From Devosia sp. (GTDB lineage Bacteria > Pseudomonadota > Alphaproteobacteria > Rhizobiales > Devosiaceae), in NCBI GenBank assembly GCA_017794705.1, contig CP051235.1, positions 1,551,010 through 1,615,009 on the forward strand: 64,000 nucleotides of DNA, in the 5' to 3' direction. Both the position numbers and the translations under genes were made by a program. Below, piece after piece: positions 1 to 64,000 of the stretch. Position 1 is the first letter of the stretch. The number at the start of each line of letters is the position of its first letter. Under the pieces are notes generated by a model. That model made no database searches, was not told the origin of the DNA, and saw only the letters and a program-made list of their open reading frames with translations.

Positions 1-26
1 GCAAGATTGCCGGATCGGCGCAATGA
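1..26 (+). CDS. 3' end of an upstream CDS, possibly rfbA (partial)
   Basis: An open frame enters from the left edge and reads K-I-A-G-S-A-Q before a TGA at 24-26, overlapping the ATG of rfbC by four bases (ATGA). That coupling implies a gene of the same operon. Glucose-1-phosphate thymidylyltransferase (rfbA) is the one dTDP-rhamnose gene missing from the window and would fit, but seven residues cannot identify it. Confidence 0.4.
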
Positions 27-592
27 CGGAGTTTGTGCCCCTCGCCGTAGACGGCGTCTTCGAGGTCCGTCCCACCAGGCACGGCGACGACCGCGGCTTT
101 TTTTCGGAAGTCTACGCGCGGGATGAATATGCCGATGCCGGCATCACTTGCACCTTCGTTCAGGACAATCACTCGCTGTCGACTTCGCGGGGCGTGCTGC
201 GTGGCCTGCACTTTCAAAAGCCACCCTTCGCCCAGGACAAGCTGGTGCGTGTCACATGCGGAAAGGTGTTTGATGTCGCTGTCGACATCCGACACGGTTC
301 ACCGACGTTCGGCAAATGGGTTGGCATGGAACTGTCGGCTGAGAACTGGAAACAGCTTTTCGTGCCAGCCGGTTTCGCGCACGGGTTTTTGGCACTGACG
401 GACAGGGTCGAATTCCTGTACAAGGTGTCGGCACCCTATTCGCCGGAACATGATCGTTCGATCCGGTATGACGATCCGCAAATTGGGATAGACTGGCCAC
501 TGGGCAACACGCCCCCCATCCTCTCCAACAAGGACCAAGAGGCACCGCTCCTGACTGAAATCGCCACCGGCTTCACGTTTGGAGAATTCTGA
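23..592 (+). CDS. rfbC: dTDP-4-dehydrorhamnose 3,5-epimerase
   Basis: The 189-residue protein matches RmlC in length and motifs: [16 protein letters not shown] near the N-terminus, the QDNHS and RGLHFQ strands that line the cupin active site (catalytic His), and [12 protein letters not shown] in the middle. RmlC is a cytoplasmic cupin that epimerises dTDP-4-dehydro-6-deoxy-glucose at C3 and C5. It starts on the stop codon of the upstream frame (ATGA) and ends two bases before rfbB, so it is translated as part of a rhamnose operon. Assignment is secure from motifs and neighbours. Confidence 0.95.
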
Positions 593-594
593 GC

Positions 595-1665
595 ATGCGT
601 TTTCTGGTGACAGGAGGGGCAGGCTTCATCGGTTCGGCCGTCTGCCGGCTGCTGGCAGCGAACCCGGTCAACCGGGTGGTCAATCTGGACAAGCTGACCT
701 ACGCGGGCAACCTGCAATCGCTCGGTTCGATTGAGCGGCTCGTCAACTACCGGTTCGTACGGGGGGATATCGCGGACGAGAAGCTGGTGGGCACCCTGTT
801 GCGCGACGAAAAGATCGACATCGTCATGCACCTTGCTGCAGAAAGTCATGTCGACCGGTCCATCGACGGCCCCGGCGCCTTCATCGAAACCAACATTGTC
901 GGCACCTATCGCCTGCTCAACACGGCCTACGACTATTGGCTCGGGCTCGACAGTGCGCGCAAAAATGCCTTCCGGTTTCATCACGTCTCGACGGATGAAG
1001 TGTTTGGCGACCTGCCGTTTGACAGCGGCACGTTTACCGAAGACAGTGCCTATGCACCTTCCTCGCCCTATTCCGCCTCGAAAGCCGCATCGGATCATCT
1101 GGTCCGCGCCTGGCACGCGACCTATGGACTGCCCGTCGTTTTGAGTAATTGCTCGAACAATTACGGCCCCTATCATTTCCCCGAGAAGCTCATTCCGCTG
1201 GTGCTGCTCAACGCGCTCGAGGAAAAATCGCTTCCAGTTTACGGCAGCGGCGAAAATGTACGCGACTGGTTGTTTGTGGAAGATCATGCGAAAGCGCTCG
1301 AAGCCATCGCAACGCGCGGCAGGATCGGCGAAAGCTACAATGTGGGCGGCCGCGCCGAACGCCGCAACATTGATGTGGTGCGCGCAATCTGCTCCATCCT
1401 CGACCGCAAGGTTCCGCGCGCAAACGGTGGCTCTTACGCCGATCTGATCGAGATGGTCAGTGACAGGCGAGGGCATGACCGGCGGTATGCGATTGATCCC
1501 TCAAAAATCGAGGTCGAACTGGGTTGGTGTGCCGAGGAAAGCTTTGAGACCGGACTGGAAAAGACGATTGACTGGTTCCTTGCCAACGAGAGCTGGTGGC
1601 GTCCTTTGCGCGAACAAAAATACGCCGGCGAGCGTCTGGGCGAGGCCGTCCGTGCCGCGATCTAG
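595..1665 (+). CDS. rfbB: dTDP-glucose 4,6-dehydratase
   Basis: This 356-residue short-chain dehydrogenase-type enzyme has the N-terminal NAD-binding motif [12 protein letters not shown], the DKLTYAGNL segment typical of RmlB, the STDEVFGDL segment with its catalytic Thr-Asp-Glu, and the [10 protein letters not shown] active-site Tyr-x3-Lys. It converts dTDP-glucose to dTDP-4-dehydro-6-deoxy-glucose in the cytoplasm. The ATG at 595 lies two bases after the rfbC stop and rfbD follows 18 bases later, so the three form one operon for dTDP-L-rhamnose. Confidence 0.96.
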
Positions 1666-1683
1666 GGTTCCGGGCCGGTTGTT

Positions 1684-2583
1684 TTGAAAATCCTCGTTGT
1701 CGGCAAGAGCGGACAGGTGGCCAGGGCCCTATCAGCCCGGGCAGGCATGCGTCCCGGACTGGACCTGATCCATATCGGACGCCCGGAACTTGATCTGGAA
1801 TCGCCGTCAAACTTGTCCGGGATCATGGCGGCGCACGCACCGGACGTGGTCATCAACGCAGCCGCGCATACCGACGTCGACCGGGCCGAGGGCGACCCGG
1901 AACGCGCTCGAGCAATCAACGCCCTTGGCGCGGAACAGATCGCGATGGGGGCGGCAGCGACTGACGCGCCGATCATCCAGATTTCGACGGACTACGTCTT
2001 CGATGGCCAGTTGGATCGGCCCTATGTCGAAGACGATGCACCCACGCCGATCAACGTTTATGGTCACACCAAGCTGGAAGGTGAAAGGCGCGTGGCCGCC
2101 GCCAATCACCGCCACATCATCGCCCGAACTGCCCGGGTCTACTCGCCATGGGGCAAGAACTTCGTCACCACCATGCTGCGCCTCGCGAGAGAACGTGACC
2201 AGGTCTCCGTGGTGAACGATCAATGGGGTAGCCCGACTTCTGCACTTGACCTGGCCGACGCCCTGCTTTCGCTGGCCGACGTTATGCATGCCGCTGCGGA
2301 TCACGATCCGGGGTGGGGGGTGTACCACGTCGCGGGGTCGGGAGCTGCGAGCTGGTTCGATGTCGCCGAAGCCACTTTTGCGGCCCTTCAGGGCCTCGGC
2401 CATCCTGTGCCTAGCCTGAAACCTGTGCCCGCCTCTGCATATCCCACAAACGCAGCACGGCCCAGGCGCTCAGCGCTGACCTGCCGGCGTCTGGCCGACA
2501 AGATGAAGATCGCCCTGCCGGATTGGCGGAAATCGCTTGTTTCCGTCGTCAGAACTGCAGTGATTGAAGACCAACGCGACTAG
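1684..2583 (+). CDS. rfbD: dTDP-4-dehydrorhamnose reductase
   Basis: The 299-residue protein starts at a TTG and carries the RmlD nucleotide-binding motif VVGKSGQVARAL, the VINAAAHTDVDRAE segment, STDYVFDGQ, and the YGHTKLEGE catalytic Tyr-x3-Lys. It reduces dTDP-4-dehydrorhamnose to dTDP-L-rhamnose using NAD(P)H. It closes the rfbCBD set. Its last 35 bases overlap tail-to-tail with the convergent sulfotransferase gene ending at 2549, so the two 3' ends are antisense to each other. Confidence 0.94.
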   Translation: MKILVVGKSGQVARALSARAGMRPGLDLIHIGRPELDLESPSNLSGIMAAHAPDVVINAAAHTDVDRAEGDPERARAINALGAEQIAMGAAATDAPIIQISTDYVFDGQLDRPYVEDDAPTPINVYGHTKLEGERRVAAANHRHIIARTARVYSPWGKNFVTTMLRLARERDQVSVVNDQWGSPTSALDLADALLSLADVMHAAADHDPGWGVYHVAGSGAASWFDVAEATFAALQGLGHPVPSLKPVPASAYPTNAARPRRSALTCRRLADKMKIALPDWRKSLVSVVRTAVIEDQRD

Positions 2584-3379
2584 CCTGCGGCTGACCGTTC
2601 GCAAATTCCGCATAGGAAGACGAGAGCCAGTCCGACAGGTCGAGTCCGGTCAACTCGGCCGTACGCTCGATGTCGCGTGCAAACAGGGCGTCGAGCTGTG
2701 CGCGGGCGGCCCCCTCCATCTGACCGGCTTCGAACCCCTTCAGCGGCAGGATGAATTCAGGGGTGATTGTTGCGGCGAGGCAACCCGGCAGGCCGAGAAA
2801 CGCCTCGATGTGGCTGAGCGTCCCCAACGGGTCGGACCACAATTCATCGTTGCGCAGAAACATCACCTGATCGCGCGGGAAGGACCGCAGCACCCGCTCT
2901 ATCTGCCCGGCATAAAAGCCGCGCTCCACATAAGAGTAGGTGCGATGAACGCCTCCGGGCGCGTCTGCCACCCGCTGTCGGCCCACCTTGGACATTGCAG
3001 CCTCAAACGACAGCGTTTCACGGTTTCGCGCGGTTTCCATGCGCCAATGCGAATAGGCCCGAAAAGACGGATGACGAAGGCTGACGATGATCTTCGCGTC
3101 AGGATTGTAGGCGCGGATCCGATCAAGGGCATTCGGCCAATACGTGTAAATCGGGGTGGCATCGCCTCGGAGCATGCCGGTCAGCGACCAATCGAAATGC
3201 CGGTGCAAGCCCGTCCGGTCCGGATGTGACCAGTTCAGATTTTCATCGTCAAAGTGGTGAGATTCCTTGACGCGGCAAAAATCTATTCCGGGATGCTGTG
3301 AAAGATAGTGGGCCAGCGCCGTTGTTCCGGCCTTTTGGACACCGGCGATGAAAAAATCGATTGGCGCGTGAGCATCCAT
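2549..3379 (-). CDS. PAPS-dependent sulfotransferase
   Basis: The 276-residue soluble protein has the two PAPS sites of the sulfotransferase family: a 5'-phosphosulfate loop, GVQKAGTTALAHYLSQHP, at about residues 13-30, and a 3'-phosphate site, IVSLRHPSFRAYSHWRM, at about 95-115. It also shows F-x-R-N-D-E-L-W, common in heparan-type carbohydrate sulfotransferases. It probably moves sulfate from PAPS onto a sugar of the polysaccharide made by this locus; the acceptor is unknown. It is convergent with rfbD and divergent from the sulfatase at 3436, with only 56 bases between the two starts. Confidence 0.85.
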   Translation of the reverse strand: MDAHAPIDFFIAGVQKAGTTALAHYLSQHPGIDFCRVKESHHFDDENLNWSHPDRTGLHRHFDWSLTGMLRGDATPIYTYWPNALDRIRAYNPDAKIIVSLRHPSFRAYSHWRMETARNRETLSFEAAMSKVGRQRVADAPGGVHRTYSYVERGFYAGQIERVLRSFPRDQVMFLRNDELWSDPLGTLSHIEAFLGLPGCLAATITPEFILPLKGFEAGQMEGAARAQLDALFARDIERTAELTGLDLSDWLSSSYAEFANGQPQASRVGLQSLQF

Positions 3380-3435
3380 ATTCTAACGTAAGTGTTCCTG
3401 CTGATTAGACTTTTACTTATACCCGGATAGAATTT

Positions 3436-4812
3436 GTGTCGAGCGGCAAACCCAATATCGTATTTATTGTCGCCGACGACCTGAACTCGTGGATCGAGCC
3501 GCTGGGGCGGCACCCGCAGGTCAAGACCCCCAACATCAACAGGCTGGCCGCAAAAGGGACGGTATTCTCGCGGGCCTACTGCACCGCGCCATACTGCAAT
3601 GCCAGCCGAATGTCGGTGTTTAGCGGCTGCCTGCCCGAACGTACCGGCGTGTATCAGAATGAGCCGTTCTGGGAGGCGCCGCTGCGGCACAAGACCTATC
3701 TCGAACTGATCCGGGACGCCGGTTATCATTGTTTCGGGGCTGGCAAGGTGTTCCACGGCACTTTCGACTATGCGACAGCCGGGCGTACCCGGGCGGAGCG
3801 CGCCAAATGGCGCGACACGGAAAACCGGTTGCCGCTCTGGGACGGTTTTCAGGTCACTGCGCCCGAGCCGATGCCCCCGGCCCGGCCGCTCAACCAGATG
3901 TTTGATTTCGACAGGTTTGATGAGGTTGCCACGTGGAACCACCTGTTCGACTGGGGCGTCCTGCCGGAAGATCGGGAACCCGAAATTCCAGATGCCAGGT
4001 CCGTTGCGGCCGTGTCGGCGTTCCTTGCCGAACCTCCTTCAGAACCGTTCCTGTGCGCTGCCGGCCTCTACAAGCCGCATCTACCTTGGTATGCGCCGAA
4101 GCGATTCTTCGATCTCTATCCCCTCGAGGAGATCGTCCTGCCGCCCGTCAAGGCAGACGATCTGGATGATGTTCCTGAAATTGCACGCCGATGGGCACAA
4201 ACGCCTCCCGACCACGAGACCGTCACCGGTGCCGGGCAGTGGCGGCACGCGGTGCGGGGATATCTGGCTGCAATCTCATATTGCGACCAGATGATCGGGC
4301 AAATTCTTGATGCCGTCGAAGCTTCGCCAGCGCGAGACAATACGATGATCGTGCTTTGGGGAGACAATGGCTTTCACCTCGGGGAAAAGCTGCATTGGCG
4401 GAAGTTCGTACTCTGGGAAGAGGCGACTCGGGTTCCGCTTATTGTCTGCCCTCCGGCTGGAACCAAGTGCGAGCCGCGCGTAGACGTCCCGGTCAGCCTC
4501 GTGGACTTGTTCCCGACGCTGTTTGACCTGGCGGCCCTGCCACTCCCGAGCGGTCGGGATGGCGTGTCCCTGACCCGGCTCATCCAGGGCAAGGAGATTG
4601 CCCGGCCCGGCGGGGCCATCACCACATGGAAAAAGGGAAATCATTCCCTCAGGAGCGGCTCATGGCGCTATACGCGATATGCGGATGGCAGCGAGGAACT
4701 TTATGATCATTCCGGCGATCCGAATGAGTGGACCAATCTGGCGCAAATGCACGGGTACGAACGCCACCTGCATGCCCTGAGAGCCGAACTGCTCAGCCAG
4801 GTTGCCGCGTGA
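3436..4812 (+). CDS. Sulfatase (type I, iduronate-2-sulfatase-like)
   Basis: This 458-residue protein begins at a GTG and shows the sulfatase fold: VFIVADDLNSW (metal-binding Asp pair), KTPNINRLAAKG, the active-site segment YCNASRMSVFSG, and the late metal motif LWGDNGFHLGEKLHW. The formylglycine site reads C-N-A-S-R, using the Ala permitted in C-x-(P/A)-x-R instead of the more common Pro. There is no clear signal peptide, so a cytoplasmic site is likely. Together with flanking sulfotransferases it may trim or recycle sulfated glycan. Its stop overlaps the GTG start of the next gene (GTGA). Confidence 0.88.
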   Translation: MSSGKPNIVFIVADDLNSWIEPLGRHPQVKTPNINRLAAKGTVFSRAYCTAPYCNASRMSVFSGCLPERTGVYQNEPFWEAPLRHKTYLELIRDAGYHCFGAGKVFHGTFDYATAGRTRAERAKWRDTENRLPLWDGFQVTAPEPMPPARPLNQMFDFDRFDEVATWNHLFDWGVLPEDREPEIPDARSVAAVSAFLAEPPSEPFLCAAGLYKPHLPWYAPKRFFDLYPLEEIVLPPVKADDLDDVPEIARRWAQTPPDHETVTGAGQWRHAVRGYLAAISYCDQMIGQILDAVEASPARDNTMIVLWGDNGFHLGEKLHWRKFVLWEEATRVPLIVCPPAGTKCEPRVDVPVSLVDLFPTLFDLAALPLPSGRDGVSLTRLIQGKEIARPGGAITTWKKGNHSLRSGSWRYTRYADGSEELYDHSGDPNEWTNLAQMHGYERHLHALRAELLSQVAA

Positions 4813-5492
4813 GCGTCAGGACCTTCCTGCACATCGGATTTCACAAGACGGGCTCAACTTCCATTCAACATTTTTGCTGGAACCACAGGCAGCGGTTGGC
4901 CGACGCCGGTGTGCGCATGTTCGAAGGCGCGGAAATTGCGTCCAATCATGTCGAACTGCACGTCGCAGCCATGCGGGCCGAGCGCATGAGCCCAATCAAA
5001 TTGGCGCGCAGATTGCAGCGGAACGAGCGTTATCGGACGGACGTCCAGCGACGGGTCGATTCGTTTCTTGCCGCCGCATCCGATGACTCGGTTCTGTTTT
5101 CAGCCGAGGGCCTATCCTACCTTCGCTATCCCGACGAACTGGAATGGCTCAAGGCGCAGTTTCCCGGGGAGGTGCAGGTCATCGCCTGCCTGCGCGAGCG
5201 AAATGGCTTTCGGGAAGCCTACCGCCATACTCTGAACGGAATCGGTTTCGCCGAGTCAGACGAGCCTCACTCTGTGTCCTATCTTGCCGATGACAGTTGG
5301 TTGCTGGATCTGCAGGGCCGGCTCACGCCCTTTCGCGACACATTTGGTTCCCCGAATGTCACCTGCATCGACTATGACGAGGAGGTCCAAAGGCGGGGAA
5401 ACATCATCCCCGCCTTTCTCGAAGCCATTGGCGTCGCCGCCTGTTTTGAGCCAGCCGACTGGTCGGGTGTGTTTCTCAACAGGCGAACATAG
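4809..5492 (+). CDS. Sulfotransferase-fold protein
   Basis: I start this gene at the GTG at 4809, which overlaps the sulfatase stop and puts FLHIGFHKTGSTSIQ at the N-terminus; a longer open frame to 4728 would lie inside the sulfatase gene. The 227-residue product has the P-loop-like PAPS motif HKTGSTSIQ and a plausible 3'-phosphate region, VIACLRERNGFREAYRH. This is the bacterial family often annotated sulfotransferase or hypothetical. Translational coupling to the sulfatase suggests the two act on the same sulfated sugar. Confidence 0.72.
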   Translation: MSVRTFLHIGFHKTGSTSIQHFCWNHRQRLADAGVRMFEGAEIASNHVELHVAAMRAERMSPIKLARRLQRNERYRTDVQRRVDSFLAAASDDSVLFSAEGLSYLRYPDELEWLKAQFPGEVQVIACLRERNGFREAYRHTLNGIGFAESDEPHSVSYLADDSWLLDLQGRLTPFRDTFGSPNVTCIDYDEEVQRRGNIIPAFLEAIGVAACFEPADWSGVFLNRRT

Positions 5493-5507
5493 GCTCCACG
5501 CCAGCCA

Positions 5508-5846
5508 TCAACTGACGATCACCCGGTCGGCCATTCGCCGCCAGTCCGTGCCGTCCGAAAAAGCCACTGTGGCGCCGCCTGTTTCGTCGGGCACTTAAAT
5601 GATCTCGCCCGCATTTGCCGCCGAGGGCAGGCCGGCAACCGCATAGGATCGGAGCTGTGGGTGGCGTTCGACCGAGATCACCGTGTTGGCTCCCCCCATT
5701 TGCAGGGCGCCGTCGTTGGCTACCCGCAAGCGCTCGCTGGCACTACCGTTTGTGCCATTCTCGGTGGTGAAGAACACAATCTCGGTGCCGTAGGCCATCT
5801 CCGACCAGTCTTCGGCAGCCTGCAGCAGGAAAGCCGCTCCAATCAC
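5508..5846 (-). pseudogene. Phage tail-fibre-like C-terminal remnant with internal stop
   Basis: The minus strand reads an 83-residue piece containing TEIVFFTTENGTNGSASERL and RLRVANDGALQMGG, the recurring C-terminal pattern of phage tail-fibre-like proteins of Alphaproteobacteria. It meets a TAA at 5595-5597 just after GEII. Past the TAA the same frame continues for 28 codons with AFSDGTDWRRMADRVIVS and a TGA at 5508-5510, which is the normal end of such proteins. One base change of a Tyr codon explains the TAA. The 5' side is cut by an in-frame TAG and by the exporter ATPase gene at 5870. I infer a dead fragment left by phage or tail-gene recombination. Confidence 0.7.
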
Positions 5847-5869
5847 GGCCCAACGCTAAAGTCGCCGAT

Positions 5870-6598
5870 TCAGTCGTTGCCCGCTCCGTCTGTCTCAAGG
5901 TTCACTACCGGGTCGGCCCGGCCGTTCTCCAGCCTCAGGCATTTGTTGCACACTTTTTCGATGAGGCTTTCGTTGTGACTGGCCAGAACAATGATGCCCG
6001 CCTTTTGAGAAATCTGCTTCATGCGCTCGGCGGCCTTGTCCCGGAAGCTTGCATCACCTGCGCCAATCCACTCATCCATCAAAAGAATTTCCGGCTCGAA
6101 TGTAGTTGATACCGAAAAGGCCAAGCGAGCCGCCATCCCCTGGGAATAGGTCTTCAGCGGCATGTCTATGAACTCGCCCAGTTCGCTGAACTCGATAATG
6201 GAATCAGTCCGCGCACGAATCTCCTCCATGCTCCAACCATTGATCAAACCGCGCAGCTCAATATTGCGCCGTCCGGTAACCTCTTTTCTGAATCCAAGCG
6301 AGATATTGAACAGCGCATCGACCCGTCCGCTAACGTCAAGAGAGCCACTCGTTGGTTCATAGATCCCGTATAGTACTTTTAGGAGCGTTGTCTTGCCGGC
6401 TCCGTTCGGACCCACAAGTCCCAGTCTGTCACCAGAGCCAAGTGAAAAATTGACGTCGCTCAGCGCAGCGACAACCCTTCGTCCAGCGCTCTGCTCTATA
6501 CGACCACCGGCTGATAACGGTTTTGAGCCCTCCGAAAGTGAGAACCTTCTCGGGATTTTGTACTCAAGGCAGAGATTTTTGACGTCGATAGAAACCAT
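5870..6598 (-). CDS. ABC-2 polysaccharide exporter ATPase (Wzt/KpsT type)
   Basis: I take the ATG at 6598, which overlaps the permease stop (TGATG), rather than the longer open frame to 6700. The 242-residue protein has Walker A GPNGAGKTT, a YSQGMAARLAFS signature in place of LSGGQ, Walker B EILLMDEWIGAGD and the switch His in LASHNESL. The variant signature and the WIGAGD segment are typical of Wzt/KpsT exporters. It lacks the long C-terminal carbohydrate-binding domain of some Wzt proteins, so export would not depend on a Wzt-recognised chain cap. It energises export through the permease encoded upstream. Confidence 0.92.
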   Translation of the reverse strand: MVSIDVKNLCLEYKIPRRFSLSEGSKPLSAGGRIEQSAGRRVVAALSDVNFSLGSGDRLGLVGPNGAGKTTLLKVLYGIYEPTSGSLDVSGRVDALFNISLGFRKEVTGRRNIELRGLINGWSMEEIRARTDSIIEFSELGEFIDMPLKTYSQGMAARLAFSVSTTFEPEILLMDEWIGAGDASFRDKAAERMKQISQKAGIIVLASHNESLIEKVCNKCLRLENGRADPVVNLETDGAGND

Positions 6599-7422
6599 CA
6601 GACCACGTAGGCGATTTTTTTGCGAAAGCGGCCCAACAGCCCCAGCGCCAGAATCCAAAACAAAAGGCCGAAAATCGTTGTAACGGCGAAAGCCATCCAA
6701 GGTACTGTCCCGTAAACAACCGGATTGCGAACTACCTCCACCAGATAGGTGAAGGGATTGAAAGCGTACAACTGAGCGCGAATTCCGTTGATTTCACCGT
6801 AACCCCAGAAAATCGGTGTCAGAAACATACCGACTCTCATCACGTTTCTGACAACGAACTGAAAATCTGGGAAATATGCGCCTACAAACGCCACCACCGT
6901 TATCACCGCCGGGGCCATTAATACCACCAGAGCCACACCAGGAAGCGCCCATAGCGCGATAGGCGAAAGCTCAACTCCGCCCAGCACCAGCAACAATATG
7001 CACCCAAGGGACGCATAGCCAAATCTGATCAGCGACTGGGTTAGCAGCCGCATAATATAGGTTGCCAGTGGCATTGGCGTTCCCTTGATGAAAGAGCTTT
7101 CGCGGTTGAACAACGTCGAGGACTGATTGAAAACCTCCGCTATGAAGACCCAGACCAGAAGGCCAGTAGAAACGTAGGCTGTGAAGAACTGCAAGCCGAC
7201 CGAATGGCCGAAGACCAGAATGAACACACCGACGAACAGCAGATAGTTGATTAGTAGCCAGAACGGCCCGAGCAAGGTCCGCCGATGCTGGTCACCTATG
7301 TCTTCCTTTGCCATTTCAAGCCAAATGCGACGGTTCTGAAACGTCTGGTAGACATCGCACAACGCAGACTCGAGTATGAGATTGAGGCGGTAGAGCAAGT
7401 TGCCTGCCGAAGATGCCTTCAT
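6598..7422 (-). CDS. ABC-2 polysaccharide exporter permease (Wzm/KpsM type)
   Basis: The 274-residue protein has a cytoplasmic N-terminal helix followed by about six membrane segments, the ABC-2 permease plan. RRTLLGPFWLLINYLLFVGV and the late NPFTYLVEVVRNPVVYG are characteristic of Wzm/KpsM proteins. It would carry lipid- or diacylglycerol-linked polysaccharide across the inner membrane with the ATPase at 5870-6598. Its start overlaps the stop of the glycosyltransferase by four bases (ATGA), making glycosyltransferase, permease and ATPase one translation-coupled operon on the minus strand. Confidence 0.92.
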   Translation of the reverse strand: MKASSAGNLLYRLNLILESALCDVYQTFQNRRIWLEMAKEDIGDQHRRTLLGPFWLLINYLLFVGVFILVFGHSVGLQFFTAYVSTGLLVWVFIAEVFNQSSTLFNRESSFIKGTPMPLATYIMRLLTQSLIRFGYASLGCILLLVLGGVELSPIALWALPGVALVVLMAPAVITVVAFVGAYFPDFQFVVRNVMRVGMFLTPIFWGYGEINGIRAQLYAFNPFTYLVEVVRNPVVYGTVPWMAFAVTTIFGLLFWILALGLLGRFRKKIAYVV

Positions 7423-8684
7423 AATAGATCACCTTGGGATTTCCGTAGCGCAGGTCCGGGACTGTTATTCTGCATCACCATCGCTTCCAGCAATCCTGCC
7501 AGCTGCAGGGCCTGATCGCCGATTGTATTGATTTTTTGGCCGTTTCTGAATGGGGCTCGATCCGCGCTCAGCCGCTCATGGATTGCCTTCCTGAGGCTCT
7601 GTGCGTCAGGCGGGAATGGGATGATCCGGCCGTTTTGCCCATCTACAATGTCTTCGCTCAACCCGCCAGCGTCGGAAGCGATGACCCAGATGCCGCGGAC
7701 AATGGCCTCCCGGACGGCCAGGCCAAATGTCTCCTTCCAGCGCGCGGGCGCGAGAAGCACGTCAAACCGGGCGAACATTTCGTCGAGCGTGTCGGAGGTG
7801 TACCCCGGCAGGATTTTGAGTTCCGCGCCCGACCAGCCCTGTTCAAGGTCGTTACGCCAGGATTGTCCGATCAATTCCCCGGCATCGACGGCGATCACTT
7901 TTGCATCTTCGAACCGCACATCTGCGAATGCGGCCCTGATGATGTCCCAACCCTTGATGGGGCCCGGACCGCCTATGTAGCCGAAGCAGATCTTCTCGCT
8001 GGAGTAATCCTTGCGCAACTGCGGATAGGCCGGTCCCGGCATGGTGATGCCGTTGCCGTTTACCACGATCTTTTCAGCATTGATGCCGTTGGCGGTCAGC
8101 ATTTCCCTTGCGAAACCGCTGGGCGTCAGGATCAGATCGGCCTTGTTCAGTTGCCGGGCGAGATATTCGCCGCGCTGGCTGATAAAACCAAGTTCGCCGC
8201 AGGTCTCGGCACATCGGGCATAATTGATCCTGGTCTGGTTACAATAATGTCCCTTTGAATCAATCATGAACTGGCGGGCGCACAGCCACCAGAAGTCATG
8301 CACGGTCACGGCGAAGGGAATGTGCATTTCACAGAGCACGTCGAAAAACGACGCCCCGATCTCCTGAACGCAGTGCACATGCACCGCGTCCGGTTTCAGG
8401 GTCTCGAGGATTGATCGCAGCGCGTGATCGAACATTGGATTGGCGTATCGCTTGGTATCGTGATCCCTGACCGCGAATGGCAAGCCGATGCTGTAGCCGT
8501 CAAATCCGTGTTTGGTCCGGTAGCGCACCACACTTGCGGCCGGCACATGCGCGAAGCGGGCGGAGACCGCAGTCATGTCGAAACCCGGTTTCGCGTCGAG
8601 CTCCTGGGCCATGTGTTCGGCGATGATGGTGGCACCGCCGAAACTGTCCGGGTCGAAGTAGATGTTGACGCTAAGCAGCCGCAT
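7419..8684 (-). CDS. Glycosyltransferase family 4
   Basis: The 421-residue protein has the two Rossmann halves of a GT-B enzyme. The donor-binding half includes ICFGYIGGPGPIKGWDIIRA and the GT4 segment PARWKETFGLAVREA, followed by GIWVIASDAGGLSEDIVDG. It is soluble or membrane-peripheral and transfers a sugar from a nucleotide donor during polysaccharide assembly; donor and acceptor cannot be read from the sequence. It overlaps the upstream fusion gene by 14 bases and the exporter permease by four, so all four are coexpressed. Confidence 0.9.
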   Translation of the reverse strand: MRLLSVNIYFDPDSFGGATIIAEHMAQELDAKPGFDMTAVSARFAHVPAASVVRYRTKHGFDGYSIGLPFAVRDHDTKRYANPMFDHALRSILETLKPDAVHVHCVQEIGASFFDVLCEMHIPFAVTVHDFWWLCARQFMIDSKGHYCNQTRINYARCAETCGELGFISQRGEYLARQLNKADLILTPSGFAREMLTANGINAEKIVVNGNGITMPGPAYPQLRKDYSSEKICFGYIGGPGPIKGWDIIRAAFADVRFEDAKVIAVDAGELIGQSWRNDLEQGWSGAELKILPGYTSDTLDEMFARFDVLLAPARWKETFGLAVREAIVRGIWVIASDAGGLSEDIVDGQNGRIIPFPPDAQSLRKAIHERLSADRAPFRNGQKINTIGDQALQLAGLLEAMVMQNNSPGPALRKSQGDLL

Positions 8685-11265
8685 GGGACTTTCCGAAGAA
8701 TTCCTCGCGGATGTTTCGCGCGAAGTCCGGCGGGCGCTGGGCGGTGGTGAATGTCTTCAGTACGAACTTGCGCGCCGACTTGCCCACGTGTTCGCGCAAC
8801 TTGCGGTCCTCAACGAGTTTTGACAGAACGGGCAGCCACTCATTGCGCTGAATGGCCCAGCCCGTCTTGCCATTGTCGATCAGACTGTAGTCTCCGACCG
8901 CCGAGGCCACCACCGGCACCTCGACAAGCGCGGCGTCGAGGTAGCGCACGATGCTCTTGCAACGGTTGAAGGCGTTGTCGACGAGCGGAACCAAGACAAG
9001 GTCGCATTGCGCCACTTCGCGCAAATAGCTCTCGTAGTCTGAAAAGCCGACAGTTCGCATTCTATGGGCAAACGGCCGCAATTCCGCGCGCGGTTCCGCG
9101 TGGCCGGCGACCATCAATTCGATATCGTGACTGTCGCGCAGTAGCTCAACCAGCGCTGGCAGTGCCTCGTTGAAGTCCGCCTCGTGGGCCAAGGATCCGG
9201 AAAAATAGCCAATTCTGACGGTTTGGCCATGTCGTCGAGGGGGTTCGGCGAGTATTTGCCCGGAGAGGCGGATGCCCGCCTGATCGACCACGTTGCGCCA
9301 CAGGGACGCTGGTTTTTTACCGGCAGCGGCGGACATGAGGGCCGCAAGCTCGGGCGTGCTGGCCAGCAGATGGTCGGCGGATTCCATGGCCTGGCGGAAT
9401 TTCGGCGCATCCCGCAGTTGCATGGTGCGATGCACGGGATCGATCATGTTGAGATTGGCGTTGGAGCCGAGAGCGACACGGTCGAACGTGGGATCGTCGA
9501 GGTCATAGAATATGTTGAGCCCGAGCCGGCGCGCCTCGTCGTGATAGATCATGAACAGGTCGCTCATCGGCATCCGGTAGAACATGAGCGAGCGATAATT
9601 CTGGAGTTCCGACAAGAACTTGTAGAGGTCGCCCGGGTCGCCTGCCTCGGCGCGGATGCCGTTGAGGCGGAAGGTTTCGAGCTTGTTCTCGATCCTGTAC
9701 TTCCAGCACTGGGGCAGCTGGGTGTCGGACAGGATGAGCACGGAAGGGTCAGCCGGCCGGTTCGGTGCGGCGCGGCCGGCGAGGCGCACGACGAATTCGG
9801 CGCGTTCGTCGATGAGTTCCGGCGGCCCGGGGTGCCAGACGGAAACGCCTTCTGCGCCAACAGGATGGAGACGATCCGAGACGGTGCGGACCTTGCGCAA
9901 AAGGGCCGCCGGGCCTTCGTCTTCGACGATCTGGCGGGCCCTGGTGAATGAGGTTCTAAGGCCGAGGTATCGGATGGCACGGACGGTGCCGGCGGTACGG
10001 GTCGCGGCCCGCGACACGGAGCCCAATCCGCGGCGCAAAACGGGGCCAATCCGACGCCACGGCTGGCCGGTCAGACGGGCCAGTTCCGCCCGGATTTGCT
10101 GGAGTTCCAGATTGAGACGGCCGGTCTCGGCTCGGCCTTCTTCAAGCTGGATTTCGAGGCCGGATTTCTCCTCGGCGAGGGCGATGGCGCGCTTCTCGGA
10201 TTCGAGGAGCTTTTGCATGATTCTGGTGGACTTTGAGTGCTCGTTAAGTCGAAATTCCTGCACCTTGGCGGATTCCAGATTGAGCGTTTTCAATTCGCGG
10301 CGGGCGTGACCAAGCGAGCCGCGCAATGACCGCAATTCGCTCTCGCGTTCCTTGAGGCGATCGGACACGTAAGTGTGCAGGTTGGAATATTCGCGCTGCC
10401 GCTCGTAGATCTCGCCCATGGCCACATTGCCGGCCTGGCGCATCTCGCCGTCAAACCTTTGGCGCAACTCATCAATCCGCTTGCGATTGGCGGCATTGTC
10501 CTTGTCCGCCAGCGCCTCGAACAGGGCGTAAGCCTCGCCCACCACATCGGGGACATCGGGTGCAGCGGCCAGTTCGGAGGCATCGGCCTGCTGATGCTGC
10601 AGGCCGGATGAGATGAAGGACGCGATCTCGTCTGGGATGACTTCCCGGCCCAGGGCGTGCAGCGCCCCGATTTCGCGGGTCAGCCGGGCGGCGGTGGCGG
10701 GGCCGTCGGCAATCAGGTCCTCGTAACGGACGATGGTGCGCGGCACCGGCCGGCTGCCCTGTTCGGCGTCAAGCATGTAGCGCAGCCAGAGCATGGCGCC
10801 GAAGGGCACGGAAAACTTGTTGCGCGCGGCCAGCGAGCGGGCCACCGCCAGCGGGTTGCGGTTCATCAGGACCACGTGGGCGGCCGCGTCAACATCGGAC
10901 AGCGCGTCAAGATAGACCGGCAGAAGCCGGGAAATCCTGGGGTCCTTGAGAACAATCAGGCCGGTGCCGGCGAAGGTGCGTGAAATCACATCCGCCGCTT
11001 CCCTGCGGCAGCGCTCGATGGCATCCGCCGGCAGCGCGCCGATATCAAACCGGCGCCAGTCGTCCCAGCCACTCCCCGCCTCGGCCATCAGGTGATTGTT
11101 GAGTTCGACAATATCTGCCGACTCCCAAAACCCCGCCTGATTACCCTCACCGGCAGGCAATAGCCCAGTCGGCAACCCAGCCCCCAAAAGCGAAATGACC
11201 CTGGTGACAGCACTGGTTCCGGAACGGTGCATTCCCGTGACTAAGATGCAGACGTTTTCAGTCAT
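8671..11265 (-). CDS. Sulfotransferase - coiled coil - glycosyltransferase fusion protein
   Basis: This 864-residue protein joins three parts. Residues 1 to about 250 are sulfotransferase-like, with the PAPS loop VTGMHRSGTSAVTRVISLLG and a 3'-phosphate-type segment VVLMNRNPLAVARSLAAR. Residues of about 255-395 are charged heptad-rich helix, probably a coiled coil. From about 480 to the end is a GT4-like half: ILSDTQLPQCWKYRIENKL, YDLDDPTF, a donor site IGYFSGSLAHEADF, and CDLVLVPLVDNAFNRCKSI. I infer that one polypeptide both extends and sulfates (or modifies the end of) a glycan, with the coiled coil setting distance or oligomerisation. The N-terminal activity could have been lost or altered. 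Confidence 0.8.
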   Translation of the reverse strand: MTENVCILVTGMHRSGTSAVTRVISLLGAGLPTGLLPAGEGNQAGFWESADIVELNNHLMAEAGSGWDDWRRFDIGALPADAIERCRREAADVISRTFAGTGLIVLKDPRISRLLPVYLDALSDVDAAAHVVLMNRNPLAVARSLAARNKFSVPFGAMLWLRYMLDAEQGSRPVPRTIVRYEDLIADGPATAARLTREIGALHALGREVIPDEIASFISSGLQHQQADASELAAAPDVPDVVGEAYALFEALADKDNAANRKRIDELRQRFDGEMRQAGNVAMGEIYERQREYSNLHTYVSDRLKERESELRSLRGSLGHARRELKTLNLESAKVQEFRLNEHSKSTRIMQKLLESEKRAIALAEEKSGLEIQLEEGRAETGRLNLELQQIRAELARLTGQPWRRIGPVLRRGLGSVSRAATRTAGTVRAIRYLGLRTSFTRARQIVEDEGPAALLRKVRTVSDRLHPVGAEGVSVWHPGPPELIDERAEFVVRLAGRAAPNRPADPSVLILSDTQLPQCWKYRIENKLETFRLNGIRAEAGDPGDLYKFLSELQNYRSLMFYRMPMSDLFMIYHDEARRLGLNIFYDLDDPTFDRVALGSNANLNMIDPVHRTMQLRDAPKFRQAMESADHLLASTPELAALMSAAAGKKPASLWRNVVDQAGIRLSGQILAEPPRRHGQTVRIGYFSGSLAHEADFNEALPALVELLRDSHDIELMVAGHAEPRAELRPFAHRMRTVGFSDYESYLREVAQCDLVLVPLVDNAFNRCKSIVRYLDAALVEVPVVASAVGDYSLIDNGKTGWAIQRNEWLPVLSKLVEDRKLREHVGKSARKFVLKTFTTAQRPPDFARNIREEFFGKSHAAA

Positions 11266-11375
11266 TTCTTCAACTCACGTTTCAATGCCTTCTTTCGAAA
11301 GGTCCCGGCCAAATTCGACTCAGAGTCGCAACCAGAGCGGCAAAACGAGAAAATCCTGTATTGTTTCTTCCCGAA

Positions 11376-12218
11376 TCATATTCTCTTGCACATGTAGGAT
11401 TCAGAAGTACTCCTGCGAATTTCTTCAACAGACTCAAGGTCAATAGTTTCAACTTTTTCAAATACGACCAAAAAATCCATGTTGTATGTTGGAATAATTT
11501 TGGTCAATTCCATGTCTATTATTTCCAACTCAGATATGGATTCAACTATCTCGGCAAACGAAATCGGATCGAACCGCCATGAGTGACCAAACCAATTCTT
11601 TGTTGCAGCCGCCCCAGTCCTCATCATTTTTTTAATTTGAAGCCGCCATTCAGGGTATTTTGCGACCCGTTTTCTATCGCCCTCTTCTGGCCCCCAGCCG
11701 CCAACTGTGACGCCTTCCGGTCTGACTGCATAACGCAGTTCGTCTACAAGCGCCGCGAATCTTGCGCTCGTGCGTGCTTCGACATGCGCCTCTAGAACGT
11801 CTCCAAGCGACGACAAGGGTTTCTGTACGTCGAAACAAAGGTTTCGATCGGGAATATAAGCGACGTACCGCCCCCCAACATCAAGCACCGAAGAGACTTC
11901 ATTCAGGTGCCCGACAAAGTTGGGAATGTGCTCGAGTACGTGGGAAGTCAGCACCCAATTGAACTTGCTTTGACCCACGTTTTCGAACAACGATTGATTT
12001 CGATTTAAGACATAGTCGATATGCTCGACGTTGGCTGTGTCTTTACCTTCAGATCTCAGAAGCTGAATTAGTTGCTCAGTGCTTCTCGTCTCGAGATAGC
12101 TGACATCATAGCCTTCACTCTTTCTCACCATTGGATGAACATGTGGGCCAATCTCGAGACCCTTGCCGGTCCCGCCGATGACACTTTTGACTAACGCGAT
12201 CTTCTCGTCTCTTTTCAT
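11376..12218 (-). CDS. SAM-dependent methyltransferase (class I)
   Basis: The 280-residue protein has a class I SAM site: KGLEIGPHVHPMV (motif I), a segment reading the acidic ribose contact near DVSYLE, and WVLTSHVLEHIPN (motif IV/post I) followed by VLDVGGRYVAYIPD. The family is common in O-antigen and capsule loci, where members methylate sugars, but the target is not visible. It overlaps the upstream sulfotransferase by four bases (ATGA). Base composition is clearly more AT-rich than the polysaccharide genes on either side, which points to separate acquisition. Confidence 0.8.
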   Translation of the reverse strand: MKRDEKIALVKSVIGGTGKGLEIGPHVHPMVRKSEGYDVSYLETRSTEQLIQLLRSEGKDTANVEHIDYVLNRNQSLFENVGQSKFNWVLTSHVLEHIPNFVGHLNEVSSVLDVGGRYVAYIPDRNLCFDVQKPLSSLGDVLEAHVEARTSARFAALVDELRYAVRPEGVTVGGWGPEEGDRKRVAKYPEWRLQIKKMMRTGAAATKNWFGHSWRFDPISFAEIVESISELEIIDMELTKIIPTYNMDFLVVFEKVETIDLESVEEIRRSTSESYMCKRI

Positions 12219-12928
12219 CCCGTTTTGTCCGCCTCGTCTGAGCCGTTGGATGTAAGCAAGCTCTTGTAGGATTCGGGCTCCATGAAGCGCACAAGTTCCT
12301 GTTTGTTGTCAGGCTCAGGCATCCCCAAGAAGCCGCTCAGGTCCGAAATGAAGCGCTCCGGGTGCACAATGGCCTTCTCGTAGGAAACCATCATCGTCGG
12401 ATAGTCGTGCCGCTCCGAGAATGAAGTATTCCTCAATTGCTGCAGCGCAACTTCAGAAATTGCGTGGGCGAAACTCCGATTGTGCCAACGCATTTGAGCG
12501 GCACTGGTCGCGACCATATCCCTATAGACGATGATGAAGCGAGGGTTCCTCAGCTTGGTCAGAATCTGATCGAGATAGTTTGCAGCATTCGGAAACTTCC
12601 ATCCCCAAACCGGCAAGCGTGCGTTGCGAGATTCCACCGCTTCCACTAGATGCTTGTAACCTTTTGCGACGAAGTCTGGGTCTTCAAAGTTGTTGGGCAG
12701 GTTCTGACCGATGTTGACGCCCAGCGCCTGCATTAAACCTCCGACCATGGAAGTCCCGCCCCGAGGACATCCAAAGCAAACAAATGTCCGCTCATCGGCG
12801 TTCGCAGATTCGAGTTTTTCGTTGATTATGATCGAGAGGTCCCTCTGCAAGGCCGCACTCCAAATTTTACAGAATCCGGGCGATTCCCCGGCGGTGCAAG
12901 CGATACAGATGGCAAGGCTCAAGCGCAA
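12215..12928 (-). CDS. Sulfotransferase family protein, start uncertain
   Basis: The 237-residue open frame has the PAPS loop FGCPRGGTSMVGGLMQALG and a 3'-phosphate region RFIIVYRDMVATSAAQMRW. No ATG occurs before residue 62, inside the PAPS loop, so the gene must use a non-ATG start; TTG at 12928 gives the full frame and an internal TTG at about residue 27 is an alternative preceded by purine-rich sequence. Either the N-terminus is short or it has been trimmed. It is coupled to the methyltransferase downstream. Likely a glycan or small-molecule sulfotransferase. Confidence 0.72.
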   Translation of the reverse strand: MRLSLAICIACTAGESPGFCKIWSAALQRDLSIIINEKLESANADERTFVCFGCPRGGTSMVGGLMQALGVNIGQNLPNNFEDPDFVAKGYKHLVEAVESRNARLPVWGWKFPNAANYLDQILTKLRNPRFIIVYRDMVATSAAQMRWHNRSFAHAISEVALQQLRNTSFSERHDYPTMMVSYEKAIVHPERFISDLSGFLGMPEPDNKQELVRFMEPESYKSLLTSNGSDEADKTG

Positions 12929-12963
12929 GGCGCACTCGTTGCCGGTTAATCCAAGTACCTGGA

Positions 12964-13638
12964 CTACTCAAGCAAAGCGCTATTTTTGCGCACGTAGAGA
13001 ACGTCGTAGAAGTATGGCCGGCGCTGCAGGGCATTCAGAACATTGTAGAATTCAAAGCCCTTTGCGAGCATGGCGGCGCAGAATTCTGAGAATGTGTAGC
13101 CGTTTTCGAATCGCTTCCGAACGCTAACCTCACAAATCATGAACTCTATGTTTGGGAGGTGCCGGTTCAAACCCTTGAGGGCGTTCAACTCGTACCCCTC
13201 AATGTCGAGTTTGATGCCGATCGGACCTCTTATTTTGTGAGATTCGATCAGTTCATCCAGGCTGGCCACGGCAACTTTGTATCTTTCTGTGGAAGCACCG
13301 CCTGTCAAAGCCGACCGGTTGGCGATGGTCGATTTGGCTCGATCATCCGTAAGCATGGCGGTACCGGACTCTTCTCCCAAAGCTACATTTATAAAGGTGT
13401 AGCGAGATGGCTTGTGAGCTAGAATTGTATCGCCACCGCGTTGAGGGTCGACCAAATAGAAGTTTGCATCCGGAAATGCATGATAAAGACTTGGCGTTCC
13501 TTGGCGTACACCCGCGTCTATCACGCTAACCACCTGAAAGTTCAGGCCGCGCAAATAGTAGGGGTTCATGAATTCAGATTTTTTTTCGTATCCGAACCGC
13601 TTTGCGAACTCGGCGAATTCATCTTCAAAGTTTGACAT
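12964..13638 (-). CDS. FkbM family methyltransferase
   Basis: The 224-residue protein fits the FkbM family: VSVIDAGVRQGTPSLYHAFPD as the SAM-binding loop, a LVDPQRGG acidic position, TINRS-type middle region and the hallmark GIKLDIEGYELNALKGL. FkbM enzymes O-methylate hydroxyls of sugars or polyketides in the cytoplasm. It is the first gene of the AT-rich minus-strand trio 11376-13638, so it probably decorates the same glycan as the adjacent sulfotransferase and methyltransferase. Confidence 0.85.
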   Translation of the reverse strand: MSNFEDEFAEFAKRFGYEKKSEFMNPYYLRGLNFQVVSVIDAGVRQGTPSLYHAFPDANFYLVDPQRGGDTILAHKPSRYTFINVALGEESGTAMLTDDRAKSTIANRSALTGGASTERYKVAVASLDELIESHKIRGPIGIKLDIEGYELNALKGLNRHLPNIEFMICEVSVRKRFENGYTFSEFCAAMLAKGFEFYNVLNALQRRPYFYDVLYVRKNSALLE

Positions 13639-13727
13639 CCGGCCCGCTTGTCTGAGAATCGGCTAAGTGTGAAGGATAGCCAATCTGAAGCACTGTGTCC
13701 GAAAAGATCAAACTGTTTTGGACGGCG

Positions 13728-16391
13728 TCAAAAGAAGAAGTCGTTCTGGTTCAGGTCAGTTATCAGCACATTCTGAACGGTCAGCACGTCACCAGCAAGG
13801 CTGTCAATCACGACGTCGTTCCCGATTTGAGTCATATGACCGCCGGTCAACAAGTCTGACCAGTCGGTTATTGAGCTCAGATTGCTGAAGTCAATCCATT
13901 CTTCGTCATCAAGTGGATCAAAGTCTCGAATTGTGTCGGACTCAAATCCGTCCTCAAACACAAACTTGTCGGACCCTGACCCACCCCACAGCACATCGAT
14001 ACCCACTCCGCCAATCAAGGTATCGTTTTCTTCTTGACCAAAGAGGATGTCATTCCCTTCCTGGCCGCTGATCACATCGTTTCCAGCGCCCCCATATAGG
14101 CTATCATGATCGGCCCCTCCAAATATCGAGTCTGCCCCCAAAGCACCGTGGATGATGTCATTGCCATCCTGTCCGAACGCTTGATCATTGCCGTGACCTG
14201 CAATTATCTTGTCTTTTCCAGCTCCGCCCACCAAGCGATCGGCCATGGCGCCGCCCCACAGCACGTCGTTTCCGTCGCCCCCAAACAGTTCGTCAAATCC
14301 ATTCTGTCCATAAAGGATATCGTGGCCATGTTCTCCATGTAGCGTGTCATTGCCTTTGCCGCCGATCAACGAGTCTGCCAAGTCTCCGCCGAACAATACG
14401 TCGTCTCCGTCTTCCCCGCTGAGAACGTCGAACCCAGCTCCGCCTTCCAGGTGATCATCCCCCTCCCCCCCAAACAACCTGTCATCGTTAGCGCCGCCGA
14501 AAAGCCAATCGTTGCCGTCTCCTCCAAAAAGCTCGTCGTTACCTGTCTCGCCGTGGAAGATGTCGTCTCCGTCAACTGATTGCAGCTCATTGGCGACCGA
14601 AATTTGCAGTTCATAAGTCTCGCTGGACGCAATTGCGGCACCGGCAGGGTAGCGGCCAACCTGGATGAAGTAGAGACCGGCGGTCACGACGGTGAAGGTC
14701 AAGAAGGAGTCGAGGCCACTGGTGCTACCGCCAGCGCCATCGCCGGTGTTTGAATCATCGTCAGAGGCCACGACTGTGCCTGCGGCAGTGCGCAGGTTGA
14801 CATAACTGTCCCACCCCGAAGTGTGGTCGATATCAAGCGTGATTGCGGCGCCTGAGTTGAGAATGTTGATCGCGTAAAAGTCCGCGGTGCCATCTCCGGT
14901 TCCGCTGACGGTAACGTGCGGGGTGGATGATGAGTTGACGATATCGGGATCATTATCCAGCGCGAACATGGCGCTGACGTCGACCGCGGTGGAAATGGCG
15001 TTGTTGCCCAGACCGGCTGTCTTGAAGAAAACGCCGGAGCCCAGCGAGATGCCGCTGGCGGTGCCAGAATCCTCGCCGCCGGAAATCTTGTCATTTCCGC
15101 CACCGCCCCAGATTTCGTTTGCACCCATCCCTGCGGTGATATCGTCGTCGTGGCCGGAACCCACGACATTCTCGATGCTGAACAAATCATCACCTTGCGC
15201 GTTGCCACCGGTGTTGACACCTGTCGCCAGATTGATGGTCACACCGCTTGGTGAACCGGCGTAGATTGCGGAATCGGTACCCGTGCCACCGAAAATCGTT
15301 TCGGCGCTGGCGCTGCCATGGAAGAGGTCGGCAAAAGCGGAGCCGATCACCCGCTCGATGCTGATGTATGTGTCGCCGACCGAATCTCCGCCCCAGCCGC
15401 CGCCAATCAGGCTCAACTCCACGCCGCCGAGTGAATATTCGTAGGATACCGTGTCAAAGCCGCCCGGACCGCCGTTCAACACGTTCGCCGCGCCATTGGC
15501 GAAGAGAATGTCGTTCCCCGATCCACCCTTGGCGTTCTCTATGACAACGCCGTTGGCGATGGTGAAGCCGCCCCGGGTTCCCTCAGCGTAGGAAACCATG
15601 CCACCGCCTGTCGCCGAATAGTCAAGCGAGGCAGCGACCAATGAAATGAAGACATCTGCCGTGCCGGTGTATTCGAAAGTGTCGACACCGTCAGTGTCCC
15701 AGATCGTCTGATAATAGGTTCCTACGGCATTGGATACCGGCAACAAATACGTGCTATCGCCGGCGTTTCTATCCGGAGCCCCATACTTGTCCTGCAGAAG
15801 CGCAATATCGAGCGCCATCGGTCCCAGCGTTGCGCCAAAGTCTCCGGGGTAGGGGTCTTTGGCCCTGAAACCCGGATTATATGTCATGATGGTGTGCACA
15901 CCCTGGTTGAGCTGGTAGTCGCCCAGGGAGCCCGAACTGGCCACACCATCCATGATGTCCGATGTGCCGCCGTTGTCGTGGGGATGGGCCAGGCCCAGGC
16001 CGTGGCCCACCTCATGCTGAACGATGAAATAATCGATGGACCCGGGAACAAGGGCATTCAGGTCCATGTTGGCGATGTTGAAAACGCCAATGCCTGAGTT
16101 GGAGTAGCCCGGAGGGCTCATGTATGCTGAGTAGGATACGCCCGAATTGTTCTCAATGGCGAACTTGAACGTCGCCTCGGAGGAGTTGGTCGTAAGTTCA
16201 AAGGTCAGGTCGATGGCATTGGTGAAATCACCGAGTGCGGCCATCACATTCTGCTTTTGGGTTTCTGTCCAGGCGAGCGAGGCCACGCCGTCAAACACTT
16301 CGCCTGCGTTGGCGAAATAGACTTTGACTGTATTGCCGGCGAGTTGAGACCCCCAGTCGATCGATTCAAGCGGGCCAGGCGGTAGAGTCAT
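13728..16391 (-). CDS. Serralysin-like M10 metalloprotease with PPC and RTX repeats
   Basis: The 887-residue protein has the zinc site HEVGHGLGLAH at residues 126-136 and a Met-turn around M169 (HTIMTYNPG). Calcium-binding RTX nonapeptides (GGxGxDxLx) appear in a first set around 300-440, then a bacterial pre-peptidase C-terminal-like domain at about 490-600, then a long RTX block at about 610-810. It ends DFFF, as expected of a type I secretion signal, and has no Sec signal. It is therefore an exported calcium-dependent protease. No HlyB/HlyD/TolC genes are in the window, so export must use a system encoded elsewhere. Confidence 0.92.
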   Translation of the reverse strand: MTLPPGPLESIDWGSQLAGNTVKVYFANAGEVFDGVASLAWTETQKQNVMAALGDFTNAIDLTFELTTNSSEATFKFAIENNSGVSYSAYMSPPGYSNSGIGVFNIANMDLNALVPGSIDYFIVQHEVGHGLGLAHPHDNGGTSDIMDGVASSGSLGDYQLNQGVHTIMTYNPGFRAKDPYPGDFGATLGPMALDIALLQDKYGAPDRNAGDSTYLLPVSNAVGTYYQTIWDTDGVDTFEYTGTADVFISLVAASLDYSATGGGMVSYAEGTRGGFTIANGVVIENAKGGSGNDILFANGAANVLNGGPGGFDTVSYEYSLGGVELSLIGGGWGGDSVGDTYISIERVIGSAFADLFHGSASAETIFGGTGTDSAIYAGSPSGVTINLATGVNTGGNAQGDDLFSIENVVGSGHDDDITAGMGANEIWGGGGNDKISGGEDSGTASGISLGSGVFFKTAGLGNNAISTAVDVSAMFALDNDPDIVNSSSTPHVTVSGTGDGTADFYAINILNSGAAITLDIDHTSGWDSYVNLRTAAGTVVASDDDSNTGDGAGGSTSGLDSFLTFTVVTAGLYFIQVGRYPAGAAIASSETYELQISVANELQSVDGDDIFHGETGNDELFGGDGNDWLFGGANDDRLFGGEGDDHLEGGAGFDVLSGEDGDDVLFGGDLADSLIGGKGNDTLHGEHGHDILYGQNGFDELFGGDGNDVLWGGAMADRLVGGAGKDKIIAGHGNDQAFGQDGNDIIHGALGADSIFGGADHDSLYGGAGNDVISGQEGNDILFGQEENDTLIGGVGIDVLWGGSGSDKFVFEDGFESDTIRDFDPLDDEEWIDFSNLSSITDWSDLLTGGHMTQIGNDVVIDSLAGDVLTVQNVLITDLNQNDFFF

Positions 16392-16548
16392 GGTTGGGCT
16401 TTGTCAGGCATTTCGTGTCACTCAAAAGCTCGCAGGGTGTTCCGAATCAAATCCGGTGAAAGTCTGTCCCAGTTTCATCACGATTTTGGGGACAAATCGT
16501 TTAACAATTGGAGACAAGTTGCATGAGCTGTCTGCCGTTGTCCGGAGA

Positions 16549-16875
16549 ATGGTCGTGCCGAAGCTTGTTGCCATTGTGCTGATTGCTTGCGCCGGGTTCA
16601 GCTTTCCCACCGTTGTTCGGGCGGGCGGCGCTCCGGCACCCAACGAGGCCCCCGTGATGCGCGACGACCCCCTTCCCTTTGCCTACGGCGAGCATTTCGA
16701 ATCACTTGATGACTACCTGGCGCACCTCGAGGAACTCTCAGTGCGTGACATTCCCTGGTATCAGTTGCAGGAGGACGGGACCTACCGTCTGATGGTGCCA
16801 TTCAATCGGCCGACTGATCAACAGACCGTGTTTACCCGGCCGGAATTGCTGGAAAGATTCGGTTTTGACGAATAG
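16549..16875 (+). CDS. Secreted protein of unknown function
   Basis: The ATG at 16549 gives a 108-residue protein with a convincing Sec signal peptide (VVPKLVAIVLIACAGFSF then VVRAGG). The mature part is short, acidic and rich in Asp/Glu, with a repeated ESLDDYLAHLEEL-type helix and no Cys. A TTG at 16519 preceded by GGAGAC is an alternative start. I do not recognise the family. It is divergent from the RTX protease (start at 16391), so the two may share a control region. Confidence 0.6.
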   Translation: MVVPKLVAIVLIACAGFSFPTVVRAGGAPAPNEAPVMRDDPLPFAYGEHFESLDDYLAHLEELSVRDIPWYQLQEDGTYRLMVPFNRPTDQQTVFTRPELLERFGFDE

Positions 16876-16905
16876 GGATTCCGGCCGACGCCTTTGCGCC
16901 CCGAT

Positions 16906-18081
16906 CTACTCTCCCTGCAGCCCAAACCTGCCCAACGCAAACGGGATGAGGTTGATGTTTGATCGGCCGTCGGTGAGCAGTTGTGCGACGGCTTCTCCGA
17001 TGGCGGCGGCGTGTTTGAAGCCGTGGCCGGAACAGGGGGAGACGACGAGGCAGTTTTCGAGCTTTGGGTGCCAGTCGATCAGAAAGTGGCTGTCGGGGGT
17101 TTCGGTGTAGATGCAGCTGACGCTGGTTGAAACACCGGCGATGCCTTGCAGCCGGCCCTCGAGATGGCTGGCGACGAAATTCGCCTGTGCGGCCGGCCGG
17201 ATTTCACGCTGCATCGCATCGGGGTCAATGCGGCTTGTGCCGATCTCATCGGCGCATTTGATGGTCGTGCCGTCGCGGCTGGGAAAGCCGTAGAAAAAGC
17301 CCTTCCGCGTATCCTCATGCAGCCACATGAAGACTGGTGAGGTGGTCCAATCCGCTTTCCATTCCGGATCGAAATTGAGCCAGTGCATCAACTGCCGTGT
17401 GGGGGTGAGGATCGAGGTGAAGGGTTCGCCGAGCAGGGCGGGCGCCCAGGGGCCAGCCGCGACAATCAGCTTTTGCGCGACCAGACTTCCTCGGTCCGTA
17501 TCAAGACGAATTCCCATATTGCCCGGTTCGAGACCACGCACGACGGTACTGAGCTTAAGGTCCGCGCCGGCAGCGCGGGCCAGCCCGAGGTTGGCAGCGA
17601 CGCATTTTTCGGCGAGCAGGTAGCCGGCGCCGGGTTCGAACAGGCCCAGTTCGTCGGTTTCCGGGCGGAACTGGGGGTAGCGTTGGCGGATGTCTGCCGG
17701 GGTCAAGACTTCGTGGGCGATGCCATATCGCTCTGCGGCATTGATCGCCTGCGTCAGAAAATTGCCGTGCCGTTTGGGCGTGTCCGACTGGCCGGCGTGG
17801 GAAATGGTCAGGCCGCCGACTTCGAACAGCAGGCATTCGCCGGTTTGCGCCTCGACCTCGCGCCAGATTTCGTGCGAGCGTAGCGCCAGAGGCACGTAGC
17901 TGGCGCCCTCGCCGATCGCCTGGCGGGTGATGCGGGTTTCCCCGTGGGTCGATCCCTGATCGTGCGGTGGCGAAAACCTGTCGATGCCAACAACCCGAAG
18001 GCCGCGCCGGGCGAACTGCCAGAGGCTGGCGCTGCCCATGGCCCCCAGGCCGATCACCGCGACGTCGTAGCTTTCAGTCAA
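16906..18081 (-). CDS. Monomeric sarcosine oxidase / N-methyl amino acid oxidase family flavoenzyme
   Basis: I choose the TTG at 18081, preceded by GGGAG at a good distance; the longer frame to 18147 runs into the mhpE gene. The 391-residue protein opens with the FAD motif DVAVIGLGAMGSASLWQFARRG and keeps, near the C-terminus, SCIYTETPDSHFLIDWHP, whose Cys corresponds to the covalent flavin link of monomeric sarcosine oxidase. The family oxidises N-methyl or secondary amino acids to an imine with H2O2 release. It follows mhpE by 31 bases on the same strand and probably belongs to the mhpFE transcript, though its substrate is unknown. Confidence 0.85.
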   Translation of the reverse strand: MTESYDVAVIGLGAMGSASLWQFARRGLRVVGIDRFSPPHDQGSTHGETRITRQAIGEGASYVPLALRSHEIWREVEAQTGECLLFEVGGLTISHAGQSDTPKRHGNFLTQAINAAERYGIAHEVLTPADIRQRYPQFRPETDELGLFEPGAGYLLAEKCVAANLGLARAAGADLKLSTVVRGLEPGNMGIRLDTDRGSLVAQKLIVAAGPWAPALLGEPFTSILTPTRQLMHWLNFDPEWKADWTTSPVFMWLHEDTRKGFFYGFPSRDGTTIKCADEIGTSRIDPDAMQREIRPAAQANFVASHLEGRLQGIAGVSTSVSCIYTETPDSHFLIDWHPKLENCLVVSPCSGHGFKHAAAIGEAVAQLLTDGRSNINLIPFALGRFGLQGE

Positions 18082-18112
18082 ACGGCTCCCCTCAGTCAGC
18101 GCGGCGATGCCG

Positions 18113-19129
18113 TCAGGCAGACTTGCGGTCCAGCATGTCGAGGGCAACGTCGACGATCATGTCTTCCTGTCCGCCCACCATGCCGCGGCGGCCAAGTTCG
18201 ACGAGAATGTCGCGCGTGTCCAATCCATATTGTTCTGCGGCGCGCTCGGCATGCCGGAGGAAGCTGGAATAGACGCCGGCATAGCCAAGGCTGAGTGTTC
18301 GCGTGTCGACCTGAACTGGCCGGTCCTGCACAGGGCGAACCAATGTCTCTGCGGCATCCATCAGCCCGAACAGGTTGCAGCCATGCTGCAATTCGGTGGC
18401 GTCGATTGCGGCGATGAAAGCTTCGATGGGGGTGTTGCCGGCACCAGCACCCATGCCGGCGAGAGATGCATCGACGCGGGTGGCACCGCATTCGACCGCA
18501 ACGACTGAATTGGCGACGGCCAGTGACAGGTTCTGGTGAGCGTGGATGCCGATTTCGGTTTGGGCGTCCAGCACATCGCGATAGGCGTTGATGCGGTCGC
18601 GTACGCCGTCCATGCGCAAGGCCCCGGCGCTGTCGGTGACGTAGATGCAATGGGCACCATAGCTTTCCATCAGCCTGGCCTGCGCCGCGAGTTCCCGTGG
18701 CGGGGCCATGTGGCTCATCATCAAGAAGCCGGACACGTCGAGGCCCATGTCGCGGGCGGCGGCAATGTGCTGCTGGGCCACGTCGGCCTCGGTACAGTGT
18801 GTGGCCACCCGGACCGAGCGCACGCCCAGATCCTTTGCGCGTTCGAGGTCTTCGAGCGTGCCGATGCCGGGCAGAAGCAATGTAGTGACGCGGGCCGAGG
18901 TGCAGGTTTCGGCGACGGCTGCAATCCAGTCCCAGTCGGTATGGGCGCCAAATCCATAGTTGAAGGAGGCGCCATTCAATCCGTCGCCATGGGCGATTTC
19001 GATCGCATCGACTCCCGCAGCATCCAGCGCTGCGGCAATCTTTTTGACCGTATCGAGCCCATATTGGTGGCGGATGGCGTGCATGCCGTCGCGAAGGGTG
19101 ACGTCCTGAATGTAGAGTTTACGGCTCAT
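18113..19129 (-). CDS. mhpE: 4-hydroxy-2-oxovalerate aldolase
   Basis: The 338-residue protein matches the DmpG/MhpE family in length. It starts [18 protein letters not shown], containing the T-L-R-D-G metal/substrate motif of this HMGL-like TIM barrel, keeps IEIAHGDGL and [16 protein letters not shown] with the metal-binding His-x-His, and ends with the communication-type C-terminal domain. It splits 4-hydroxy-2-oxo acids into pyruvate and an aldehyde and forms a complex with the acylating dehydrogenase. It overlaps mhpF by four bases, as expected for a channelling pair. Confidence 0.93.
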
Positions 19130-20073
19130 GCGGCTTCTCCCTTTGCCCGGTCTGCGGTCAGCATTTCGCCGGTGCGCATGGCGGCTGACGTCATGATGTC
19201 GAGATTACCGGCGTAGGCCGGCAGGTAGTGGGCCGCCCCTTCCACCTCTAGGAACACGGAGACCTTGAGGCCGGTGAAGTCGCGGCCCATTTCGGCGATG
19301 TGCAGCGGCGCATTGCTGCCGATCCGCTCGAACTGCGGTTTCTGCTTGAGGCGGTAACCGGGCACATAGGATTGCACCTCAGCGACCGCCGCCTCGATGG
19401 CGCGGGCGATGGCGTCAGGGTCAGCCTTCTCATCATCGACAAGGCAATAGACCGTGTCGCGCATGACCAGCGGTGGCTCGGCCGGGTTGAGCACGATGAT
19501 GGCCTTGCCGCGCTCGGCGCCGCCGACCTTTTCGATGGCGCGGGCGGTGGTCTGGGTGAATTCATCTATATTGGCGCGGGTGCCCGGGCCGGCCGATTTC
19601 GAAGCTATCGAAGCGACGATTTCGGCATAGGCGACGTGTGCCACGCTCGCGACTGCCGCAACGATCGGGATGGTGGCCTGACCGCCGCAGGTGACCATGT
19701 TGAAATTGCCGGCGTCCTGCTGCGCCGCAAGATTGACCGAGGGAACCACAAAGGGTCCGACCGCTGCCGGCGTGAGGTCTATCACCAGTTTGCCATGCGC
19801 CTGCAGGACCTGGTTGTTGGTGATGTGGGCGCTGGCGCTGGTGGCATCGAACACCAGTGAGATGTCCTTGAACCCGGCCATCCGAACCAGGCCTGCGACA
19901 CCTTCATGCGTCGTCGCAATGCCCAGCCGGCGTGCCCGTGCCAACCCGTCGGAGCTTTCGTCGATGCCGACAAGCGCGGCGACTTCGAGGGTCTCGGACA
20001 GGCGTGCGATCTTGAACATGAGATCGGTGCCGATATTGCCCGAACCGATGATGGCCACTTTGGTTTTCGACAT
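19126..20073 (-). CDS. mhpF: Acetaldehyde dehydrogenase (acetylating)
   Basis: The 315-residue protein has the NAD motif [15 protein letters not shown] and the catalytic Cys in [16 protein letters not shown], and is the usual length of MhpF/DmpF. It oxidises the aldehyde released by MhpE to acyl-CoA with NAD+ and CoA. A good ribosome site (GGGAGG) precedes the ATG at 20073. The expected upstream hydratase MhpD is not in this cluster, so the 4-hydroxy-2-oxo acid substrate must come from another route. The promoter region to gatZ-like gene is shared and holds operator A. Confidence 0.93.
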
Positions 20074-20124
20074 GTTGCCTCCCGCTTTTGATGTGGATTG
20101 TGCGCGCTCCTAGCATAAATCAAT

Positions 20125-20154
20125 CAAAAATGAACACAAGCATGTTTACTTTTG
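20125..20154. promoter_or_regulatory. Operator A: 12-6-12 inverted repeat
   Basis: The left half CAAAAATGAACA (20125-20136) and right half TGTTTACTTTTG (20143-20154) are inverted copies matching at 10 of 12 positions, with a 6-bp spacer. The same geometry recurs at 26412-26441 and 33477-33506. It lies between the divergent mhpF and GatZ-like genes, so it can control both. The likely binder is the DeoR-family protein at 25566-26321. Confidence 0.7.
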
Positions 20155-20178
20155 TTCAGATTGACGTAGATTGCCAGC

Positions 20179-21486
20179 ATGAACGCGCACGCAAACCCAT
20201 CGCCGCGCCTGACATCCGTGTTGCAGAACAATCTGTTGCATGGGCGCGGTGGCGTGTTCAGCGTGTGCAGTGCCCATCCGCTCGCCATTGAGGCGGCGCT
20301 GGAACTGGCGGGGCAGCGCGGGCAGATCGCGGTAATCGAGGCGACCAGCAATCAGGTCAATCAGGACGGCGGCTATACGGGCATGCGCCCGGCTGACTTC
20401 GTCGCGCTGGTGCGCGACATTGCTTCCAAGGTGCCCCACCCGCCCGCAGAGATCGTGCTTGGCGGCGACCATCTGGGCCCCCAGCCATTCCGCAAGGGCG
20501 ATGCCGGAACGGCCATGCACAAGGCGTGCGAGATGGTGGCGGATTTTGTGCGGGCCGGGTTCACCAAGATTCATCTGGATTGCTCGATGTCCTGCGCGGA
20601 CGATCCCGTCCCGCTGCCTGAGAAGGAAATTGCAGACCGCGCCGCGCGGCTGGCGGCAGCCGCCGAAAAGGCTGCCGCCGAGACCGGCGCTTCTCCCCTT
20701 TACATTGTGGGCACCGAGGTACCGCCGCCGGGTGGTATGGGCAGCGGCCACGAGATTGTGCCCACCGATCCTGAACATGTGCGGGTGACATGGGACCTGC
20801 ACAAAAAGGCGTTCGAGGCACTTGGTCTGAAAGACGGCTTCAGCCGCGTCATCGGCATGGTGGTGCAACCGGGCCTCGATTTCGGAAATGTAGAAGTGGT
20901 CGATTACCAGCCAGCTCCGGCCCGAGCGCTAAGCGCCTCTGTCGGTGATCTGGATGGCGCGGTCTTTGAAGCGCACTCTACCGACTATCAAAAGCCGCAA
21001 GCCTACTCCCAGCTGGTCGCGGGGCATTTCGCCATTCTCAAGGTCGGTCCCGCGGCCACCTTTGCCTTGCGGGAGGCGCTCTATGCGCTCGAGCTTATCG
21101 AGGCCGAACTGACACCGCCCGATTTGCGATCGGGGCTGCGCGACGCGCTGGAAGAGGCCATGCTGGCCGATCCGTCGTCCTGGTCCGACCACTATCAGGG
21201 CGACGCGGCAACGCTGAAATATCTCCGGCATTTCAGCCTTTCCGATCGCCTGCGCTACTATTGGACCGAACCGGGGGTGGAAGCGGCCCACACGCGGCTG
21301 ATGACCAACCTCGGCGGGCGGGAATTGCCGCTGCCGCTGATCAGCCAGTATTTCCCGCAGTTTGTCCAATCCATCCAGTCGGGCGGCATGTCCGGGGATG
21401 CCAAATCCCTGGTTCTGGGCAGTATCATGCGTGCGCTCGAGCCTTTTGCCGACGCCTGTCAAACCCATGAACCTCTCGCGGAGTGA
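20179..21486 (+). CDS. GatZ/KbaZ family protein (tagatose-bisphosphate aldolase accessory subunit or D-tagatose-6-phosphate 4-epimerase)
   Basis: The 435-residue protein matches the GatZ/KbaZ family throughout: GVFSVCSAHPLAIEAALE, VIEATSNQVNQDGGYTGM, LGGDHLGP, HLDCSMSCADD and VGTEVPPPGG. In enterobacteria this is the non-catalytic partner of tagatose-1,6-bisphosphate aldolase, but no GatY/KbaY is present here. Agrobacterium members of the family are reported to act as D-tagatose-6-phosphate 4-epimerases, which fits better. No Shine-Dalgarno precedes the ATG, and a TAGATT that could be a -10 box lies only six bases upstream, so the mRNA may be leaderless. Confidence 0.85.
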   Translation: MNAHANPSPRLTSVLQNNLLHGRGGVFSVCSAHPLAIEAALELAGQRGQIAVIEATSNQVNQDGGYTGMRPADFVALVRDIASKVPHPPAEIVLGGDHLGPQPFRKGDAGTAMHKACEMVADFVRAGFTKIHLDCSMSCADDPVPLPEKEIADRAARLAAAAEKAAAETGASPLYIVGTEVPPPGGMGSGHEIVPTDPEHVRVTWDLHKKAFEALGLKDGFSRVIGMVVQPGLDFGNVEVVDYQPAPARALSASVGDLDGAVFEAHSTDYQKPQAYSQLVAGHFAILKVGPAATFALREALYALELIEAELTPPDLRSGLRDALEEAMLADPSSWSDHYQGDAATLKYLRHFSLSDRLRYYWTEPGVEAAHTRLMTNLGGRELPLPLISQYFPQFVQSIQSGGMSGDAKSLVLGSIMRALEPFADACQTHEPLAE

Positions 21487-22563
21487 ATGACCATGGCCAG
21501 TGTGAGCATTGAAAATCTGCATAAGAACTTCGGCATGGTCGAAGTGGTCAAGGGCATTTCGGCCACCATCGACGATGGCGAGTTCGTGGTTCTGGTCGGC
21601 CCCTCGGGTTGCGGCAAATCCACCCTGTTGCGGATGATTGCGGGGCTCGAGGATGTGACGGGCGGGGAAATCCGAATTGGCGACAGGATCGTCAACGACG
21701 TACCCCCCAAGGACCGGGACATCGCCATGGTGTTCCAGAACTATGCGCTCTACCCGCATATGACAGTGGCTCAGAACATGGGCTATTCGCTGAAAATGCA
21801 GAAGCAGAGCAAGCAGGTCATTGCGGAGCGGGTGGCCGAGATCGCCGCTTCGCTGGGTCTGACGGACCTTCTGGATCGCTACCCGCGGCAATTGTCGGGC
21901 GGGCAGCGGCAGCGCGTCGCCACCGGCCGCGCCATTGTGCGTGATCCGCAGGTTTTCCTGTTCGACGAACCACTTTCCAACCTCGATGCGAAGCTGCGCG
22001 TGCAGATGCGCACCGAGCTGCGCGAGTTACACCAACGCCTGCGCGTCACCTCGGTCTATGTGACCCACGACCAGATCGAGGCCATGACCATGGCCGACAA
22101 GATCATCGTCATGCGGGACGGGGTAATCGAGCAAGTCGGCAAGCCACTCGAACTCTACGACCGGCCCGCCAACACGTTCGTGGCCACCTTCATTGGCTCG
22201 CCGTCGATGAACCTGTTTTCCGGTGAAGTGACGTCCAAAGGCTTTGAAATTCCAGGCGGGCAGGTGCTGGTTCCGGCGGCTGAGCTTCCGGCGGGGGCGG
22301 AAAAAGCTGGCACCGTCGGGCTGCGGCCCGAACATATCGAAATCAGCCTGAGCAAAACCGAGGGCCTGACCGGCACCGTGAAAGCGGTCGAACCGATGGG
22401 GTCGGAGACCATGATCCTTTTGAACATGGGAGACATGCCGGTGACTGTCATGTCCCGCGAACGGTTCGACATTGCGCCGGGCACAAAGGTTGGCGTTAAG
22501 CCGGATCTCTCCCGCATGCACGTGTTCGATGCCGGCGGATCGCGGCTGGAAACGATGAATTGA
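21487..22563 (+). CDS. Sugar ABC transporter ATPase (UgpC/MalK family)
   Basis: The 358-residue protein has Walker A GPSGCGKST, signature LSGGQRQRVATGRAIVR, Walker B VFLFDEPLSNLD, and the C-terminal TOBE-type regulatory domain normal for MalK/UgpC. It starts immediately after the preceding stop. Its permeases and binding protein are not adjacent but lie at 30225-33381, within the same putative regulon, so this is most likely the ATPase that powers that importer. Such ATPases are sometimes shared among several sugar importers. Confidence 0.93.
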   Translation: MTMASVSIENLHKNFGMVEVVKGISATIDDGEFVVLVGPSGCGKSTLLRMIAGLEDVTGGEIRIGDRIVNDVPPKDRDIAMVFQNYALYPHMTVAQNMGYSLKMQKQSKQVIAERVAEIAASLGLTDLLDRYPRQLSGGQRQRVATGRAIVRDPQVFLFDEPLSNLDAKLRVQMRTELRELHQRLRVTSVYVTHDQIEAMTMADKIIVMRDGVIEQVGKPLELYDRPANTFVATFIGSPSMNLFSGEVTSKGFEIPGGQVLVPAAELPAGAEKAGTVGLRPEHIEISLSKTEGLTGTVKAVEPMGSETMILLNMGDMPVTVMSRERFDIAPGTKVGVKPDLSRMHVFDAGGSRLETMN

Positions 22564-22581
22564 AGGAAAGCCCTGACAGCC

Positions 22582-23580
22582 ATGTCTGAGCCAAAACGCA
22601 TCCTGGTCCTTTCTGACAGCCTGCATGAGTTACCGGCAGCGGTGACCGCGCTCAACCAGTGCGGTCACGAGGTCATTTACGTCAATGCCCTGACCCCGCT
22701 TCCCGAACTGGCGGCGAAGGGCGAGATTGATCTCGCCTCGATCGATGCCCTGGTGACCGGTCGCGTCATGTGGCTCGATGCCGAAGCGCTCGCGCTTCTG
22801 CCCAATGTGCAGGTGATCGCGCTGCACACCTCCGGCTCCGACAATGTCGACATGAAGATTGCCACTGCCCGGTCAATCCCGGTGACCACGGTCAAGGGTG
22901 TCAACGCCGAGCAGTGTGCGGAGTTTTCCATCGGGCTGATGCTGGCGGTGACGCGGCAGATCCGCACCGGCGACATTGCCATCCGCAAGGGCGAATGGGC
23001 CTCAAAGACCCAGTCCAGCCTCGATTTGTTTGGGGCCACGTTGGGCGTTTGTGGGCTGGGGCTGATCGGCAAGGCGGCCGTACACCGCGCCGCCGCGTTC
23101 GGCATGAGGATCCTGGCCTACACCCGCACGCCGGACCTCGCCTTCGGCGAGCAGTACGGCGTCACCTACGTCAGCAAGGACGAGGTTTTGCAGCAGTCCG
23201 ATGTCGTCAGCCTCTATTCCTCGCTGAACGCGGATACGCGGCACATGATCGGCGAGCGCGAACTGCGGCTGATGCGTGACGACGCCTATCTCATCAACAT
23301 CGCCCGGGGCGAACTGATCGACGAAAAGGCGCTCTATCGGGCACTTAGTGAAGGCTGGATCGCGGGGGCAGGCCTCGATGTGTTTGAGACCGAACCACTT
23401 TATGAAAGCCCGCTCTTCGGGCTCGACAATGTGGTCCTGACACCGCACCAGGCGGGGCTGGCCAATTCGGCCAAATCGAATGCGGCGCTGGGCGCGGTCA
23501 CCAACGCATTGGATGCGCTTGCGGGCAAACAGCCCAAGGGCTGCGTCAATCCTGAAATCTATACTCAAAGGACACTCTGA
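22582..23580 (+). CDS. D-isomer specific 2-hydroxyacid dehydrogenase
   Basis: The 332-residue protein has the NAD motif CGLGLIGKAAVHRAAAFGM, the catalytic Arg in LINIARGELID, the Glu in FETEPLYESP and the His in LTPHQAGL. The family reduces 2-oxo acids or oxidises D-2-hydroxy acids with NAD(P)(H). It is inside the sugar operon, so a role with a sugar-derived acid (glycerate, gluconate or a uronate product) is likely. A GAAGGAAAG ribosome site precedes the ATG, and its stop overlaps the next ATG by one base. Confidence 0.9.
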   Translation: MSEPKRILVLSDSLHELPAAVTALNQCGHEVIYVNALTPLPELAAKGEIDLASIDALVTGRVMWLDAEALALLPNVQVIALHTSGSDNVDMKIATARSIPVTTVKGVNAEQCAEFSIGLMLAVTRQIRTGDIAIRKGEWASKTQSSLDLFGATLGVCGLGLIGKAAVHRAAAFGMRILAYTRTPDLAFGEQYGVTYVSKDEVLQQSDVVSLYSSLNADTRHMIGERELRLMRDDAYLINIARGELIDEKALYRALSEGWIAGAGLDVFETEPLYESPLFGLDNVVLTPHQAGLANSAKSNAALGAVTNALDALAGKQPKGCVNPEIYTQRTL

Positions 23581-24611
23581 TGGGCGGCACAGTCACCTGG
23601 ACAGAACTCATTTCGCAGCCCGACGCCTGGGAAAACCTCATGGCGCGTCTCAAGCGCGGTGACGGTGTGCCCGATTTCGGGTTTGAGAAATATGACGAGG
23701 TGCTGCTATTGGGATCAGGCAGTTCCTATTATCTGGCGATGGCGGCTGCCGACTGGCTGCGCCGCCGGGTGGCGGGACCGGAATTCCGGGCGCTGCCGTC
23801 GTGCGAGGTGATCCTCGACGAACGGGAGATCAAGGGACGGGCCGGCGTCAAACGGCTGGCAATCGGCTTTTCACGCTCGGGTGAATCGAGCGAGCTGATC
23901 ATCGCCCTCCAGGCGTTGAAGGGTGCCGGGTGTCCGACGCTCGGGATCGGGTGCACGGAAAATTCCTCTTTGATGAAAGTTGCCGACCAGACCCTCTATC
24001 TGCCTGAAGGGCACGAAGACGGGCTGATCATGCTTCGGTCTTTCACCTGCATGCTCTTGTCCATCCAGTACCTGTTCGGCAGCAAAGAAGACCGGGCAGC
24101 GCTGGCCAAACTTCCAGCGGCGGGCCGCCGCATCCTCGGCGAATTTGCGGATGCGTCCGAGGCGATTGCCAATCGCCGCGCCTTTGACCGGTTTGTGTTT
24201 CTGGCTTCCGGACCGCTCTATCCGATCGCGGTGGAGGCCAGCCTCAAGATCCAGGAAATGTCGATTTCGACGAGCGAGGCCTATCATTCGCTTGAATACC
24301 GGCACGGGCCCAAGGCGACAGCCAACCAGAACACGCTGGTGGCGCTCTTGCCGCTCAGCGATTCCGACTACGGATTGCCGCTGGCCCGCGACCTGAAGGC
24401 GCTGGGTGCGACACTTATGGTGACCGGGGCGGGCGCGGAGGACTATGCCGGGATCGCCGATCTCAGCATCGCTGCGCCGGAGGGCCTGAGTGATGCGCAG
24501 GCGTCACTGCTGGCGCTGATGCCGCTGCAAATCATGGCTTATGCCACCGCGTTGCGCCGGGGCAATGATCCGGACGCCCCTGCCAATCTCAGCAAAGTCG
24601 TGACATTCTGA
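23580..24611 (+). CDS. SIS-domain sugar isomerase/deaminase (AgaS-like)
   Basis: The 343-residue protein contains two SIS domains: LLGSGSSYYLAMAAADWL and GFSRSGESSELIIAL in the first, and ASGPLYPIAVEASLKIQEM with SLEYRHGPKAT in the second, the arrangement of GlmS isomerase domains and AgaS. There is no glutaminase domain. AgaS converts galactosamine 6-phosphate to tagatose 6-phosphate with loss of ammonia, which would feed directly into the GatZ-like protein. That substrate is inferred from the gene set, not seen. Confidence 0.85.
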   Translation: MGGTVTWTELISQPDAWENLMARLKRGDGVPDFGFEKYDEVLLLGSGSSYYLAMAAADWLRRRVAGPEFRALPSCEVILDEREIKGRAGVKRLAIGFSRSGESSELIIALQALKGAGCPTLGIGCTENSSLMKVADQTLYLPEGHEDGLIMLRSFTCMLLSIQYLFGSKEDRAALAKLPAAGRRILGEFADASEAIANRRAFDRFVFLASGPLYPIAVEASLKIQEMSISTSEAYHSLEYRHGPKATANQNTLVALLPLSDSDYGLPLARDLKALGATLMVTGAGAEDYAGIADLSIAAPEGLSDAQASLLALMPLQIMAYATALRRGNDPDAPANLSKVVTF

Positions 24612-24618
24612 TCCGGCG

Positions 24619-25563
24619 ATGCCGCAATTCGATGTTCTTTGCCTTGGCGAACTCAATCCCGACCTGATCCTTTCCGGGATCCGGGCCGAGGGGCCGCGGC
24701 TGGGTACGGAACAGGCGTTCTCGGACATCAAGCTGACATTAGGCAGTTCCACTGCGATTGCCTGCGTGATCATGCAGAGGCTGGGCCTGCAGACGGCCAT
24801 GGCGGCCTGCATCGGCGACGATGACTATGGCCGCTTCTGCCGCGATGCGCTGGTCACCGAGGGCGTGGACGTGGGCCAGGTCCGGGTGCTGCCGGACAAG
24901 CCAACCGGCGTCACCCTTTCCCTCGCCTATCCCAAAGACCGCATGCTCTTGACCACTTATGGGGCGATGACGAAGCTCACCGCCGACATGGTGGATGCCG
25001 GCGTGCTGAGCAATGTGCGACACATCCATGTCGGCTCCTTCTTCATCCAGAAGGGATTGCAGCCGGGGCTGGCGGCGCTGTTTGAAGCGGCAAGGAAGCA
25101 GGGCATTTCGACCTCGCTCGATACGGGCTGGGACCCGGAGGAGACGTGGGGCAGTCCCGAACTCGACGCTGTACTGGCCGAAACTGATGTGCTTTTGCCC
25201 AACGAAGTTGAATTCGAACGGATCACCGCTACGGCAGACCGGACGAAGGGTTTCACCACTTTGCATGAAAGGGGTGTCCGCGAAGTGGCGCTTAAACTGG
25301 GTGGTGCAGGTGCGGTCTATTCGGGCCCCGACGGGGTGCACACGCATCCCGGATTTGCCGCCACACCGATTGATACGACGGGTGCTGGCGACAGTTTCAA
25401 TGCCGGCTATGTGTTTGGACGGCTCAAGGGCGAGGCACCGGTGCAACGGCTGGCCCGTGGCAACGCCTGTGGCGCGCTGACCGTTGCCGCAGTGGGCGGC
25501 ACGTCAGGTGTGCTGAACATCGATGCTGTTGAAACAATTCTCGCCGGCGCCGCAAAGGGCTGA
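24619..25563 (+). CDS. PfkB-family carbohydrate kinase
   Basis: The 314-residue protein has the ribokinase fold: LCLGELNPDLILSG at the start, LGSSTAIACVIMQRLG, LLPNEVEFERIT, and the C-terminal motif DTTGAGDSFNAGYVFG with the catalytic Asp. It phosphorylates a sugar or amino sugar with ATP. Seven bases separate it from the SIS gene, so it is the last gene of the plus-strand operon 20179-25563. A kinase acting on galactosamine, N-acetylgalactosamine or tagatose would complete a path to fructose 6-phosphate. Confidence 0.9.
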   Translation: MPQFDVLCLGELNPDLILSGIRAEGPRLGTEQAFSDIKLTLGSSTAIACVIMQRLGLQTAMAACIGDDDYGRFCRDALVTEGVDVGQVRVLPDKPTGVTLSLAYPKDRMLLTTYGAMTKLTADMVDAGVLSNVRHIHVGSFFIQKGLQPGLAALFEAARKQGISTSLDTGWDPEETWGSPELDAVLAETDVLLPNEVEFERITATADRTKGFTTLHERGVREVALKLGGAGAVYSGPDGVHTHPGFAATPIDTTGAGDSFNAGYVFGRLKGEAPVQRLARGNACGALTVAAVGGTSGVLNIDAVETILAGAAKG

Positions 25564-25565
25564 AT

Positions 25566-26321
25566 TCAGGCGGCGAGCACGGAAACACCGAGTTTTTCGA
25601 TGCCCGCCACAAGCTCGGCCGGCGCGTTCTGGTCAGTGATCAGTTTGCTGATGGCGCCGACCTCGGTGATGATCGCCGGGCGGACCTGGCCGAACTTGGA
25701 GTGGTCCGCGAGTATCCAGACTTCCCTGGCGCGACTGATCAACACCCGGTTCACGAAGGCTTCGGCGCTGTCATAGGTGGTCAGGCCGCGCTCCAGATCG
25801 ATACCGTCAATGCCGATAATGGCAACATCCAGATTGACATCCTGAAGGGTCCGTTCGGCGACATGCCCCACCAGTTCCGCCGTACGCTTGCGGAAGACGC
25901 CGCCGGTCAGCAGCACATCGATATCGGGTGCATCGCGCAATTCCAGTGCCACGTTGACGGCGGTTGTGACCACGTGCAGCGTCTGTTTTTTCATGGCGGT
26001 GACCATGTTCATCACTGTGGTGCCGCCGCCCAGCCCAATCGTCGTGCCGGGGGTGAGCATGGAAGCGGCCATGGCGCCGATCCGGCGTTTTTCGATGTGA
26101 AAGGCCATCACCTTTGCATCGAACGGCAGTTCCTGATTGCGGTCCTGCAGCATGGCGCCGCCATGGGTGCGCACAACGATATTGTGTTCGTCCAGTTCGG
26201 CAATATCACGCCGGATGGTCGCCGAGGAGGCGTTCAGCAGTTCGGCCAGGTTCTGAACACTCACCGCGCCCCGCTTGGCAAGTTCGGCCACGATCAGGTC
26301 ATGTCGCTCAGCTTTGATCAA
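25566..26321 (-). CDS. DeoR-family transcriptional regulator
   Basis: The 251-residue protein has a DeoR helix-turn-helix at residues of about 18-45 (VSVQNLAELLNASSATIRRDI then RTHGGAML) and a C-terminal sensor domain with GLGGGTTVMNMV and LADHSKFG, which binds a phosphorylated sugar in this family. Its stop is convergent with the kinase gene (three bases apart) and its promoter faces the GH4 gene. Operator B lies in that gap and the same repeat occurs at two other promoters of the locus, so it probably represses all three and itself. Confidence 0.93.
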   Translation of the reverse strand: MIKAERHDLIVAELAKRGAVSVQNLAELLNASSATIRRDIAELDEHNIVVRTHGGAMLQDRNQELPFDAKVMAFHIEKRRIGAMAASMLTPGTTIGLGGGTTVMNMVTAMKKQTLHVVTTAVNVALELRDAPDIDVLLTGGVFRKRTAELVGHVAERTLQDVNLDVAIIGIDGIDLERGLTTYDSAEAFVNRVLISRAREVWILADHSKFGQVRPAIITEVGAISKLITDQNAPAELVAGIEKLGVSVLAA

Positions 26322-26411
26322 CGGGTGTCTCCTGGCAGCAAGTTCTGGTTTTTTCTAAGTGAGTCTTGAGTACGGCGCTATGGTCAGTTCCATTTTCCAC
26401 CCCAAAACGAG

Positions 26412-26441
26412 CAAAAATGAACATTGTTGTGTAGACTTTTG
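26412..26441. promoter_or_regulatory. Operator B: 12-6-12 inverted repeat
   Basis: CAAAAATGAACA (26412-26423) and TGTAGACTTTTG (26430-26441) flank a 6-bp spacer in the deoR/GH4 divergent gap. The left half is identical to that of operator A. A downstream string TTGCCTGCTAG (26448-26458) is also found beside operator C, so the match includes part of the promoter, perhaps the -10 region (TAGACT at 26456-26461). Confidence 0.72.
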
Positions 26442-26500
26442 ATCATATTGCCTGCTAGACTGGATTTCAAGGCCGAACCGGAAGCAAGAAGGGTGGAAAG

Positions 26501-27871
26501 ATGACGCGGCACAAACTGGTCCTGATAGGCGCAGGCAGTACGGTTTTCACACAGCGGCTGGTCGCCGACATCATTCTGGCCGGAGAAGAAGACCAGTGGG
26601 AACTGGCGCTGGTCGACATCGACCCGGTGACGCTCGATGCCGTCGACAAGCTGGTCGCCAAGATGCTGGTGGCCAAGGGTGCCAACATTCCCGTCACGTC
26701 GACCACAGATCGTCGCGAGGTGCTCAAGGGCGCTGATTTCGTGGTCACCACCATTGCGGTGGGCGGCCGGCCGGGCTGGCAGCAGGATATCGAAATCCCC
26801 CGCAAGTACGGTCTCTTCCAGCCGGTGGGCGACACGGCGCTGGCGGGAGGCATCTCGCGGGCGATGCGCATGATCCCGCCGATGATCGACATTGCCAATG
26901 ACATTGCCGAACTTTGTCCTGACGCCTTCTTTTTCAACTACTCCAACCCGATGACGGCGATCTGCCGGGCCATCCGCAAGCAGACCGGCGTGCCGGTGAT
27001 CGGTCTCTGCCACGGCGTCCATCACGTCGAAGGGGTGATCGCGCGGTTCCTCGAGGTGGAAGAAGGCAGCATTTCCTCGTTCGGTGTCGGGCTCAATCAC
27101 CTCACCTTTCTGACGCGGCTGAGCTACAAGGGCGCCAACGCCATTCCGATGCTGCATGAAAAACTCGACAGCCAGAAGCCGATGCTCGAGGACGAACTGG
27201 CCAAAAAGACCGAGTGGGCCAATATCGTCACCGGACGGGCGCCCCGCTACTGGGACGACCCCTTCTCCTGGGGCATGTTCGACCGTTACTCGGTGTTCCC
27301 CTGCGCCATGGACCGGCACGCGGTGGAGTTCTATCCCGAACGGTTCCCGGGCGGGGCCTATTGCGGCCACCGGCTGGGCAAGGAAGCTTTCCCGATCGAC
27401 GCGCGCATTGCGCTTGGCGACACCTGGTATGCGGACATGCTCGAGATCGCCAATTCCAGCGAACCGCTGCCCAAGGAATATTACGAGAATGTGCCCGGCG
27501 AGAGCGAGCAGCTGCTGGAGATCATGCATTCGCTGCAGCGCGATGAGCGCGCCGTATTCTCGGTCAATGTACCTAACGATGGTCAGGCTGATTACCTGCC
27601 GAAGGATGCGATCATCGAATGCAACGCAGCGGCGGTGGGTGGCGGCTTTGCGCCGCTGGTGGCCGACAAGCTGCCGCCGGCGCTGGTCGCCAAGCTGCAG
27701 TCAAAGATTTCGGCGATCGAGATCACCGTCGATGCCGCCCTCAGCGGCAGCCGCGACCTGATGGTCGAGGCGCTGCTGGCCGATGGCGGGGTGACCAACC
27801 CTGACCTCGCGGTCAACCTGAGCAAGGATCTGCTCGATGCGCACCGCCAGCACCTGCCGCAGTTCGCCTGA
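26501..27871 (+). CDS. Glycoside hydrolase family 4 (alpha-galactosidase/uronidase type)
   Basis: The 456-residue protein has the GH4 NAD motif LIGAGSTVFTQRLVADII, the metal/NAD contact NYSNPMTA, the metal Cys and His in GLCHGVHH, GLNHLTFL, and DRHAVEFYPERF. GH4 enzymes cleave glycosides by an NAD- and Mn-dependent redox mechanism in the cytoplasm. The four-residue signature here is C-H-G-V. It is not the C-N-x-P type associated with 6-phospho-glycosidases, and differs from the C-H-S-V of MelA, so the substrate is open between galactoside and uronide. AAGGGTGGAAAG precedes the ATG. Confidence 0.88.
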   Translation: MTRHKLVLIGAGSTVFTQRLVADIILAGEEDQWELALVDIDPVTLDAVDKLVAKMLVAKGANIPVTSTTDRREVLKGADFVVTTIAVGGRPGWQQDIEIPRKYGLFQPVGDTALAGGISRAMRMIPPMIDIANDIAELCPDAFFFNYSNPMTAICRAIRKQTGVPVIGLCHGVHHVEGVIARFLEVEEGSISSFGVGLNHLTFLTRLSYKGANAIPMLHEKLDSQKPMLEDELAKKTEWANIVTGRAPRYWDDPFSWGMFDRYSVFPCAMDRHAVEFYPERFPGGAYCGHRLGKEAFPIDARIALGDTWYADMLEIANSSEPLPKEYYENVPGESEQLLEIMHSLQRDERAVFSVNVPNDGQADYLPKDAIIECNAAAVGGGFAPLVADKLPPALVAKLQSKISAIEITVDAALSGSRDLMVEALLADGGVTNPDLAVNLSKDLLDAHRQHLPQFA

Positions 27872-27877
27872 GGTCTG

Positions 27878-28495
27878 ATGATGCGTGTGATTGCCCCTGA
27901 TTTTGACCGCAAGATCGACCTGCCCGGCGTGGGCCCCTGCCCGCGCCCCGTCGACATCGACCAAACTGTGACCGGCTTTTCCGACCTTGTGTCGCTGCGC
28001 ATCTACACGTTCGCCAAGGGCTCGGTAATCGACGGGGAAGCCGAAGGTGACGAGGTCTACATGGTGCTCTTGTCTGGAACAGCGACGGTCAAGGTAAGTG
28101 GTGCAGACAATGCGCATTTCCTGCTATCCGAGACAGGCACGCGGGCCATCTATCTGCCCCCACATCACGCCTATCAGCTTTCGCTGACCGAAGAGGCTTC
28201 AGTTGCCTATGCCCGGGCAGTGCCGGTCCACCCAAACAAGCCAGCGGGTTTTGATGCGGCCATTGGCAGTCAGATTCTTGCCGACCCCGGCCATGCCGAC
28301 AGGCTCCACATGAGCCTGCAGGCGATCAGCCGGGACGAGAACCTGGAGTTTGAGTCTGGCGAGCGCGAAACGCTTGTATTCTCAACCGCCGATACCGCGA
28401 AGAATGCCGCCTGGTCCACCCTTGCGCTGGAGCCAGGTGAAGGGGCCGGGCTGAGGGCCGCCAACGACGGCCTGGTGCTGACCGTCAGCGCCTGA
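27878..28495 (+). CDS. Cupin protein, IolB/KduI-like
   Basis: The 205-residue protein has a first cupin half around EGDEVYMVLLSGTATVKV and a PPHHAYQL strand containing a His pair that could bind metal, followed by a second, less clear half. The pattern resembles IolB (5-deoxy-glucuronate isomerase) and KduI. It follows the GH4 gene by six bases and is probably cotranscribed. A sugar-acid isomerase or a sugar sensor are both possible. The last 11 bases overlap the convergent gene ending at 28485. Confidence 0.6.
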   Translation: MMRVIAPDFDRKIDLPGVGPCPRPVDIDQTVTGFSDLVSLRIYTFAKGSVIDGEAEGDEVYMVLLSGTATVKVSGADNAHFLLSETGTRAIYLPPHHAYQLSLTEEASVAYARAVPVHPNKPAGFDAAIGSQILADPGHADRLHMSLQAISRDENLEFESGERETLVFSTADTAKNAAWSTLALEPGEGAGLRAANDGLVLTVSA

Positions 28496-29162
28496 GGCGC
28501 TGGATCCTGAAATTGGAAAACAGGAACTCGTAACCGGCGCGGTCAACGCATGTGTCGGCCAGCGGGTTTTCGCCATAGGCGCCGCCCAGCAACCAAGCGA
28601 AGCTGCGCACCTTGTGGCCCAGTTCGCGCTCGAAATCATCCTGTGCGCCGATGATCTCGCTCTCCAGCGCCGGGCCGTCGCTGAGCGAAACCTTTGAATG
28701 ATTGCGGGTGTGACTGGCGACCACATGGTCGCGATCCAGTTCTCGTAACTCAGCCCAGCTGAGCGCATAGCGCCCGTCCGGATATTCGTTGGGGATAGTC
28801 TTGAGCGTGCGGGTCGCGCCGAAGGCCAATTGCTCTTCCGGCGGACAGGACACATAGCCCGTCGCGGCGAAGAACCAGCCGATCAGACCATGCCTTTCGA
28901 GGAGTGGCCGGACGACATCGAAATTGTTGCGGTAGCCATTGTAGAAGGCGAGGACGATGCCGGGCTTTTGACCCGGCCACTGGCCCGAACTGAGATAGGC
29001 GGCAAGATCATCTTCATTTGCGCCGGCATAGCGTTCGGCAATCGCTGCGAATTCACGATCATACTGGTCACGCCGGAAGGAAGGCGTGTTGTGATAGTTC
29101 ACCGCCACGACCGGCGACTGCGCGGCGTAAGCGCGGGTCAGAAAGTCCGGCGCCTCGATCAT
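28485..29162 (-). CDS. NodB-like polysaccharide deacetylase homologue, motif 1 lost
   Basis: The 225-residue protein follows the NodB-fold order: VNYHNTPSFRRDQYDREF, LAFYNGYRNNFD, GWFFAATGYV, VVASHTRNHSKVSL, FAWLLGGAYGEN and YEFLFSNF. The metal motif H-T-R-N-H is intact, but the TFDDG motif reads A-F-Y-N-G, so both the catalytic Asp and the metal Asp are replaced. It has no signal peptide. It may be an inactive or re-purposed member. It overlaps its paralogue at 29159 by four bases and shares its N- and C-terminal motifs. Confidence 0.75.
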   Translation of the reverse strand: MIEAPDFLTRAYAAQSPVVAVNYHNTPSFRRDQYDREFAAIAERYAGANEDDLAAYLSSGQWPGQKPGIVLAFYNGYRNNFDVVRPLLERHGLIGWFFAATGYVSCPPEEQLAFGATRTLKTIPNEYPDGRYALSWAELRELDRDHVVASHTRNHSKVSLSDGPALESEIIGAQDDFERELGHKVRSFAWLLGGAYGENPLADTCVDRAGYEFLFSNFRIQRLRR

Positions 29163-29869
29163 TGCAGTTTCTGGATCTTGAAGTTGGAGAACAGGTACTT
29201 GTAGCCCGCTTCGCGCATCAGTTGGTCGGCGTGCGGGTGGATCTGCATCGGCGCACCGTGCAGCCAGCAGAAGGTCTTCACCGGCTTGTTGAGATGCTGT
29301 TCCATCTCCGCCTTGGCGGTGACGATCTCGTCGACCAGCATCTCCTCACTGGAATCGCGCAGCAATTCATTGTGGGTGCGGGAATGACAGGCAAAGACGT
29401 GGCCGCGCGCGGCGATGTCGCGGGCCTCGTCCCAGGTCAGCGCTATGCGTTCGCCGGGATATTCATCCTTTTCGGCCGGATAGAGCACATGCGACGCGGC
29501 AAACTCACGCTGCTGCTCCGCCGGAACGCCGAGGAAATATGACGGGGCAAAGAGCCAGCCAGTGAAGCCGAATTCCTCGAGGATCGGGATGATGACGTCC
29601 AGATTGTCCCGGAACCCTTCGAACAGCACGGGGATGAGCCCGGGTTTTTGGCCCGTCGCCTTGCCGGCGAAGACCTGTTCGAGATCATCCTCGTTCATCG
29701 GGGTGAAGGCGCGCGCATAGGTCTCGAACTGCCGCCGATACTCGTCGGCGCGATAGCTGGGGGTGGCGTGAAAGTTGACGACGCAAACGCCACGGCCCTC
29801 GGCATGTCCCTTGACCAGGGAGCGTACGGTCTCTCCGGCCGGGCCGGGCATCAGGAGTTCTGAAGTCAA
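29159..29869 (-). CDS. NodB-like polysaccharide deacetylase homologue, motif 1 lost (tandem paralogue)
   Basis: This 236-residue protein is a paralogue of the one at 28485: FHATPSYRADEYRRQF, NEDDLEQVFAGKATGQKPG, FACHSRTHNELL and SNFKIQKLQ match segment by segment. The second metal motif H-S-R-T-H is kept, but the TFDDG position reads V-L-F-E-G, again without the catalytic Asp. It is cytoplasmic by sequence. Its start overlaps the small gene at 29866 by four bases, so the three genes are coexpressed with the sugar permeases upstream. Confidence 0.75.
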   Translation of the reverse strand: MTSELLMPGPAGETVRSLVKGHAEGRGVCVVNFHATPSYRADEYRRQFETYARAFTPMNEDDLEQVFAGKATGQKPGLIPVLFEGFRDNLDVIIPILEEFGFTGWLFAPSYFLGVPAEQQREFAASHVLYPAEKDEYPGERIALTWDEARDIAARGHVFACHSRTHNELLRDSSEEMLVDEIVTAKAEMEQHLNKPVKTFCWLHGAPMQIHPHADQLMREAGYKYLFSNFKIQKLQ

Positions 29870-30219
29870 TTGTTGCTCCCGGCAGGGTGCAGGTCTTCGA
29901 TCTGGCTGAAGGGCGGCACGGCAAAGGCGAGGAAATAGCGGTCGGCCAGAAGTTCCACGGCGCTGGCGATATCGCCTGCGTCGAGGTCCGGCTTGCGCTG
30001 TTTCAGTCCGGCAATGATCTGCGCAAAGGCGGAGGCAAGCAAAACGCCGTTGGGCGAAGTCCTGCCATCCGTTTCCGCCGCTGATGCACTCATGTCCTCG
30101 GCGACGAGGAACATGGGGATGCCCTCTTCGGGATAGACGCGCGCTCCCAGCCGTTTCATGTCGGCAAACAACTGGTCGACGAAAGCGTCGGAGATTTCGG
30201 GATAGTCGGTTTCAGACAT
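29866..30219 (-). CDS. Small protein of unknown function in sugar-transport operon
   Basis: The 117-residue acidic protein has no signal peptide or membrane segment and looks mainly helical. It contains FVDQLFADMKRLGARVYPEEG and a C-terminal segment ELLADRYFLAFAVPPF. I do not recognise a family. It lies five bases after the stop of the permease gene at 30225 and overlaps the NodB-like gene by four, so it is certainly translated with the operon. A partner of the two NodB-like proteins is possible but unproven. Confidence 0.6.
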   Translation of the reverse strand: MSETDYPEISDAFVDQLFADMKRLGARVYPEEGIPMFLVAEDMSASAAETDGRTSPNGVLLASAFAQIIAGLKQRKPDLDAGDIASAVELLADRYFLAFAVPPFSQIEDLHPAGSNN

Positions 30220-30224
30220 GGGGG

Positions 30225-31124
30225 TCAGCCTTTCACGCCGCCGGCGGTCAGCCCGCGCACATAAAAGCGCTGCAAGGCGAGGAAAAGAATCATGACGGGG
30301 AAGACGGAAACGGCCACCGCCGCCTGTTGCAGGGACTTGGTGGTTTCCTCCACGAAGGCGCCGCGCAGCAGGTAGATGCCGACCGGAATGGTCTGCAGGT
30401 CCGGCGCGGTGCGGGTCACTGTCATGGTCCAGAGCACCTCGTTCCAGTGATAAAGGAAGACGAAAATGCCCAGCGTCACGAAGCCCGGCATGACCAGCGG
30501 CAAGGCGATGGTGAAGAATATGCGCGCTTCCCCGGCGCCGTCGATGCGCGCCGCATCGAGCAATTCGCCCGGTACCGACATCATGAACTGGCGCATCAGA
30601 AACACACCGTACCAGGTGACAGAGAAGGGCAGGATCAGCGCGGTATAGGTATTGAGAAAACCCGAACCGCCGGTGCCGGTGATGTCATTGCCGCCTGCCA
30701 GCGGGAAATAGCGCAGGATGAAGAAGGTCGGAATGATCAGGATGAAGAAGGGGAACATCTGCGCGCCGATAACGAATTGCAGCGCCTTGTTGGCCCCGGC
30801 GAATCGGAACTTGGCGAGCGCATAGCCGGCCATGGCGCTGGTCAGCAGTTGCAGGGCGGTGATGGTGGTGGTCACGACGATGGAGTTGAAGGTCCAGCGC
30901 AGCATCGGCAATTCGGTGAAGACGCGGACGAAATTGATCCATTGCGGATCGCGGGGCCAATAGATCGGCGGGCTCGCCAGCCGTTCTGCCGGTGTGCGCA
31001 GGGCGCCAAGGAACATGTCGAGGAACGGCAGCACCATGACAATGGCCCCGAGCGTCAGCAGGACATATTTGAGCACGGTCAGTGCCCGGCCTCCGGGGGT
31101 GCGGGATTTGACAATTCCACTCAT
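30225..31124 (-). CDS. Sugar ABC transporter permease (MalG/UgpE type)
   Basis: The 299-residue protein has six predicted membrane segments and the EAA loop LLDAARIDGAGEARIFFTIALPLVMPG near residue 190, the site that contacts the ATPase. It belongs to the CUT1 permease family, second subunit. It pairs with the permease at 31149 and the binding protein at 32107; the ATPase is probably that at 21487. A 24-bp gap separates the permease genes. Confidence 0.93.
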   Translation of the reverse strand: MSGIVKSRTPGGRALTVLKYVLLTLGAIVMVLPFLDMFLGALRTPAERLASPPIYWPRDPQWINFVRVFTELPMLRWTFNSIVVTTTITALQLLTSAMAGYALAKFRFAGANKALQFVIGAQMFPFFILIIPTFFILRYFPLAGGNDITGTGGSGFLNTYTALILPFSVTWYGVFLMRQFMMSVPGELLDAARIDGAGEARIFFTIALPLVMPGFVTLGIFVFLYHWNEVLWTMTVTRTAPDLQTIPVGIYLLRGAFVEETTKSLQQAAVAVSVFPVMILFLALQRFYVRGLTAGGVKG

Positions 31125-31148
31125 GGGCGTCCGCCTTTGAGTTCGGCA

Positions 31149-32030
31149 TCAATGGGCATCGACACCTCCCTGTCTGAAGAAGCGCAACTGGATGAGGGTC
31201 AAAACGAACACCAGCGCAAACAGGATGTAGGCGACCGCCGAGGCGCGGCCGAGGCGCAGGTCTGCAAAGGCCATTTCGTACATGTAGAGCGCGGTGACCG
31301 TCGTTCGCCCGAGTGGACCGCCTTCGGTGAGCACCAGCATCAGGGTGAAATAGGACATGCCGGAAATCAGGTTGGTGATCAGAACGAACATCACCGTGGG
31401 CCGCAGCAGCGGAATGGTGATGGTTGAAAACACCTGCCAGGTGCCTGCTCCATCCAGACGCGCGGCTTCGTAGTAGCTCTCGTCGATATTGTTCAGCCCG
31501 GCAGAGAACAGCAGCATGTTGGAGCCCAGCTGCATCCACACGAAAACCAGGATGACCGAGAGCATGGCGATGCTCGGATCGGTCAGCCAGCCCGGGCCGG
31601 GCAGGCCGGCCATGGCCAACAGCCGGTTCAAAAGGCCGTGGGTGGGCGCCAGCACAAAGATCCAGATATAGGCGACCGCCACCACATTGGTGACCATGGG
31701 CAGCCAGTAAAGCGAGCGCCACAGGGACTGAAAGCGCGACTGGGTAAAGGCAAAAGCGATGCCGAGCGACAGCGGTACGCCGATGGCGAGCGTGCCGGCG
31801 GCAAAATAAAGCGTGTTGAACAGTGTCGGGAAGAACCTGCGGTCCGAGGTCAGCAGATAGAGGTAATTGTCAAGCCCGACCCAGCGCGGCGGCTGCAGCG
31901 AATCCCAGCGCGTAAAGCTGGTGAACAGGGCAAAGCCCAGTGGCAGGATGAAGAAGATGATCCCGAAGGCGATGACGGGAGCCAGGAACCAGAAGGGGGT
32001 CGCTTTTGATGAACCCAGCCATTTGATCAT
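31149..32030 (-). CDS. Sugar ABC transporter permease (MalF/UgpA type)
   Basis: The 293-residue protein has six membrane segments and the EAA loop YYEAARLDGAGTWQVFSTITIPLLRP. It is the first permease subunit of a CUT1 importer. It follows the binding-protein gene by 76 bases; that gap contains a strong GC stem-loop (32069-32098) that may lower downstream expression relative to the binding protein. Confidence 0.93.
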   Translation of the reverse strand: MIKWLGSSKATPFWFLAPVIAFGIIFFILPLGFALFTSFTRWDSLQPPRWVGLDNYLYLLTSDRRFFPTLFNTLYFAAGTLAIGVPLSLGIAFAFTQSRFQSLWRSLYWLPMVTNVVAVAYIWIFVLAPTHGLLNRLLAMAGLPGPGWLTDPSIAMLSVILVFVWMQLGSNMLLFSAGLNNIDESYYEAARLDGAGTWQVFSTITIPLLRPTVMFVLITNLISGMSYFTLMLVLTEGGPLGRTTVTALYMYEMAFADLRLGRASAVAYILFALVFVLTLIQLRFFRQGGVDAH

Positions 32031-32068
32031 CGTCTTCAGGCCTTCCGTTCCCGGTTGAGAAAAGAATA

Positions 32069-32098
32069 GGGCGGCGGGCCATCAGGCCGCGCCGCCCC
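32069..32098 (-). terminator. Intercistronic GC stem-loop between binding protein and permease
   Basis: On the minus strand GGGGCGGCGCGGCC pairs with GGCCCGCCGCCC around a TGAT loop, followed by TATTCTTTTCT. It sits between the binding-protein stop (32107) and the permease start (32030). Such hairpins stabilise the upstream mRNA or cause partial termination so that binding protein exceeds permease. The T-tract is imperfect, so full termination is not expected. Confidence 0.6.
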
Positions 32099-32106
32099 AG
32101 TCTATC

Positions 32107-33381
32107 TTACATTGCGGCGTCGTCGAGGATGGCCTGAATTTCGGCGTCGGCCTCGGCCAGGGCATCGGCGGCGCTGAAGTTACCGGCCCAGACCTGCTCG
32201 ATGTAGGAACGCAGCACGCGGTCGATTTCGGCCGCCTGGGGCACGTTCGGCTGGGTCTGCGCGGCGCCGGATTCAATGGCCTCCACGTAGGCCTGGGAGA
32301 ATTCGTCGTCCACGTCCATCATGCCCAGGTCAGCAATATTGCCGGACAGGGCACCCATGCCGTTGAGCATCTGGCCGGTGCAAGACAGGCCGTCCTGCGG
32401 CGTGTTCAGCCACTGCAGCAATTCCCAGGACTCAGCCTTGACGTCAGAGGTGGAGTCGACCGCCCACAGGAAGGAATAGAGCATGGTGCCCCAATCGTCG
32501 CGCGAGGAGGGAATGGGGGCAATGCCGACCGTTTCCTCGAATTCGTCGCCGAAGGCATCCTGGTAGGTGCTCTTGAGCCAGTTGGCGGCGATGTACATGC
32601 CCACGGTGCCCGAGGGGAAGTCATCGGTCGTCATTTCGGGACCGGTGATGCCCTGTTCAAACAGAGCGCGCTGGCCTTCAAGAATGGCTACTGCCTCCGG
32701 CGAGGTGAAGTTGGTCGCCGAATAGTCCTCGTTGAACGGGGAAACGCCTTCTGAATACATCTGCGAGTAGAACGGGTGCGTGGCATTGGCGACGGTTGTG
32801 CCGTAAACGTAGCCTGCCTGGGTCAGGTTGCCCTGGTCATTGCGCTTGCTGATCGCCGCGGCGATTTCGAGCAGTTCGTCCCAGGTGGCGGGCGGAGCGT
32901 CATAACCGGCTTCAGCCAGAAGCTTCTTGTTGTAAGTCAGCATGTAGACGCTGAGTTCGGTGGGGATGCCCCAAAGCTGGCCATCGATGGTGGCGGCGCC
33001 AACTGAGCCATCGGCATAGTTGGCATTGACGAAGTCGAGCACTTCCTGGGGCGGCACTTCAAGCGCGCCTGCCGCAGCGAGTTGCGGCGCCCAGATCGAA
33101 TAGATGTTGTAGATGTCCGGCGAGGTGCCGCCAACCCGCGAGGTCAGGATGGTCTGCAGGAAATCGCCGTAGGAAGCCTGCTGGTGGACGATGTCGATGC
33201 CCGGATGTTCGGCCTCGTAGGCCTCGAAGCAGGCGGTGATCGGCGCGATCTGCTCGTCATTATAGTGGGTGGCAATCGTGATCGTCTTGGTGTCCTGAGC
33301 GAACACGGACGAGGTGGCCGCGGCGGTCAGCGCCAGGGCAGACACCGCAACCCGAAGTTTCGAAGTGGTCAGCTTATTCAT
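32107..33381 (-). CDS. Sugar ABC transporter substrate-binding protein (CUT1)
   Basis: The ATG at 33381 is preceded by AGGGAGAG and gives a 424-residue protein beginning with a signal peptide (KLRVAVSALALTAAATSSVF-AQ); the longer frame to 33471 lacks this. The mature part is a type 1 extracellular solute-binding protein: PDIYNIYSIWAPQLAAAGAL, WGIPTELSVYMLTYNKKLL, and SWELLQWLNTPQDGLSC. It delivers an oligosaccharide or amino sugar to the permeases encoded downstream. Operator C at 33477-33506 lies about 95 bp upstream of the start. Confidence 0.93.
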   Translation of the reverse strand: MNKLTTSKLRVAVSALALTAAATSSVFAQDTKTITIATHYNDEQIAPITACFEAYEAEHPGIDIVHQQASYGDFLQTILTSRVGGTSPDIYNIYSIWAPQLAAAGALEVPPQEVLDFVNANYADGSVGAATIDGQLWGIPTELSVYMLTYNKKLLAEAGYDAPPATWDELLEIAAAISKRNDQGNLTQAGYVYGTTVANATHPFYSQMYSEGVSPFNEDYSATNFTSPEAVAILEGQRALFEQGITGPEMTTDDFPSGTVGMYIAANWLKSTYQDAFGDEFEETVGIAPIPSSRDDWGTMLYSFLWAVDSTSDVKAESWELLQWLNTPQDGLSCTGQMLNGMGALSGNIADLGMMDVDDEFSQAYVEAIESGAAQTQPNVPQAAEIDRVLRSYIEQVWAGNFSAADALAEADAEIQAILDDAAM

Positions 33382-33476
33382 GTCATCTCTCCCTTTGATC
33401 GCATTTGACAAAGCCAGAGCAGTGATTTGAACGGACTTTGACCGCATGCTTGAGGGCACGCTAGCAGGCAAATGAG

Positions 33477-33506
33477 CAAAAATCTACATTCCATTGCGCG
33501 ATTTTG
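33477..33506. promoter_or_regulatory. Operator C: 12-6-12 inverted repeat
   Basis: CAAAAATCTACA (33477-33488) and TGCGCGATTTTG (33495-33506) flank a 6-bp spacer. On the gene strand the proximal half reads TGTAGATTTTTG, close to that of operator B, and is followed 5 bp later by TTGCCTGCTAG (33461-33471, minus), identical to the string beside operator B. The distal half is the weakest of the six half-sites. Confidence 0.62.
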
Positions 33507-33624
33507 CGCTTTTTAGCTGCGCAAGTTGACGCCCGATCCGCTAACTCTATGAAAAATCGTATTTTTCGCGATGCAGAAATTAACGCAATGGCTGGGGATG
33601 GCGCGCAAACCTGCCCGCGAAGGA

Positions 33625-33720
33625 GCCAGAATAACCCCGCCGGAGCGCGGGCATTCAGCTTGCGGCGGGCGTTTGTCTCGGGGAAACGGCGCAGGAATTG
33701 AACTCGTAGCCGCCCACCAG
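33625..33720 (-). repeat. Duplicated 3' end of the cytochrome P450 gene
   Basis: These 96 bases match 35233-35328 with about five mismatches. The match covers the last 20 or so codons of the P450 and 30 bases after its stop. It stands alone upstream of the cyclase gene, far from any P450 start, so it is a gene-tail relic. The match ends exactly where the photolyase-tail copy begins beside the intact P450 gene. Confidence 0.85.
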
Positions 33721-33800
33721 TCATCCAAGCACGCCAATTTGTCCGCGCCATGCAATCATCCACATCGGATCGATTGCAAACTGGCGGTGCCGGACGGATA

Positions 33801-35024
33801 ATGATGTTTCCATTGTGGACTCTGGCAGGAATGTCGTTCTCGTCGATTATCAGCTTCGGAACGGAGCGTTTCCCCGAGGGCGTGGCGCGCAGGTTACGCG
33901 TCGTCAACATGATCTGCTGGATTTCTGCCGCTTCGCTGATGGCGATTTCAATCCGCCGGTTTGCGGAGGGCAACCCGAACTGGGGCCTTGAAGCGGCGAC
34001 TGGTATGCTGGTGTTCGGCGCCATCCCGTTGTTACACCGGTTCGGCTCCTCGGCGGCGCTGCTCACACTCATCGTGCTGGCCTTCATCGATACGTGGCGT
34101 GTCACGGCGGACGGCGGAACAGCCGGTGGCTACTGGCTGGCATACGTGGTGGGCGGTGCGCTGGCGGTGCTGCTGATCGGCCCCGACCGCCCCCTGCTTG
34201 CGGCTCTGCTCGCCTGTCTCGGTGGCGTGGGAGCGATTGCCATACACTTGGCCGTACCGGCTGCAACCGGAGTTCAATCTCCAGAGGACCAGTTTTACTC
34301 GCTGTTGATCAATATTGGCCGGACGCAGGTCCTATTGTTCGCGGTGGCGTTCTTCGGTGCCCGCCAATTGGCCCGCGCCGAGATGGTCGCCGCATTCGAG
34401 CGCGACCGGTCCGATGCGCTGCTGAGCAACATGCTGCCCGCCGCGATCGCTGACCGGCTGAAGAAGCAACCCGAAAAAAAAGTTGCCGACCGGTACGATG
34501 CGGCCTCCGTCCTGTTCGCTGACATGGCGGGGTTCACCAAGCTTACCGAAACAATGACGCCGGACGCGCTGGTGGTTTTTCTTGATGGCGTGTTCTCGAA
34601 GTTCGATCGGCTGGTGGAGGCGCATGACCTGGAAAAAATCAAGACCAGTGGTGATGGCTACATGGTCGTGAGCGGGGTGCCTGAAGCCCGGCCCGATCAT
34701 GCCGAGGCTATGACCCGTCTCGCCCTTGCGATGATGGATGAGGCCGAACATTTCGAGCATGGCGTCAAGATCCGCATCGGGATTGCCTCCGGCCCCGTGG
34801 TGGCCGGTGTTGTAGGCTCGAAGCGGTTCTTTTACGACATCTGGGGCGACGCGGTAAACCTTGCGGCCCGCATGGAGCAAACCGGGGAAACCGGCCGCGT
34901 ACATGTCACCGCAGAAACAGCCCGGCTGCTCCAGGGCAGTTTCAATCTGGAGGCCCGCGGACTCGTCAGCGTAAAGGGCAAGGGTGAAATTGAAACGTTC
35001 TTCGTGTCAGGTCCGGCGGAATGA
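33801..35024 (+). CDS. Membrane-bound class III adenylate cyclase
   Basis: The tandem ATGs at 33801 are a plausible start (407 residues); the frame is open from 33750. The N-terminal half has five to six hydrophobic segments, and a short helix links to the cyclase domain from about residue 215: ASVLFADMAGFTKL (metal Asp), KIKTSGDGYMVV (adenine Lys and metal Asp-Gly) and YDIWGDAVNLAARM (Asp, transition-state Asn/Arg). The Lys and Asp indicate ATP rather than GTP. It would produce cAMP at the membrane. It is flanked by direct copies of the P450 gene tail. Confidence 0.9.
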   Translation: MMFPLWTLAGMSFSSIISFGTERFPEGVARRLRVVNMICWISAASLMAISIRRFAEGNPNWGLEAATGMLVFGAIPLLHRFGSSAALLTLIVLAFIDTWRVTADGGTAGGYWLAYVVGGALAVLLIGPDRPLLAALLACLGGVGAIAIHLAVPAATGVQSPEDQFYSLLINIGRTQVLLFAVAFFGARQLARAEMVAAFERDRSDALLSNMLPAAIADRLKKQPEKKVADRYDAASVLFADMAGFTKLTETMTPDALVVFLDGVFSKFDRLVEAHDLEKIKTSGDGYMVVSGVPEARPDHAEAMTRLALAMMDEAEHFEHGVKIRIGIASGPVVAGVVGSKRFFYDIWGDAVNLAARMEQTGETGRVHVTAETARLLQGSFNLEARGLVSVKGKGEIETFFVSGPAE

Positions 35025-35062
35025 CCGCAACATGCGTGGTAACCACAAGTACGATCGCCTCG

Positions 35063-35233
35063 CCCGGATCAACGTTCCGCGTAGGCCGCGAGCGCCCGTT
35101 GGCGCCCCTCGGAGAGCCCCGCGATCGGCTGCGGATAGTCATCGCCAGACGAAAGTTTCCACGCACGCGGACAGGCCTCAAAGAACGCCAGCGCATCCGG
35201 CCCGCGCTCGGCAGCGCATTCCGCCACCAAGCG
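35063..35233 (-). pseudogene. Duplicated 3' end of a photolyase gene (remnant)
   Basis: These 171 bases match 36648-36818, the 3' end of the intact photolyase gene, at about 82% identity without gaps. The encoded tail keeps GPDALAFFEACPRAWKLSS and EGRQRALAAYAER with a TGA at 35069-35071, and substitutions are mostly conservative. It therefore comes from a real homologous gene, not from a recent copy of this one. The rest of that gene is absent; the copy abuts the post-stop sequence of the P450 gene at 35233. Confidence 0.82.
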
Positions 35234-35262
35234 CCAGAATAACCCCACCGGAGCGCGGGCAT

Positions 35263-36483
35263 TCAGCTTGCGGCGGGCGTTTTTCTCAGGGAAATGGCGC
35301 AGGATTTGAACTCGTAGCCGCCCACCAGGTTGCTCCAGCCCAGTTCCGGCGTGCCGGCGATGCCGAGACCGTCGAGACGGAGCAGCGCATCGAGGAAGAT
35401 GGCGCTTTCCTGTATGGCGACATAGGCGCCGGGGCAGCGATGACGGCCGTCGCCGAATGACATGGCGGGCCTGCCGGTTCTTGGGTCGGGCAGCACCCGG
35501 TCGGGGTCGGCGTGGAAGGGGCACTTGCCCACCGCCGCTTCATCGGCGTTGGTTGAACGCACATCGACGGTGAACTCCTGGCCGGGCGCCACCGATTCTC
35601 CATCCGGCAGGGTGAACGGGGCGACAGCCCGACGGCGCAATCGGCCAATCACCGGTTCAAGCCGAAGGATTTCTTCCAGGATATCCCGCTGGCCCGCGTC
35701 GTTGGCGGCAAGGAAGCGCTGCCGCAGCGCGGCATTTTCAATCAGATGAATGCCGGCGATAGTGATGAATTCGCGCGTCGTCACCATGCCGGCGGCACCG
35801 TACAGCACGCATTCGGTCAGAATTTCATTGGTCTTGTAGCCCTGCGCAAGCAGGTGCGAGATCACATCGTTGCGTGGCGCGGTGCGGCGCGTTCTGACGC
35901 TGGGGCGCACGTCCATCAGATAGAATATGCCGAGTTTGACCTGGCTGGTGAACATGCGCCAGACGAGCCGCGGCGACATCGGCAGGTCGATCGGCGGGTT
36001 GGAAAGGAACGTCAGAATGCGACGCGGCATGCCCGGCGCCGTGTGCTCGGTCAGCCCTACTATCTCGGCGGCCACCGTAACGGCCAGGTCCATGGCCATG
36101 GCATCCAGCCGGCCCTCGCCTTTTTCAACGAGGTCGCCGATCAGCCGCTGTGTCTCGCGTTCGATAAGTTCCCGGTAATTGTCCTCGCAGGCCCGCGGGG
36201 TGAAGAACCGTGCCGTGCCACGGCGCATCTGCTGATGTTCCTCGCCTTCGAGAAACAGCATGGGCAGGCGCATCAGCGAGCGCATGTTGCGGGTAATGTC
36301 GGCGCCGAACCCGGACTGCTCGACTTCCTGTGCCCGCAGCACGGCGCGCGCCAGCTCATGGGAATGGATGTGCAGCGTGCCGTCCCCGTCGCGGCTGCTC
36401 GCCGGTTGCGCGGACCACCCCGCCAGCGCAGCGGTGCGCCGGTCGTCGCGGGCAGGATCGATATCGGCGAGAAGCTCGGTCAT
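35263..36483 (-). CDS. Cytochrome P450
   Basis: The 406-residue soluble protein has the haem-ligand motif FGDGRHRCPGAYVA with the proximal Cys, an E-x-x-R equivalent in EILRLEP, and an I-helix segment YGAAGMVTTREFITIAG. It resembles bacterial class I P450s, which take electrons from a ferredoxin and reductase; neither is encoded nearby. The substrate is unknown. The gene is bracketed by direct copies of a photolyase 3' end, which suggests that it arrived as a cassette. Confidence 0.93.
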   Translation of the reverse strand: MTELLADIDPARDDRRTAALAGWSAQPASSRDGDGTLHIHSHELARAVLRAQEVEQSGFGADITRNMRSLMRLPMLFLEGEEHQQMRRGTARFFTPRACEDNYRELIERETQRLIGDLVEKGEGRLDAMAMDLAVTVAAEIVGLTEHTAPGMPRRILTFLSNPPIDLPMSPRLVWRMFTSQVKLGIFYLMDVRPSVRTRRTAPRNDVISHLLAQGYKTNEILTECVLYGAAGMVTTREFITIAGIHLIENAALRQRFLAANDAGQRDILEEILRLEPVIGRLRRRAVAPFTLPDGESVAPGQEFTVDVRSTNADEAAVGKCPFHADPDRVLPDPRTGRPAMSFGDGRHRCPGAYVAIQESAIFLDALLRLDGLGIAGTPELGWSNLVGGYEFKSCAISLRKTPAAS

Positions 36484-36653
36484 GGCTTCGCCCCCTTTTG
36501 CCGCAGCAGGTCACCGGGCAGACCGGTTCACGTTCCTGCCAGATCTTTCCTCACAGCCTAGCATGGCTGCAAAGGGCCGAAAATCGCCAATTGGGTGCAT
36601 GGGTGGCCGCGAATTCGGAGCACGACATGAGGCGCGTTGCGCATCGACCCGGA

Positions 36654-38066
36654 TCAACGTTCCGCGTAGGCAGCAAGCGCCCGTTGGCGCCCTTCGGCGA
36701 GCCCCACGACCGGCTGGGGATAGTTATCGTCGGGCGAGAGGTTCCATGAGCGGGGACAGGCGTCAAAGAATGCGAGCGCATCCGGACCAGGCTCGGTTGC
36801 GCGTTCAGCCACGAAGCGACGAACATAGTCACCGTCAGGATCGAACTTTTCGGCCTGGGTTTCAGGGTTGAAGATGCGGAAGTAAGGCGCGGCATCCGGT
36901 CCGGATCCGGCCACCCACTGCCAGCCCATGGCGTTGGAGGCCGGGTCCCAGTCGGTCAGGCATTCCTCGAACCATTTTTGCCCGGTGCGCCAATGCTTGA
37001 GCATATGTTTGGTCAGATATGAGCCCACGATCATGCGGCCCCGATTGTGCATCTGGCCGGTCACATACATTTCGCGCATGGCGGCATCGACAAGGGGAAT
37101 GCCGGTCCGGCCCTGTTTCCATCGCAGCACCGCTTCGTCTTCTTCCCCGGACCAGGGGAAATCATCCCATTCGGGACGCCAGTTTTCGGTGGTGATTTGC
37201 GGGGTGTGATAAACGAGATGATAGGCGAACTCGCGCCAGACCAGTTCCTTGAGGAAGTGCTCCGCACCGCTGCGCCCATCAAGTTGCGCATGCATCCCGG
37301 CATGCCAGATTGTGCGCGGCCCGATCTCGCCCCAGGCGAGATTTTCGGACAGGCGCGAGGTGGCCTGTTCGGCAGGATAGTCCCGGCGGCTCTTGTACGT
37401 GTCGATCGGTCCATCGAGAAACTCGGCCAGCCGTGCGCTCGCCGCAGTTTCGCCGACGCAGGCGTGACCGGCCAGAACAGCAGCGCCGCGATTCATCGCC
37501 TTGCCCAGTGCCCAGTCCGCAAGCGCTTCGCTTTGGGGCCAATCATCCGGCGCCTGCAGCCGCTCGGGCGCGGGTTCAGGCATGGGCACGTTCACATCCT
37601 TCACCGCCCGCCACATGGGCGTATAGACCTTGAAGTATCCGCCCTGTTTGGTTGAAACCGTCCAGGGCTCAAAAAGCACATGGCCGGGATGGCTTTTGGC
37701 CGTGATGCCGGCGTCTTTCAGCGCCGCCTTGACGCCCTTGTCCCGCGCAATGGCATCGGGATCATAGGCGCGGGTCCACCAGACGTCTCCCGCCCCGGTT
37801 TCCCGCGCCAGCTTCAACAGCACATCCCTTGCGTTCCCCCGGCGCAAGACCAGCCGCGACCCCATCTGCTCCAGCCGATCGGCAAAGTGGCGGACTGCCT
37901 GCTCAAGACGCCACTTGGGGGCGGCGCCGTATGTTTCGGCAACTTCATCGAGCACGAACACGGGGATCAGCGGCTGTCCGCTTGCGGCTGCCCAGGCCAG
38001 CGCCGGATGGTCCGCGAGCCGGAAATCGCGCCGGAACCACACGATGATCGGCGTCGCATCATCCAT
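36654..38066 (-). CDS. phrB: Deoxyribodipyrimidine photolyase
   Basis: The 470-residue protein has the N-terminal antenna domain (IIVWFRRDFRLADHPAL) and the C-terminal FAD domain with HFLKELVWREFAYHLVYH, GRTGIPLVDAAMREMYVTG, HNRGRMIVGSYLTKHML and WDPASNAMGWQWVAGSGPDA. These are the class I CPD photolyase motifs. It repairs UV cyclobutane dimers with blue light. Its last 57 or so codons are duplicated at 35063-35233. Confidence 0.94.
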   Translation of the reverse strand: MDDATPIIVWFRRDFRLADHPALAWAAASGQPLIPVFVLDEVAETYGAAPKWRLEQAVRHFADRLEQMGSRLVLRRGNARDVLLKLARETGAGDVWWTRAYDPDAIARDKGVKAALKDAGITAKSHPGHVLFEPWTVSTKQGGYFKVYTPMWRAVKDVNVPMPEPAPERLQAPDDWPQSEALADWALGKAMNRGAAVLAGHACVGETAASARLAEFLDGPIDTYKSRRDYPAEQATSRLSENLAWGEIGPRTIWHAGMHAQLDGRSGAEHFLKELVWREFAYHLVYHTPQITTENWRPEWDDFPWSGEEDEAVLRWKQGRTGIPLVDAAMREMYVTGQMHNRGRMIVGSYLTKHMLKHWRTGQKWFEECLTDWDPASNAMGWQWVAGSGPDAAPYFRIFNPETQAEKFDPDGDYVRRFVAERATEPGPDALAFFDACPRSWNLSPDDNYPQPVVGLAEGRQRALAAYAER

Positions 38067-38319
38067 CAGTCAGCGACCCGGCATTTTGGCGGCGTGACGA
38101 GGAGGTCAGCGGTGTGGCGAGGAAAGTCAGGACAGACCGGGCATCGTCCAGATACTCAAAGGGCGCAAATCCCCCAACACACGCCTCGACATACGGATGC
38201 ATATGAAAACCAGGGTCCTTTGTCGTTCAGTTCAGCTTGGTGGCGTGCGCCCGGCGCCGCTACTCTTGTCCCGGGATGTCCCGTTCAATTCAAACAGATA
38301 GACGTTCGCCCGTCGTGCA

Positions 38320-39390
38320 TCAGTCCGTGTCGGCAGACGATGATTTTTCAGCAGACTTTCGCCAAACGATGGAAGACCAAAGCGCGGCGCCGATGAACAG
38401 AACGCCGAGGCCCCCGGTGACCAGTTCCGGAACGTGGATGATTGTTTGCAGGAACATCAGGAGCGCCAGAATGAGCACGGCGTAGAAGGCCCCATGCTCG
38501 AGAAACCTGAACTGGTTCAACGTGCCCCGTTCCACAAGCATGATGGTCATCGAGCGCACATACATCGCGCCAACAGCGAGCCCGATGGCAATTACGAACA
38601 GGTTTTGCGTCAGGGCAAATGCACCGACGACGCCGTCGAATGAGAAAGAGGCGTCCAGCATTTCGAGATATAGAAACGCGCCCAGGCCGCCTTGCGCCGC
38701 ACCGGCCGCGACCGAACGTGAATCCAGATAATTGCCCAGGATATCGACGGCGAGATAGGCGCCCAGACCATAGACCGCCGCCACGATGAATTCCTCCGCG
38801 GCCTCACCGCCAAGAAATGCAGCGATGGTGAGCACGATTGCCAGCACAAGACCGATCTCCACCCCGCGCAATGCGCCAAGCCGGGCCAGCCGCCGTTCCA
38901 GCCAACGAAGCCAATGCACATCCTTGGCCTCATCCACAAAATAGCTCAGCGCAACCATCGACAGAAACGCACCGCCGAAAGCCGCAATGGCCGGATGGGC
39001 ATCGTGCATGATGCGCGCATATTCTTCGGGTTGACTGGCCGCCAGCACGACAGCCTGGACAGGGTTGAGTTTTGCCGCGACCATGACAATCAGTAGCGGG
39101 AAAACCAGGCGCATGCCGAATACGGCAATGAGAATTCCCCATGTGAGGAAGCGCCTTTGCCACTTGGGCTCCATCCGCTTGAGGATGTTGGCGTTGACAA
39201 TGGCGTTGTCGAAGGACAGCGAGATCTCAAGGACCGACAGGATGGCGCATATCGCCAGCACGGAAAGCACGCCACCCAGCGTTTGCGTGGTCGCCCAACC
39301 CAGCCAGGCAGCCAGCACCAGACCCGCCGCGGTCACCAGGAATGCCCAGCCAAAATAGCTAAGGTTCGATCGTGAGGAGTTAGTTTCCAT
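38320..39390 (-). CDS. DUF475 (TerC-like) integral membrane protein
   Basis: The ATG at 39390 (METNSSRS) gives 356 residues with about nine to ten hydrophobic segments. The core VLEISLSFDNAIVNANILKRM is the acidic membrane motif of DUF475, repeated in weaker form as LEMLDASFSFDGVVGAFAL, a TerC-superfamily feature tied to metal-ion handling (tellurite resistance, Mn export). An open frame to 39501 adds a Cys-rich piece without a clear ribosome site. Specific function not known. Confidence 0.85.
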   Translation of the reverse strand: METNSSRSNLSYFGWAFLVTAAGLVLAAWLGWATTQTLGGVLSVLAICAILSVLEISLSFDNAIVNANILKRMEPKWQRRFLTWGILIAVFGMRLVFPLLIVMVAAKLNPVQAVVLAASQPEEYARIMHDAHPAIAAFGGAFLSMVALSYFVDEAKDVHWLRWLERRLARLGALRGVEIGLVLAIVLTIAAFLGGEAAEEFIVAAVYGLGAYLAVDILGNYLDSRSVAAGAAQGGLGAFLYLEMLDASFSFDGVVGAFALTQNLFVIAIGLAVGAMYVRSMTIMLVERGTLNQFRFLEHGAFYAVLILALLMFLQTIIHVPELVTGGLGVLFIGAALWSSIVWRKSAEKSSSADTD

Positions 39391-39803
39391 GATTGGCCCG
39401 AAACGGGCACGCACACATGAAGTGCAACCGGTAATGGCGCGATGCTTGACGCATTTTGCTGCGTAGCCCTGCGGCTGACATACGATTGGCGCCGACATCA
39501 CAAGTATGCCGCAGTGCTTGCCAGAGGGGCCCGGTCGCCGTGTTGATAAGCGTGCGAACGCTCGAGCGGCAGCATCATGGAATCGCCAGAGAAGTCAACA
39601 GCAACCAGCAGTGCGCCGCCAGGATTCTTGCTGTTGGCCCCTAAAGTACTGAAGTCACGGCATTCCCCCGACTTGGTCCACAAAGGCAGGGGCCGACGCC
39701 TGGACCATCTCCCGGTTCCCCGAACCGCGAACACTTCGTCCGCCCGCTTCCTGTGCGTGACAGGCTTTACCCAAAAATGGAGGGGAAATTTGAGGCTCAG
39801 GTG
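39391..39803. other. Gap between DUF475 gene and tRNA-Ser
   Basis: This 413-bp stretch has a possible 78-codon minus-strand frame at 39498-39734 ending LPLERSHAYQHGDRAPLAS, with no recognisable family and no good ribosome site. It may be a small gene, but base use does not decide. Nothing else was seen; no integrase fragment or direct repeat of the tRNA 3' end was found. Confidence 0.35.
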
Positions 39804-39894
39804 TGGCGGAGAGAGAGGGATTCGAACCCTCGAGACGGTATCACCGCCTACACACTTTCCAGGCGTGCGCCTTCGACCACTCGGCCATCTCTCC
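39804..39894 (-). tRNA. tRNA-Ser (anticodon GGA)
   Basis: The minus strand gives a 91-nt class II tRNA: acceptor GGAGAGA pairs with TCTCTCC, D-arm TGGCCGAGTGGTCGAAGGC, anticodon stem CACGC/GTGTG with loop CTGGAAA (anticodon GGA at 39860-39858), a long variable arm, T-arm with GGTTCGAATCC, discriminator G and an encoded CCA at 39806-39804. The long variable arm and G73 identify serine; it reads UCC and UCU codons. Confidence 0.97.
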
Positions 39895-39935
39895 GCAGTC
39901 CGGCAACCGGGCGAAACCCGGACCGAGCGGCGCGC

Positions 39936-39963
39936 ACTATACTCATCGCGGGCCGCACTGCAA
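39936..39963 (-). promoter_or_regulatory. Sigma-70-type promoter of tRNA-Ser
   Basis: On the minus strand TTGCAG (39963-39958) and TATAGT (39941-39936) are separated by 16 bp. Transcription would start near 39929, about 35 bases before the mature tRNA 5' end. A GC-rich sequence follows the -10 box as is common at stable-RNA promoters. Confidence 0.65.
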
Positions 39964-40107
39964 GCCGTGCTGGACAGGCATGTTCACGAACATGTAAATC
40001 AACGTGACACAGGAAGATTTGCAATCGGCGACGACATCGCCCATCTCACGCAAGGGACGAAAGGCCGCGCGGCCTGACTGCCTGCGGAAGCGCCGGAAAA
40101 GACAGTC

Positions 40108-40428
40108 ATGCGATTTTTGATGCGGTTATTCGGAACCTGGTTTTTGGGTGCGGCCCTGATCCTGATCATCATCGATGGCACCAAGTCGCTGGCGGCCAAC
40201 GGGCTGATGACAACTTCACTGGCGGAAACGTGGACAAGCATGCACGCTGAAAGTTTTGCGACCGTCGCCAGCATGGCCGAGGCCAACGGACTGTCGGCGA
40301 TCTGGGCCTTCGTCAATTCGACCGTGCTCGGCTGGCCGGGCTTTCTGGTGGTCGGCATTCCGGGGCTGCTGCTGGCGTTTCTCGGGCGGTCGCGCACCAG
40401 CCAGATCCGGAACATCGGACAAATCTAG
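40108..40428 (+). CDS. Small membrane protein, unknown function
   Basis: The 106-residue protein has an N-terminal hydrophobic segment (FLMRLFGTWFLGAALILIII) and a C-terminal one (FLVVGIPGLLLAFLG) with a polar middle. It ends with a basic tail. It is followed 33 bases later by another small membrane protein with a similar plan, and then by msrA. Similar pairs occur in Hyphomicrobiales genomes, but I know of no assigned role. Confidence 0.65.
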   Translation: MRFLMRLFGTWFLGAALILIIIDGTKSLAANGLMTTSLAETWTSMHAESFATVASMAEANGLSAIWAFVNSTVLGWPGFLVVGIPGLLLAFLGRSRTSQIRNIGQI

Positions 40429-40461
40429 GCGCGTTGGCGCACGCACCATAAAAGGGCGGAC

Positions 40462-40830
40462 ATGGGCATCATCAAATTCATACTGAAGGTTTTCAGCGGG
40501 CTTCTGGGTCTGTTTCTGGCCGTGGTCGGTGGCGGGGCGCTGGTGTTTCTGGTCCTGGTGTTTGTGCCGGATGCGAGCCTCGCCGAACAGCCGCTGGGCC
40601 AGGTCTGGTTCCGGCATGATCCGTTCCTGCCGCTTCTGAACAATCCCTCGATCCAGTTCGCCCAGGTCTTTTTCGAACGCAAACTCAATATGCCGGCCCT
40701 GTGGAATCCGGGCATCACCACCTTGTTGAACTGGCCCGCATGGCTGGGTCTGATGGTGGTGGGCATTTTGGGCGTTGTGCTCGGCGGCCTGTTTTGGCGG
40801 CTGGCCACGCCGACCCGCCGGCGCGCCTGA
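40462..40830 (+). CDS. Small membrane protein, unknown function
   Basis: The 122-residue protein has two hydrophobic segments: [27 protein letters not shown] at the N-terminus and [19 protein letters not shown] near the C-terminus, with a polar loop of about 60 residues that would lie in the periplasm. The last residues are basic (RRRA). It ends 20 bases before msrA and is probably cotranscribed with it. Confidence 0.65.
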
Positions 40831-40850
40831 CCGGCACAAAGGAGAGCAAC

Positions 40851-41501
40851 ATGTTCTTTCGTCAAAAGCCAAGTACTATCCCCGCCGCATCGGAGGCCCT
40901 GCCTGGCCGCGATGCGCCGATCCCGACGGCGGAGAAACATTTCGTCAATGGTGCCCCGTTGAAGGGTCCCTACCCGGAAGGCAGCGAAGTCATTTATCTC
41001 GGCATGGGCTGTTTCTGGGGTGCCGAACGGCTGTTCTGGCAGCTCGACGGCGTTCATGTCACGGCGGTTGGCTATCAGGGCGGGCACACGCCCAACCCGA
41101 CCTATGAAGAAGCCTGTTCGGGCCGGACCGGCCACGCCGAAATGGTGATGGTGGTTTTCGATCCGAAACAGATCGCGCTCGAAAAAATCCTCAGCACGTT
41201 CTGGGAAGAGCATGACCCCACCCAGGGCATGCGCCAGGGCAATGACGTCGGCACGCAGTATCGTTCGGCCATCTACACCACCAGTGATGACCAGGCAGCC
41301 CGGGTTGCGAAAAGCCGCGACATGTTCGAGGCGGAACTGAAAGCCAGGGGACTCGGGCCGATCACTACCGAGATCAAGCCGGCCGGCCCGTTCTATTTCG
41401 CCGAGCCCTATCACCAGCAATATCTGGCCAAGAACCCGGCAGGCTATTGCGGATTGCGGGGCACCGGCGTTTCCTGCCCGATCCCGACCGCCGCGGCGTG
41501 A
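40851..41501 (+). CDS. msrA: Peptide methionine sulfoxide reductase A
   Basis: The ATG at 40851 follows AAAGGAGAG and gives 216 residues. The active-site motif [13 protein letters not shown] contains the catalytic Cys, followed by [15 protein letters not shown] and [23 protein letters not shown], all typical of MsrA; a resolving Cys lies in GTGVSCP near the C-terminus. It reduces Met-S-sulfoxide in proteins using thioredoxin. Its stop overlaps the next GTG start (GTGA). Confidence 0.95.
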
Positions 41502-41869
41502 GCCTGTTCGATCGCGAGCATTTCGAAACATTCGTGGGCGGGCTTCGGTCCGCCCATATCGTTCAACAATGGGGCGATGCCTCGGTCGGCAAGATTGGTG
41601 GCAAGATTTTCGCCATCCTGTCGTCATGGGATGGCGGAGAAGACCCGGCGATCAGCTTCAAGTGTTCCGAGGTCAGTTTCCGCATGCTGCCGGAACTGGA
41701 TCATGTCCGCCCGGCCAAATATCTGGCGCGGGCCAAGTGGGTGCAGGTCGGGCCGGACGCCCCGCTGAGCGAGGATGATCTACGCGCCTACATCACCGAA
41801 GCGCACCGGCTTGTCGGGTTGAAGCTGACGCGGACACAGCGCGAACAGTTGGGGCTCGCTGAGGCCTAG
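41498..41869 (+). CDS. MmcQ/YjbR family protein
   Basis: The GTG at 41498 overlaps the msrA stop and gives 123 residues; the longer frame starts inside msrA. The pattern [21 protein letters not shown], a Pro-rich ARAKWVQVG strand and a C-terminal helix [22 protein letters not shown] fit the YjbR/CyaY-like fold with possible DNA binding. No specific function is known. It is convergent with the gene ending at 41866, overlapping by four bases. Confidence 0.75.
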
Positions 41870-43656
41870 TCTGTCACCACATAGGTCTTCAGTGTCGCGC
41901 CTAGCAGCGATACATCCTCAAGCCAGTTGGGCAGATCATTGCGCGCTACGCGCCTGACGAAACTGTCTTCGGCCGTGTCCTCGAAGCCCTGCATTTCGTT
42001 GAGCCAGGGGCAGGTAACCACCAGCGAAATGCCACGCTCGTCGAGAATTTCTCGTGCCTCGTCCAGCGGCCGATTGAAGAAGTTGAACGTGTCGAGCACG
42101 CCTTCCTGGTTGCGGTGATAGGGGGCGCCCACCACCGCATGATCGGTGAACAGCAGGATATGTGCGCCCAGATCGACCGGCGCCATGATGCGTTCGGGCG
42201 GCAGGGCTGAGAGATCTTCAAAGGCCCCCGGCATCAGGCATTGATAGCGGTTGCCCGCAGGTTGGGTGGCGGCAGTGGCCATCACCGGTTCGATTTCGTC
42301 GCTGCCCTTCGGCACGATCCAGCCGGTCACGAGCGCAATCGCCAGCCCGGCAAAGATCAGCCACGATCCGGCCAGCGCGACAATGTTCACCAGGTTCTGG
42401 CGCGACAGATATCGGGCCCGCGCCGCAACGATCAACCAGGCGCCGACCGGCACGATCATCGGGGCGACCAGCCGGGCGCCGCGGATTTGCAGCACGGTGA
42501 TCATCAGCCCGACCAACAGAAACAGGCCGAGCGTTGCCCATTCGGCCCGGCGCAGGCCCGTCGTCCTGTTGAGGATGAAACCCAGCACCACCAGCGCAGC
42601 GAGCGGTGGCAGCATGATGCCCACCGTGTAGGCGGGCAGGCCGCCGAATGAATACCAGACCGGCTTGGCTTCGATGATGCGCGCCAGCCAGTGTTCAGCC
42701 AGCCAGGGGTCCATGCCGGCGTAAGGGCCGGCGAGGCAGGCCGGGAAGGCTGCGACCAAACCCGCCACCAGCGCGGCACCCAGCAGGCCGCCAAGGCCAA
42801 GCCGCACGATGGCATTGCCCCTCGGCAGCAGCGGCAGGATCAGGAACACCAGCCCTACGCCGAGGGCCGCCGCCACATAGGTGATCGACAGCGCATCGCA
42901 GGCCGGTTCCAACCAGCGCGCAGGCGGCCAGGCCAGCATCAGATGCGCCACCGCACCTGAGGCAAAGCTCAGTCCGAACAGGCGCATCTGCCGTGCGGTT
43001 TCGGGGACGAGCACATAGCCAAGCGCGAAGGCGGCGACCGCGGGCACAATCACCGGCAAGGTTTCCAGCCCCACGGCGAGGCTGGTTGCGGCAGCCAGAC
43101 CGGCCACAATTGCAAAGTTCGGCGACGACCAGCTCCTGACCGTGGCAAAGGCCATCAGCAGCGACAGGATGATCTGCACATTGTGGTGGTCGGCCCGGCC
43201 GGGGGCGAATTCAACGAGCACCACCGCCGACAGGACCGGCAGCACCAGGCCGGGCAGCAGGCCGTCGCGGCCGGTGAAATGGGTAGCAAAGGCGGCGCTC
43301 AGCGCCAGCAGCACGAACAACAGCAGAAGCGGCCAGACCACGGCAGCCCCAAAATAGGCATCGGCGCCCAGGAACGGGGTCAGCAGGAGCTGCAGTCCGG
43401 CCAGCGGCAGATCGATGAAACGCGACCAATGTATCTCGGCGCCGAAAGGCGTGTTCAGCCGGTGCTGGACGTGGTCAAACCAGTTCTGGCCATGCAGCAG
43501 GTCGTTGACGACCACCAGCCGCATGGCATCGTCAGTGTCGGCAATCAGCGGCGAGGCGCCTCCGGTGGTCACGGCGCGCACGGCGTAAAGCGCGGTCACC
43601 GCCAGCCAGAACAGGATGGCGATCAGCCAGTTGATCCGGTGCCGGTCGGCAGTCAT
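41866..43656 (-). CDS. GT-C-like multi-pass membrane glycosyltransferase
   Basis: The 596-residue protein has about 11-13 membrane segments and a C-terminal soluble part of about 130 residues. Early loops contain DTDDAMRL, HWSRFIDLPLAG and FAPGRADHHNVQ, acidic and His-rich motifs in the position of the catalytic loop of GT-C enzymes such as STT3/ArnT. It would use a lipid-linked sugar donor and act on the periplasmic side. I chose ATG 43656 over the TTG at 43689. Donor and acceptor cannot be told. Confidence 0.6.
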   Translation of the reverse strand: MTADRHRINWLIAILFWLAVTALYAVRAVTTGGASPLIADTDDAMRLVVVNDLLHGQNWFDHVQHRLNTPFGAEIHWSRFIDLPLAGLQLLLTPFLGADAYFGAAVVWPLLLLFVLLALSAAFATHFTGRDGLLPGLVLPVLSAVVLVEFAPGRADHHNVQIILSLLMAFATVRSWSSPNFAIVAGLAAATSLAVGLETLPVIVPAVAAFALGYVLVPETARQMRLFGLSFASGAVAHLMLAWPPARWLEPACDALSITYVAAALGVGLVFLILPLLPRGNAIVRLGLGGLLGAALVAGLVAAFPACLAGPYAGMDPWLAEHWLARIIEAKPVWYSFGGLPAYTVGIMLPPLAALVVLGFILNRTTGLRRAEWATLGLFLLVGLMITVLQIRGARLVAPMIVPVGAWLIVAARARYLSRQNLVNIVALAGSWLIFAGLAIALVTGWIVPKGSDEIEPVMATAATQPAGNRYQCLMPGAFEDLSALPPERIMAPVDLGAHILLFTDHAVVGAPYHRNQEGVLDTFNFFNRPLDEAREILDERGISLVVTCPWLNEMQGFEDTAEDSFVRRVARNDLPNWLEDVSLLGATLKTYVVTD

Positions 43657-43730
43657 GGGGTTGGTTCCGCAGCTAGTGCCAGGGGACAAAAGCTAGCCGC
43701 GCCGCGTTAAGATCGGCTGAAAGCGGACAA

Positions 43731-43928
43731 TCAGGTCAGAATGCCGTTGAGCATGCCGGCGGAATAGGCCCAGGCGAGGCCGAACGGCATCAGCGCCAGG
43801 GCAATCGCCACCGCTTCGGGCAGTTTGAGAAAACGCCCTGCGGTGTAGATGAGTATGACGACCGCCACCGCGAAGAGCAGCATGACGGCGTTGGTTTCGA
43901 GATAGTGGAGAATCCGATGCACTTGCAT
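43731..43928 (-). CDS. Small two-helix membrane protein, unknown function
   Basis: The 65-residue protein has two hydrophobic segments (AVMLLFAVAVVILIYTAGRFL and AVAIALALMPFGLAWAYSAG) separated by a short basic turn. It is upstream of the GT-C-like gene on the same strand, 74 bases away. It has no recognisable family. Its size and hydrophobicity make it believable as a real small membrane protein. Confidence 0.5.
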   Translation of the reverse strand: MQVHRILHYLETNAVMLLFAVAVVILIYTAGRFLKLPEAVAIALALMPFGLAWAYSAGMLNGILT

Positions 43929-44039
43929 TCTCCCGTTGCGTCCGCCTCAAGTGTGCGCCCGGACTGTTACGCAGAGGTTAAACCCTTACCCGGCAGTTGC
44001 TCGGGAGTTTCACATTCGCAGCATGTGGCCGTTAGGCAC

Positions 44040-44066
44040 AAAAAAGGCCCGGGGATCACCCGGGCC
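44040..44066 (-). terminator. Rho-independent terminator of the DUF1508 gene
   Basis: On the minus strand GGCCCGGG pairs with CCCGGGCC around a short loop, followed by six T. It lies 28 bases after the stop of the DUF1508 gene at 44094. Confidence 0.85.
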
Positions 44067-44093
44067 GGAAGCTTTGCCGCAATGCGGGCTTGT

Positions 44094-44459
44094 TCAGGTC
44101 TCGTCGACCACCGGCGCGCCGGCGCTACGTTCCATCACCGACTTGATGCAGTTCTTGGCGCTGGATTTGGACTTGTAGGTCTCCGAGCGAACCATGGTTT
44201 CCCCGTTCGACGCCACGAACCGGACGAAGGTCTGGCCGTCCTTGGAGCCGGCGATCTCGAACCGGTAGCCCTTGCCTTCCTCGCCGCGGGTCAGGTCGGC
44301 CGTCGGGGCCTTCGGGCAGTTCTTTTTCATGGAATCGATGCAGTTCTGGGCCGACGCCTTGCTGGCATAGCTCTCCGACCAGACCATGACTTCGGAATTA
44401 TAGGAAAACTGGACGCCGAACTGGCCGCCCTTACGATCGACGATCTTGAATTTGTGCAT
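44094..44459 (-). CDS. DUF1508 (YegP-like) tandem-repeat protein
   Basis: The ATG at 44459, preceded by GAGGAAGGGG, gives 121 residues made of two repeats of about 50: FKIVDRKGGQFGVQFSYNSE then YRFEIAGSKDGQTFVRFVAS, each followed by S-E-x-Y-x-S-K-x-S-A-x-N-C-I. This two-repeat form is the classic YegP/DUF1508 fold. Function is unknown; similar proteins are abundant in stationary phase in some bacteria. It is monocistronic, with its own terminator. Confidence 0.9.
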   Translation of the reverse strand: MHKFKIVDRKGGQFGVQFSYNSEVMVWSESYASKASAQNCIDSMKKNCPKAPTADLTRGEEGKGYRFEIAGSKDGQTFVRFVASNGETMVRSETYKSKSSAKNCIKSVMERSAGAPVVDET

Positions 44460-44548
44460 GTGGTGTTGCCCCTTCCTCGGCAGTGATGAATTCAGCCTAT
44501 CCAAGATTCCAGCCTTGGCAAGGCGATGATTAAATTTGACATAGGGCG

Positions 44549-45394
44549 TCAGCCCTCGGGATGCGTACCCCGCTGGTTGAAACGGTACTCGAGCCAGCGC
44601 ACGCCGAGCGACAGGGAAATGGTCATCACCAGATAAAGGAACGCGACGACATTATAGGTCTCGAAGAACTTGAAGCTTGAGGCCGAATAGACCTTGCCCA
44701 ACTGGGTGATGTCCTGCACCCCCAGCGCCGAGACCAGCGCCGAATCCTTGATCATCGAGACAAAGTCATTGCCATAGGGCGGCAGGATGGTGCGCAGCGC
44801 CTGCGGGGCGATGATGTGCCGGAAGATCGGCCAGGGCCGCAGCCCCAGTGCCCGCGCCGCCTCGATCTGGCCCTTGTCGACCGCCTCGATGCCGGCCCGG
44901 AAAATCTCGGCGAGAAAGGCCGAATAGGCGATCATCAGCGCAATAATGGCGCGCCAGGTGAAATCGAACTGGCGAACGGTCAGCGGCCCCATCCAGCCCG
45001 GCTCGATAAGCGGCGTCATCAGCCAGTTCCAGGCGGTGACCATCCACGGCGCGCCGACAAAGGCGATGTAAAAAAGCAGCACGAGAATCGGGATGCCGCG
45101 CACGATCTCGATGTAAAAGCTTGCCACTTCCTGGAGCACGCGGTTTTGCGACGTGCGCATCAGCGCAAAACACAGGCCCAGCGCCGAGGCCAGAACGAAG
45201 GCGACACCCGTCACCCACAGCGTGGTGGCTACGCCGGAAGTCAGTGTGCGGAAAATGCGCTGATAGTCATTGTTGGCCACAATCCCCCAGATCACCAGCA
45301 CGGCCAGAAGCCCGATGGCCAAAAGCCACCAGGGCAATCTGCGGCGCGTCAACCGGCGCCGGCCTTGTGCGGGAGAATGGGTCATCGGCATCAA
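44549..45394 (-). CDS. Amino-acid ABC transporter permease (HisM/GlnP type)
   Basis: The 281-residue protein has an N-terminal basic tail, five or so membrane segments and the polar amino-acid permease motifs SFYIEIVRGIPILVLLFY and AFLAEIFRAGIEAVDKGQIEAARALG, the latter the EAA loop. It imports a polar amino acid or a related compound with the binding protein upstream. The ATPase is not encoded in this cluster. A hairpin lies between it and the binding-protein gene. Confidence 0.92.
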   Translation of the reverse strand: MMPMTHSPAQGRRRLTRRRLPWWLLAIGLLAVLVIWGIVANNDYQRIFRTLTSGVATTLWVTGVAFVLASALGLCFALMRTSQNRVLQEVASFYIEIVRGIPILVLLFYIAFVGAPWMVTAWNWLMTPLIEPGWMGPLTVRQFDFTWRAIIALMIAYSAFLAEIFRAGIEAVDKGQIEAARALGLRPWPIFRHIIAPQALRTILPPYGNDFVSMIKDSALVSALGVQDITQLGKVYSASSFKFFETYNVVAFLYLVMTISLSLGVRWLEYRFNQRGTHPEG

Positions 45395-45428
45395 GGTTCC
45401 GGCGGGCGATCGTTCACCCGCCGGAACC
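45395..45428 (-). terminator. Intercistronic perfect hairpin between binding protein and permease
   Basis: GGTTCCGGCGGG and CCCGCCGGAACC form a perfect 12-bp stem with a 10-base loop. No T-tract follows, so it is more likely an mRNA-stabilising or processing hairpin that favours the binding protein than a full terminator. A similar hairpin sits at the sugar-transport cluster (32069-32098). Confidence 0.65.
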
Positions 45429-45437
45429 GGAAACGGT

Positions 45438-46235
45438 TTACTGCGCGTTGTTGTAGTCGAAGAACCACTTCTGGTTCAGCGCGGCGAGCGTGCCGTCGGC
45501 TTCCATCGAGGCCAGGGCGGCATTGATTGGGCCCAGAAGGTCGGAGCCCGGCGTCAGGATGAAGCCGAACTGCTCGGTGCCCAGCGCATCGCCGACAACC
45601 TTGAAGGCACCCGGGTTGGCGCCCATGTAGCCCTGCGCCGATGTATTATCCATCAGCACCATGTCGACGTCGCCTGACGCCAGCGCCTGCACCGAAGCGC
45701 CGAACGTGTCGAACAGCTTGATGCGCGGGTTGGCTTCGTCACCATCGAGCACTTCATAGACGGCCACATAGAAATTGGTGGTACCGGCCTGGGCGCCGAT
45801 CAGCAGGTCTTCATGGGTGGAGAAGTCGCCGGGGCCGGTAATCCGGTCCTCGTCGGAACGCACCAGCATGAACTGCTGCGAAGTCATGTAGGGGTCGGAG
45901 AAATCGATCTCCTGTTCGCGCTCCTCGGTGATGGTGATGCCATCCATGCCGACCTCGAACTGGCCTTCCTTGACCGCCTGGATCATCACGTCCCAGGAGG
46001 CCAGGTTCCAGTCCACTTCGGCGTTGAGCCGCTTGGCGATTTCATTGAACGCATCATATTCCCAGCCGATGCCTTCGCCGGTGTCCGGGTCAGCGAAGTT
46101 GAGCGGTGTATAGGCGTTTTCGGTGACCGCGACGATGGTGCGTCCGCCCAGGTCCGGCAGGTCCTGGGCCACTGCGACACTGGCTGCGCCCAGCGCCAGA
46201 AGGCCCGCGGCAGCAAATTTTGTGAACATGTTCAT
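45438..46235 (-). CDS. Amino-acid ABC transporter substrate-binding protein
   Basis: The ATG at 46235, preceded by AGGGAGA, gives 265 residues with a signal peptide ([19 protein letters not shown]); the open frame to 46364 only adds untranslated sequence. The mature protein is a family 3 solute-binding protein: [46 protein letters not shown] and [15 protein letters not shown]. It feeds the permease at 44549. Its ligand cannot be stated with confidence. Confidence 0.92.
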
Positions 46236-46357
46236 GAGGCTGAAGTCTCCCTGAAATTGGTTCTCCGCTGCTGAGGTTTTGCGCGGAGGTGCCGGGCACT
46301 TTATGCTTTGTTCAAGCGTCTGGTCCAGTGGGAGAGACGGGCAAGGGAGGCACGAAA

Positions 46358-47029
46358 ATGACAATCAGGGCCATCGCCTTTGATGCCTATGGCACGCTGT
46401 TCGATGTCTATTCGGTCGGTGCCCTCGCCGAGCAGCTTTTCCCCGGCAGCGGCAAGGCGCTTGCCGAGATCTGGCGGGTCGCGCAGATCGACTATACGCG
46501 CATCCTCACGCTTTGCGGCCGCTACCGCAATTTCCGCCTGCTCACTGAAGACGGGCTGGTTCATGCCTGCAAGGTGCTGAAGCTGGACCTGACCGCGGAC
46601 AAGCGCCAGCAGCTGATGGATCAGTATGACCGGCTTGAAGCCTTCCCGGAAAATCTCGAGGTTCTCAAAGCATTGAAGTCCAGCGGCCTCAAACTCGCCA
46701 TCCTCAGCAACGGCACGCCCGCCATGCTGGAAAATGCCATGCAGGCCGCCGGCTATCAGGGCCTGTTCGACCATGTGCTCAGCGTCGATACGGTGAAAAA
46801 ATTCAAGACCGCCCCACAAGCCTATCAACTCGGCCCCGACGCCTTCGGTATGCCGGTCACCGAAATCGGTTTCGTCTCCTCCAACGGCTGGGACGTCTGC
46901 GGCGCCACCTGGTTCGGCTACCAGACCTTCTGGGTCAACCGCGCCGGCAAAGTACTCGACGAACTCGGCGTGCAGCCCAAGGGCGAAGGACGGTCGCTCG
47001 ACGATCTGTTGGCGTTCGTTGCCGCCTAA
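46358..47029 (+). CDS. Haloacid dehalogenase type II
   Basis: The ATG at 46358, preceded by AAGGGAGG, gives 223 residues. The nucleophile motif [12 protein letters not shown], the [13 protein letters not shown] loop, the catalytic Lys in [12 protein letters not shown] and [17 protein letters not shown] are those of L-2-haloacid dehalogenase, which converts L-2-haloacids to D-2-hydroxy acids. Such motifs are unusually diagnostic inside the HAD superfamily. The gene ends four bases into the convergent Rdx gene (stop at 47026). Confidence 0.92.
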
Positions 47030-47307
47030 CGATCCACGTGTCCCAGGTCGCGGTCCGGGTCGATACGGTCGCGGATCAGTTGCTTGAGCTGTTTTGAATC
47101 CGGGAAGCCGCCGTCGCGCTTGCGTTCCCAGATCAGTTCGCCATCGAGGTGAATCTCGAAAATGCCGCCGGTGCCCGGCGCGAGCGTCACCTCACCCAGT
47201 TCAAGGCTGAAGGTGGAGAGCGCTTCCTGCGCCATCCACGCGCTGCGCAGCAGCCAGTTGCACTGGCTGCAGTAGGTGATCCTGAGAAGAGGTTTGGCGG
47301 CGCTCAT
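47026..47307 (-). CDS. SelT/SelW/SelH (Rdx) family thioredoxin-like protein
   Basis: The 93-residue protein has the C-x-x-C redox motif in ITYCSQCNWLLRSAW and the FEIHLDGELIWERKRDGGFPD segment with the G-x-F-P motif of the Rdx family. Cys takes the place of Sec in the bacterial forms. A redox role is likely, target unknown. It is convergent with the dehalogenase gene. Confidence 0.85.
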   Translation of the reverse strand: MSAAKPLLRITYCSQCNWLLRSAWMAQEALSTFSLELGEVTLAPGTGGIFEIHLDGELIWERKRDGGFPDSKQLKQLIRDRIDPDRDLGHVDR

Positions 47308-47348
47308 GTCGGCAGTCTAGTGACCGCACCGGCGTCCGCCAAGCGGGA

Positions 47349-47684
47349 TCAGGCGCGGCGGCGGGTGTCGGCCTGTTCGGCTTCGGCGCGCTTCATGGCC
47401 TCGACGATTTCGCGGCGCTTGCGGGCCACGGCTTCGGCGTTGAGGCGCTTGCGCTCTTCCTCGGCGCGCTCGGCTTCGATGCGGGCCTGTTCTTCCTTTT
47501 CGATCCGGCGCTGTTCGGCGCGCTCGGCCTTGCGGGCGGCGCGTTCTTCCGCGGCAGCGGCTTTTTCAGCCAGTTCCTCAGCGGTGGGCACGTGGCGGTT
47601 CTTCAAATTCTCGAGCAGTTTCTTCTTGGCCTCGGCGGCGTCCTTCTGACGGTCGGTGAAACTGCCCCGGTTTGAATTTCGCAT
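47349..47684 (-). CDS. DUF6481 family protein
   Basis: The 111-residue protein starts RNSNRGSFTDRQKDAAEAKKK and is then almost entirely a charged Ala/Glu/Arg/Lys helix, probably a single long coiled coil. This matches the DUF6481 family common in Hyphomicrobiales. It has no signal peptide. Function unknown. Its codons are strongly biased to GCG/GAG/CGC, which makes the region look repetitive. Confidence 0.8.
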   Translation of the reverse strand: MRNSNRGSFTDRQKDAAEAKKKLLENLKNRHVPTAEELAEKAAAAEERAARKAERAEQRRIEKEEQARIEAERAEEERKRLNAEAVARKRREIVEAMKRAEAEQADTRRRA

Positions 47685-47741
47685 TCAGTCTTCGTCCTTT
47701 CTTCGATGTTTGTTCCATCTGGTGTGCCAGATGCGGAATTT

Positions 47742-49367
47742 CTAGTGGCCGCTGCCCAGCCGGCCGAGGCGCAAGTCATAGTCGACCGCCACCCCGTAGC
47801 TGGGGTCGTCCTTGTCCGGTTCGATCAGCTGGCCGGCACGGGTCAGCAGTTGCTTGCAGTCCTGCGAGAGGTGCCGCAATTTGAGCACCGTGCCGTTCTG
47901 ACGGTATTTTTCTGCGAGGGCTTCAATAGCCTGCAGGCCGGAATGGTCAACCACCCGGCTGTCCATAAAATCGATGACCACGGTCTCAGGGTCGCTTTTC
48001 GGGTCAAACAGCTGATTGAAACTGTCCACCGATCCGAAGAACAGCGGGCCGAACAGCCGATAGACCTTGACCTCAGGGTCAGACGGTTCGTTGACGGTCG
48101 TCGCCCGCATGCGGGTTGAGGCATTCCAGGCATAGACCAGCGCTGAAATGATCACACCGATCACAACTGCGGTCGCCAGATCGGTCATCACAGTGACGAT
48201 GGTCACCAGCAAGATGACCAGAGCGTCCGACCGGGGAACGCGGGTCATGATCTGGATCGAGCGCCAGGCAAAGGTGCCGATGACGACCATGAACATGACG
48301 CCGACCAGCGCCGCCAGCGGGATCTGCTCGATCAGCCCGGAGGCGAACAGAATGAACGCCAATAGGAAGAGCGCCGCCGAAATGGCGGCCCAGCGGGTGC
48401 GGCCGCCGGATTTCACGTTGATCATCGACTGGCCGATCATGGCGCAGCCGCCCATGCCGCCGAAAAACCCGGTCACCACATTGGCGGTGCCCTGGGCGAT
48501 ACATTCCCGCGAAGCGCCGCCGCGGGTATCGGTCATTTCCGCGACGAGATTGAGCGTGAGCAGCGATTCTATCAGACCAATCGCGGCCAGGATGCCGGCA
48601 TAGGGCGCGATGATGGTCAGGGTTTCCCAAGTCAGCGGCACCATCGGGATGTGAAAAGTGGGCAGCCCTCCTTCGATGGAGGCCAGATCGCCCACCGTAC
48701 GCACGTCGAGATTGAAACCGATGACGATGGCTGACACCACCAGAATGCCCAGCAGTGGTCCGGGGATGATGCGGGTGATCGCCCGCGGGGCGAACTGAAT
48801 GACGGCCATGGTCAACAAGGTCAGTCCCAGCATCATGACAAGCGGCATGCCGGTCAGCCATTCGCCGCCGCCAATACCATGGGCTGCGGCGATGCCTTCG
48901 GCGCCCGGCGCATCATTGGCGATCTGGAACTGGCCCAGTTGGGCGAGAAAGATGACGATGGCCAGTCCGTTGACGAAGCCCAGCATCACCGGATGCGGCA
49001 CCAGCCGCATGAACTTACCCCAGTGCATGGCGCCGACGATGATCTGGATCAGCCCCATCAACACGACGGTGGCGAACAGATATTCGACGCCATGCTGGGC
49101 GACCAGCGACACCATGACCACGGCCAGCGCGCCAGTGGCCCCGGAAATCATGCCCGGCCTTCCGCCGATCAGGGCGGTGATCAGCCCGACGATAAAGGCG
49201 GCATAGAGCCCGACCAGCGGATGAACACCGGCCACAAAGGCAAAGGCGACGGCTTCGGGCACAAGGGCCAAAGCAACGGTCAGTCCTGAGAGAATGTCGA
49301 TACGCAACTGCGCGGAAGAAGGAACGGCAAAGCCATCAATGCTTTGGCCGAGAAGTCGGTCAAACAA
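47742..49367 (-). CDS. SulP (SLC26) family anion transporter with STAS domain
   Basis: The 541-residue protein has the SulP membrane core of 10-14 segments, with the N-terminal signature VALALVPEAVAFAFVAGVHPLVGLYAAF and GFFGGMGGCAMIGQSMINVKSGGRTR in the middle, and a C-terminal STAS domain from about residue 430 with VIDFMDSRVVDHSGLQAIEAL. SulP transporters import sulfate, bicarbonate or other anions. Given the many PAPS-using enzymes in this window, sulfate is a plausible cargo, but the sequence does not prove it. It starts at a TTG. Confidence 0.9.
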   Translation of the reverse strand: MFDRLLGQSIDGFAVPSSAQLRIDILSGLTVALALVPEAVAFAFVAGVHPLVGLYAAFIVGLITALIGGRPGMISGATGALAVVMVSLVAQHGVEYLFATVVLMGLIQIIVGAMHWGKFMRLVPHPVMLGFVNGLAIVIFLAQLGQFQIANDAPGAEGIAAAHGIGGGEWLTGMPLVMMLGLTLLTMAVIQFAPRAITRIIPGPLLGILVVSAIVIGFNLDVRTVGDLASIEGGLPTFHIPMVPLTWETLTIIAPYAGILAAIGLIESLLTLNLVAEMTDTRGGASRECIAQGTANVVTGFFGGMGGCAMIGQSMINVKSGGRTRWAAISAALFLLAFILFASGLIEQIPLAALVGVMFMVVIGTFAWRSIQIMTRVPRSDALVILLVTIVTVMTDLATAVVIGVIISALVYAWNASTRMRATTVNEPSDPEVKVYRLFGPLFFGSVDSFNQLFDPKSDPETVVIDFMDSRVVDHSGLQAIEALAEKYRQNGTVLKLRHLSQDCKQLLTRAGQLIEPDKDDPSYGVAVDYDLRLGRLGSGH

Positions 49368-49496
49368 ATTATCGGTCCAGTTGGTTTTGAGCGCCGCAGG
49401 GCGACCGACGCTGGAGTGGCGTCAATTGGTGGACCGGTGCTTAAGGGGTTTCGTCAAAAGGAGCAAGCCGCGCCCATGCAACGCCGCTATGCAGGC

Positions 49497-49530
49497 AAAA
49501 AAAACCGCCCGGCGAGAGAGACCGGGCGGT
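49497..49530 (-). terminator. Rho-independent terminator of the DUF1236 gene
   Basis: On the minus strand CCGCCCGG pairs with CCGGGCGG around a CT-rich loop and is followed by eight T. It lies 27 bases after the stop of the DUF1236 gene (49557). Confidence 0.88.
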
Positions 49531-49556
49531 TCATATTCTCAGCTCTTGGGTGTGAC

Positions 49557-50198
49557 TTACGAAGCCACCCAGATGACCGTGCGGGTGTCGGTTTCAACCA
49601 GCACCGGGCGATCCTGGTAGTACACATAGGAGTACTGCGGATCATTCGGCACCTGGGCCAGCTGGACCTCGGCCGGCAGCTGGATACCCACCGTGAAATC
49701 ACCCTCAGAATAGTTCACCGAAGCGGTCGGGTTGGCCGACACGTAGGTCAGGGTTTCCTCGGGGATGGTGTAACCCGGCGAATAAACGATCTCCATGGAG
49801 GCGCGGTCCACGATGTAGGCGCGGCCATTCGCATAGAAATAGGCATAGTCCGGGTTTTCCGGCACGTCATAAAGCGTGACGTCGGTGCCGACCTGCGTGC
49901 CGATCGATACCTCGGTGTCGAAATAGACCGGGTCGACCGGGTTGTTCACCGCATAGGTGGTCACCGGTTCGGGAACGGTCGCCGCAGCACCCAGCGTGGC
50001 ACCGGCGAAACCGCCGATCACGGCACCAATCGGGCCACCGAGGATACCGCCGGTGATGGCGCCGGTCGTGGCGCCCGCGCCGACACCAATGGTCGTCTCG
50101 ACCGCGGCATTGGGGTCCGAGGACTGGGCCATGGCAGGCGTGGCGGCAGTTGCCAGCAGCGCGGTTGCGGTGGTGGCCATCAGGATCTTCTTCAACAT
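49557..50198 (-). CDS. Secreted glycine-zipper DUF1236 protein
   Basis: The 213-residue protein has a signal peptide (KILMATTATALLATAATPAMA-Q), a glycine-zipper stretch GAITGGILGGPIGAVIGG, and two to three copies of the DUF1236 unit of about 60 residues (DTEVSIGTQVGTDVTLYDVP and later YSEGDFTVGIQLPAEVQLAQVP). It is probably located in the cell envelope. DUF1236 proteins are frequent in rhizobia and have no firm function. It has its own terminator. Confidence 0.85.
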   Translation of the reverse strand: MLKKILMATTATALLATAATPAMAQSSDPNAAVETTIGVGAGATTGAITGGILGGPIGAVIGGFAGATLGAAATVPEPVTTYAVNNPVDPVYFDTEVSIGTQVGTDVTLYDVPENPDYAYFYANGRAYIVDRASMEIVYSPGYTIPEETLTYVSANPTASVNYSEGDFTVGIQLPAEVQLAQVPNDPQYSYVYYQDRPVLVETDTRTVIWVAS

Positions 50199-50344
50199 TT
50201 TGATAGTCTCCGTTGTGTGTTCTCAGGAGTTTTGTTCGCCCCTTGAGCACGACAACGGATAGGTGGCCTCCGGGTTGCACAGGCAAATGTGATCATTTTG
50301 TGGGGAGGCGCCCGAAGGCAAGGACCCCGGCCATGCGGCCCGTG

Positions 50345-53002
50345 TCAGGCAGCGCCCTTTTTCCGGCCCGACCGCTTTTGCGCATGTTCGCGGGCAAAGC
50401 GGGAGAAGGCGCGGCCCGGCATCGGCTTGGCGAAGGCATAGCCCTGCAGCGCCGTGCAGCCCAGTTCATACATGATGCGGGCATGTTCCAGCGTTTCGAC
50501 GCCTTCGGCCAGCGCCTCGATATGCATGGATTTGCCGATGTCGACGATGGAGCGGACCAGATCGCGCTGGGCGCCGCTTTCCACCGTCGGCAGCACCAGC
50601 TGCCGGTCGATCTTGAGCCGGTTGGGCCGAAGCTGCATCAGCGAAACGATGGAGGCATAGCCGGTGCCGAAATCGTCGATCTCCAGACCGATCCCCATGT
50701 CGCGGATGCGGTCGAGGTTCCAGGCAACCTGGTCCTCATGCTGGTCGAGGAAGGTGGATTCCACCAGTTCGAAGGTCAGCGTGCCCGGTTCGAAGTCCAT
50801 TTCCTCAAGGCTTTGCACCAGATCGGGTTCATGCAGGCGCCTAGCCGAGACGTTCACGGCCACCTGCGGCACGTTGAGACCGGCACGCTTCCAGGTCTTC
50901 ATCTGCTTCAGCGCCTGATTGAGGATGCGCGCGTCGATGGTAGCGAGCACGTTGAGGTCTTCAGCAATGTGCAGAAATTCGGCCGGCGGCAGCACACCCT
51001 TTTCGGGATGTTTCCAGCGCACCAGCGCCTCGACGCCGTTGAGCTTGTGGGTCCTGGCGTCAAACTGGCCCTGATAATATGCGACAAACTGGTCTTCATC
51101 GAGCCCGGTCAGGATTTCGTCGGCGACATTCTTGGTGTGGATGGCGGCGATATGCAGTTCGTTGGAGAAGAACTGGTGCGTGTTGCGCCCATGGTTCTTG
51201 GCGCGGTAGAGCGCAATGTCGGCGTTGATCAGCAGCTGGTGCGGATCGCCATTGCTGGTCGAGGACATGGCGACGCCGATACTGACGCCGGAACGGCAGG
51301 GGCGGCCCTTGTAGATCAGCGGCTCGCGCATGGTGGTCACGATGCGTTCGGCCAACTGGTCCATGCCGCGCGGCGTGCAGTCGGTGGTGCATACGACCAC
51401 GAACTCGTCACCGCCGATCCGCGCCATGAAGTCGCCCTCGCGAACGTGGCGGCGCAGCACGTTGGCAGTGTGGACCAGCGTGGCATCTCCGGCCGCGTGG
51501 CCCAACGTGTCGTTGATCTGCTTGAACCGATCGAGGTCAATATGCAGCAAGCCGAATTCACCGCGTGCATATTCGGCCAATGAAGACAGATAGTCATCAA
51601 GCGCCCGGCGGTTCGGCAGACCGGTCAGCGCGTCGTGCAGGGCCATCTGCTCAATGTCGGCCTTGGCCGCTTCGAGTTCGCGGTTGCGCGCCTCGGTCAT
51701 GCTCTTGGCGTGGCGCAGTTCGGCGTTGAGGGTGACGTCGGCGGTCACATCCCAGTTCACGCCGACAATGCGCGTGCGTCCCTCGCGGTCCTGCGAGAAG
51801 GAGCCCATGGCGCGGATATGCTTGACCGTGCCATCGGGCATGACGATGCGGAAATTGGACTGGTAAGGGCGCAGCTGCTCGATCGAATTGAGGAATTCCT
51901 CGGTGGCGCGGCCGGCATCCTCGGGATGCAGCCGGTCGGCCCAGGTTTCATAGTTGACCTCGCCATCGAGCGGGGCGCCGTAAAGCCGGCGCATGCGCTG
52001 GTCCCAGTAGAGTTCGCCGGTGCTGACCACCCGTTCCCAGACGCCGATGTCAGAGGAACGAAGCGCCAGTTCGAGGCGGCGCGAAACGATCTGCAGCTGA
52101 CGCCGGGTGCGCACGCGCTCGTCAAACATCTGACCCAGTATGAAGATCGGAACGACCACCAGCAGGCCCGCAGCAATGATGAAGAAGCGCACGGTCCACA
52201 TATTGTCGGGCAGTCCGCCCCAGTTGCCGTCCGGGGTTGCCGCGATCTGCCACGAACCGGTGGGCAGGATGATATCGGCCAGCACGGGATCGCGGTCCAA
52301 CACGGCCTGATCGCCGAAGAAGGTTGGTCCCGCCGCGCCGGTGCCGTCCTTGCCGGAGATGGCGATGTCGAGATGGTCGAGATCGTAAAGCCCGCTGGCG
52401 GCGTAGAGCCGTTCGGCATCAATGACGACCGCGACCAGGCCCCAGAACTCGGTAGTGCCGCTTTCCGTCTCATAAAACACCGGGAACCGCCCGACGAAAC
52501 CGACGCCGCCCTGGATCAGGTTGACCGGGCCGGCGATGACCAGTTCGCCCGTGTCGCGGGCACGCAGCGCGGCCTCGCGCTGGGCGTCATTTTCCATGTA
52601 GTTGAGGCCGATCGCCCCCTCGTTGCCTTCGACGGGGTAGACCATTTCCACAATGAGATCGGGCGCAGCGGCGACGCTGCGCACCTGGTTGGTGCCGGTA
52701 AACAGGTTGCCCGCCAGTTCGGCGAAGCGCGCCTGGGTGATGTCGGGTTCGGCGGCGATGACGCTGACAAGGCCGCGCACCAGCTGCACATTGGCGGTGA
52801 CATTGCCCTCGAGCCGCGAACGCACGAGGCTGACCTCGTTCAGCACCTCGGCGCGAAGCGCCTGGTGATGGACCAGCTGGTTCTGCTGTTCGGAGAACAT
52901 GAAGGCCACCAGAACGACGACCAGCGCAATGGCCGCCGGAATATTGGCGGGCCGGAACATCTGCGCACGCAACTGCTGCAGAAGGGGTCCAGAACGGTTC
53001 AC
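50345..53002 (-). CDS. CHASE-PAS-GGDEF-EAL cyclic-di-GMP protein
   Basis: The 885-residue protein starts at a GTG after AAAGGAAT. It has a membrane segment at about 18-38, a periplasmic CHASE-type domain, a second membrane segment at about 275-297, a PAS domain at about 310-430 (RMRRLYGAPLDGEVNYETWADRL region), a GGDEF domain with intact IGGDEFVVV, and an EAL domain with GVEALVRWKHP, DDFGTGYASI and AEGVET. Both catalytic motifs look intact, so it may make and degrade c-di-GMP in response to an external ligand, linking to surface polysaccharide or motility. Confidence 0.95.
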   Translation of the reverse strand: MNRSGPLLQQLRAQMFRPANIPAAIALVVVLVAFMFSEQQNQLVHHQALRAEVLNEVSLVRSRLEGNVTANVQLVRGLVSVIAAEPDITQARFAELAGNLFTGTNQVRSVAAAPDLIVEMVYPVEGNEGAIGLNYMENDAQREAALRARDTGELVIAGPVNLIQGGVGFVGRFPVFYETESGTTEFWGLVAVVIDAERLYAASGLYDLDHLDIAISGKDGTGAAGPTFFGDQAVLDRDPVLADIILPTGSWQIAATPDGNWGGLPDNMWTVRFFIIAAGLLVVVPIFILGQMFDERVRTRRQLQIVSRRLELALRSSDIGVWERVVSTGELYWDQRMRRLYGAPLDGEVNYETWADRLHPEDAGRATEEFLNSIEQLRPYQSNFRIVMPDGTVKHIRAMGSFSQDREGRTRIVGVNWDVTADVTLNAELRHAKSMTEARNRELEAAKADIEQMALHDALTGLPNRRALDDYLSSLAEYARGEFGLLHIDLDRFKQINDTLGHAAGDATLVHTANVLRRHVREGDFMARIGGDEFVVVCTTDCTPRGMDQLAERIVTTMREPLIYKGRPCRSGVSIGVAMSSTSNGDPHQLLINADIALYRAKNHGRNTHQFFSNELHIAAIHTKNVADEILTGLDEDQFVAYYQGQFDARTHKLNGVEALVRWKHPEKGVLPPAEFLHIAEDLNVLATIDARILNQALKQMKTWKRAGLNVPQVAVNVSARRLHEPDLVQSLEEMDFEPGTLTFELVESTFLDQHEDQVAWNLDRIRDMGIGLEIDDFGTGYASIVSLMQLRPNRLKIDRQLVLPTVESGAQRDLVRSIVDIGKSMHIEALAEGVETLEHARIMYELGCTALQGYAFAKPMPGRAFSRFAREHAQKRSGRKKGAA

Positions 53003-53339
53003 TATTATTCCTTTCGCCGAAAGTACGCCGGCACATCAGAAAGGGACTTACAGGAAACCCGTTAATCTTAGCTTTAGCGGCCTATTTCTCCCGTGTTTTG
53101 CAGAGGAACGCAGGGCAACGTTTGTTGCCACGAGCCGCGTTCACACCGGCGCGACAGAAAATTGCGCACCGATTCCAGACAGTTGGTTCCCGCGGGCGAC
53201 CTGCCGCCTCTCCGCTGCTCACGGGCCTTGCGGGCCTGTTGATCAGGTGTGACGTGCACCTTTTGGCGCGATCCACAAGAGTGCGGCCGTGCCGATCAAG
53301 AACGGGCACGCGAACCGAACAATTACAGGTGGATGAGAG
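53003..53339. other. Gap between GGDEF/EAL and LysM genes
   Basis: This 337-bp divergent promoter region contains a small perfect hairpin, GGCAAC-GTTT-GTTGCC at 53114-53129, and the ribosome site AGGTGG of the LysM gene. No coding feature was recognised; frames of up to about 80 codons here have no family or ribosome site. Confidence 0.5.
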
Positions 53340-53921
53340 ATGTTGAGAACCAGATATCTGACCCTGGCCGGATGTGCCGCAGCGGCGCTGGCGTTTGCCG
53401 GCACCACGCCGGCGCTGGCGGCCAGCACCATGTGCTCGGACGGCATGATGGCCAGTTCCGACGCCATGATGGAGGAAGAGCACATGTCCGACGACTCCAT
53501 GATGGAGGGGGACGACATGATGGAAGGCGATGACATGATGGAGGAAGATTCCATGATGTCGGAAGACGACGCCATGGCTGACGACAGCATGATGTCCGAG
53601 GATGACAGCATGATGGAAGAGGATTCCATGATGTCCGAGGACGATGCGATGATGGAGGAGGACTCCATGATGGCCGAAGATGACATGATGGCCGAAGACG
53701 ACATGATGGGCGACGAGATGGCCCATGATGACGACATGATGGGTGAGGCCATGATGGACGGCCAGTATACCGTGCAGGTCGGCGACTCGCTGTTCGAGAT
53801 CGCGGAAACCTATCTGTGCGATGGCGACCGTTATCCCGAGATCATTGCGGCCAATCAAGCCGTGCTCGGCGGCGCCACCATGCTGCAGCCCGGCATGGTG
53901 CTGACCATCCCCGGCGATTGA
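53340..53921 (+). CDS. Secreted Met-Met-Asp/Glu repeat protein with C-terminal LysM domain
   Basis: The 193-residue protein has a signal peptide (about residues 1-28, ending ALA-AS), then about 110 residues of a degenerate repeat built on M-M-(E/S/A)-E-(D/E)-(D/S) units with around 40 Met and a similar number of acidic residues, then a LysM domain from about 140 (YTVQVGDSLFEIAETYLCDG to LQPGMVLTIPG). LysM would hold it on peptidoglycan or glycan. The Met/acid array could bind metal ions such as Cu(I)/Ag(I), or scavenge oxidants. It is low-complexity and I know no described family with exactly this plan. Confidence 0.85.
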   Translation: MLRTRYLTLAGCAAAALAFAGTTPALAASTMCSDGMMASSDAMMEEEHMSDDSMMEGDDMMEGDDMMEEDSMMSEDDAMADDSMMSEDDSMMEEDSMMSEDDAMMEEDSMMAEDDMMAEDDMMGDEMAHDDDMMGEAMMDGQYTVQVGDSLFEIAETYLCDGDRYPEIIAANQAVLGGATMLQPGMVLTIPGD

Positions 53922-53946
53922 GGCTCATTTGTCTCACACTCAGAAC

Positions 53947-53976
53947 AAAACGGCCCGGAGCGATCCGGGCCGTTTT
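53947..53976. terminator. Bidirectional rho-independent terminator
   Basis: CGGCCCGG (53951-53958) pairs with CCGGGCCG (53965-53972), flanked by AAAA and TTTT, so it can end both the LysM gene (stop 53921) and the convergent sugar dehydrogenase gene (stop 53982). Confidence 0.88.
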
Positions 53977-53981
53977 CATAT

Positions 53982-55292
53982 TCAGGCGGGGGTGACACGC
54001 CAGACGATATGGCCCACATCGTCGACCGCCAGCAGCGCACCATCCTTGGCGATGGCGACGCCGACCGGGCGGCCGTTGGAATGTTTTTCATCCGGTGACA
54101 GAAAGCCTGTCAGCACATCATGGGACGGGCCGGAGGGCTTGCCGTTCTCGAAGGGCACGAGGATGAACTTGTAACCGGAGAGTTTTGAGCGGTTCCACGA
54201 GCCGTGCTGGCCGATGACCATGCCTTCGGGCATGTCGCCCAACGTCCCTTTGGGTGCCCAGCACAGGCCCAGAGAAGCCGTGTGCCCGCCGAGCGCATAG
54301 TCGGGATTGGTCATTTTGGCGACCAGGTCCCGGTCCTGCGGCTGCACGCGGTCATCGACCGTCGGGCCCCAATAGGCGTAGGGCCAGCCGTAAAATCCAC
54401 CATCCTTGACCGAAGTCAGATAGTCAGGAGGGGTCTCGTCCCCCAGCCCGTCGCGCTCATTGACCACGGTGAAAAGCTTGTCGGTGTTTGGCTCGAAGGC
54501 CATGCCGACCGGATTGCGCAGGCCGCCGGCAAAGATGCGGTGCTCTTCGGTCTCAAGGTCGATCTCGAAGATACAGGCCCGGCCCTCCTCGGCCTGCATG
54601 CCCTGATCGGCGATATTGGAGAGCGACCCGACCGCCACATAGAGCTTCTTGCCGTCCTTGGAGGCGATCAGGTTGCGGGTCCAGTGACCGCCCGGTTTCA
54701 GGTCCATGATCTTGCGGCCCTCGCCGGTGATCCTTGTCTGCCCCTCTTCATAGGGGAAGGCCATCACGGCGTCGGAATTGCCCAGATAGAGCGTCGAACC
54801 GACCAGTGCCATGCCGAAGACCTGGCGTTGACCTTCGATGAAGATTTCGCGCAGTTCGGGTACGCCATCGCCATCGGCGTCACGCAGGATGGTGATCTGG
54901 TTGGCGCTCTTGCGCATGGCCCCGGCCCGGCGCATCGTATATTGCATGAACCTTTCGTAGATGCCGGTCGCCTCGCCCCAGGGTTCGGTCGAACTTTCCG
55001 CCACCAGCACGTCGCCATTGGGCAGCACATGGACCATGCGCGGGTGGTCGAGCTTTTCGGCGAAGATCTCGACCTTGAGGCCTGGTGCGGGGGTCGGCTT
55101 GGTGCCCGGTTCCCAGCCCTTGGCCGTCGGCATCTTGAGGGTCGGCACGATGCCCTGCGGACGGGCGCCGGGAATGTCGGGGGTTTGACCGAAGGCCTGG
55201 TGTTTGGGCGTGCCGATGCGGTGACGCAGCCAGAAATACCAGAACAGGGCGAACGCAACGGCAAGGACAATGAGCAGCAGCCAGTAAAGCAC
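53982..55292 (-). CDS. PQQ-dependent sugar dehydrogenase (glucose/sorbosone dehydrogenase family), membrane-anchored
   Basis: The GTG at 55292, after AAAGG, gives 436 residues with one N-terminal membrane segment (VLYWLLLIVLAVAFALFWYFWL) and a large periplasmic beta-propeller: KLDHPRMVHVLPNGDVLVAES, YLGNSDAVMAFPYEEG, FAGGLRNPVGMAFEPNT and WAPKGTLGDMPEGMVIGQHGSWNRS. This matches soluble aldose or sorbosone dehydrogenases with PQQ. The oxidised sugar is unknown, and PQQ biosynthesis genes are not in the window. An earlier GTG at 55337 is less likely. Confidence 0.85.
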   Translation of the reverse strand: MLYWLLLIVLAVAFALFWYFWLRHRIGTPKHQAFGQTPDIPGARPQGIVPTLKMPTAKGWEPGTKPTPAPGLKVEIFAEKLDHPRMVHVLPNGDVLVAESSTEPWGEATGIYERFMQYTMRRAGAMRKSANQITILRDADGDGVPELREIFIEGQRQVFGMALVGSTLYLGNSDAVMAFPYEEGQTRITGEGRKIMDLKPGGHWTRNLIASKDGKKLYVAVGSLSNIADQGMQAEEGRACIFEIDLETEEHRIFAGGLRNPVGMAFEPNTDKLFTVVNERDGLGDETPPDYLTSVKDGGFYGWPYAYWGPTVDDRVQPQDRDLVAKMTNPDYALGGHTASLGLCWAPKGTLGDMPEGMVIGQHGSWNRSKLSGYKFILVPFENGKPSGPSHDVLTGFLSPDEKHSNGRPVGVAIAKDGALLAVDDVGHIVWRVTPA

Positions 55293-55388
55293 GACAGAAC
55301 CTTTCGGGACTTTGGGGCCCCAAGGGCCCCGATTCACGCGTGCACTGTGTGCGGGAAAATCAATCCGGTTGCAAGTTTGGACGGGCCC

Positions 55389-56081
55389 TCAGGCTGCAGC
55401 CATCCGGCGTTTGCCGAACGGACGGGCGCGGATAATCCATTCGGCCACAGCGATGTTGATCAGCCAGCCGCCGATCAGCAGCACGTCACCCGTCACCCGG
55501 TCCGGTTCGCCGAACAGGATCAGGTAGGGAATGGTGATGAACACCTGCGTGCCCGCTCCGATGAAGATTGCATAAGCGCGGATCATCCAGGCCCTGTGGC
55601 GTGTGACGTCATGGCGAAGGATGGCGCGCAGCCCCAGGTAAAGCGCGACAAAAGTCGCACTCGCAAAAACCATCCGCGCCGGTCCCAGAAACGCACTGCC
55701 CTCGGGCGCGTGCGGATAAACCTGCACCATCCAGATGCCGGTCCCGGCCGCCACAAATCCGGCCAGCACCAGCACCCGCCCGGCGATCCGGTGCGATCCG
55801 GGCGCCGCCTGCCGTATCCCTTTGGAGAACTGAAAGGCCCCCAGCATCGTGTAGGCGCTGGCCGAAATGATGTGCAGAACGACCGGCAACGGATCGGCAT
55901 GAAAACGTTCGCCGTTGCCCATGATTTCGACTCCCGTGATCAATTCAGTCAGCCGCAATCCCCCGGCAATGACTGGCACCAGGCTGAACAGAATCAGCAA
56001 CAGGGGAACCAGCCAGTCCGCCCGGGTGAATTGTTTTTGCGCGCGCATCGGCACCCGCGTCTGCATCGGCAAAACCGTCAT
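55389..56081 (-). CDS. DUF2306 membrane protein
   Basis: The ATG at 56081 follows GGAGGGG and gives 230 residues with about six to seven hydrophobic segments. AGGLRLTELITG, FHADPLPVVLHIISASAYTMLGAFQFSKGIR and RHRAWMIRAYAIFIGAGTQVF are the conserved His- and Arg-bearing segments of DUF2306. Function is unknown. A 10-6-10 inverted repeat sits 29 bases upstream of the start and is probably an operator. Confidence 0.82.
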   Translation of the reverse strand: MTVLPMQTRVPMRAQKQFTRADWLVPLLLILFSLVPVIAGGLRLTELITGVEIMGNGERFHADPLPVVLHIISASAYTMLGAFQFSKGIRQAAPGSHRIAGRVLVLAGFVAAGTGIWMVQVYPHAPEGSAFLGPARMVFASATFVALYLGLRAILRHDVTRHRAWMIRAYAIFIGAGTQVFITIPYLILFGEPDRVTGDVLLIGGWLINIAVAEWIIRARPFGKRRMAAA

Positions 56082-56109
56082 CTCGTCCCCTCCAGCTGCA
56101 TTGCAATAA

Positions 56110-56135
56110 TAGTGTACTAGTTTGGTAGCACACTA
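56110..56135. promoter_or_regulatory. Inverted repeat, candidate operator of the DUF2306 gene
   Basis: TAGTGTACTA (56110-56119) and TAGCACACTA (56126-56135) are inverted copies matching at 9 of 10 positions around GTTTGG. The arrangement resembles TetR- or PadR-type operators, but no such regulator gene is adjacent. Confidence 0.5.
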
Positions 56136-56232
56136 TATGTGCGTGAACAAGAGGGTTTGCTTTTTGGATGTTGGGACGACAAACCGACGTGGTGCGAGCG
56201 GTGGAGTTCCTACGGCCACCCAATTCTCCAGC

Positions 56233-56358
56233 GTCACCCTCGGGCTTGACCCAAGGGTCCATGACGACTCAGCACTCGGCGCTGTCGTTCGTGACTCTCA
56301 ACGAACCCCATTTGCGCTGCACCTCTGCATGGATACTCGGGTCAAGCCCGAGTATGAC
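56233..56358. repeat. 126-bp intergenic palindromic element
   Basis: The two 31-bp ends, 56233-56263 and 56328-56358, are inverted copies matching at 26 of 31 positions. Both carry the core GGGTCAAGCCCGAG. Elements with this core are known as short non-coding repeats between genes of many Alphaproteobacteria. No coding function. Confidence 0.7.
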
Positions 56359-56382
56359 GCGGAGTGAAGGGCGATGTGGTGC

Positions 56383-56655
56383 CTATTTCAGCATCAGAAA
56401 GGGATGGGTCGAGGCAAAGTCGAGGACCCCGGCGAACAATTTCGCCGCCCCGTCGGAGGGCCAGCGATTGGCATAGGCGCGGTCTTAGCGCCGTCATGAC
56501 AATCGCGGTGCGGCCCGTGAGACAAAACAAAGTGAGACAAAACAAAGCGAGACATAACAAACCCACCACTACCGGCGGGAATTCACCAGGGCCAGCATGA
56601 GGGCCAGCGTGCTTTGGGCGGAGGAAGAGGCCTGGGGTTTGGACGTGTGGGCCAT
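56383..56655 (-). pseudogene. Possible decayed small gene
   Basis: Two minus-strand pieces look protein-like. The first runs from the ATG at 56655 for 28 codons (MAHTSKPQASSSAQSTLALM) to a TAG at 56569. The second, 56383-56484, is 33 codons after an in-frame TAA (56485-56487) and ends FASTHPFLMLK. Between them lies a 45-bp tandem repeat. I infer one small gene broken by stops and repeat expansion, but both pieces could be chance frames. Confidence 0.3.
56517..56561. repeat. 15-bp tandem repeat, three copies
   Basis: GTGAGACAAAACAAA occurs twice in perfect tandem (56517-56546), followed by GCGAGACATAACAAA (56547-56561), a third copy with two changes. It is AT-rich compared with its surroundings and may vary in copy number between strains. 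Confidence 0.85.
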
Positions 56656-56675
56656 GTCGAGCGTTCCCGTCGGTT

Positions 56676-56717
56676 CCAGTTTGAATCTTGAAGCCAAACG
56701 CATTTGATTCAAATTGG
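56676..56717. promoter_or_regulatory. Inverted repeat upstream of HAD gene
   Basis: CCAGTTTGAATC (56676-56687) and GATTCAAATTGG (56706-56717) are inverted copies with 11 of 12 matches and an 18-bp spacer, ending 72 bases before the HAD-gene ATG. It could be an operator or an mRNA leader hairpin. Confidence 0.4.
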
Positions 56718-56789
56718 TTCCATCGCGCCTGCCCTTGCGCTCTCGGGCTGACCTGCTACACCGCCCTCACCCATCACACCGAGACAAAC

Positions 56790-57461
56790 ATGCCGTTCCA
56801 GCCTGACCAGATCGCCGCCGTCATTTTCGATATGGACGGGGTGCTGCTTGATACCGAGCGGCTCTACAAGCAGGCGGCTTACGTGGCCGCCGAGGCGATG
56901 GGCTACCAGATGACCGAGGAAATTCATCTGCGCACCGTGGGTGTGCCGGGCGATGCGGCCGTGGCCATCGTTCAGGAGGGGCTGGGCGCCGGTTTTGACT
57001 ACGCCGATTTCGACCTGCGCTGGCGGGCCTGGATGCATGAGGAACTGTCGCGGCATGTGCCGGTCAAACCGGGGGTCGTTGAATTGATCGAAGCGTTGAA
57101 GGCGCGGCAGGTGCCGTTCGCCATTGCCACTTCGACCCAGCGCGAACCGGCCGAACGGCATCTGACCGACGCAGGCCTGCGCGGGCATTTCACCCATGTG
57201 GTCACCTGGGATGATGTGACCCACGGCAAGCCGCATCCCGAACCCTATCTGGCGGCGGCAAAGCTACTGGGTGTCGACCCGGCGCACTGCCTTGCGGTCG
57301 AGGACAGCTACAATGGTGTGCGTTCGGCGCATGCGGCGGGCATGCAGGTGATCATGGTGCCCGACATGCTGGCCCCCAACGACGAGATCACCCCGCTTTG
57401 CCTTGCGGTGCTCGACCACCTCGACGAGATCCGCGCCCGGTTCGAGAAATCCCCGGACTGA
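56790..57461 (+). CDS. HAD-superfamily phosphatase (beta-phosphoglucomutase-like)
   Basis: The ATG at 56790 gives 223 residues that begin with the catalytic motif VIFDMDGVLLDTERL; the frame open from 56688 adds a run with no ribosome site. A four-helix cap, the motif II segment FAIATSTQREPAERHL, the Lys in THGKPHPEPYL and the acidic VEDSYNGVRSAHAAGMQ complete a subclass I phosphatase. Likely substrates are sugar phosphates. It is convergent with the MFS gene, 19 bases apart. Confidence 0.88.
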   Translation: MPFQPDQIAAVIFDMDGVLLDTERLYKQAAYVAAEAMGYQMTEEIHLRTVGVPGDAAVAIVQEGLGAGFDYADFDLRWRAWMHEELSRHVPVKPGVVELIEALKARQVPFAIATSTQREPAERHLTDAGLRGHFTHVVTWDDVTHGKPHPEPYLAAAKLLGVDPAHCLAVEDSYNGVRSAHAAGMQVIMVPDMLAPNDEITPLCLAVLDHLDEIRARFEKSPD

Positions 57462-57480
57462 ATTTTCCCGCTAGGCTGGG

Positions 57481-58776
57481 TTATGAAACAGCCGCCCGTT
57501 CGAGCGCCAGCGCTTCGACGCGCGAGCGGAAGAAAGGCTGCAGGACGAAATAGCCGGCAACGGCGAAGAAACAATAGGCGGCGTAGCCGAAGCTTTGCAC
57601 TTCCAGTTCCACATTGGCATCGATCAGCACGCCGGAAATGCCCGGCCCGATCGCCGAGGCGGAAACAAAGGCGGCGCTCGCCAGGGCCCGGATCTTGCCG
57701 ATGTGCACGGTGCCGTACATTTCGGCCCACAACGCCCCTACCACCGGGCTCATCATGCCGCCGGTCGCCCCGAACGTCATGAAGAACAAGGGGATGACCC
57801 AGACCGGATCGAGCACGCCGAGCAGCACACAGCCGATCCCTTCCGGGATGAGGATGAACGGCACGATGCGCCAGGCCCCGAACCGGTCGACCAGAATGCC
57901 GGAGTTGATGGCCACCGCCACAACCGTCAGCGACAGGGTGGGAAAAAAGGCAGTGAAGGTGGTGATGTCCCAGCCCTTCAGTTCGGCCAGATGCGCCTGG
58001 TGGAAAATGTAGAGCGTGCCGATCGCCGGCGGCCCCATGAAACCGGGAATCAACAAATAGAACAGTGGATCGCTCAGCACCTTGCGGCGGGTCCATTGTG
58101 CCCCGATCGGGGCGGTCGCGGTGTCGCCATCGGGGTTAACGGCGCCGCGTGCAAGAGCGCGTTTTCCGTCCGGCGGGTCGCGCAGAAAAAAGTAAATCAG
58201 CGGGCAAATGATGAGCAGCAGAACACCGGCGGCGGCCACCCAGACGCTGCGCCAGCCGAAGGCGACTATGGCGAGGGTGACCAGAAATGGCAGGATCGCT
58301 TCGCCCGTCGGAAAGCCCATCTGGGCAAAGCTCAGCGCCCGGCCGCGAAAACGGAAAAACCAGCGCGACATGGTGGTCATGGCGATGTGCCCCATCATGC
58401 CCTGTCCAAAGAACCTCAGACCGAAAATGATCGGCACGAGCAGGAACACCGAGTTGATCAGGCTCATGGCCAGCGCCATGGCAGAAAGCCCCACAAGACA
58501 CAGAATCGCCAGGGGTTTCGGGGCATAGCGGTCGGCAAGTCCGCCTGCAAAAACCAGGACGAAAGAGCTGGCCAGCGTTGCGGCGGTGTAGATCAGCCCG
58601 AACTCGCCATGGCTCAATCCGAACGTATCTCTCAGCGCCGCATTGAACTGGGCGATGAAAATCGTCTGCCCCGGCATCGAGGAAAAGGTCATCAGATAAC
58701 CGGCCCCGATCCATTGCCATTGGGTCGGTGTGAGCAAGCGGAGGGGAGGAGAAGAAGAAGGCGCGAGGACTGACAT
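57481..58776 (-). CDS. MFS transporter
   Basis: I prefer the ATG at 58776, giving 431 residues and 12 membrane segments. Motif A occurs as GGLADRYAPKPLAI between segments 2 and 3, and MSRWFFRFRGRALSFAQMGFPTGEAILPF is typical of the family with NNP/OFA-like architecture. There is no sugar- or drug-specific signature I can name. The substrate is unknown. The 251-bp gap to the next gene contains the shared divergent promoter region. Confidence 0.85.
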   Translation of the reverse strand: MSVLAPSSSPPLRLLTPTQWQWIGAGYLMTFSSMPGQTIFIAQFNAALRDTFGLSHGEFGLIYTAATLASSFVLVFAGGLADRYAPKPLAILCLVGLSAMALAMSLINSVFLLVPIIFGLRFFGQGMMGHIAMTTMSRWFFRFRGRALSFAQMGFPTGEAILPFLVTLAIVAFGWRSVWVAAAGVLLLIICPLIYFFLRDPPDGKRALARGAVNPDGDTATAPIGAQWTRRKVLSDPLFYLLIPGFMGPPAIGTLYIFHQAHLAELKGWDITTFTAFFPTLSLTVVAVAINSGILVDRFGAWRIVPFILIPEGIGCVLLGVLDPVWVIPLFFMTFGATGGMMSPVVGALWAEMYGTVHIGKIRALASAAFVSASAIGPGISGVLIDANVELEVQSFGYAAYCFFAVAGYFVLQPFFRSRVEALALERAAVS

Positions 58777-58824
58777 GTTAGCTGGAATAGGCCAATGCGC
58801 GGGCACTGTCACGCTGAAAACACA

Positions 58825-58965
58825 GTGGTTAACCGAATGCGAACAACCTGCCTAAACTCTTGCTAAAAGCTTATCAAATGTGGTTAACCATTTCCCAACG
58901 TTGGGTTTTGATAATCGGCTTCAGCCGGTTAGGTCTCGGTCCTGGCACCGGGAACTGCCGTTAAC
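58825..58965. promoter_or_regulatory. Repeated GTTAAC sites in MFS/hydrolase promoter region
   Basis: GTGGTTAACC occurs at 58825-58834 and 58880-58889, and GTTAAC again at 58960-58965. TTAAC is half of a CtrA site, but no full two-half CtrA box with the 7-bp spacing is present. Control of the cell-wall hydrolase by CtrA is therefore only a suggestion. Confidence 0.3.
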
Positions 58966-59027
58966 GGGTTCCCGGAACGCACGCCAAAAATGGCGGCGGC
59001 TACGGGGCGAGTGTCGAGAGGCGGAGT

Positions 59028-59816
59028 ATGCGGGTTCGGGCAACCGCGGCATTGAGGGCGATCTGTGCGCTTGGTTTCAGCGCGTTTCTGATCGCGGCAG
59101 GTGCCCTTCAGGCAAGCGCCCAACAGGTCAATCCCACCTTCACCGCACAATCCTTCGCCCAGCTTGGCGCAAGCACCGTCCGCCTCGAACTGACCCCGGA
59201 ACTCCTGTCAAATTATATCGCCAACCGGCAGACCGCCCGGCTCAATTCCGCCGCGCTCGATCAGGCCAACGCCCTGGCGGTCGGTGGTTTCCCGCTGATC
59301 CCGCCACAGCCTGCGACGCGCCGCCTCACCCCGCAGCTTTTGCAGAACTACGTGCAGTCCAGCTACGTGCCGACGGCAACGCTGGTGGAAAACATGCGGG
59401 CCGAACGCACCTGTCTTGCGCAGGCCGTTTATCACGAGGCGCGTGGCGAACCCGAAAGCGGCCAGTGGGCAGTGGCCGAAGTCATTCTCAACCGGGTCAA
59501 ATCGTCCCGCTACCCCAACACGATCTGCGGGGTCGTCTATCAGAACGCCAACCTGCGCAACCGCTGCCAGTTCTCGTTCGCCTGCGACGGTCAGCCGGAT
59601 GGTGGTGGCGATGGCAACCGCATCATCCGTGAGAGCTGGGTCAGGGCCAACGTCATCGCTGAAGCCGCGTTCCAGCGATTCGAGACCGGTGACTATCTGA
59701 CGGAACTGCCCGAGAACGCCCTTTACTATCACAACGGCACGGTGTCCCCGTCCTGGGCCTCGCGCATGCAGTCCGTCGGCCGCATCGGCGGACATATTTT
59801 CTACGCTTCACTCTGA
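59028..59816 (+). CDS. SleB-type cell-wall hydrolase
   Basis: The 262-residue protein has a signal peptide (ALGFSAFLIAAGALQASA-Q), a variable N-terminal part, and a hydrolase_2 domain from about residue 125: CLAQAVYHEARGEPESGQWAVAEVILNRV, with the catalytic Glu in E-A-R-G-E, then YPNTICGVVYQ and CQFSFACDG, ending with NALYYHNGTVSPSWA. SleB-type enzymes are lytic transglycosylases; in Proteobacteria they act on peptidoglycan in the periplasm during growth or division. The ATG follows GAGAGGCGGAG. Confidence 0.9.
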   Translation: MRVRATAALRAICALGFSAFLIAAGALQASAQQVNPTFTAQSFAQLGASTVRLELTPELLSNYIANRQTARLNSAALDQANALAVGGFPLIPPQPATRRLTPQLLQNYVQSSYVPTATLVENMRAERTCLAQAVYHEARGEPESGQWAVAEVILNRVKSSRYPNTICGVVYQNANLRNRCQFSFACDGQPDGGGDGNRIIRESWVRANVIAEAAFQRFETGDYLTELPENALYYHNGTVSPSWASRMQSVGRIGGHIFYASL

Positions 59817-59954
59817 TTCGGTGCCTTCGGGCCGCATGTGACCGCCCGCCCGCGTGACATATTTTGCGCGCAATTATGGCGCGAGAAGCTGAAACTCACT
59901 ATATCTGTTCATGATTTCGGCGGCTGAAGCACGCCGCGCCGGAAAGGATCATTC

Positions 59955-60677
59955 ATGCCAAGAATCGCGCTGGTTGATGACGACCGCAATATTCTGACTT
60001 CGGTGTCCATGGCTCTGGAAGCCGAGGGCTATGCCGTTGCCACCTACACGGACGGCGCCTCAGGACTTGAAGGGCTGACTTCTGATCAGCCGGACCTGGC
60101 CATTCTCGACATCAAGATGCCGCGCATGGACGGCATGGAACTGCTGCGCCGCCTGCGCCAGAAGTCCGACGTGCCGGTGATTTTCCTGACTTCCAAGGAC
60201 GAGGAAATCGACGAACTGTTCGGCCTCAAGATGGGTGCCGACGACTTCATCAAGAAGCCGTTCTCGCAGCGCCTGCTCGTGGAACGGGTGAAGTCAATTC
60301 TGCGCCGCGCCCAGAGCAAGGACACAAGTTCCTCTGGAAACGGCTCGACGGCCGCACCCGCCGCCGGGGAGAAGAAAGTGCTCGAGCGCGGTCATCTGGT
60401 CATGGACGACGAGCGCCACACCTGCACCTGGAAGGGCAAGCATGTCACGCTGACCGTCACCGAATTTCTCATTCTTCATTCGCTGGCCCAGCGCCCGGGG
60501 GTGGTCAAGAGCCGCAACGCGCTCATGGACGCCGCCTATGACGACCAGGTCTATGTCGACGACCGTACCATCGACAGCCACATCAAGCGGCTGCGCAAGA
60601 AGTTCAAGGTCACCGACGATGATTTCGACATGATCGAAACCCTTTACGGCGTGGGTTACAGGTTCAAGGAGCAGTAG
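59955..60677 (+). CDS. chvI: Response regulator ChvI
   Basis: The 240-residue OmpR-family regulator has a receiver domain with the acidic pair VDDDRN, the phospho-Asp in [40 protein letters not shown], and a C-terminal winged helix ending [19 protein letters not shown] and [12 protein letters not shown]. The sequence and its order with chvG and hprK are characteristic of ChvI. It controls envelope, exopolysaccharide and acid-response genes, so it may influence the polysaccharide locus at the left of the window. Confidence 0.95.
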
Positions 60678-60683
60678 AAGCCT

Positions 60684-62468
60684 TTGGCCGTTTCCGATGA
60701 TCATCTCGAGCCCGCCCGGGCCCCGGCTGCCAAGCCGGACCGGGAAAAGGCCGATTCATCGGCGCATTCGATCCAGGCCCGTCTGCGGCTCGGCTGGCGC
60801 TGGCTGCGCCGGGCGCTGGACGTCACTGTCTTTTCCTCGGTCTCAAGGCGGATCATCTTCATCAACCTTGCCGGCCTTGCCGTGCTGGTGGTCGGCATTC
60901 TCTATCTCAATCAGTGGCGTGCCGGTCTGATCGACGCGCGGGTTCAGAGCCTGAGGGTACAGGGCGAGATCATCGCGGCGGCTATCGCCGCTTCGGCAAC
61001 CGTCGACAGTGACGTCATCTCGGTCAATCCGGACCGGCTCTTGCAGTTGCAGGGCGACGCACCCGTCTCTCCGCTCAGTTTCTTCGACCCGACGCTGGAG
61101 TTTCCGATCAACCCGGAAAGGGTTGCGCCGCTTTTGCGCAATCTGGTGACCCCCACCCGCACCCGGGCCCGTATCTATGACCGGGACGGATTTCTGATCC
61201 TTGATTCCTCATCGATCTACATGCGCGGGGAAGTCCTGAACTCTTCAGCAACACCTCCGGCGGAAACCTTTTTTCTGATCGAATGGTGGAACCGGCTGAT
61301 GACCTGGGTGCCGGGCGACGAATTCCCGCTTTACGTTGAATATGACAGCGATGAGGGCAAACGATATCCGGAGGTTGGCTCGGCGCTGGAGGGCCGCCCC
61401 GCCGATGTCGTCCGGCTCGATGCCTCGGGGCAACTGGTGGTGTCTGTCGCTGTCCCCGTGCAGCGGGTGCGGGCCACCGTGGGTGCCCTGCTGCTGTCGA
61501 CGGAACCGGGTGACATTGACAATATCATTGCCACCGAACGGTTGGGCGTACTGCGCATCGCGCTGGTCGCCGCTGGTGTGACGATCATTTTGTCCTTCTT
61601 CCTTGCCGGCACGATCGCCGATCCGATGCGGCGTCTGTCAGCGGCGGCGGAACGGGTGCAGACCTCGATGAGCGGGCGTACCGAAATCCCCGACTACAGC
61701 GAACGCACCGACGAGATCGGCCACCTGTCCGGCGCCCTGCGTGCGATGACCGCCGCCCTGTTCAGCCGTATCGAAGCGATCGAGAGTTTTGCCGCCGACG
61801 TGGCGCATGAACTCAAAAACCCGCTGACATCGTTGCGCAGCGCCGTGGAAACATTGCCGCTAGTCAAGACCCAGAAGGACCGAGACCGGCTGGCCGAAAT
61901 CATCCAGCACGATGTACACCGGCTCGACCGGCTGATCTCGGACATTTCCAATGCCTCGCGGCTCGATGCCGAACTGGCCCGCGATGCCTCCAATGTGGTC
62001 GACATGAACGATGTGGTCGGCGCCATGATCTCGATGAACGAGGACGTGGCCGCCGAGCGCAAGGTCACCATTGACTACAAGAAGTCCGGCGCCCGCCCGC
62101 CACTGGTGCTCGGGCAGGACAGCCGGCTGGCCCAGGTGGTCGCCAATCTGATCGACAATGCCGTCTCCTTCTCTCCCGAAGGCGGCGTGGTGGAAGTTCG
62201 GCTTGAAACTGACGCCGAAATGGTCAATTTGTCCGTGCGCGATCAGGGGGGCGGCATACGGGGGGACACGGATCGCATTTTCCAGCGTTTCTATACAGAC
62301 CGGCCGGATGGTGAGCATTTTGGCGACCATTCGGGTCTCGGCCTGTCGATTTCACGGCAGATCATAGAAGCGCACAAGGGAACGATCACGGCCGAAAACC
62401 GTTCCGACCGTTCGGGGGCCTCGTTCACCGTCAGGCTCCCGCGCGCCGAAAAAAGGGAACGAGACTGA
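60684..62468 (+). CDS. chvG: Sensor histidine kinase ChvG
   Basis: The 594-residue kinase starts at a TTG seven bases after chvI. It has a membrane segment around IIFINLAGLAVLVVGILYL, a periplasmic domain of about 230 residues, a second membrane segment (IALVAAGVTIILSFFLAGTI), a HAMP linker, the H-box FAADVAHELKNPLTSLR with the phosphoacceptor His, the N-box NLIDNAVSFSPEGG and the G-boxes DQGGGI and HSGLGLSISRQI. In rhizobia ChvG senses acid or host conditions through periplasmic ExoR; exoR is not in this window. Confidence 0.95.
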   Translation: MAVSDDHLEPARAPAAKPDREKADSSAHSIQARLRLGWRWLRRALDVTVFSSVSRRIIFINLAGLAVLVVGILYLNQWRAGLIDARVQSLRVQGEIIAAAIAASATVDSDVISVNPDRLLQLQGDAPVSPLSFFDPTLEFPINPERVAPLLRNLVTPTRTRARIYDRDGFLILDSSSIYMRGEVLNSSATPPAETFFLIEWWNRLMTWVPGDEFPLYVEYDSDEGKRYPEVGSALEGRPADVVRLDASGQLVVSVAVPVQRVRATVGALLLSTEPGDIDNIIATERLGVLRIALVAAGVTIILSFFLAGTIADPMRRLSAAAERVQTSMSGRTEIPDYSERTDEIGHLSGALRAMTAALFSRIEAIESFAADVAHELKNPLTSLRSAVETLPLVKTQKDRDRLAEIIQHDVHRLDRLISDISNASRLDAELARDASNVVDMNDVVGAMISMNEDVAAERKVTIDYKKSGARPPLVLGQDSRLAQVVANLIDNAVSFSPEGGVVEVRLETDAEMVNLSVRDQGGGIRGDTDRIFQRFYTDRPDGEHFGDHSGLGLSISRQIIEAHKGTITAENRSDRSGASFTVRLPRAEKRERD

Positions 62469-62483
62469 GTTTTGGGAGAGACA

Positions 62484-62942
62484 ATGGTTGCCAATCAGAA
62501 TGTGCATGCCGCAGGTTTGATGATCGACGGCATAGGGCTGTTGGTACGCGGACCGTCGGGGGCCGGCAAATCGCTTTTGCTGCTGGATCTGCTGGACTGG
62601 GCGGTATCGCGTGGAAAGGACGCCTTCCTCGTGGCAGACGACCGTCTGGAGATTTCGGCCCGCGACGGCACACTGTTCATGCAGGCGCCTCCGACCATTG
62701 CCGGCAAGGTTGAACTGCGCGGCCGCGGCATCGTTTCCCGCCCGCACATCGCCATTGCGCCCATCGACCTGGTGGTCGATCTGGTCGAGAAAATGGAACG
62801 GCTGGTTGAAGAGGACCAGTTGGTCACCGAAATCAAGGATATCGAAGTTGCCCGCTGCCCGGTGCCGCAGCGTAAGCTGATTGACCCGATCCACCAGCGG
62901 CTGCTGGTGATCGAGGCGCTGCGCGAGCACGCGGTGGATTGA
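62484..62942 (+). CDS. hprK: HPr kinase/phosphorylase, short form
   Basis: The ATG at 62484, preceded by GGGAG, is preferred over the TTG at 62472 and gives 152 residues. It contains Walker A GPSGAGKSLLLLDLL, FLVADDRLEI and ELRGRGIVSRPHI, the kinase core of HprK. The N-terminal domain of Gram-positive HprK is absent, as usual for alphaproteobacterial short forms. It phosphorylates HPr on Ser and links PTS state to the ChvGI system. Confidence 0.92.
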   Translation: MVANQNVHAAGLMIDGIGLLVRGPSGAGKSLLLLDLLDWAVSRGKDAFLVADDRLEISARDGTLFMQAPPTIAGKVELRGRGIVSRPHIAIAPIDLVVDLVEKMERLVEEDQLVTEIKDIEVARCPVPQRKLIDPIHQRLLVIEALREHAVD

Positions 62943-63035
62943 TTTTGCCCGGGGGAAATGGCTCTGGACAAGCCAAGTCCGCACAAGTCACAATCCGCCC
63001 TCAACGACCTGCGTCCCGCAATGTAAGGATTGGCG

Positions 63036-63437
63036 ATGATCGGAATGGTTCTGGTGACCCACGGCAAGCTGGCCGAGGAGTTTCGCTTGGCCCTCGAACA
63101 TGTTGTTGGCCCGCAGGAACAATGCGCCGCCGTGTGCATCGGGCCGGATGATGACATGGAAGAGCGGCGCAACGATATTCTGACAGCTGTTCATGACGTG
63201 GACACGGGCCAGGGCACCGTGATCCTCACCGACATGTTCGGCGGCACTCCGTCCAACCTCGCCATTTCGGTGATGGAGGGGCGCAACCTGGAAGTGATCG
63301 CCGGGGTCAATTTGCCCATGCTGGTCAAGCTGGCGCGGGTCCGGGCTGAAAAGGACATGCGCGATTCGGTCCGCGAGGCGCAGGATGCGGGCCGCAAATA
63401 TATCAATGTCGCCAACGATGTCCTGGGCGTCTCCTGA
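63036..63437 (+). CDS. PTS EIIA of the mannose/fructose family
   Basis: The ATG at 63036 follows AAGGA and gives 133 residues. VTHGKLAEEFRLALEHVVGP carries the phospho-accepting His, and LTDMFGGTPSNLAIS and MLVKLARVR complete the EIIA-Man fold. Without EIIB/EIIC partners nearby it is a regulatory phosphoacceptor fed by HPr, often named ManX or EIIA-Man in this synteny. It does not transport sugar itself. Confidence 0.93.
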   Translation: MIGMVLVTHGKLAEEFRLALEHVVGPQEQCAAVCIGPDDDMEERRNDILTAVHDVDTGQGTVILTDMFGGTPSNLAISVMEGRNLEVIAGVNLPMLVKLARVRAEKDMRDSVREAQDAGRKYINVANDVLGVS

Positions 63438-63457
63438 CCGGAAAAGGGAAGCTATCC

Positions 63458-63793
63458 GTGTCGATTTCCACTTCCGCAGACAAGAGCATGCCCACCGACA
63501 AAGTGCTGGCGCAGCGCATGCGGATCTGCAACCGGCGCGGCCTGCATGCCAGGGCCTCGGCCCGGTTCGTGCGCACCGCGGAAAGCTTTGATGCCGAGAT
63601 TAGCGTCAGCCGCGACGGCACAACGGTTGGCGGCACCTCGATCATGGGGCTGATGATGCTGGCCGCGGGGCCGGGATCCTCCATTCTGGTCAAGGCCAGC
63701 GGCAAGGAAGCGCGCGAAGCACTGGAGGCTCTGTCGGCCTTGATCGAATGCGGGTTTGACGAAGACAGCGACGCGGCCGGCCCGCCAGCCTAG
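63458..63793 (+). CDS. ptsH: Phosphocarrier protein HPr
   Basis: The 111-residue protein starts at a GTG. It has the His15-type site in NRRGLHARASARFV and the regulatory Ser in TSIMGLMMLAAGPGS, the substrate of HprK. Residues 1-20 form a longer N-terminal extension than in enteric HPr. It receives phosphate from EI (PtsP or PtsI, encoded elsewhere) and passes it to EIIA. Confidence 0.94.
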   Translation: MSISTSADKSMPTDKVLAQRMRICNRRGLHARASARFVRTAESFDAEISVSRDGTTVGGTSIMGLMMLAAGPGSSILVKASGKEAREALEALSALIECGFDEDSDAAGPPA

Positions 63794-63810
63794 TTTGCCC
63801 GGAGCATCAC

Positions 63811-64000
63811 ATGCGCATCTCAGGATTGATCGGTGGCGTGCTGATGGCGGGCACCCTGTCGCAGTTCCCTGAATATTCCCAGCAGTATGAGCAGCGGCTG
63901 GGAGGCGCCGTCGACCAGCTTGCCGCGGTGGTCGCCGATTTCGATGCCAGCGCTGCCCGGGCGGGGTTGAGCCGGGATCAAGCTCTGCAGACCTACGACG
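63811..64000 (+). CDS. DUF2937 family protein (partial, 3' end outside window)
   Basis: The ATG at 63811 follows GGAGC and opens a frame of 63 codons that runs off the right edge. It starts MRISGLIGGVLMAGTLSQFP and continues YSQQYEQRLGGAVDQLAAV, matching the N-terminus of DUF2937 proteins, predicted inner-membrane proteins. Function unknown. It follows ptsH by 17 bases and may be cotranscribed. Confidence 0.8.
   Translation, partial: MRISGLIGGVLMAGTLSQFPEYSQQYEQRLGGAVDQLAAVVADFDASAARAGLSRDQALQTYD

What the first reader, a model, noticed from the sequence alone, without database searches (positions are those of the whole stretch)
33625..36818. Nested gene-tail duplications around cyclase, P450 and photolyase
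A 96-bp P450 tail (33625-33720, about 95% identical to 35233-35328) lies before the cyclase. A 171-bp photolyase tail (35063-35233, about 82% identical to 36648-36818) lies after the P450. Cyclase and P450 are thus each bracketed by direct copies of a gene 3' end, and the breakpoints of both repeats coincide near 35233. Restored 3' ends resemble integration scars, yet no integrase is present; two rounds of insertion or replacement with DNA from a relative are suggested.
Basis: seen in the sequence. Interest (0 to 1): 0.7.

Follow-up and report, generated by a model that had tools for sequence, protein, structure and literature searches.

The report
Two versions of one locus, fused
In one bacterial chromosome, copies of a P450 gene's end and of a photolyase gene's end alternate along a cyclase gene and an intact P450 gene; the pattern likely records two alternative versions of one locus joined head to tail after cyclase DNA was probably imported from a relative, which would be an ordinary if instructive scar of gene transfer.

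Summary
The repeats are real: 96 nt of P450 3' end plus terminator-like hairpin (33625-33720 and 35233-35328, 5 mismatches) and 171 nt of photolyase 3' end (35063-35233 and 36648-36818, 27 mismatches). No further copy was found in the genome. They are interleaved, not nested: P450 tail, cyclase, photolyase tail | P450 tail, P450, photolyase tail, photolyase. Position 35233 is one sharp joint, so the coincidence of breakpoints needs no second cause. The repeats differ in age. The photolyase tails differ mainly at third codon positions (dS 0.49, dN 0.12), so the extra tail came from a diverged, once functional photolyase; the P450 tails show no silent change. I read this as recent import of a cyclase-photolyase' piece, guided by photolyase homology, giving a cyclase version of the locus that was then joined to the P450 version. 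A single insertion with a 96-nt target duplication is the main rival; two tail-targeted integrations or plain tandem duplication fit worse. Cyclase, P450, DUF475 and this photolyase type are rare or absent in the relatives searched and lie beside a tRNA-Ser whose other flank is kept in 6 of 7 relatives read. No strain with a single version was found, so the path is inferred. Known kind; modest interest.

The parts
33625..33720 (-). Extra P450 3' end with terminator-like hairpin (P450 tail B)
   Evidence: 95% to 35233-35328; 4 residue-changing differences, 0 silent, in 22 codons; hairpin 33651-33636
33720..33721 (.). Joint 1: P450 tail / upstream of cyclase (sharp)
   Evidence: next 40 nt unrelated to the P450 continuation (6 of 40 identical)
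33750..35024 (+). MASE7 + Guanylate_cyc class III cyclase; start more likely at 33801 (407 aa, as in P0241)
   Evidence: Pfam PF20967 and PF00211; 0 of 135 other family genomes at 1e-60
35063..35233 (-). Extra photolyase 3' end (photolyase tail B), 54 codons plus stop in open frame
35232..35233 (.). Joint 2: inside photolyase' / just past the P450 hairpin (sharp)
35233..35328 (-). P450 3' end with terminator-like hairpin (P450 tail A), end of the intact gene
35263..36483 (-). Cytochrome P450, 406 aa, open, heme motif FGDGRHRC
   Evidence: PF00067; motif; nearest full-length relative 81%
36648..36818 (-). Photolyase 3' end (photolyase tail A), end of the intact gene
36654..38066 (-). Photolyase, 470 aa, open, of the type found in Roseobacter-group bacteria
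   Evidence: PF00875 and PF03441
38320..39501 (-). DUF475 / TerC-family membrane protein, accessory neighbour
   Evidence: 0 of 36 other relatives at 1e-30
39804..39894 (-). tRNA-Ser(GGA), border between a conserved flank (right) and a variable flank (left)

Best explanation
The locus holds a cyclase unit and a P450 unit in tandem, each bounded by the same two gene tails, and this is likely the head-to-tail fusion of two alternative versions of one locus, one of which was probably built with DNA imported from a relative. Shown: the four tail copies, their order (P450 tail B, cyclase, photolyase tail B, then P450 tail A, P450, photolyase tail A, photolyase), two sharp joints, and unequal divergence of the two repeats. 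Inferred step 1: the ancestor carried sugar-transporter flank, P450, photolyase; a DNA piece with cyclase next to a diverged photolyase' entered from a relative and recombined through photolyase homology on one side and without homology inside the P450 3' end on the other (joint 1), leaving of P450 only the 96-nt tail: a cyclase version. Inferred step 2: the cyclase version and the original P450 version, present in one cell or reunited by transfer, were joined without homology at 35232/35233 (joint 2). Since then the two leftover tails would have drifted as dead sequence, while P450, photolyase and cyclase stayed open.
For: Interleaved order with a shared joint at 35233. No further copy in the genome. 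Photolyase tails: 18 of 28 coding differences at third positions (binomial P 0.0008), dS 0.49, dN 0.116, 13 residue changes against 18.3 expected for random changes (P 0.014), frame open although 56% of random sets would bring a stop. Polarised on 29 photolyases of family f74: tail A holds the commoner base at 15 of 28 sites and tail B at 13, so tail B is not simply a decayed copy of A; at codon positions 1 and 2 tail B is the changed one at 8 of 10 sites, as some recent decay would give (P 0.055). P450 tails: no silent change on 16.3 silent sites; if as old as the photolyase split the chance of none is 0.0007-0.002. Overall divergence differs, 27/171 vs 5/96, P 0.010. Drift at 5/96 predicts about 8 decay changes in the photolyase tail, of the size of tail B's excess. 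Guidance by homology: a random same-orientation landing within 1.6 kb of photolyase has a chance near 0.0005 (uniform landing assumed). Precedent for duplications beside incoming DNA: 109-950 bp in 14 sequenced E. coli clones, ascribed there to a single crossover by a re-circularised molecule (PMC3240628, section 12 read).
Against: No genome with a cyclase-photolyase pair, or with a cyclase-only or P450-only version of this locus, was found, and the relatives drawn include none of the same genus. The 13 family-f74 photolyase regions read (4.8-19 kb) lack cyclase, P450, DUF475 and the sugar SBP, so the supposed donor order is not seen. The tests rest on 28 and 5 differences. The P450 tail lies mostly in a C-terminus that varies among homologs, which weakens the age comparison. 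Two illegitimate joints are needed; only one base is shared at joint 2. Whether the intact photolyase is itself a mosaic, as step 1 allows, was not tested. The similarity CCGCC(C)ACCA before both joints is weak (0.013 of random pairs score as high; chosen after seeing it).
Confidence: 0.45

Rival explanations
1. One insertion with a long target duplication: a foreign piece of about 1.5 kb (33721-35232: cyclase plus the end of a photolyase') was inserted into the P450 3' end without homology, and 96 nt of target were duplicated.
For: One event explains all four copies and both ages; the pattern is described for restriction-modification genes in Helicobacter pylori (Nobusato et al. 2000, not read; cited in PMC1643837, passages read).
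Against: Does not explain why a piece carrying a photolyase' tail landed 1.4 kb from photolyase in the same orientation (chance about 0.0005). No Ku gene was found in this genome (93% complete) for simple end joining.
Confidence: 0.25
2. Two integrase-type events, each restoring a gene 3' end as the e14 prophage does at icd: P450 into the photolyase end, cyclase into the P450 end.
For: Tails are in frame and run to the stop codons; e14 displaces a 163-bp icd tail (PMC6379469, passages read); one relative has an integrase-like frame beside the same tRNA-Ser.
Against: Interleaved order: photolyase tail B lies inside the segment bracketed by P450 tails, so the events are not independent; no integrase among 15 window proteins scanned, cyclase and P450 included.
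Confidence: 0.1
3. In-genome tandem duplication of photolyase tail plus P450, then replacement of one P450 body by the cyclase.
For: The a-b-a-b order and near-equal repeat spacings, 1608 and 1585.
Against: Predicts equal ages and neutral decay; observed 27/171 vs 5/96 and a third-position excess in the photolyase tails. Gene conversion of the P450 tails could rescue it.
Confidence: 0.12
4. Assembly or binning error.
For: Reads are not held, so it is not excluded; completeness is given as 93%.
Against: One 3.31-Mb contig; the copies differ by 5% and 16%, unlike a doubled read.
Confidence: 0.03

Closest known systems
Insertion with long target duplication (Nobusato et al. 2000, not read; known here from passages of PMC1643837 and PMC3154945)
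   Same: Gene insert bracketed by long direct copies of target sequence, with no transposase or integrase seen here
   Different: There the cargo is often restriction-modification genes; here the insert also carries a diverged tail of a neighbouring gene, giving two interleaved repeats
Duplications left when incoming DNA integrated at lacZ in E. coli conjugation (PMC3240628, section 12)
   Same: Incoming DNA with homology to the target leaves a 109-950 bp duplication; in the separate illegitimate class 3 of 4 joints had no homology and 1 had 1 nt
   Different: Laboratory plasmid, duplication ascribed to one crossover by a circle; no second allele kept in tandem
e14 prophage at icd (PMC6379469, passages)
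   Same: Displaced protein-gene 3' end of similar length (163 bp)
   Different: A prophage lies between the copies; a single pair of tails, not two interleaved pairs; no such element here

Membership tests
Insertion with long target duplication | Insert flanked by direct copies of target sequence much longer than transposon duplications | tested here: met
   96-nt direct copies bracket cyclase plus photolyase tail
Insertion with long target duplication | Empty site with a single copy in a close relative | tested here: inconclusive
   No same-genus genome among those drawn; none of seven relatives read has the block at this tRNA
Integrase-mediated 3'-end restoration (e14/icd type) | Recombinase gene in the inserted element | tested here: not met
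   Between the tail copies Pfam names only the cyclase and the P450
Integrase-mediated 3'-end restoration (e14/icd type) | A pair of tail copies at the two ends of each insert, independent of other inserts | tested here: not met
   Interleaved a-b-a-b order
Simple tandem duplication | Both repeated parts equally diverged | tested here: not met
   27/171 vs 5/96, P 0.010; third positions 18/54 vs 1/21, P 0.016
Transposon target-site duplication | Short duplication with transposase and terminal inverted repeats | tested here: not met
   Duplication is 96 nt; no transposase among 15 proteins scanned; one search found no inverted repeat of 30 nt or more at the insert ends (shorter ones were not sought)

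The most novel reading that the evidence does not exclude
The interval between the P450 terminator and the photolyase 3' end is a swap slot: relatives keep different single genes there, exchanged through the flanking gene tails without any dedicated recombinase, and this genome has stacked two occupants.
Probability: 0.1. Interest if true: 0.6.

Novelty: new member of a known kind. Interest (0 to 1): 0.3.

Why it matters
If the reading holds, the tails are a small fossil record: their different codon-level divergence separates when two lineages split from when their DNA was joined, and shows accessory genes being stacked at one locus with no integrase or transposase in sight. It is a clean worked example, not a new system.

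Tried and rejected
Tandem duplication of one unit: rejected as sole cause because the repeats differ in age. Transposon or cassette array: no recombinase among 15 proteins scanned. tRNA-anchored island with a repeated tRNA end: the 23-nt tRNA-Ser 3' piece occurs once in the window at up to 3 mismatches. Simple end joining by Ku: none in this genome (among 14 control genomes only Bacillus subtilis rang). Donor search by photolyase neighbours: none of 13 family-f74 regions has cyclase, P450, DUF475 or the sugar SBP (L177 has a 56% relative of a window ABC ATPase). Of 136 loci held, two besides the window's own matched more than one of eight query proteins: L075 (P450 43%, sugar permease 31%) and the actinobacterial L129 (P450 42% and photolyase 39%, about 6 kb apart), which I took for distant chance neighbours. 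Plasmid records: 17 photolyase hits at 1e-100 (best 62%), 4 cyclase hits at 1e-70 (43-44%), no P450 at 1e-90, and two DNA matches covering 3% of 33600-36900. P450 scan of genome contigs: none with the single protein; with the alignment the best 80 of 431 loci, of which the best two (68%, 59%) have neither photolyase nor cyclase within the 20 kb held. Gapped similarity around both joints: chance (0.27). Promoter scan: 1 site against 1.1 expected. Literature: partial gene duplication with four further terms, 0 papers; MASE7, 0 papers; double illegitimate recombination, 1 listing, not read.

Full report
What is there. On the minus strand the genes run photolyase (36654-38066), P450 (35263-36483), then a second photolyase 3' end (35063-35233), a cyclase on the opposite strand (33750-35024) and a second P450 3' end (33625-33720), followed by a sugar-transporter solute-binding gene. 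A whole-genome search with 35063-35328 gives three matches, all of them these copies.

Order. On the plus strand the copies run P450 tail, photolyase tail, P450 tail, photolyase tail: interleaved, not nested. Photolyase tail B touches P450 tail A at 35232/35233, and the 40 nt beyond each sharp edge are unrelated (12, 12 and 6 of 40 identical). The 3' side of the photolyase similarity ends about 15-20 nt after the stop codon (shuffle P 0.015 at 15 nt, 0.029 at 20, 0.058 at 25, 0.18 at 30), as expected for a natural gene end. So there are two sharp joints, not four breakpoints. The P450 repeat ends just past a terminator-like hairpin; that scan found 11 such sites against 5.1 expected, so single sites are weak evidence.

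Ages. The photolyase tails differ at 28 of 165 coding positions, 18 of them third positions; dS 0.49, dN 0.116 over 162 nt. Random changes of the same number would alter 18.3 residues on average, 13 were altered (P 0.014), and 56% of random sets would bring a stop. Against 29 photolyases of family f74, tail A carries the commoner base at 15 sites and tail B at 13 (with the ten nearest: 14, 12 and 2 ties); at positions 1 and 2 tail A does so at 8 of 10, at position 3 tail B at 11 of 18. Three of tail B's 13 residue changes are to residues absent from 119 database homologs. The tails are nearer to each other (82.7%) than either is to any of the 29 (at most 70.4%). I read tail B as part of a photolyase that stayed functional in another lineage and decayed only lately. 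The P450 tails differ at 4 of 66 coding positions, all altering residues, and once more in the remaining 30 nt. At the photolyase silent rate the chance of no silent change on 16.3 sites would be 0.0007, or 0.002 after allowing for two decay changes. Against this, the P450 C-terminus varies among homologs, so the comparison is weaker than the number suggests.

Origin of the genes. The genome's family is taken to be that of Devosia: G498 contig 14 and the Devosia MAG contig JANXSI010000302.1 have the same length, 22812, and the same 68% P450 match. At 1e-60 the P450 is found in 3 of 136 family genomes including this one (the others 68% and 59%) and in 4 of 397 drawn from the order including this one (best other 47%). 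The cyclase is found in 1 of 136 family genomes at 1e-60 and 1 of 387 of the order at 1e-85, in both cases this one. DUF475 at 1e-30 is found in 1 of 37, this one. Photolyase matches exist in 30 of 61 genomes including this one, the others at 39-48% for their best match, whereas database hits reach 77% and the named ones among the 120 listed are largely Roseobacter-group genera. At 1e-150 four of 384 other genomes of the class match, all in one family, f74, and at 1e-205 25 of 384 f74 genomes; f74 contigs match in length those that carry photolyases named Falsiruegeria litorea and Maritimibacter sp. 55A14, so f74 is the Roseobacter-group family; its formal name is recalled, not tested. Third-position G+C is 0.73 for cyclase, 0.72 photolyase, 0.70 DUF475 and 0.78 P450, against 0.78-0.82 for eight of nine other window genes and 0.74 for gatZ: mild support only.

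Site. A tRNA-Ser(GGA) lies at 39804-39894. It was sought in 12 relatives and seven of these were read with surroundings. Stretches of the window's right side (40-49 kb) lie on the same side of it in 6 of 7, L205 being the exception; the DUF475-to-SBP block is found in 0 of 7. On the left side there are only weak or domain-level matches to window genes from elsewhere: ABC ATPases in L201, a 29% transporter in L199, two-component genes in L203, a sensor in L204. The left sides differ among the relatives except for a stretch shared by L199 and L202 (56% over 120 aa), with a weaker one in L200. In L200 an integrase-like frame lies 64 nt from the tRNA (Pfam DUF6538; its catalytic H-x-x-R...Y pattern is read by eye and recalled). 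The tRNA end is not repeated in the window, so no island border is proven.

Mechanism. All four copies follow if a piece carrying cyclase and a diverged photolyase' end entered the P450-photolyase locus. A random insertion would land in the right orientation within 1.6 kb of photolyase with a chance near 0.0005, so I favour a route through photolyase homology: first a cyclase version of the locus, with P450 lost but for its tail, then head-to-tail joining with the P450 version. This costs one more step than a single insertion with a 96-nt target duplication. Both share the import and the two joints; strains with single versions would decide. Precedents: insertion with long target duplication (passages of PMC1643837 and PMC3154945; original not read), duplications of 109-950 bp beside incoming DNA in E. 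coli (PMC3240628, section 12 and passages), e14 at icd (passages of PMC6379469), and genes with flanking repeats in Arabidopsis (passages of PMC2869330).

Verdict. The event is of a known kind, with an instructive interleaved pattern.

Noticed in passing
39484-39542 (-): terC RNA motif (Rfam RF03067, 49.8 bits against a gathering score of 39.9) directly upstream of the DUF475/TerC-family gene.
   Followed up: no
39804-39894 (-): tRNA-Ser(GGA) whose right-hand neighbourhood is kept in 6 of 7 relatives read while the 3' side differs; a likely insertion hotspot, with an integrase-like frame there in L200.
   Followed up: partly
2549-3379 and 12215-12928 (-): Two sulfotransferase-family genes in what looks, by its neighbours, like a surface-polysaccharide gene cluster at the left of the window.
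   Followed up: no
36654-38066 (-): The photolyase is of Roseobacter-group type (up to 77%) in a Devosia-family genome; relatives that have one carry a different photolyase at 39-48%.
   Followed up: partly
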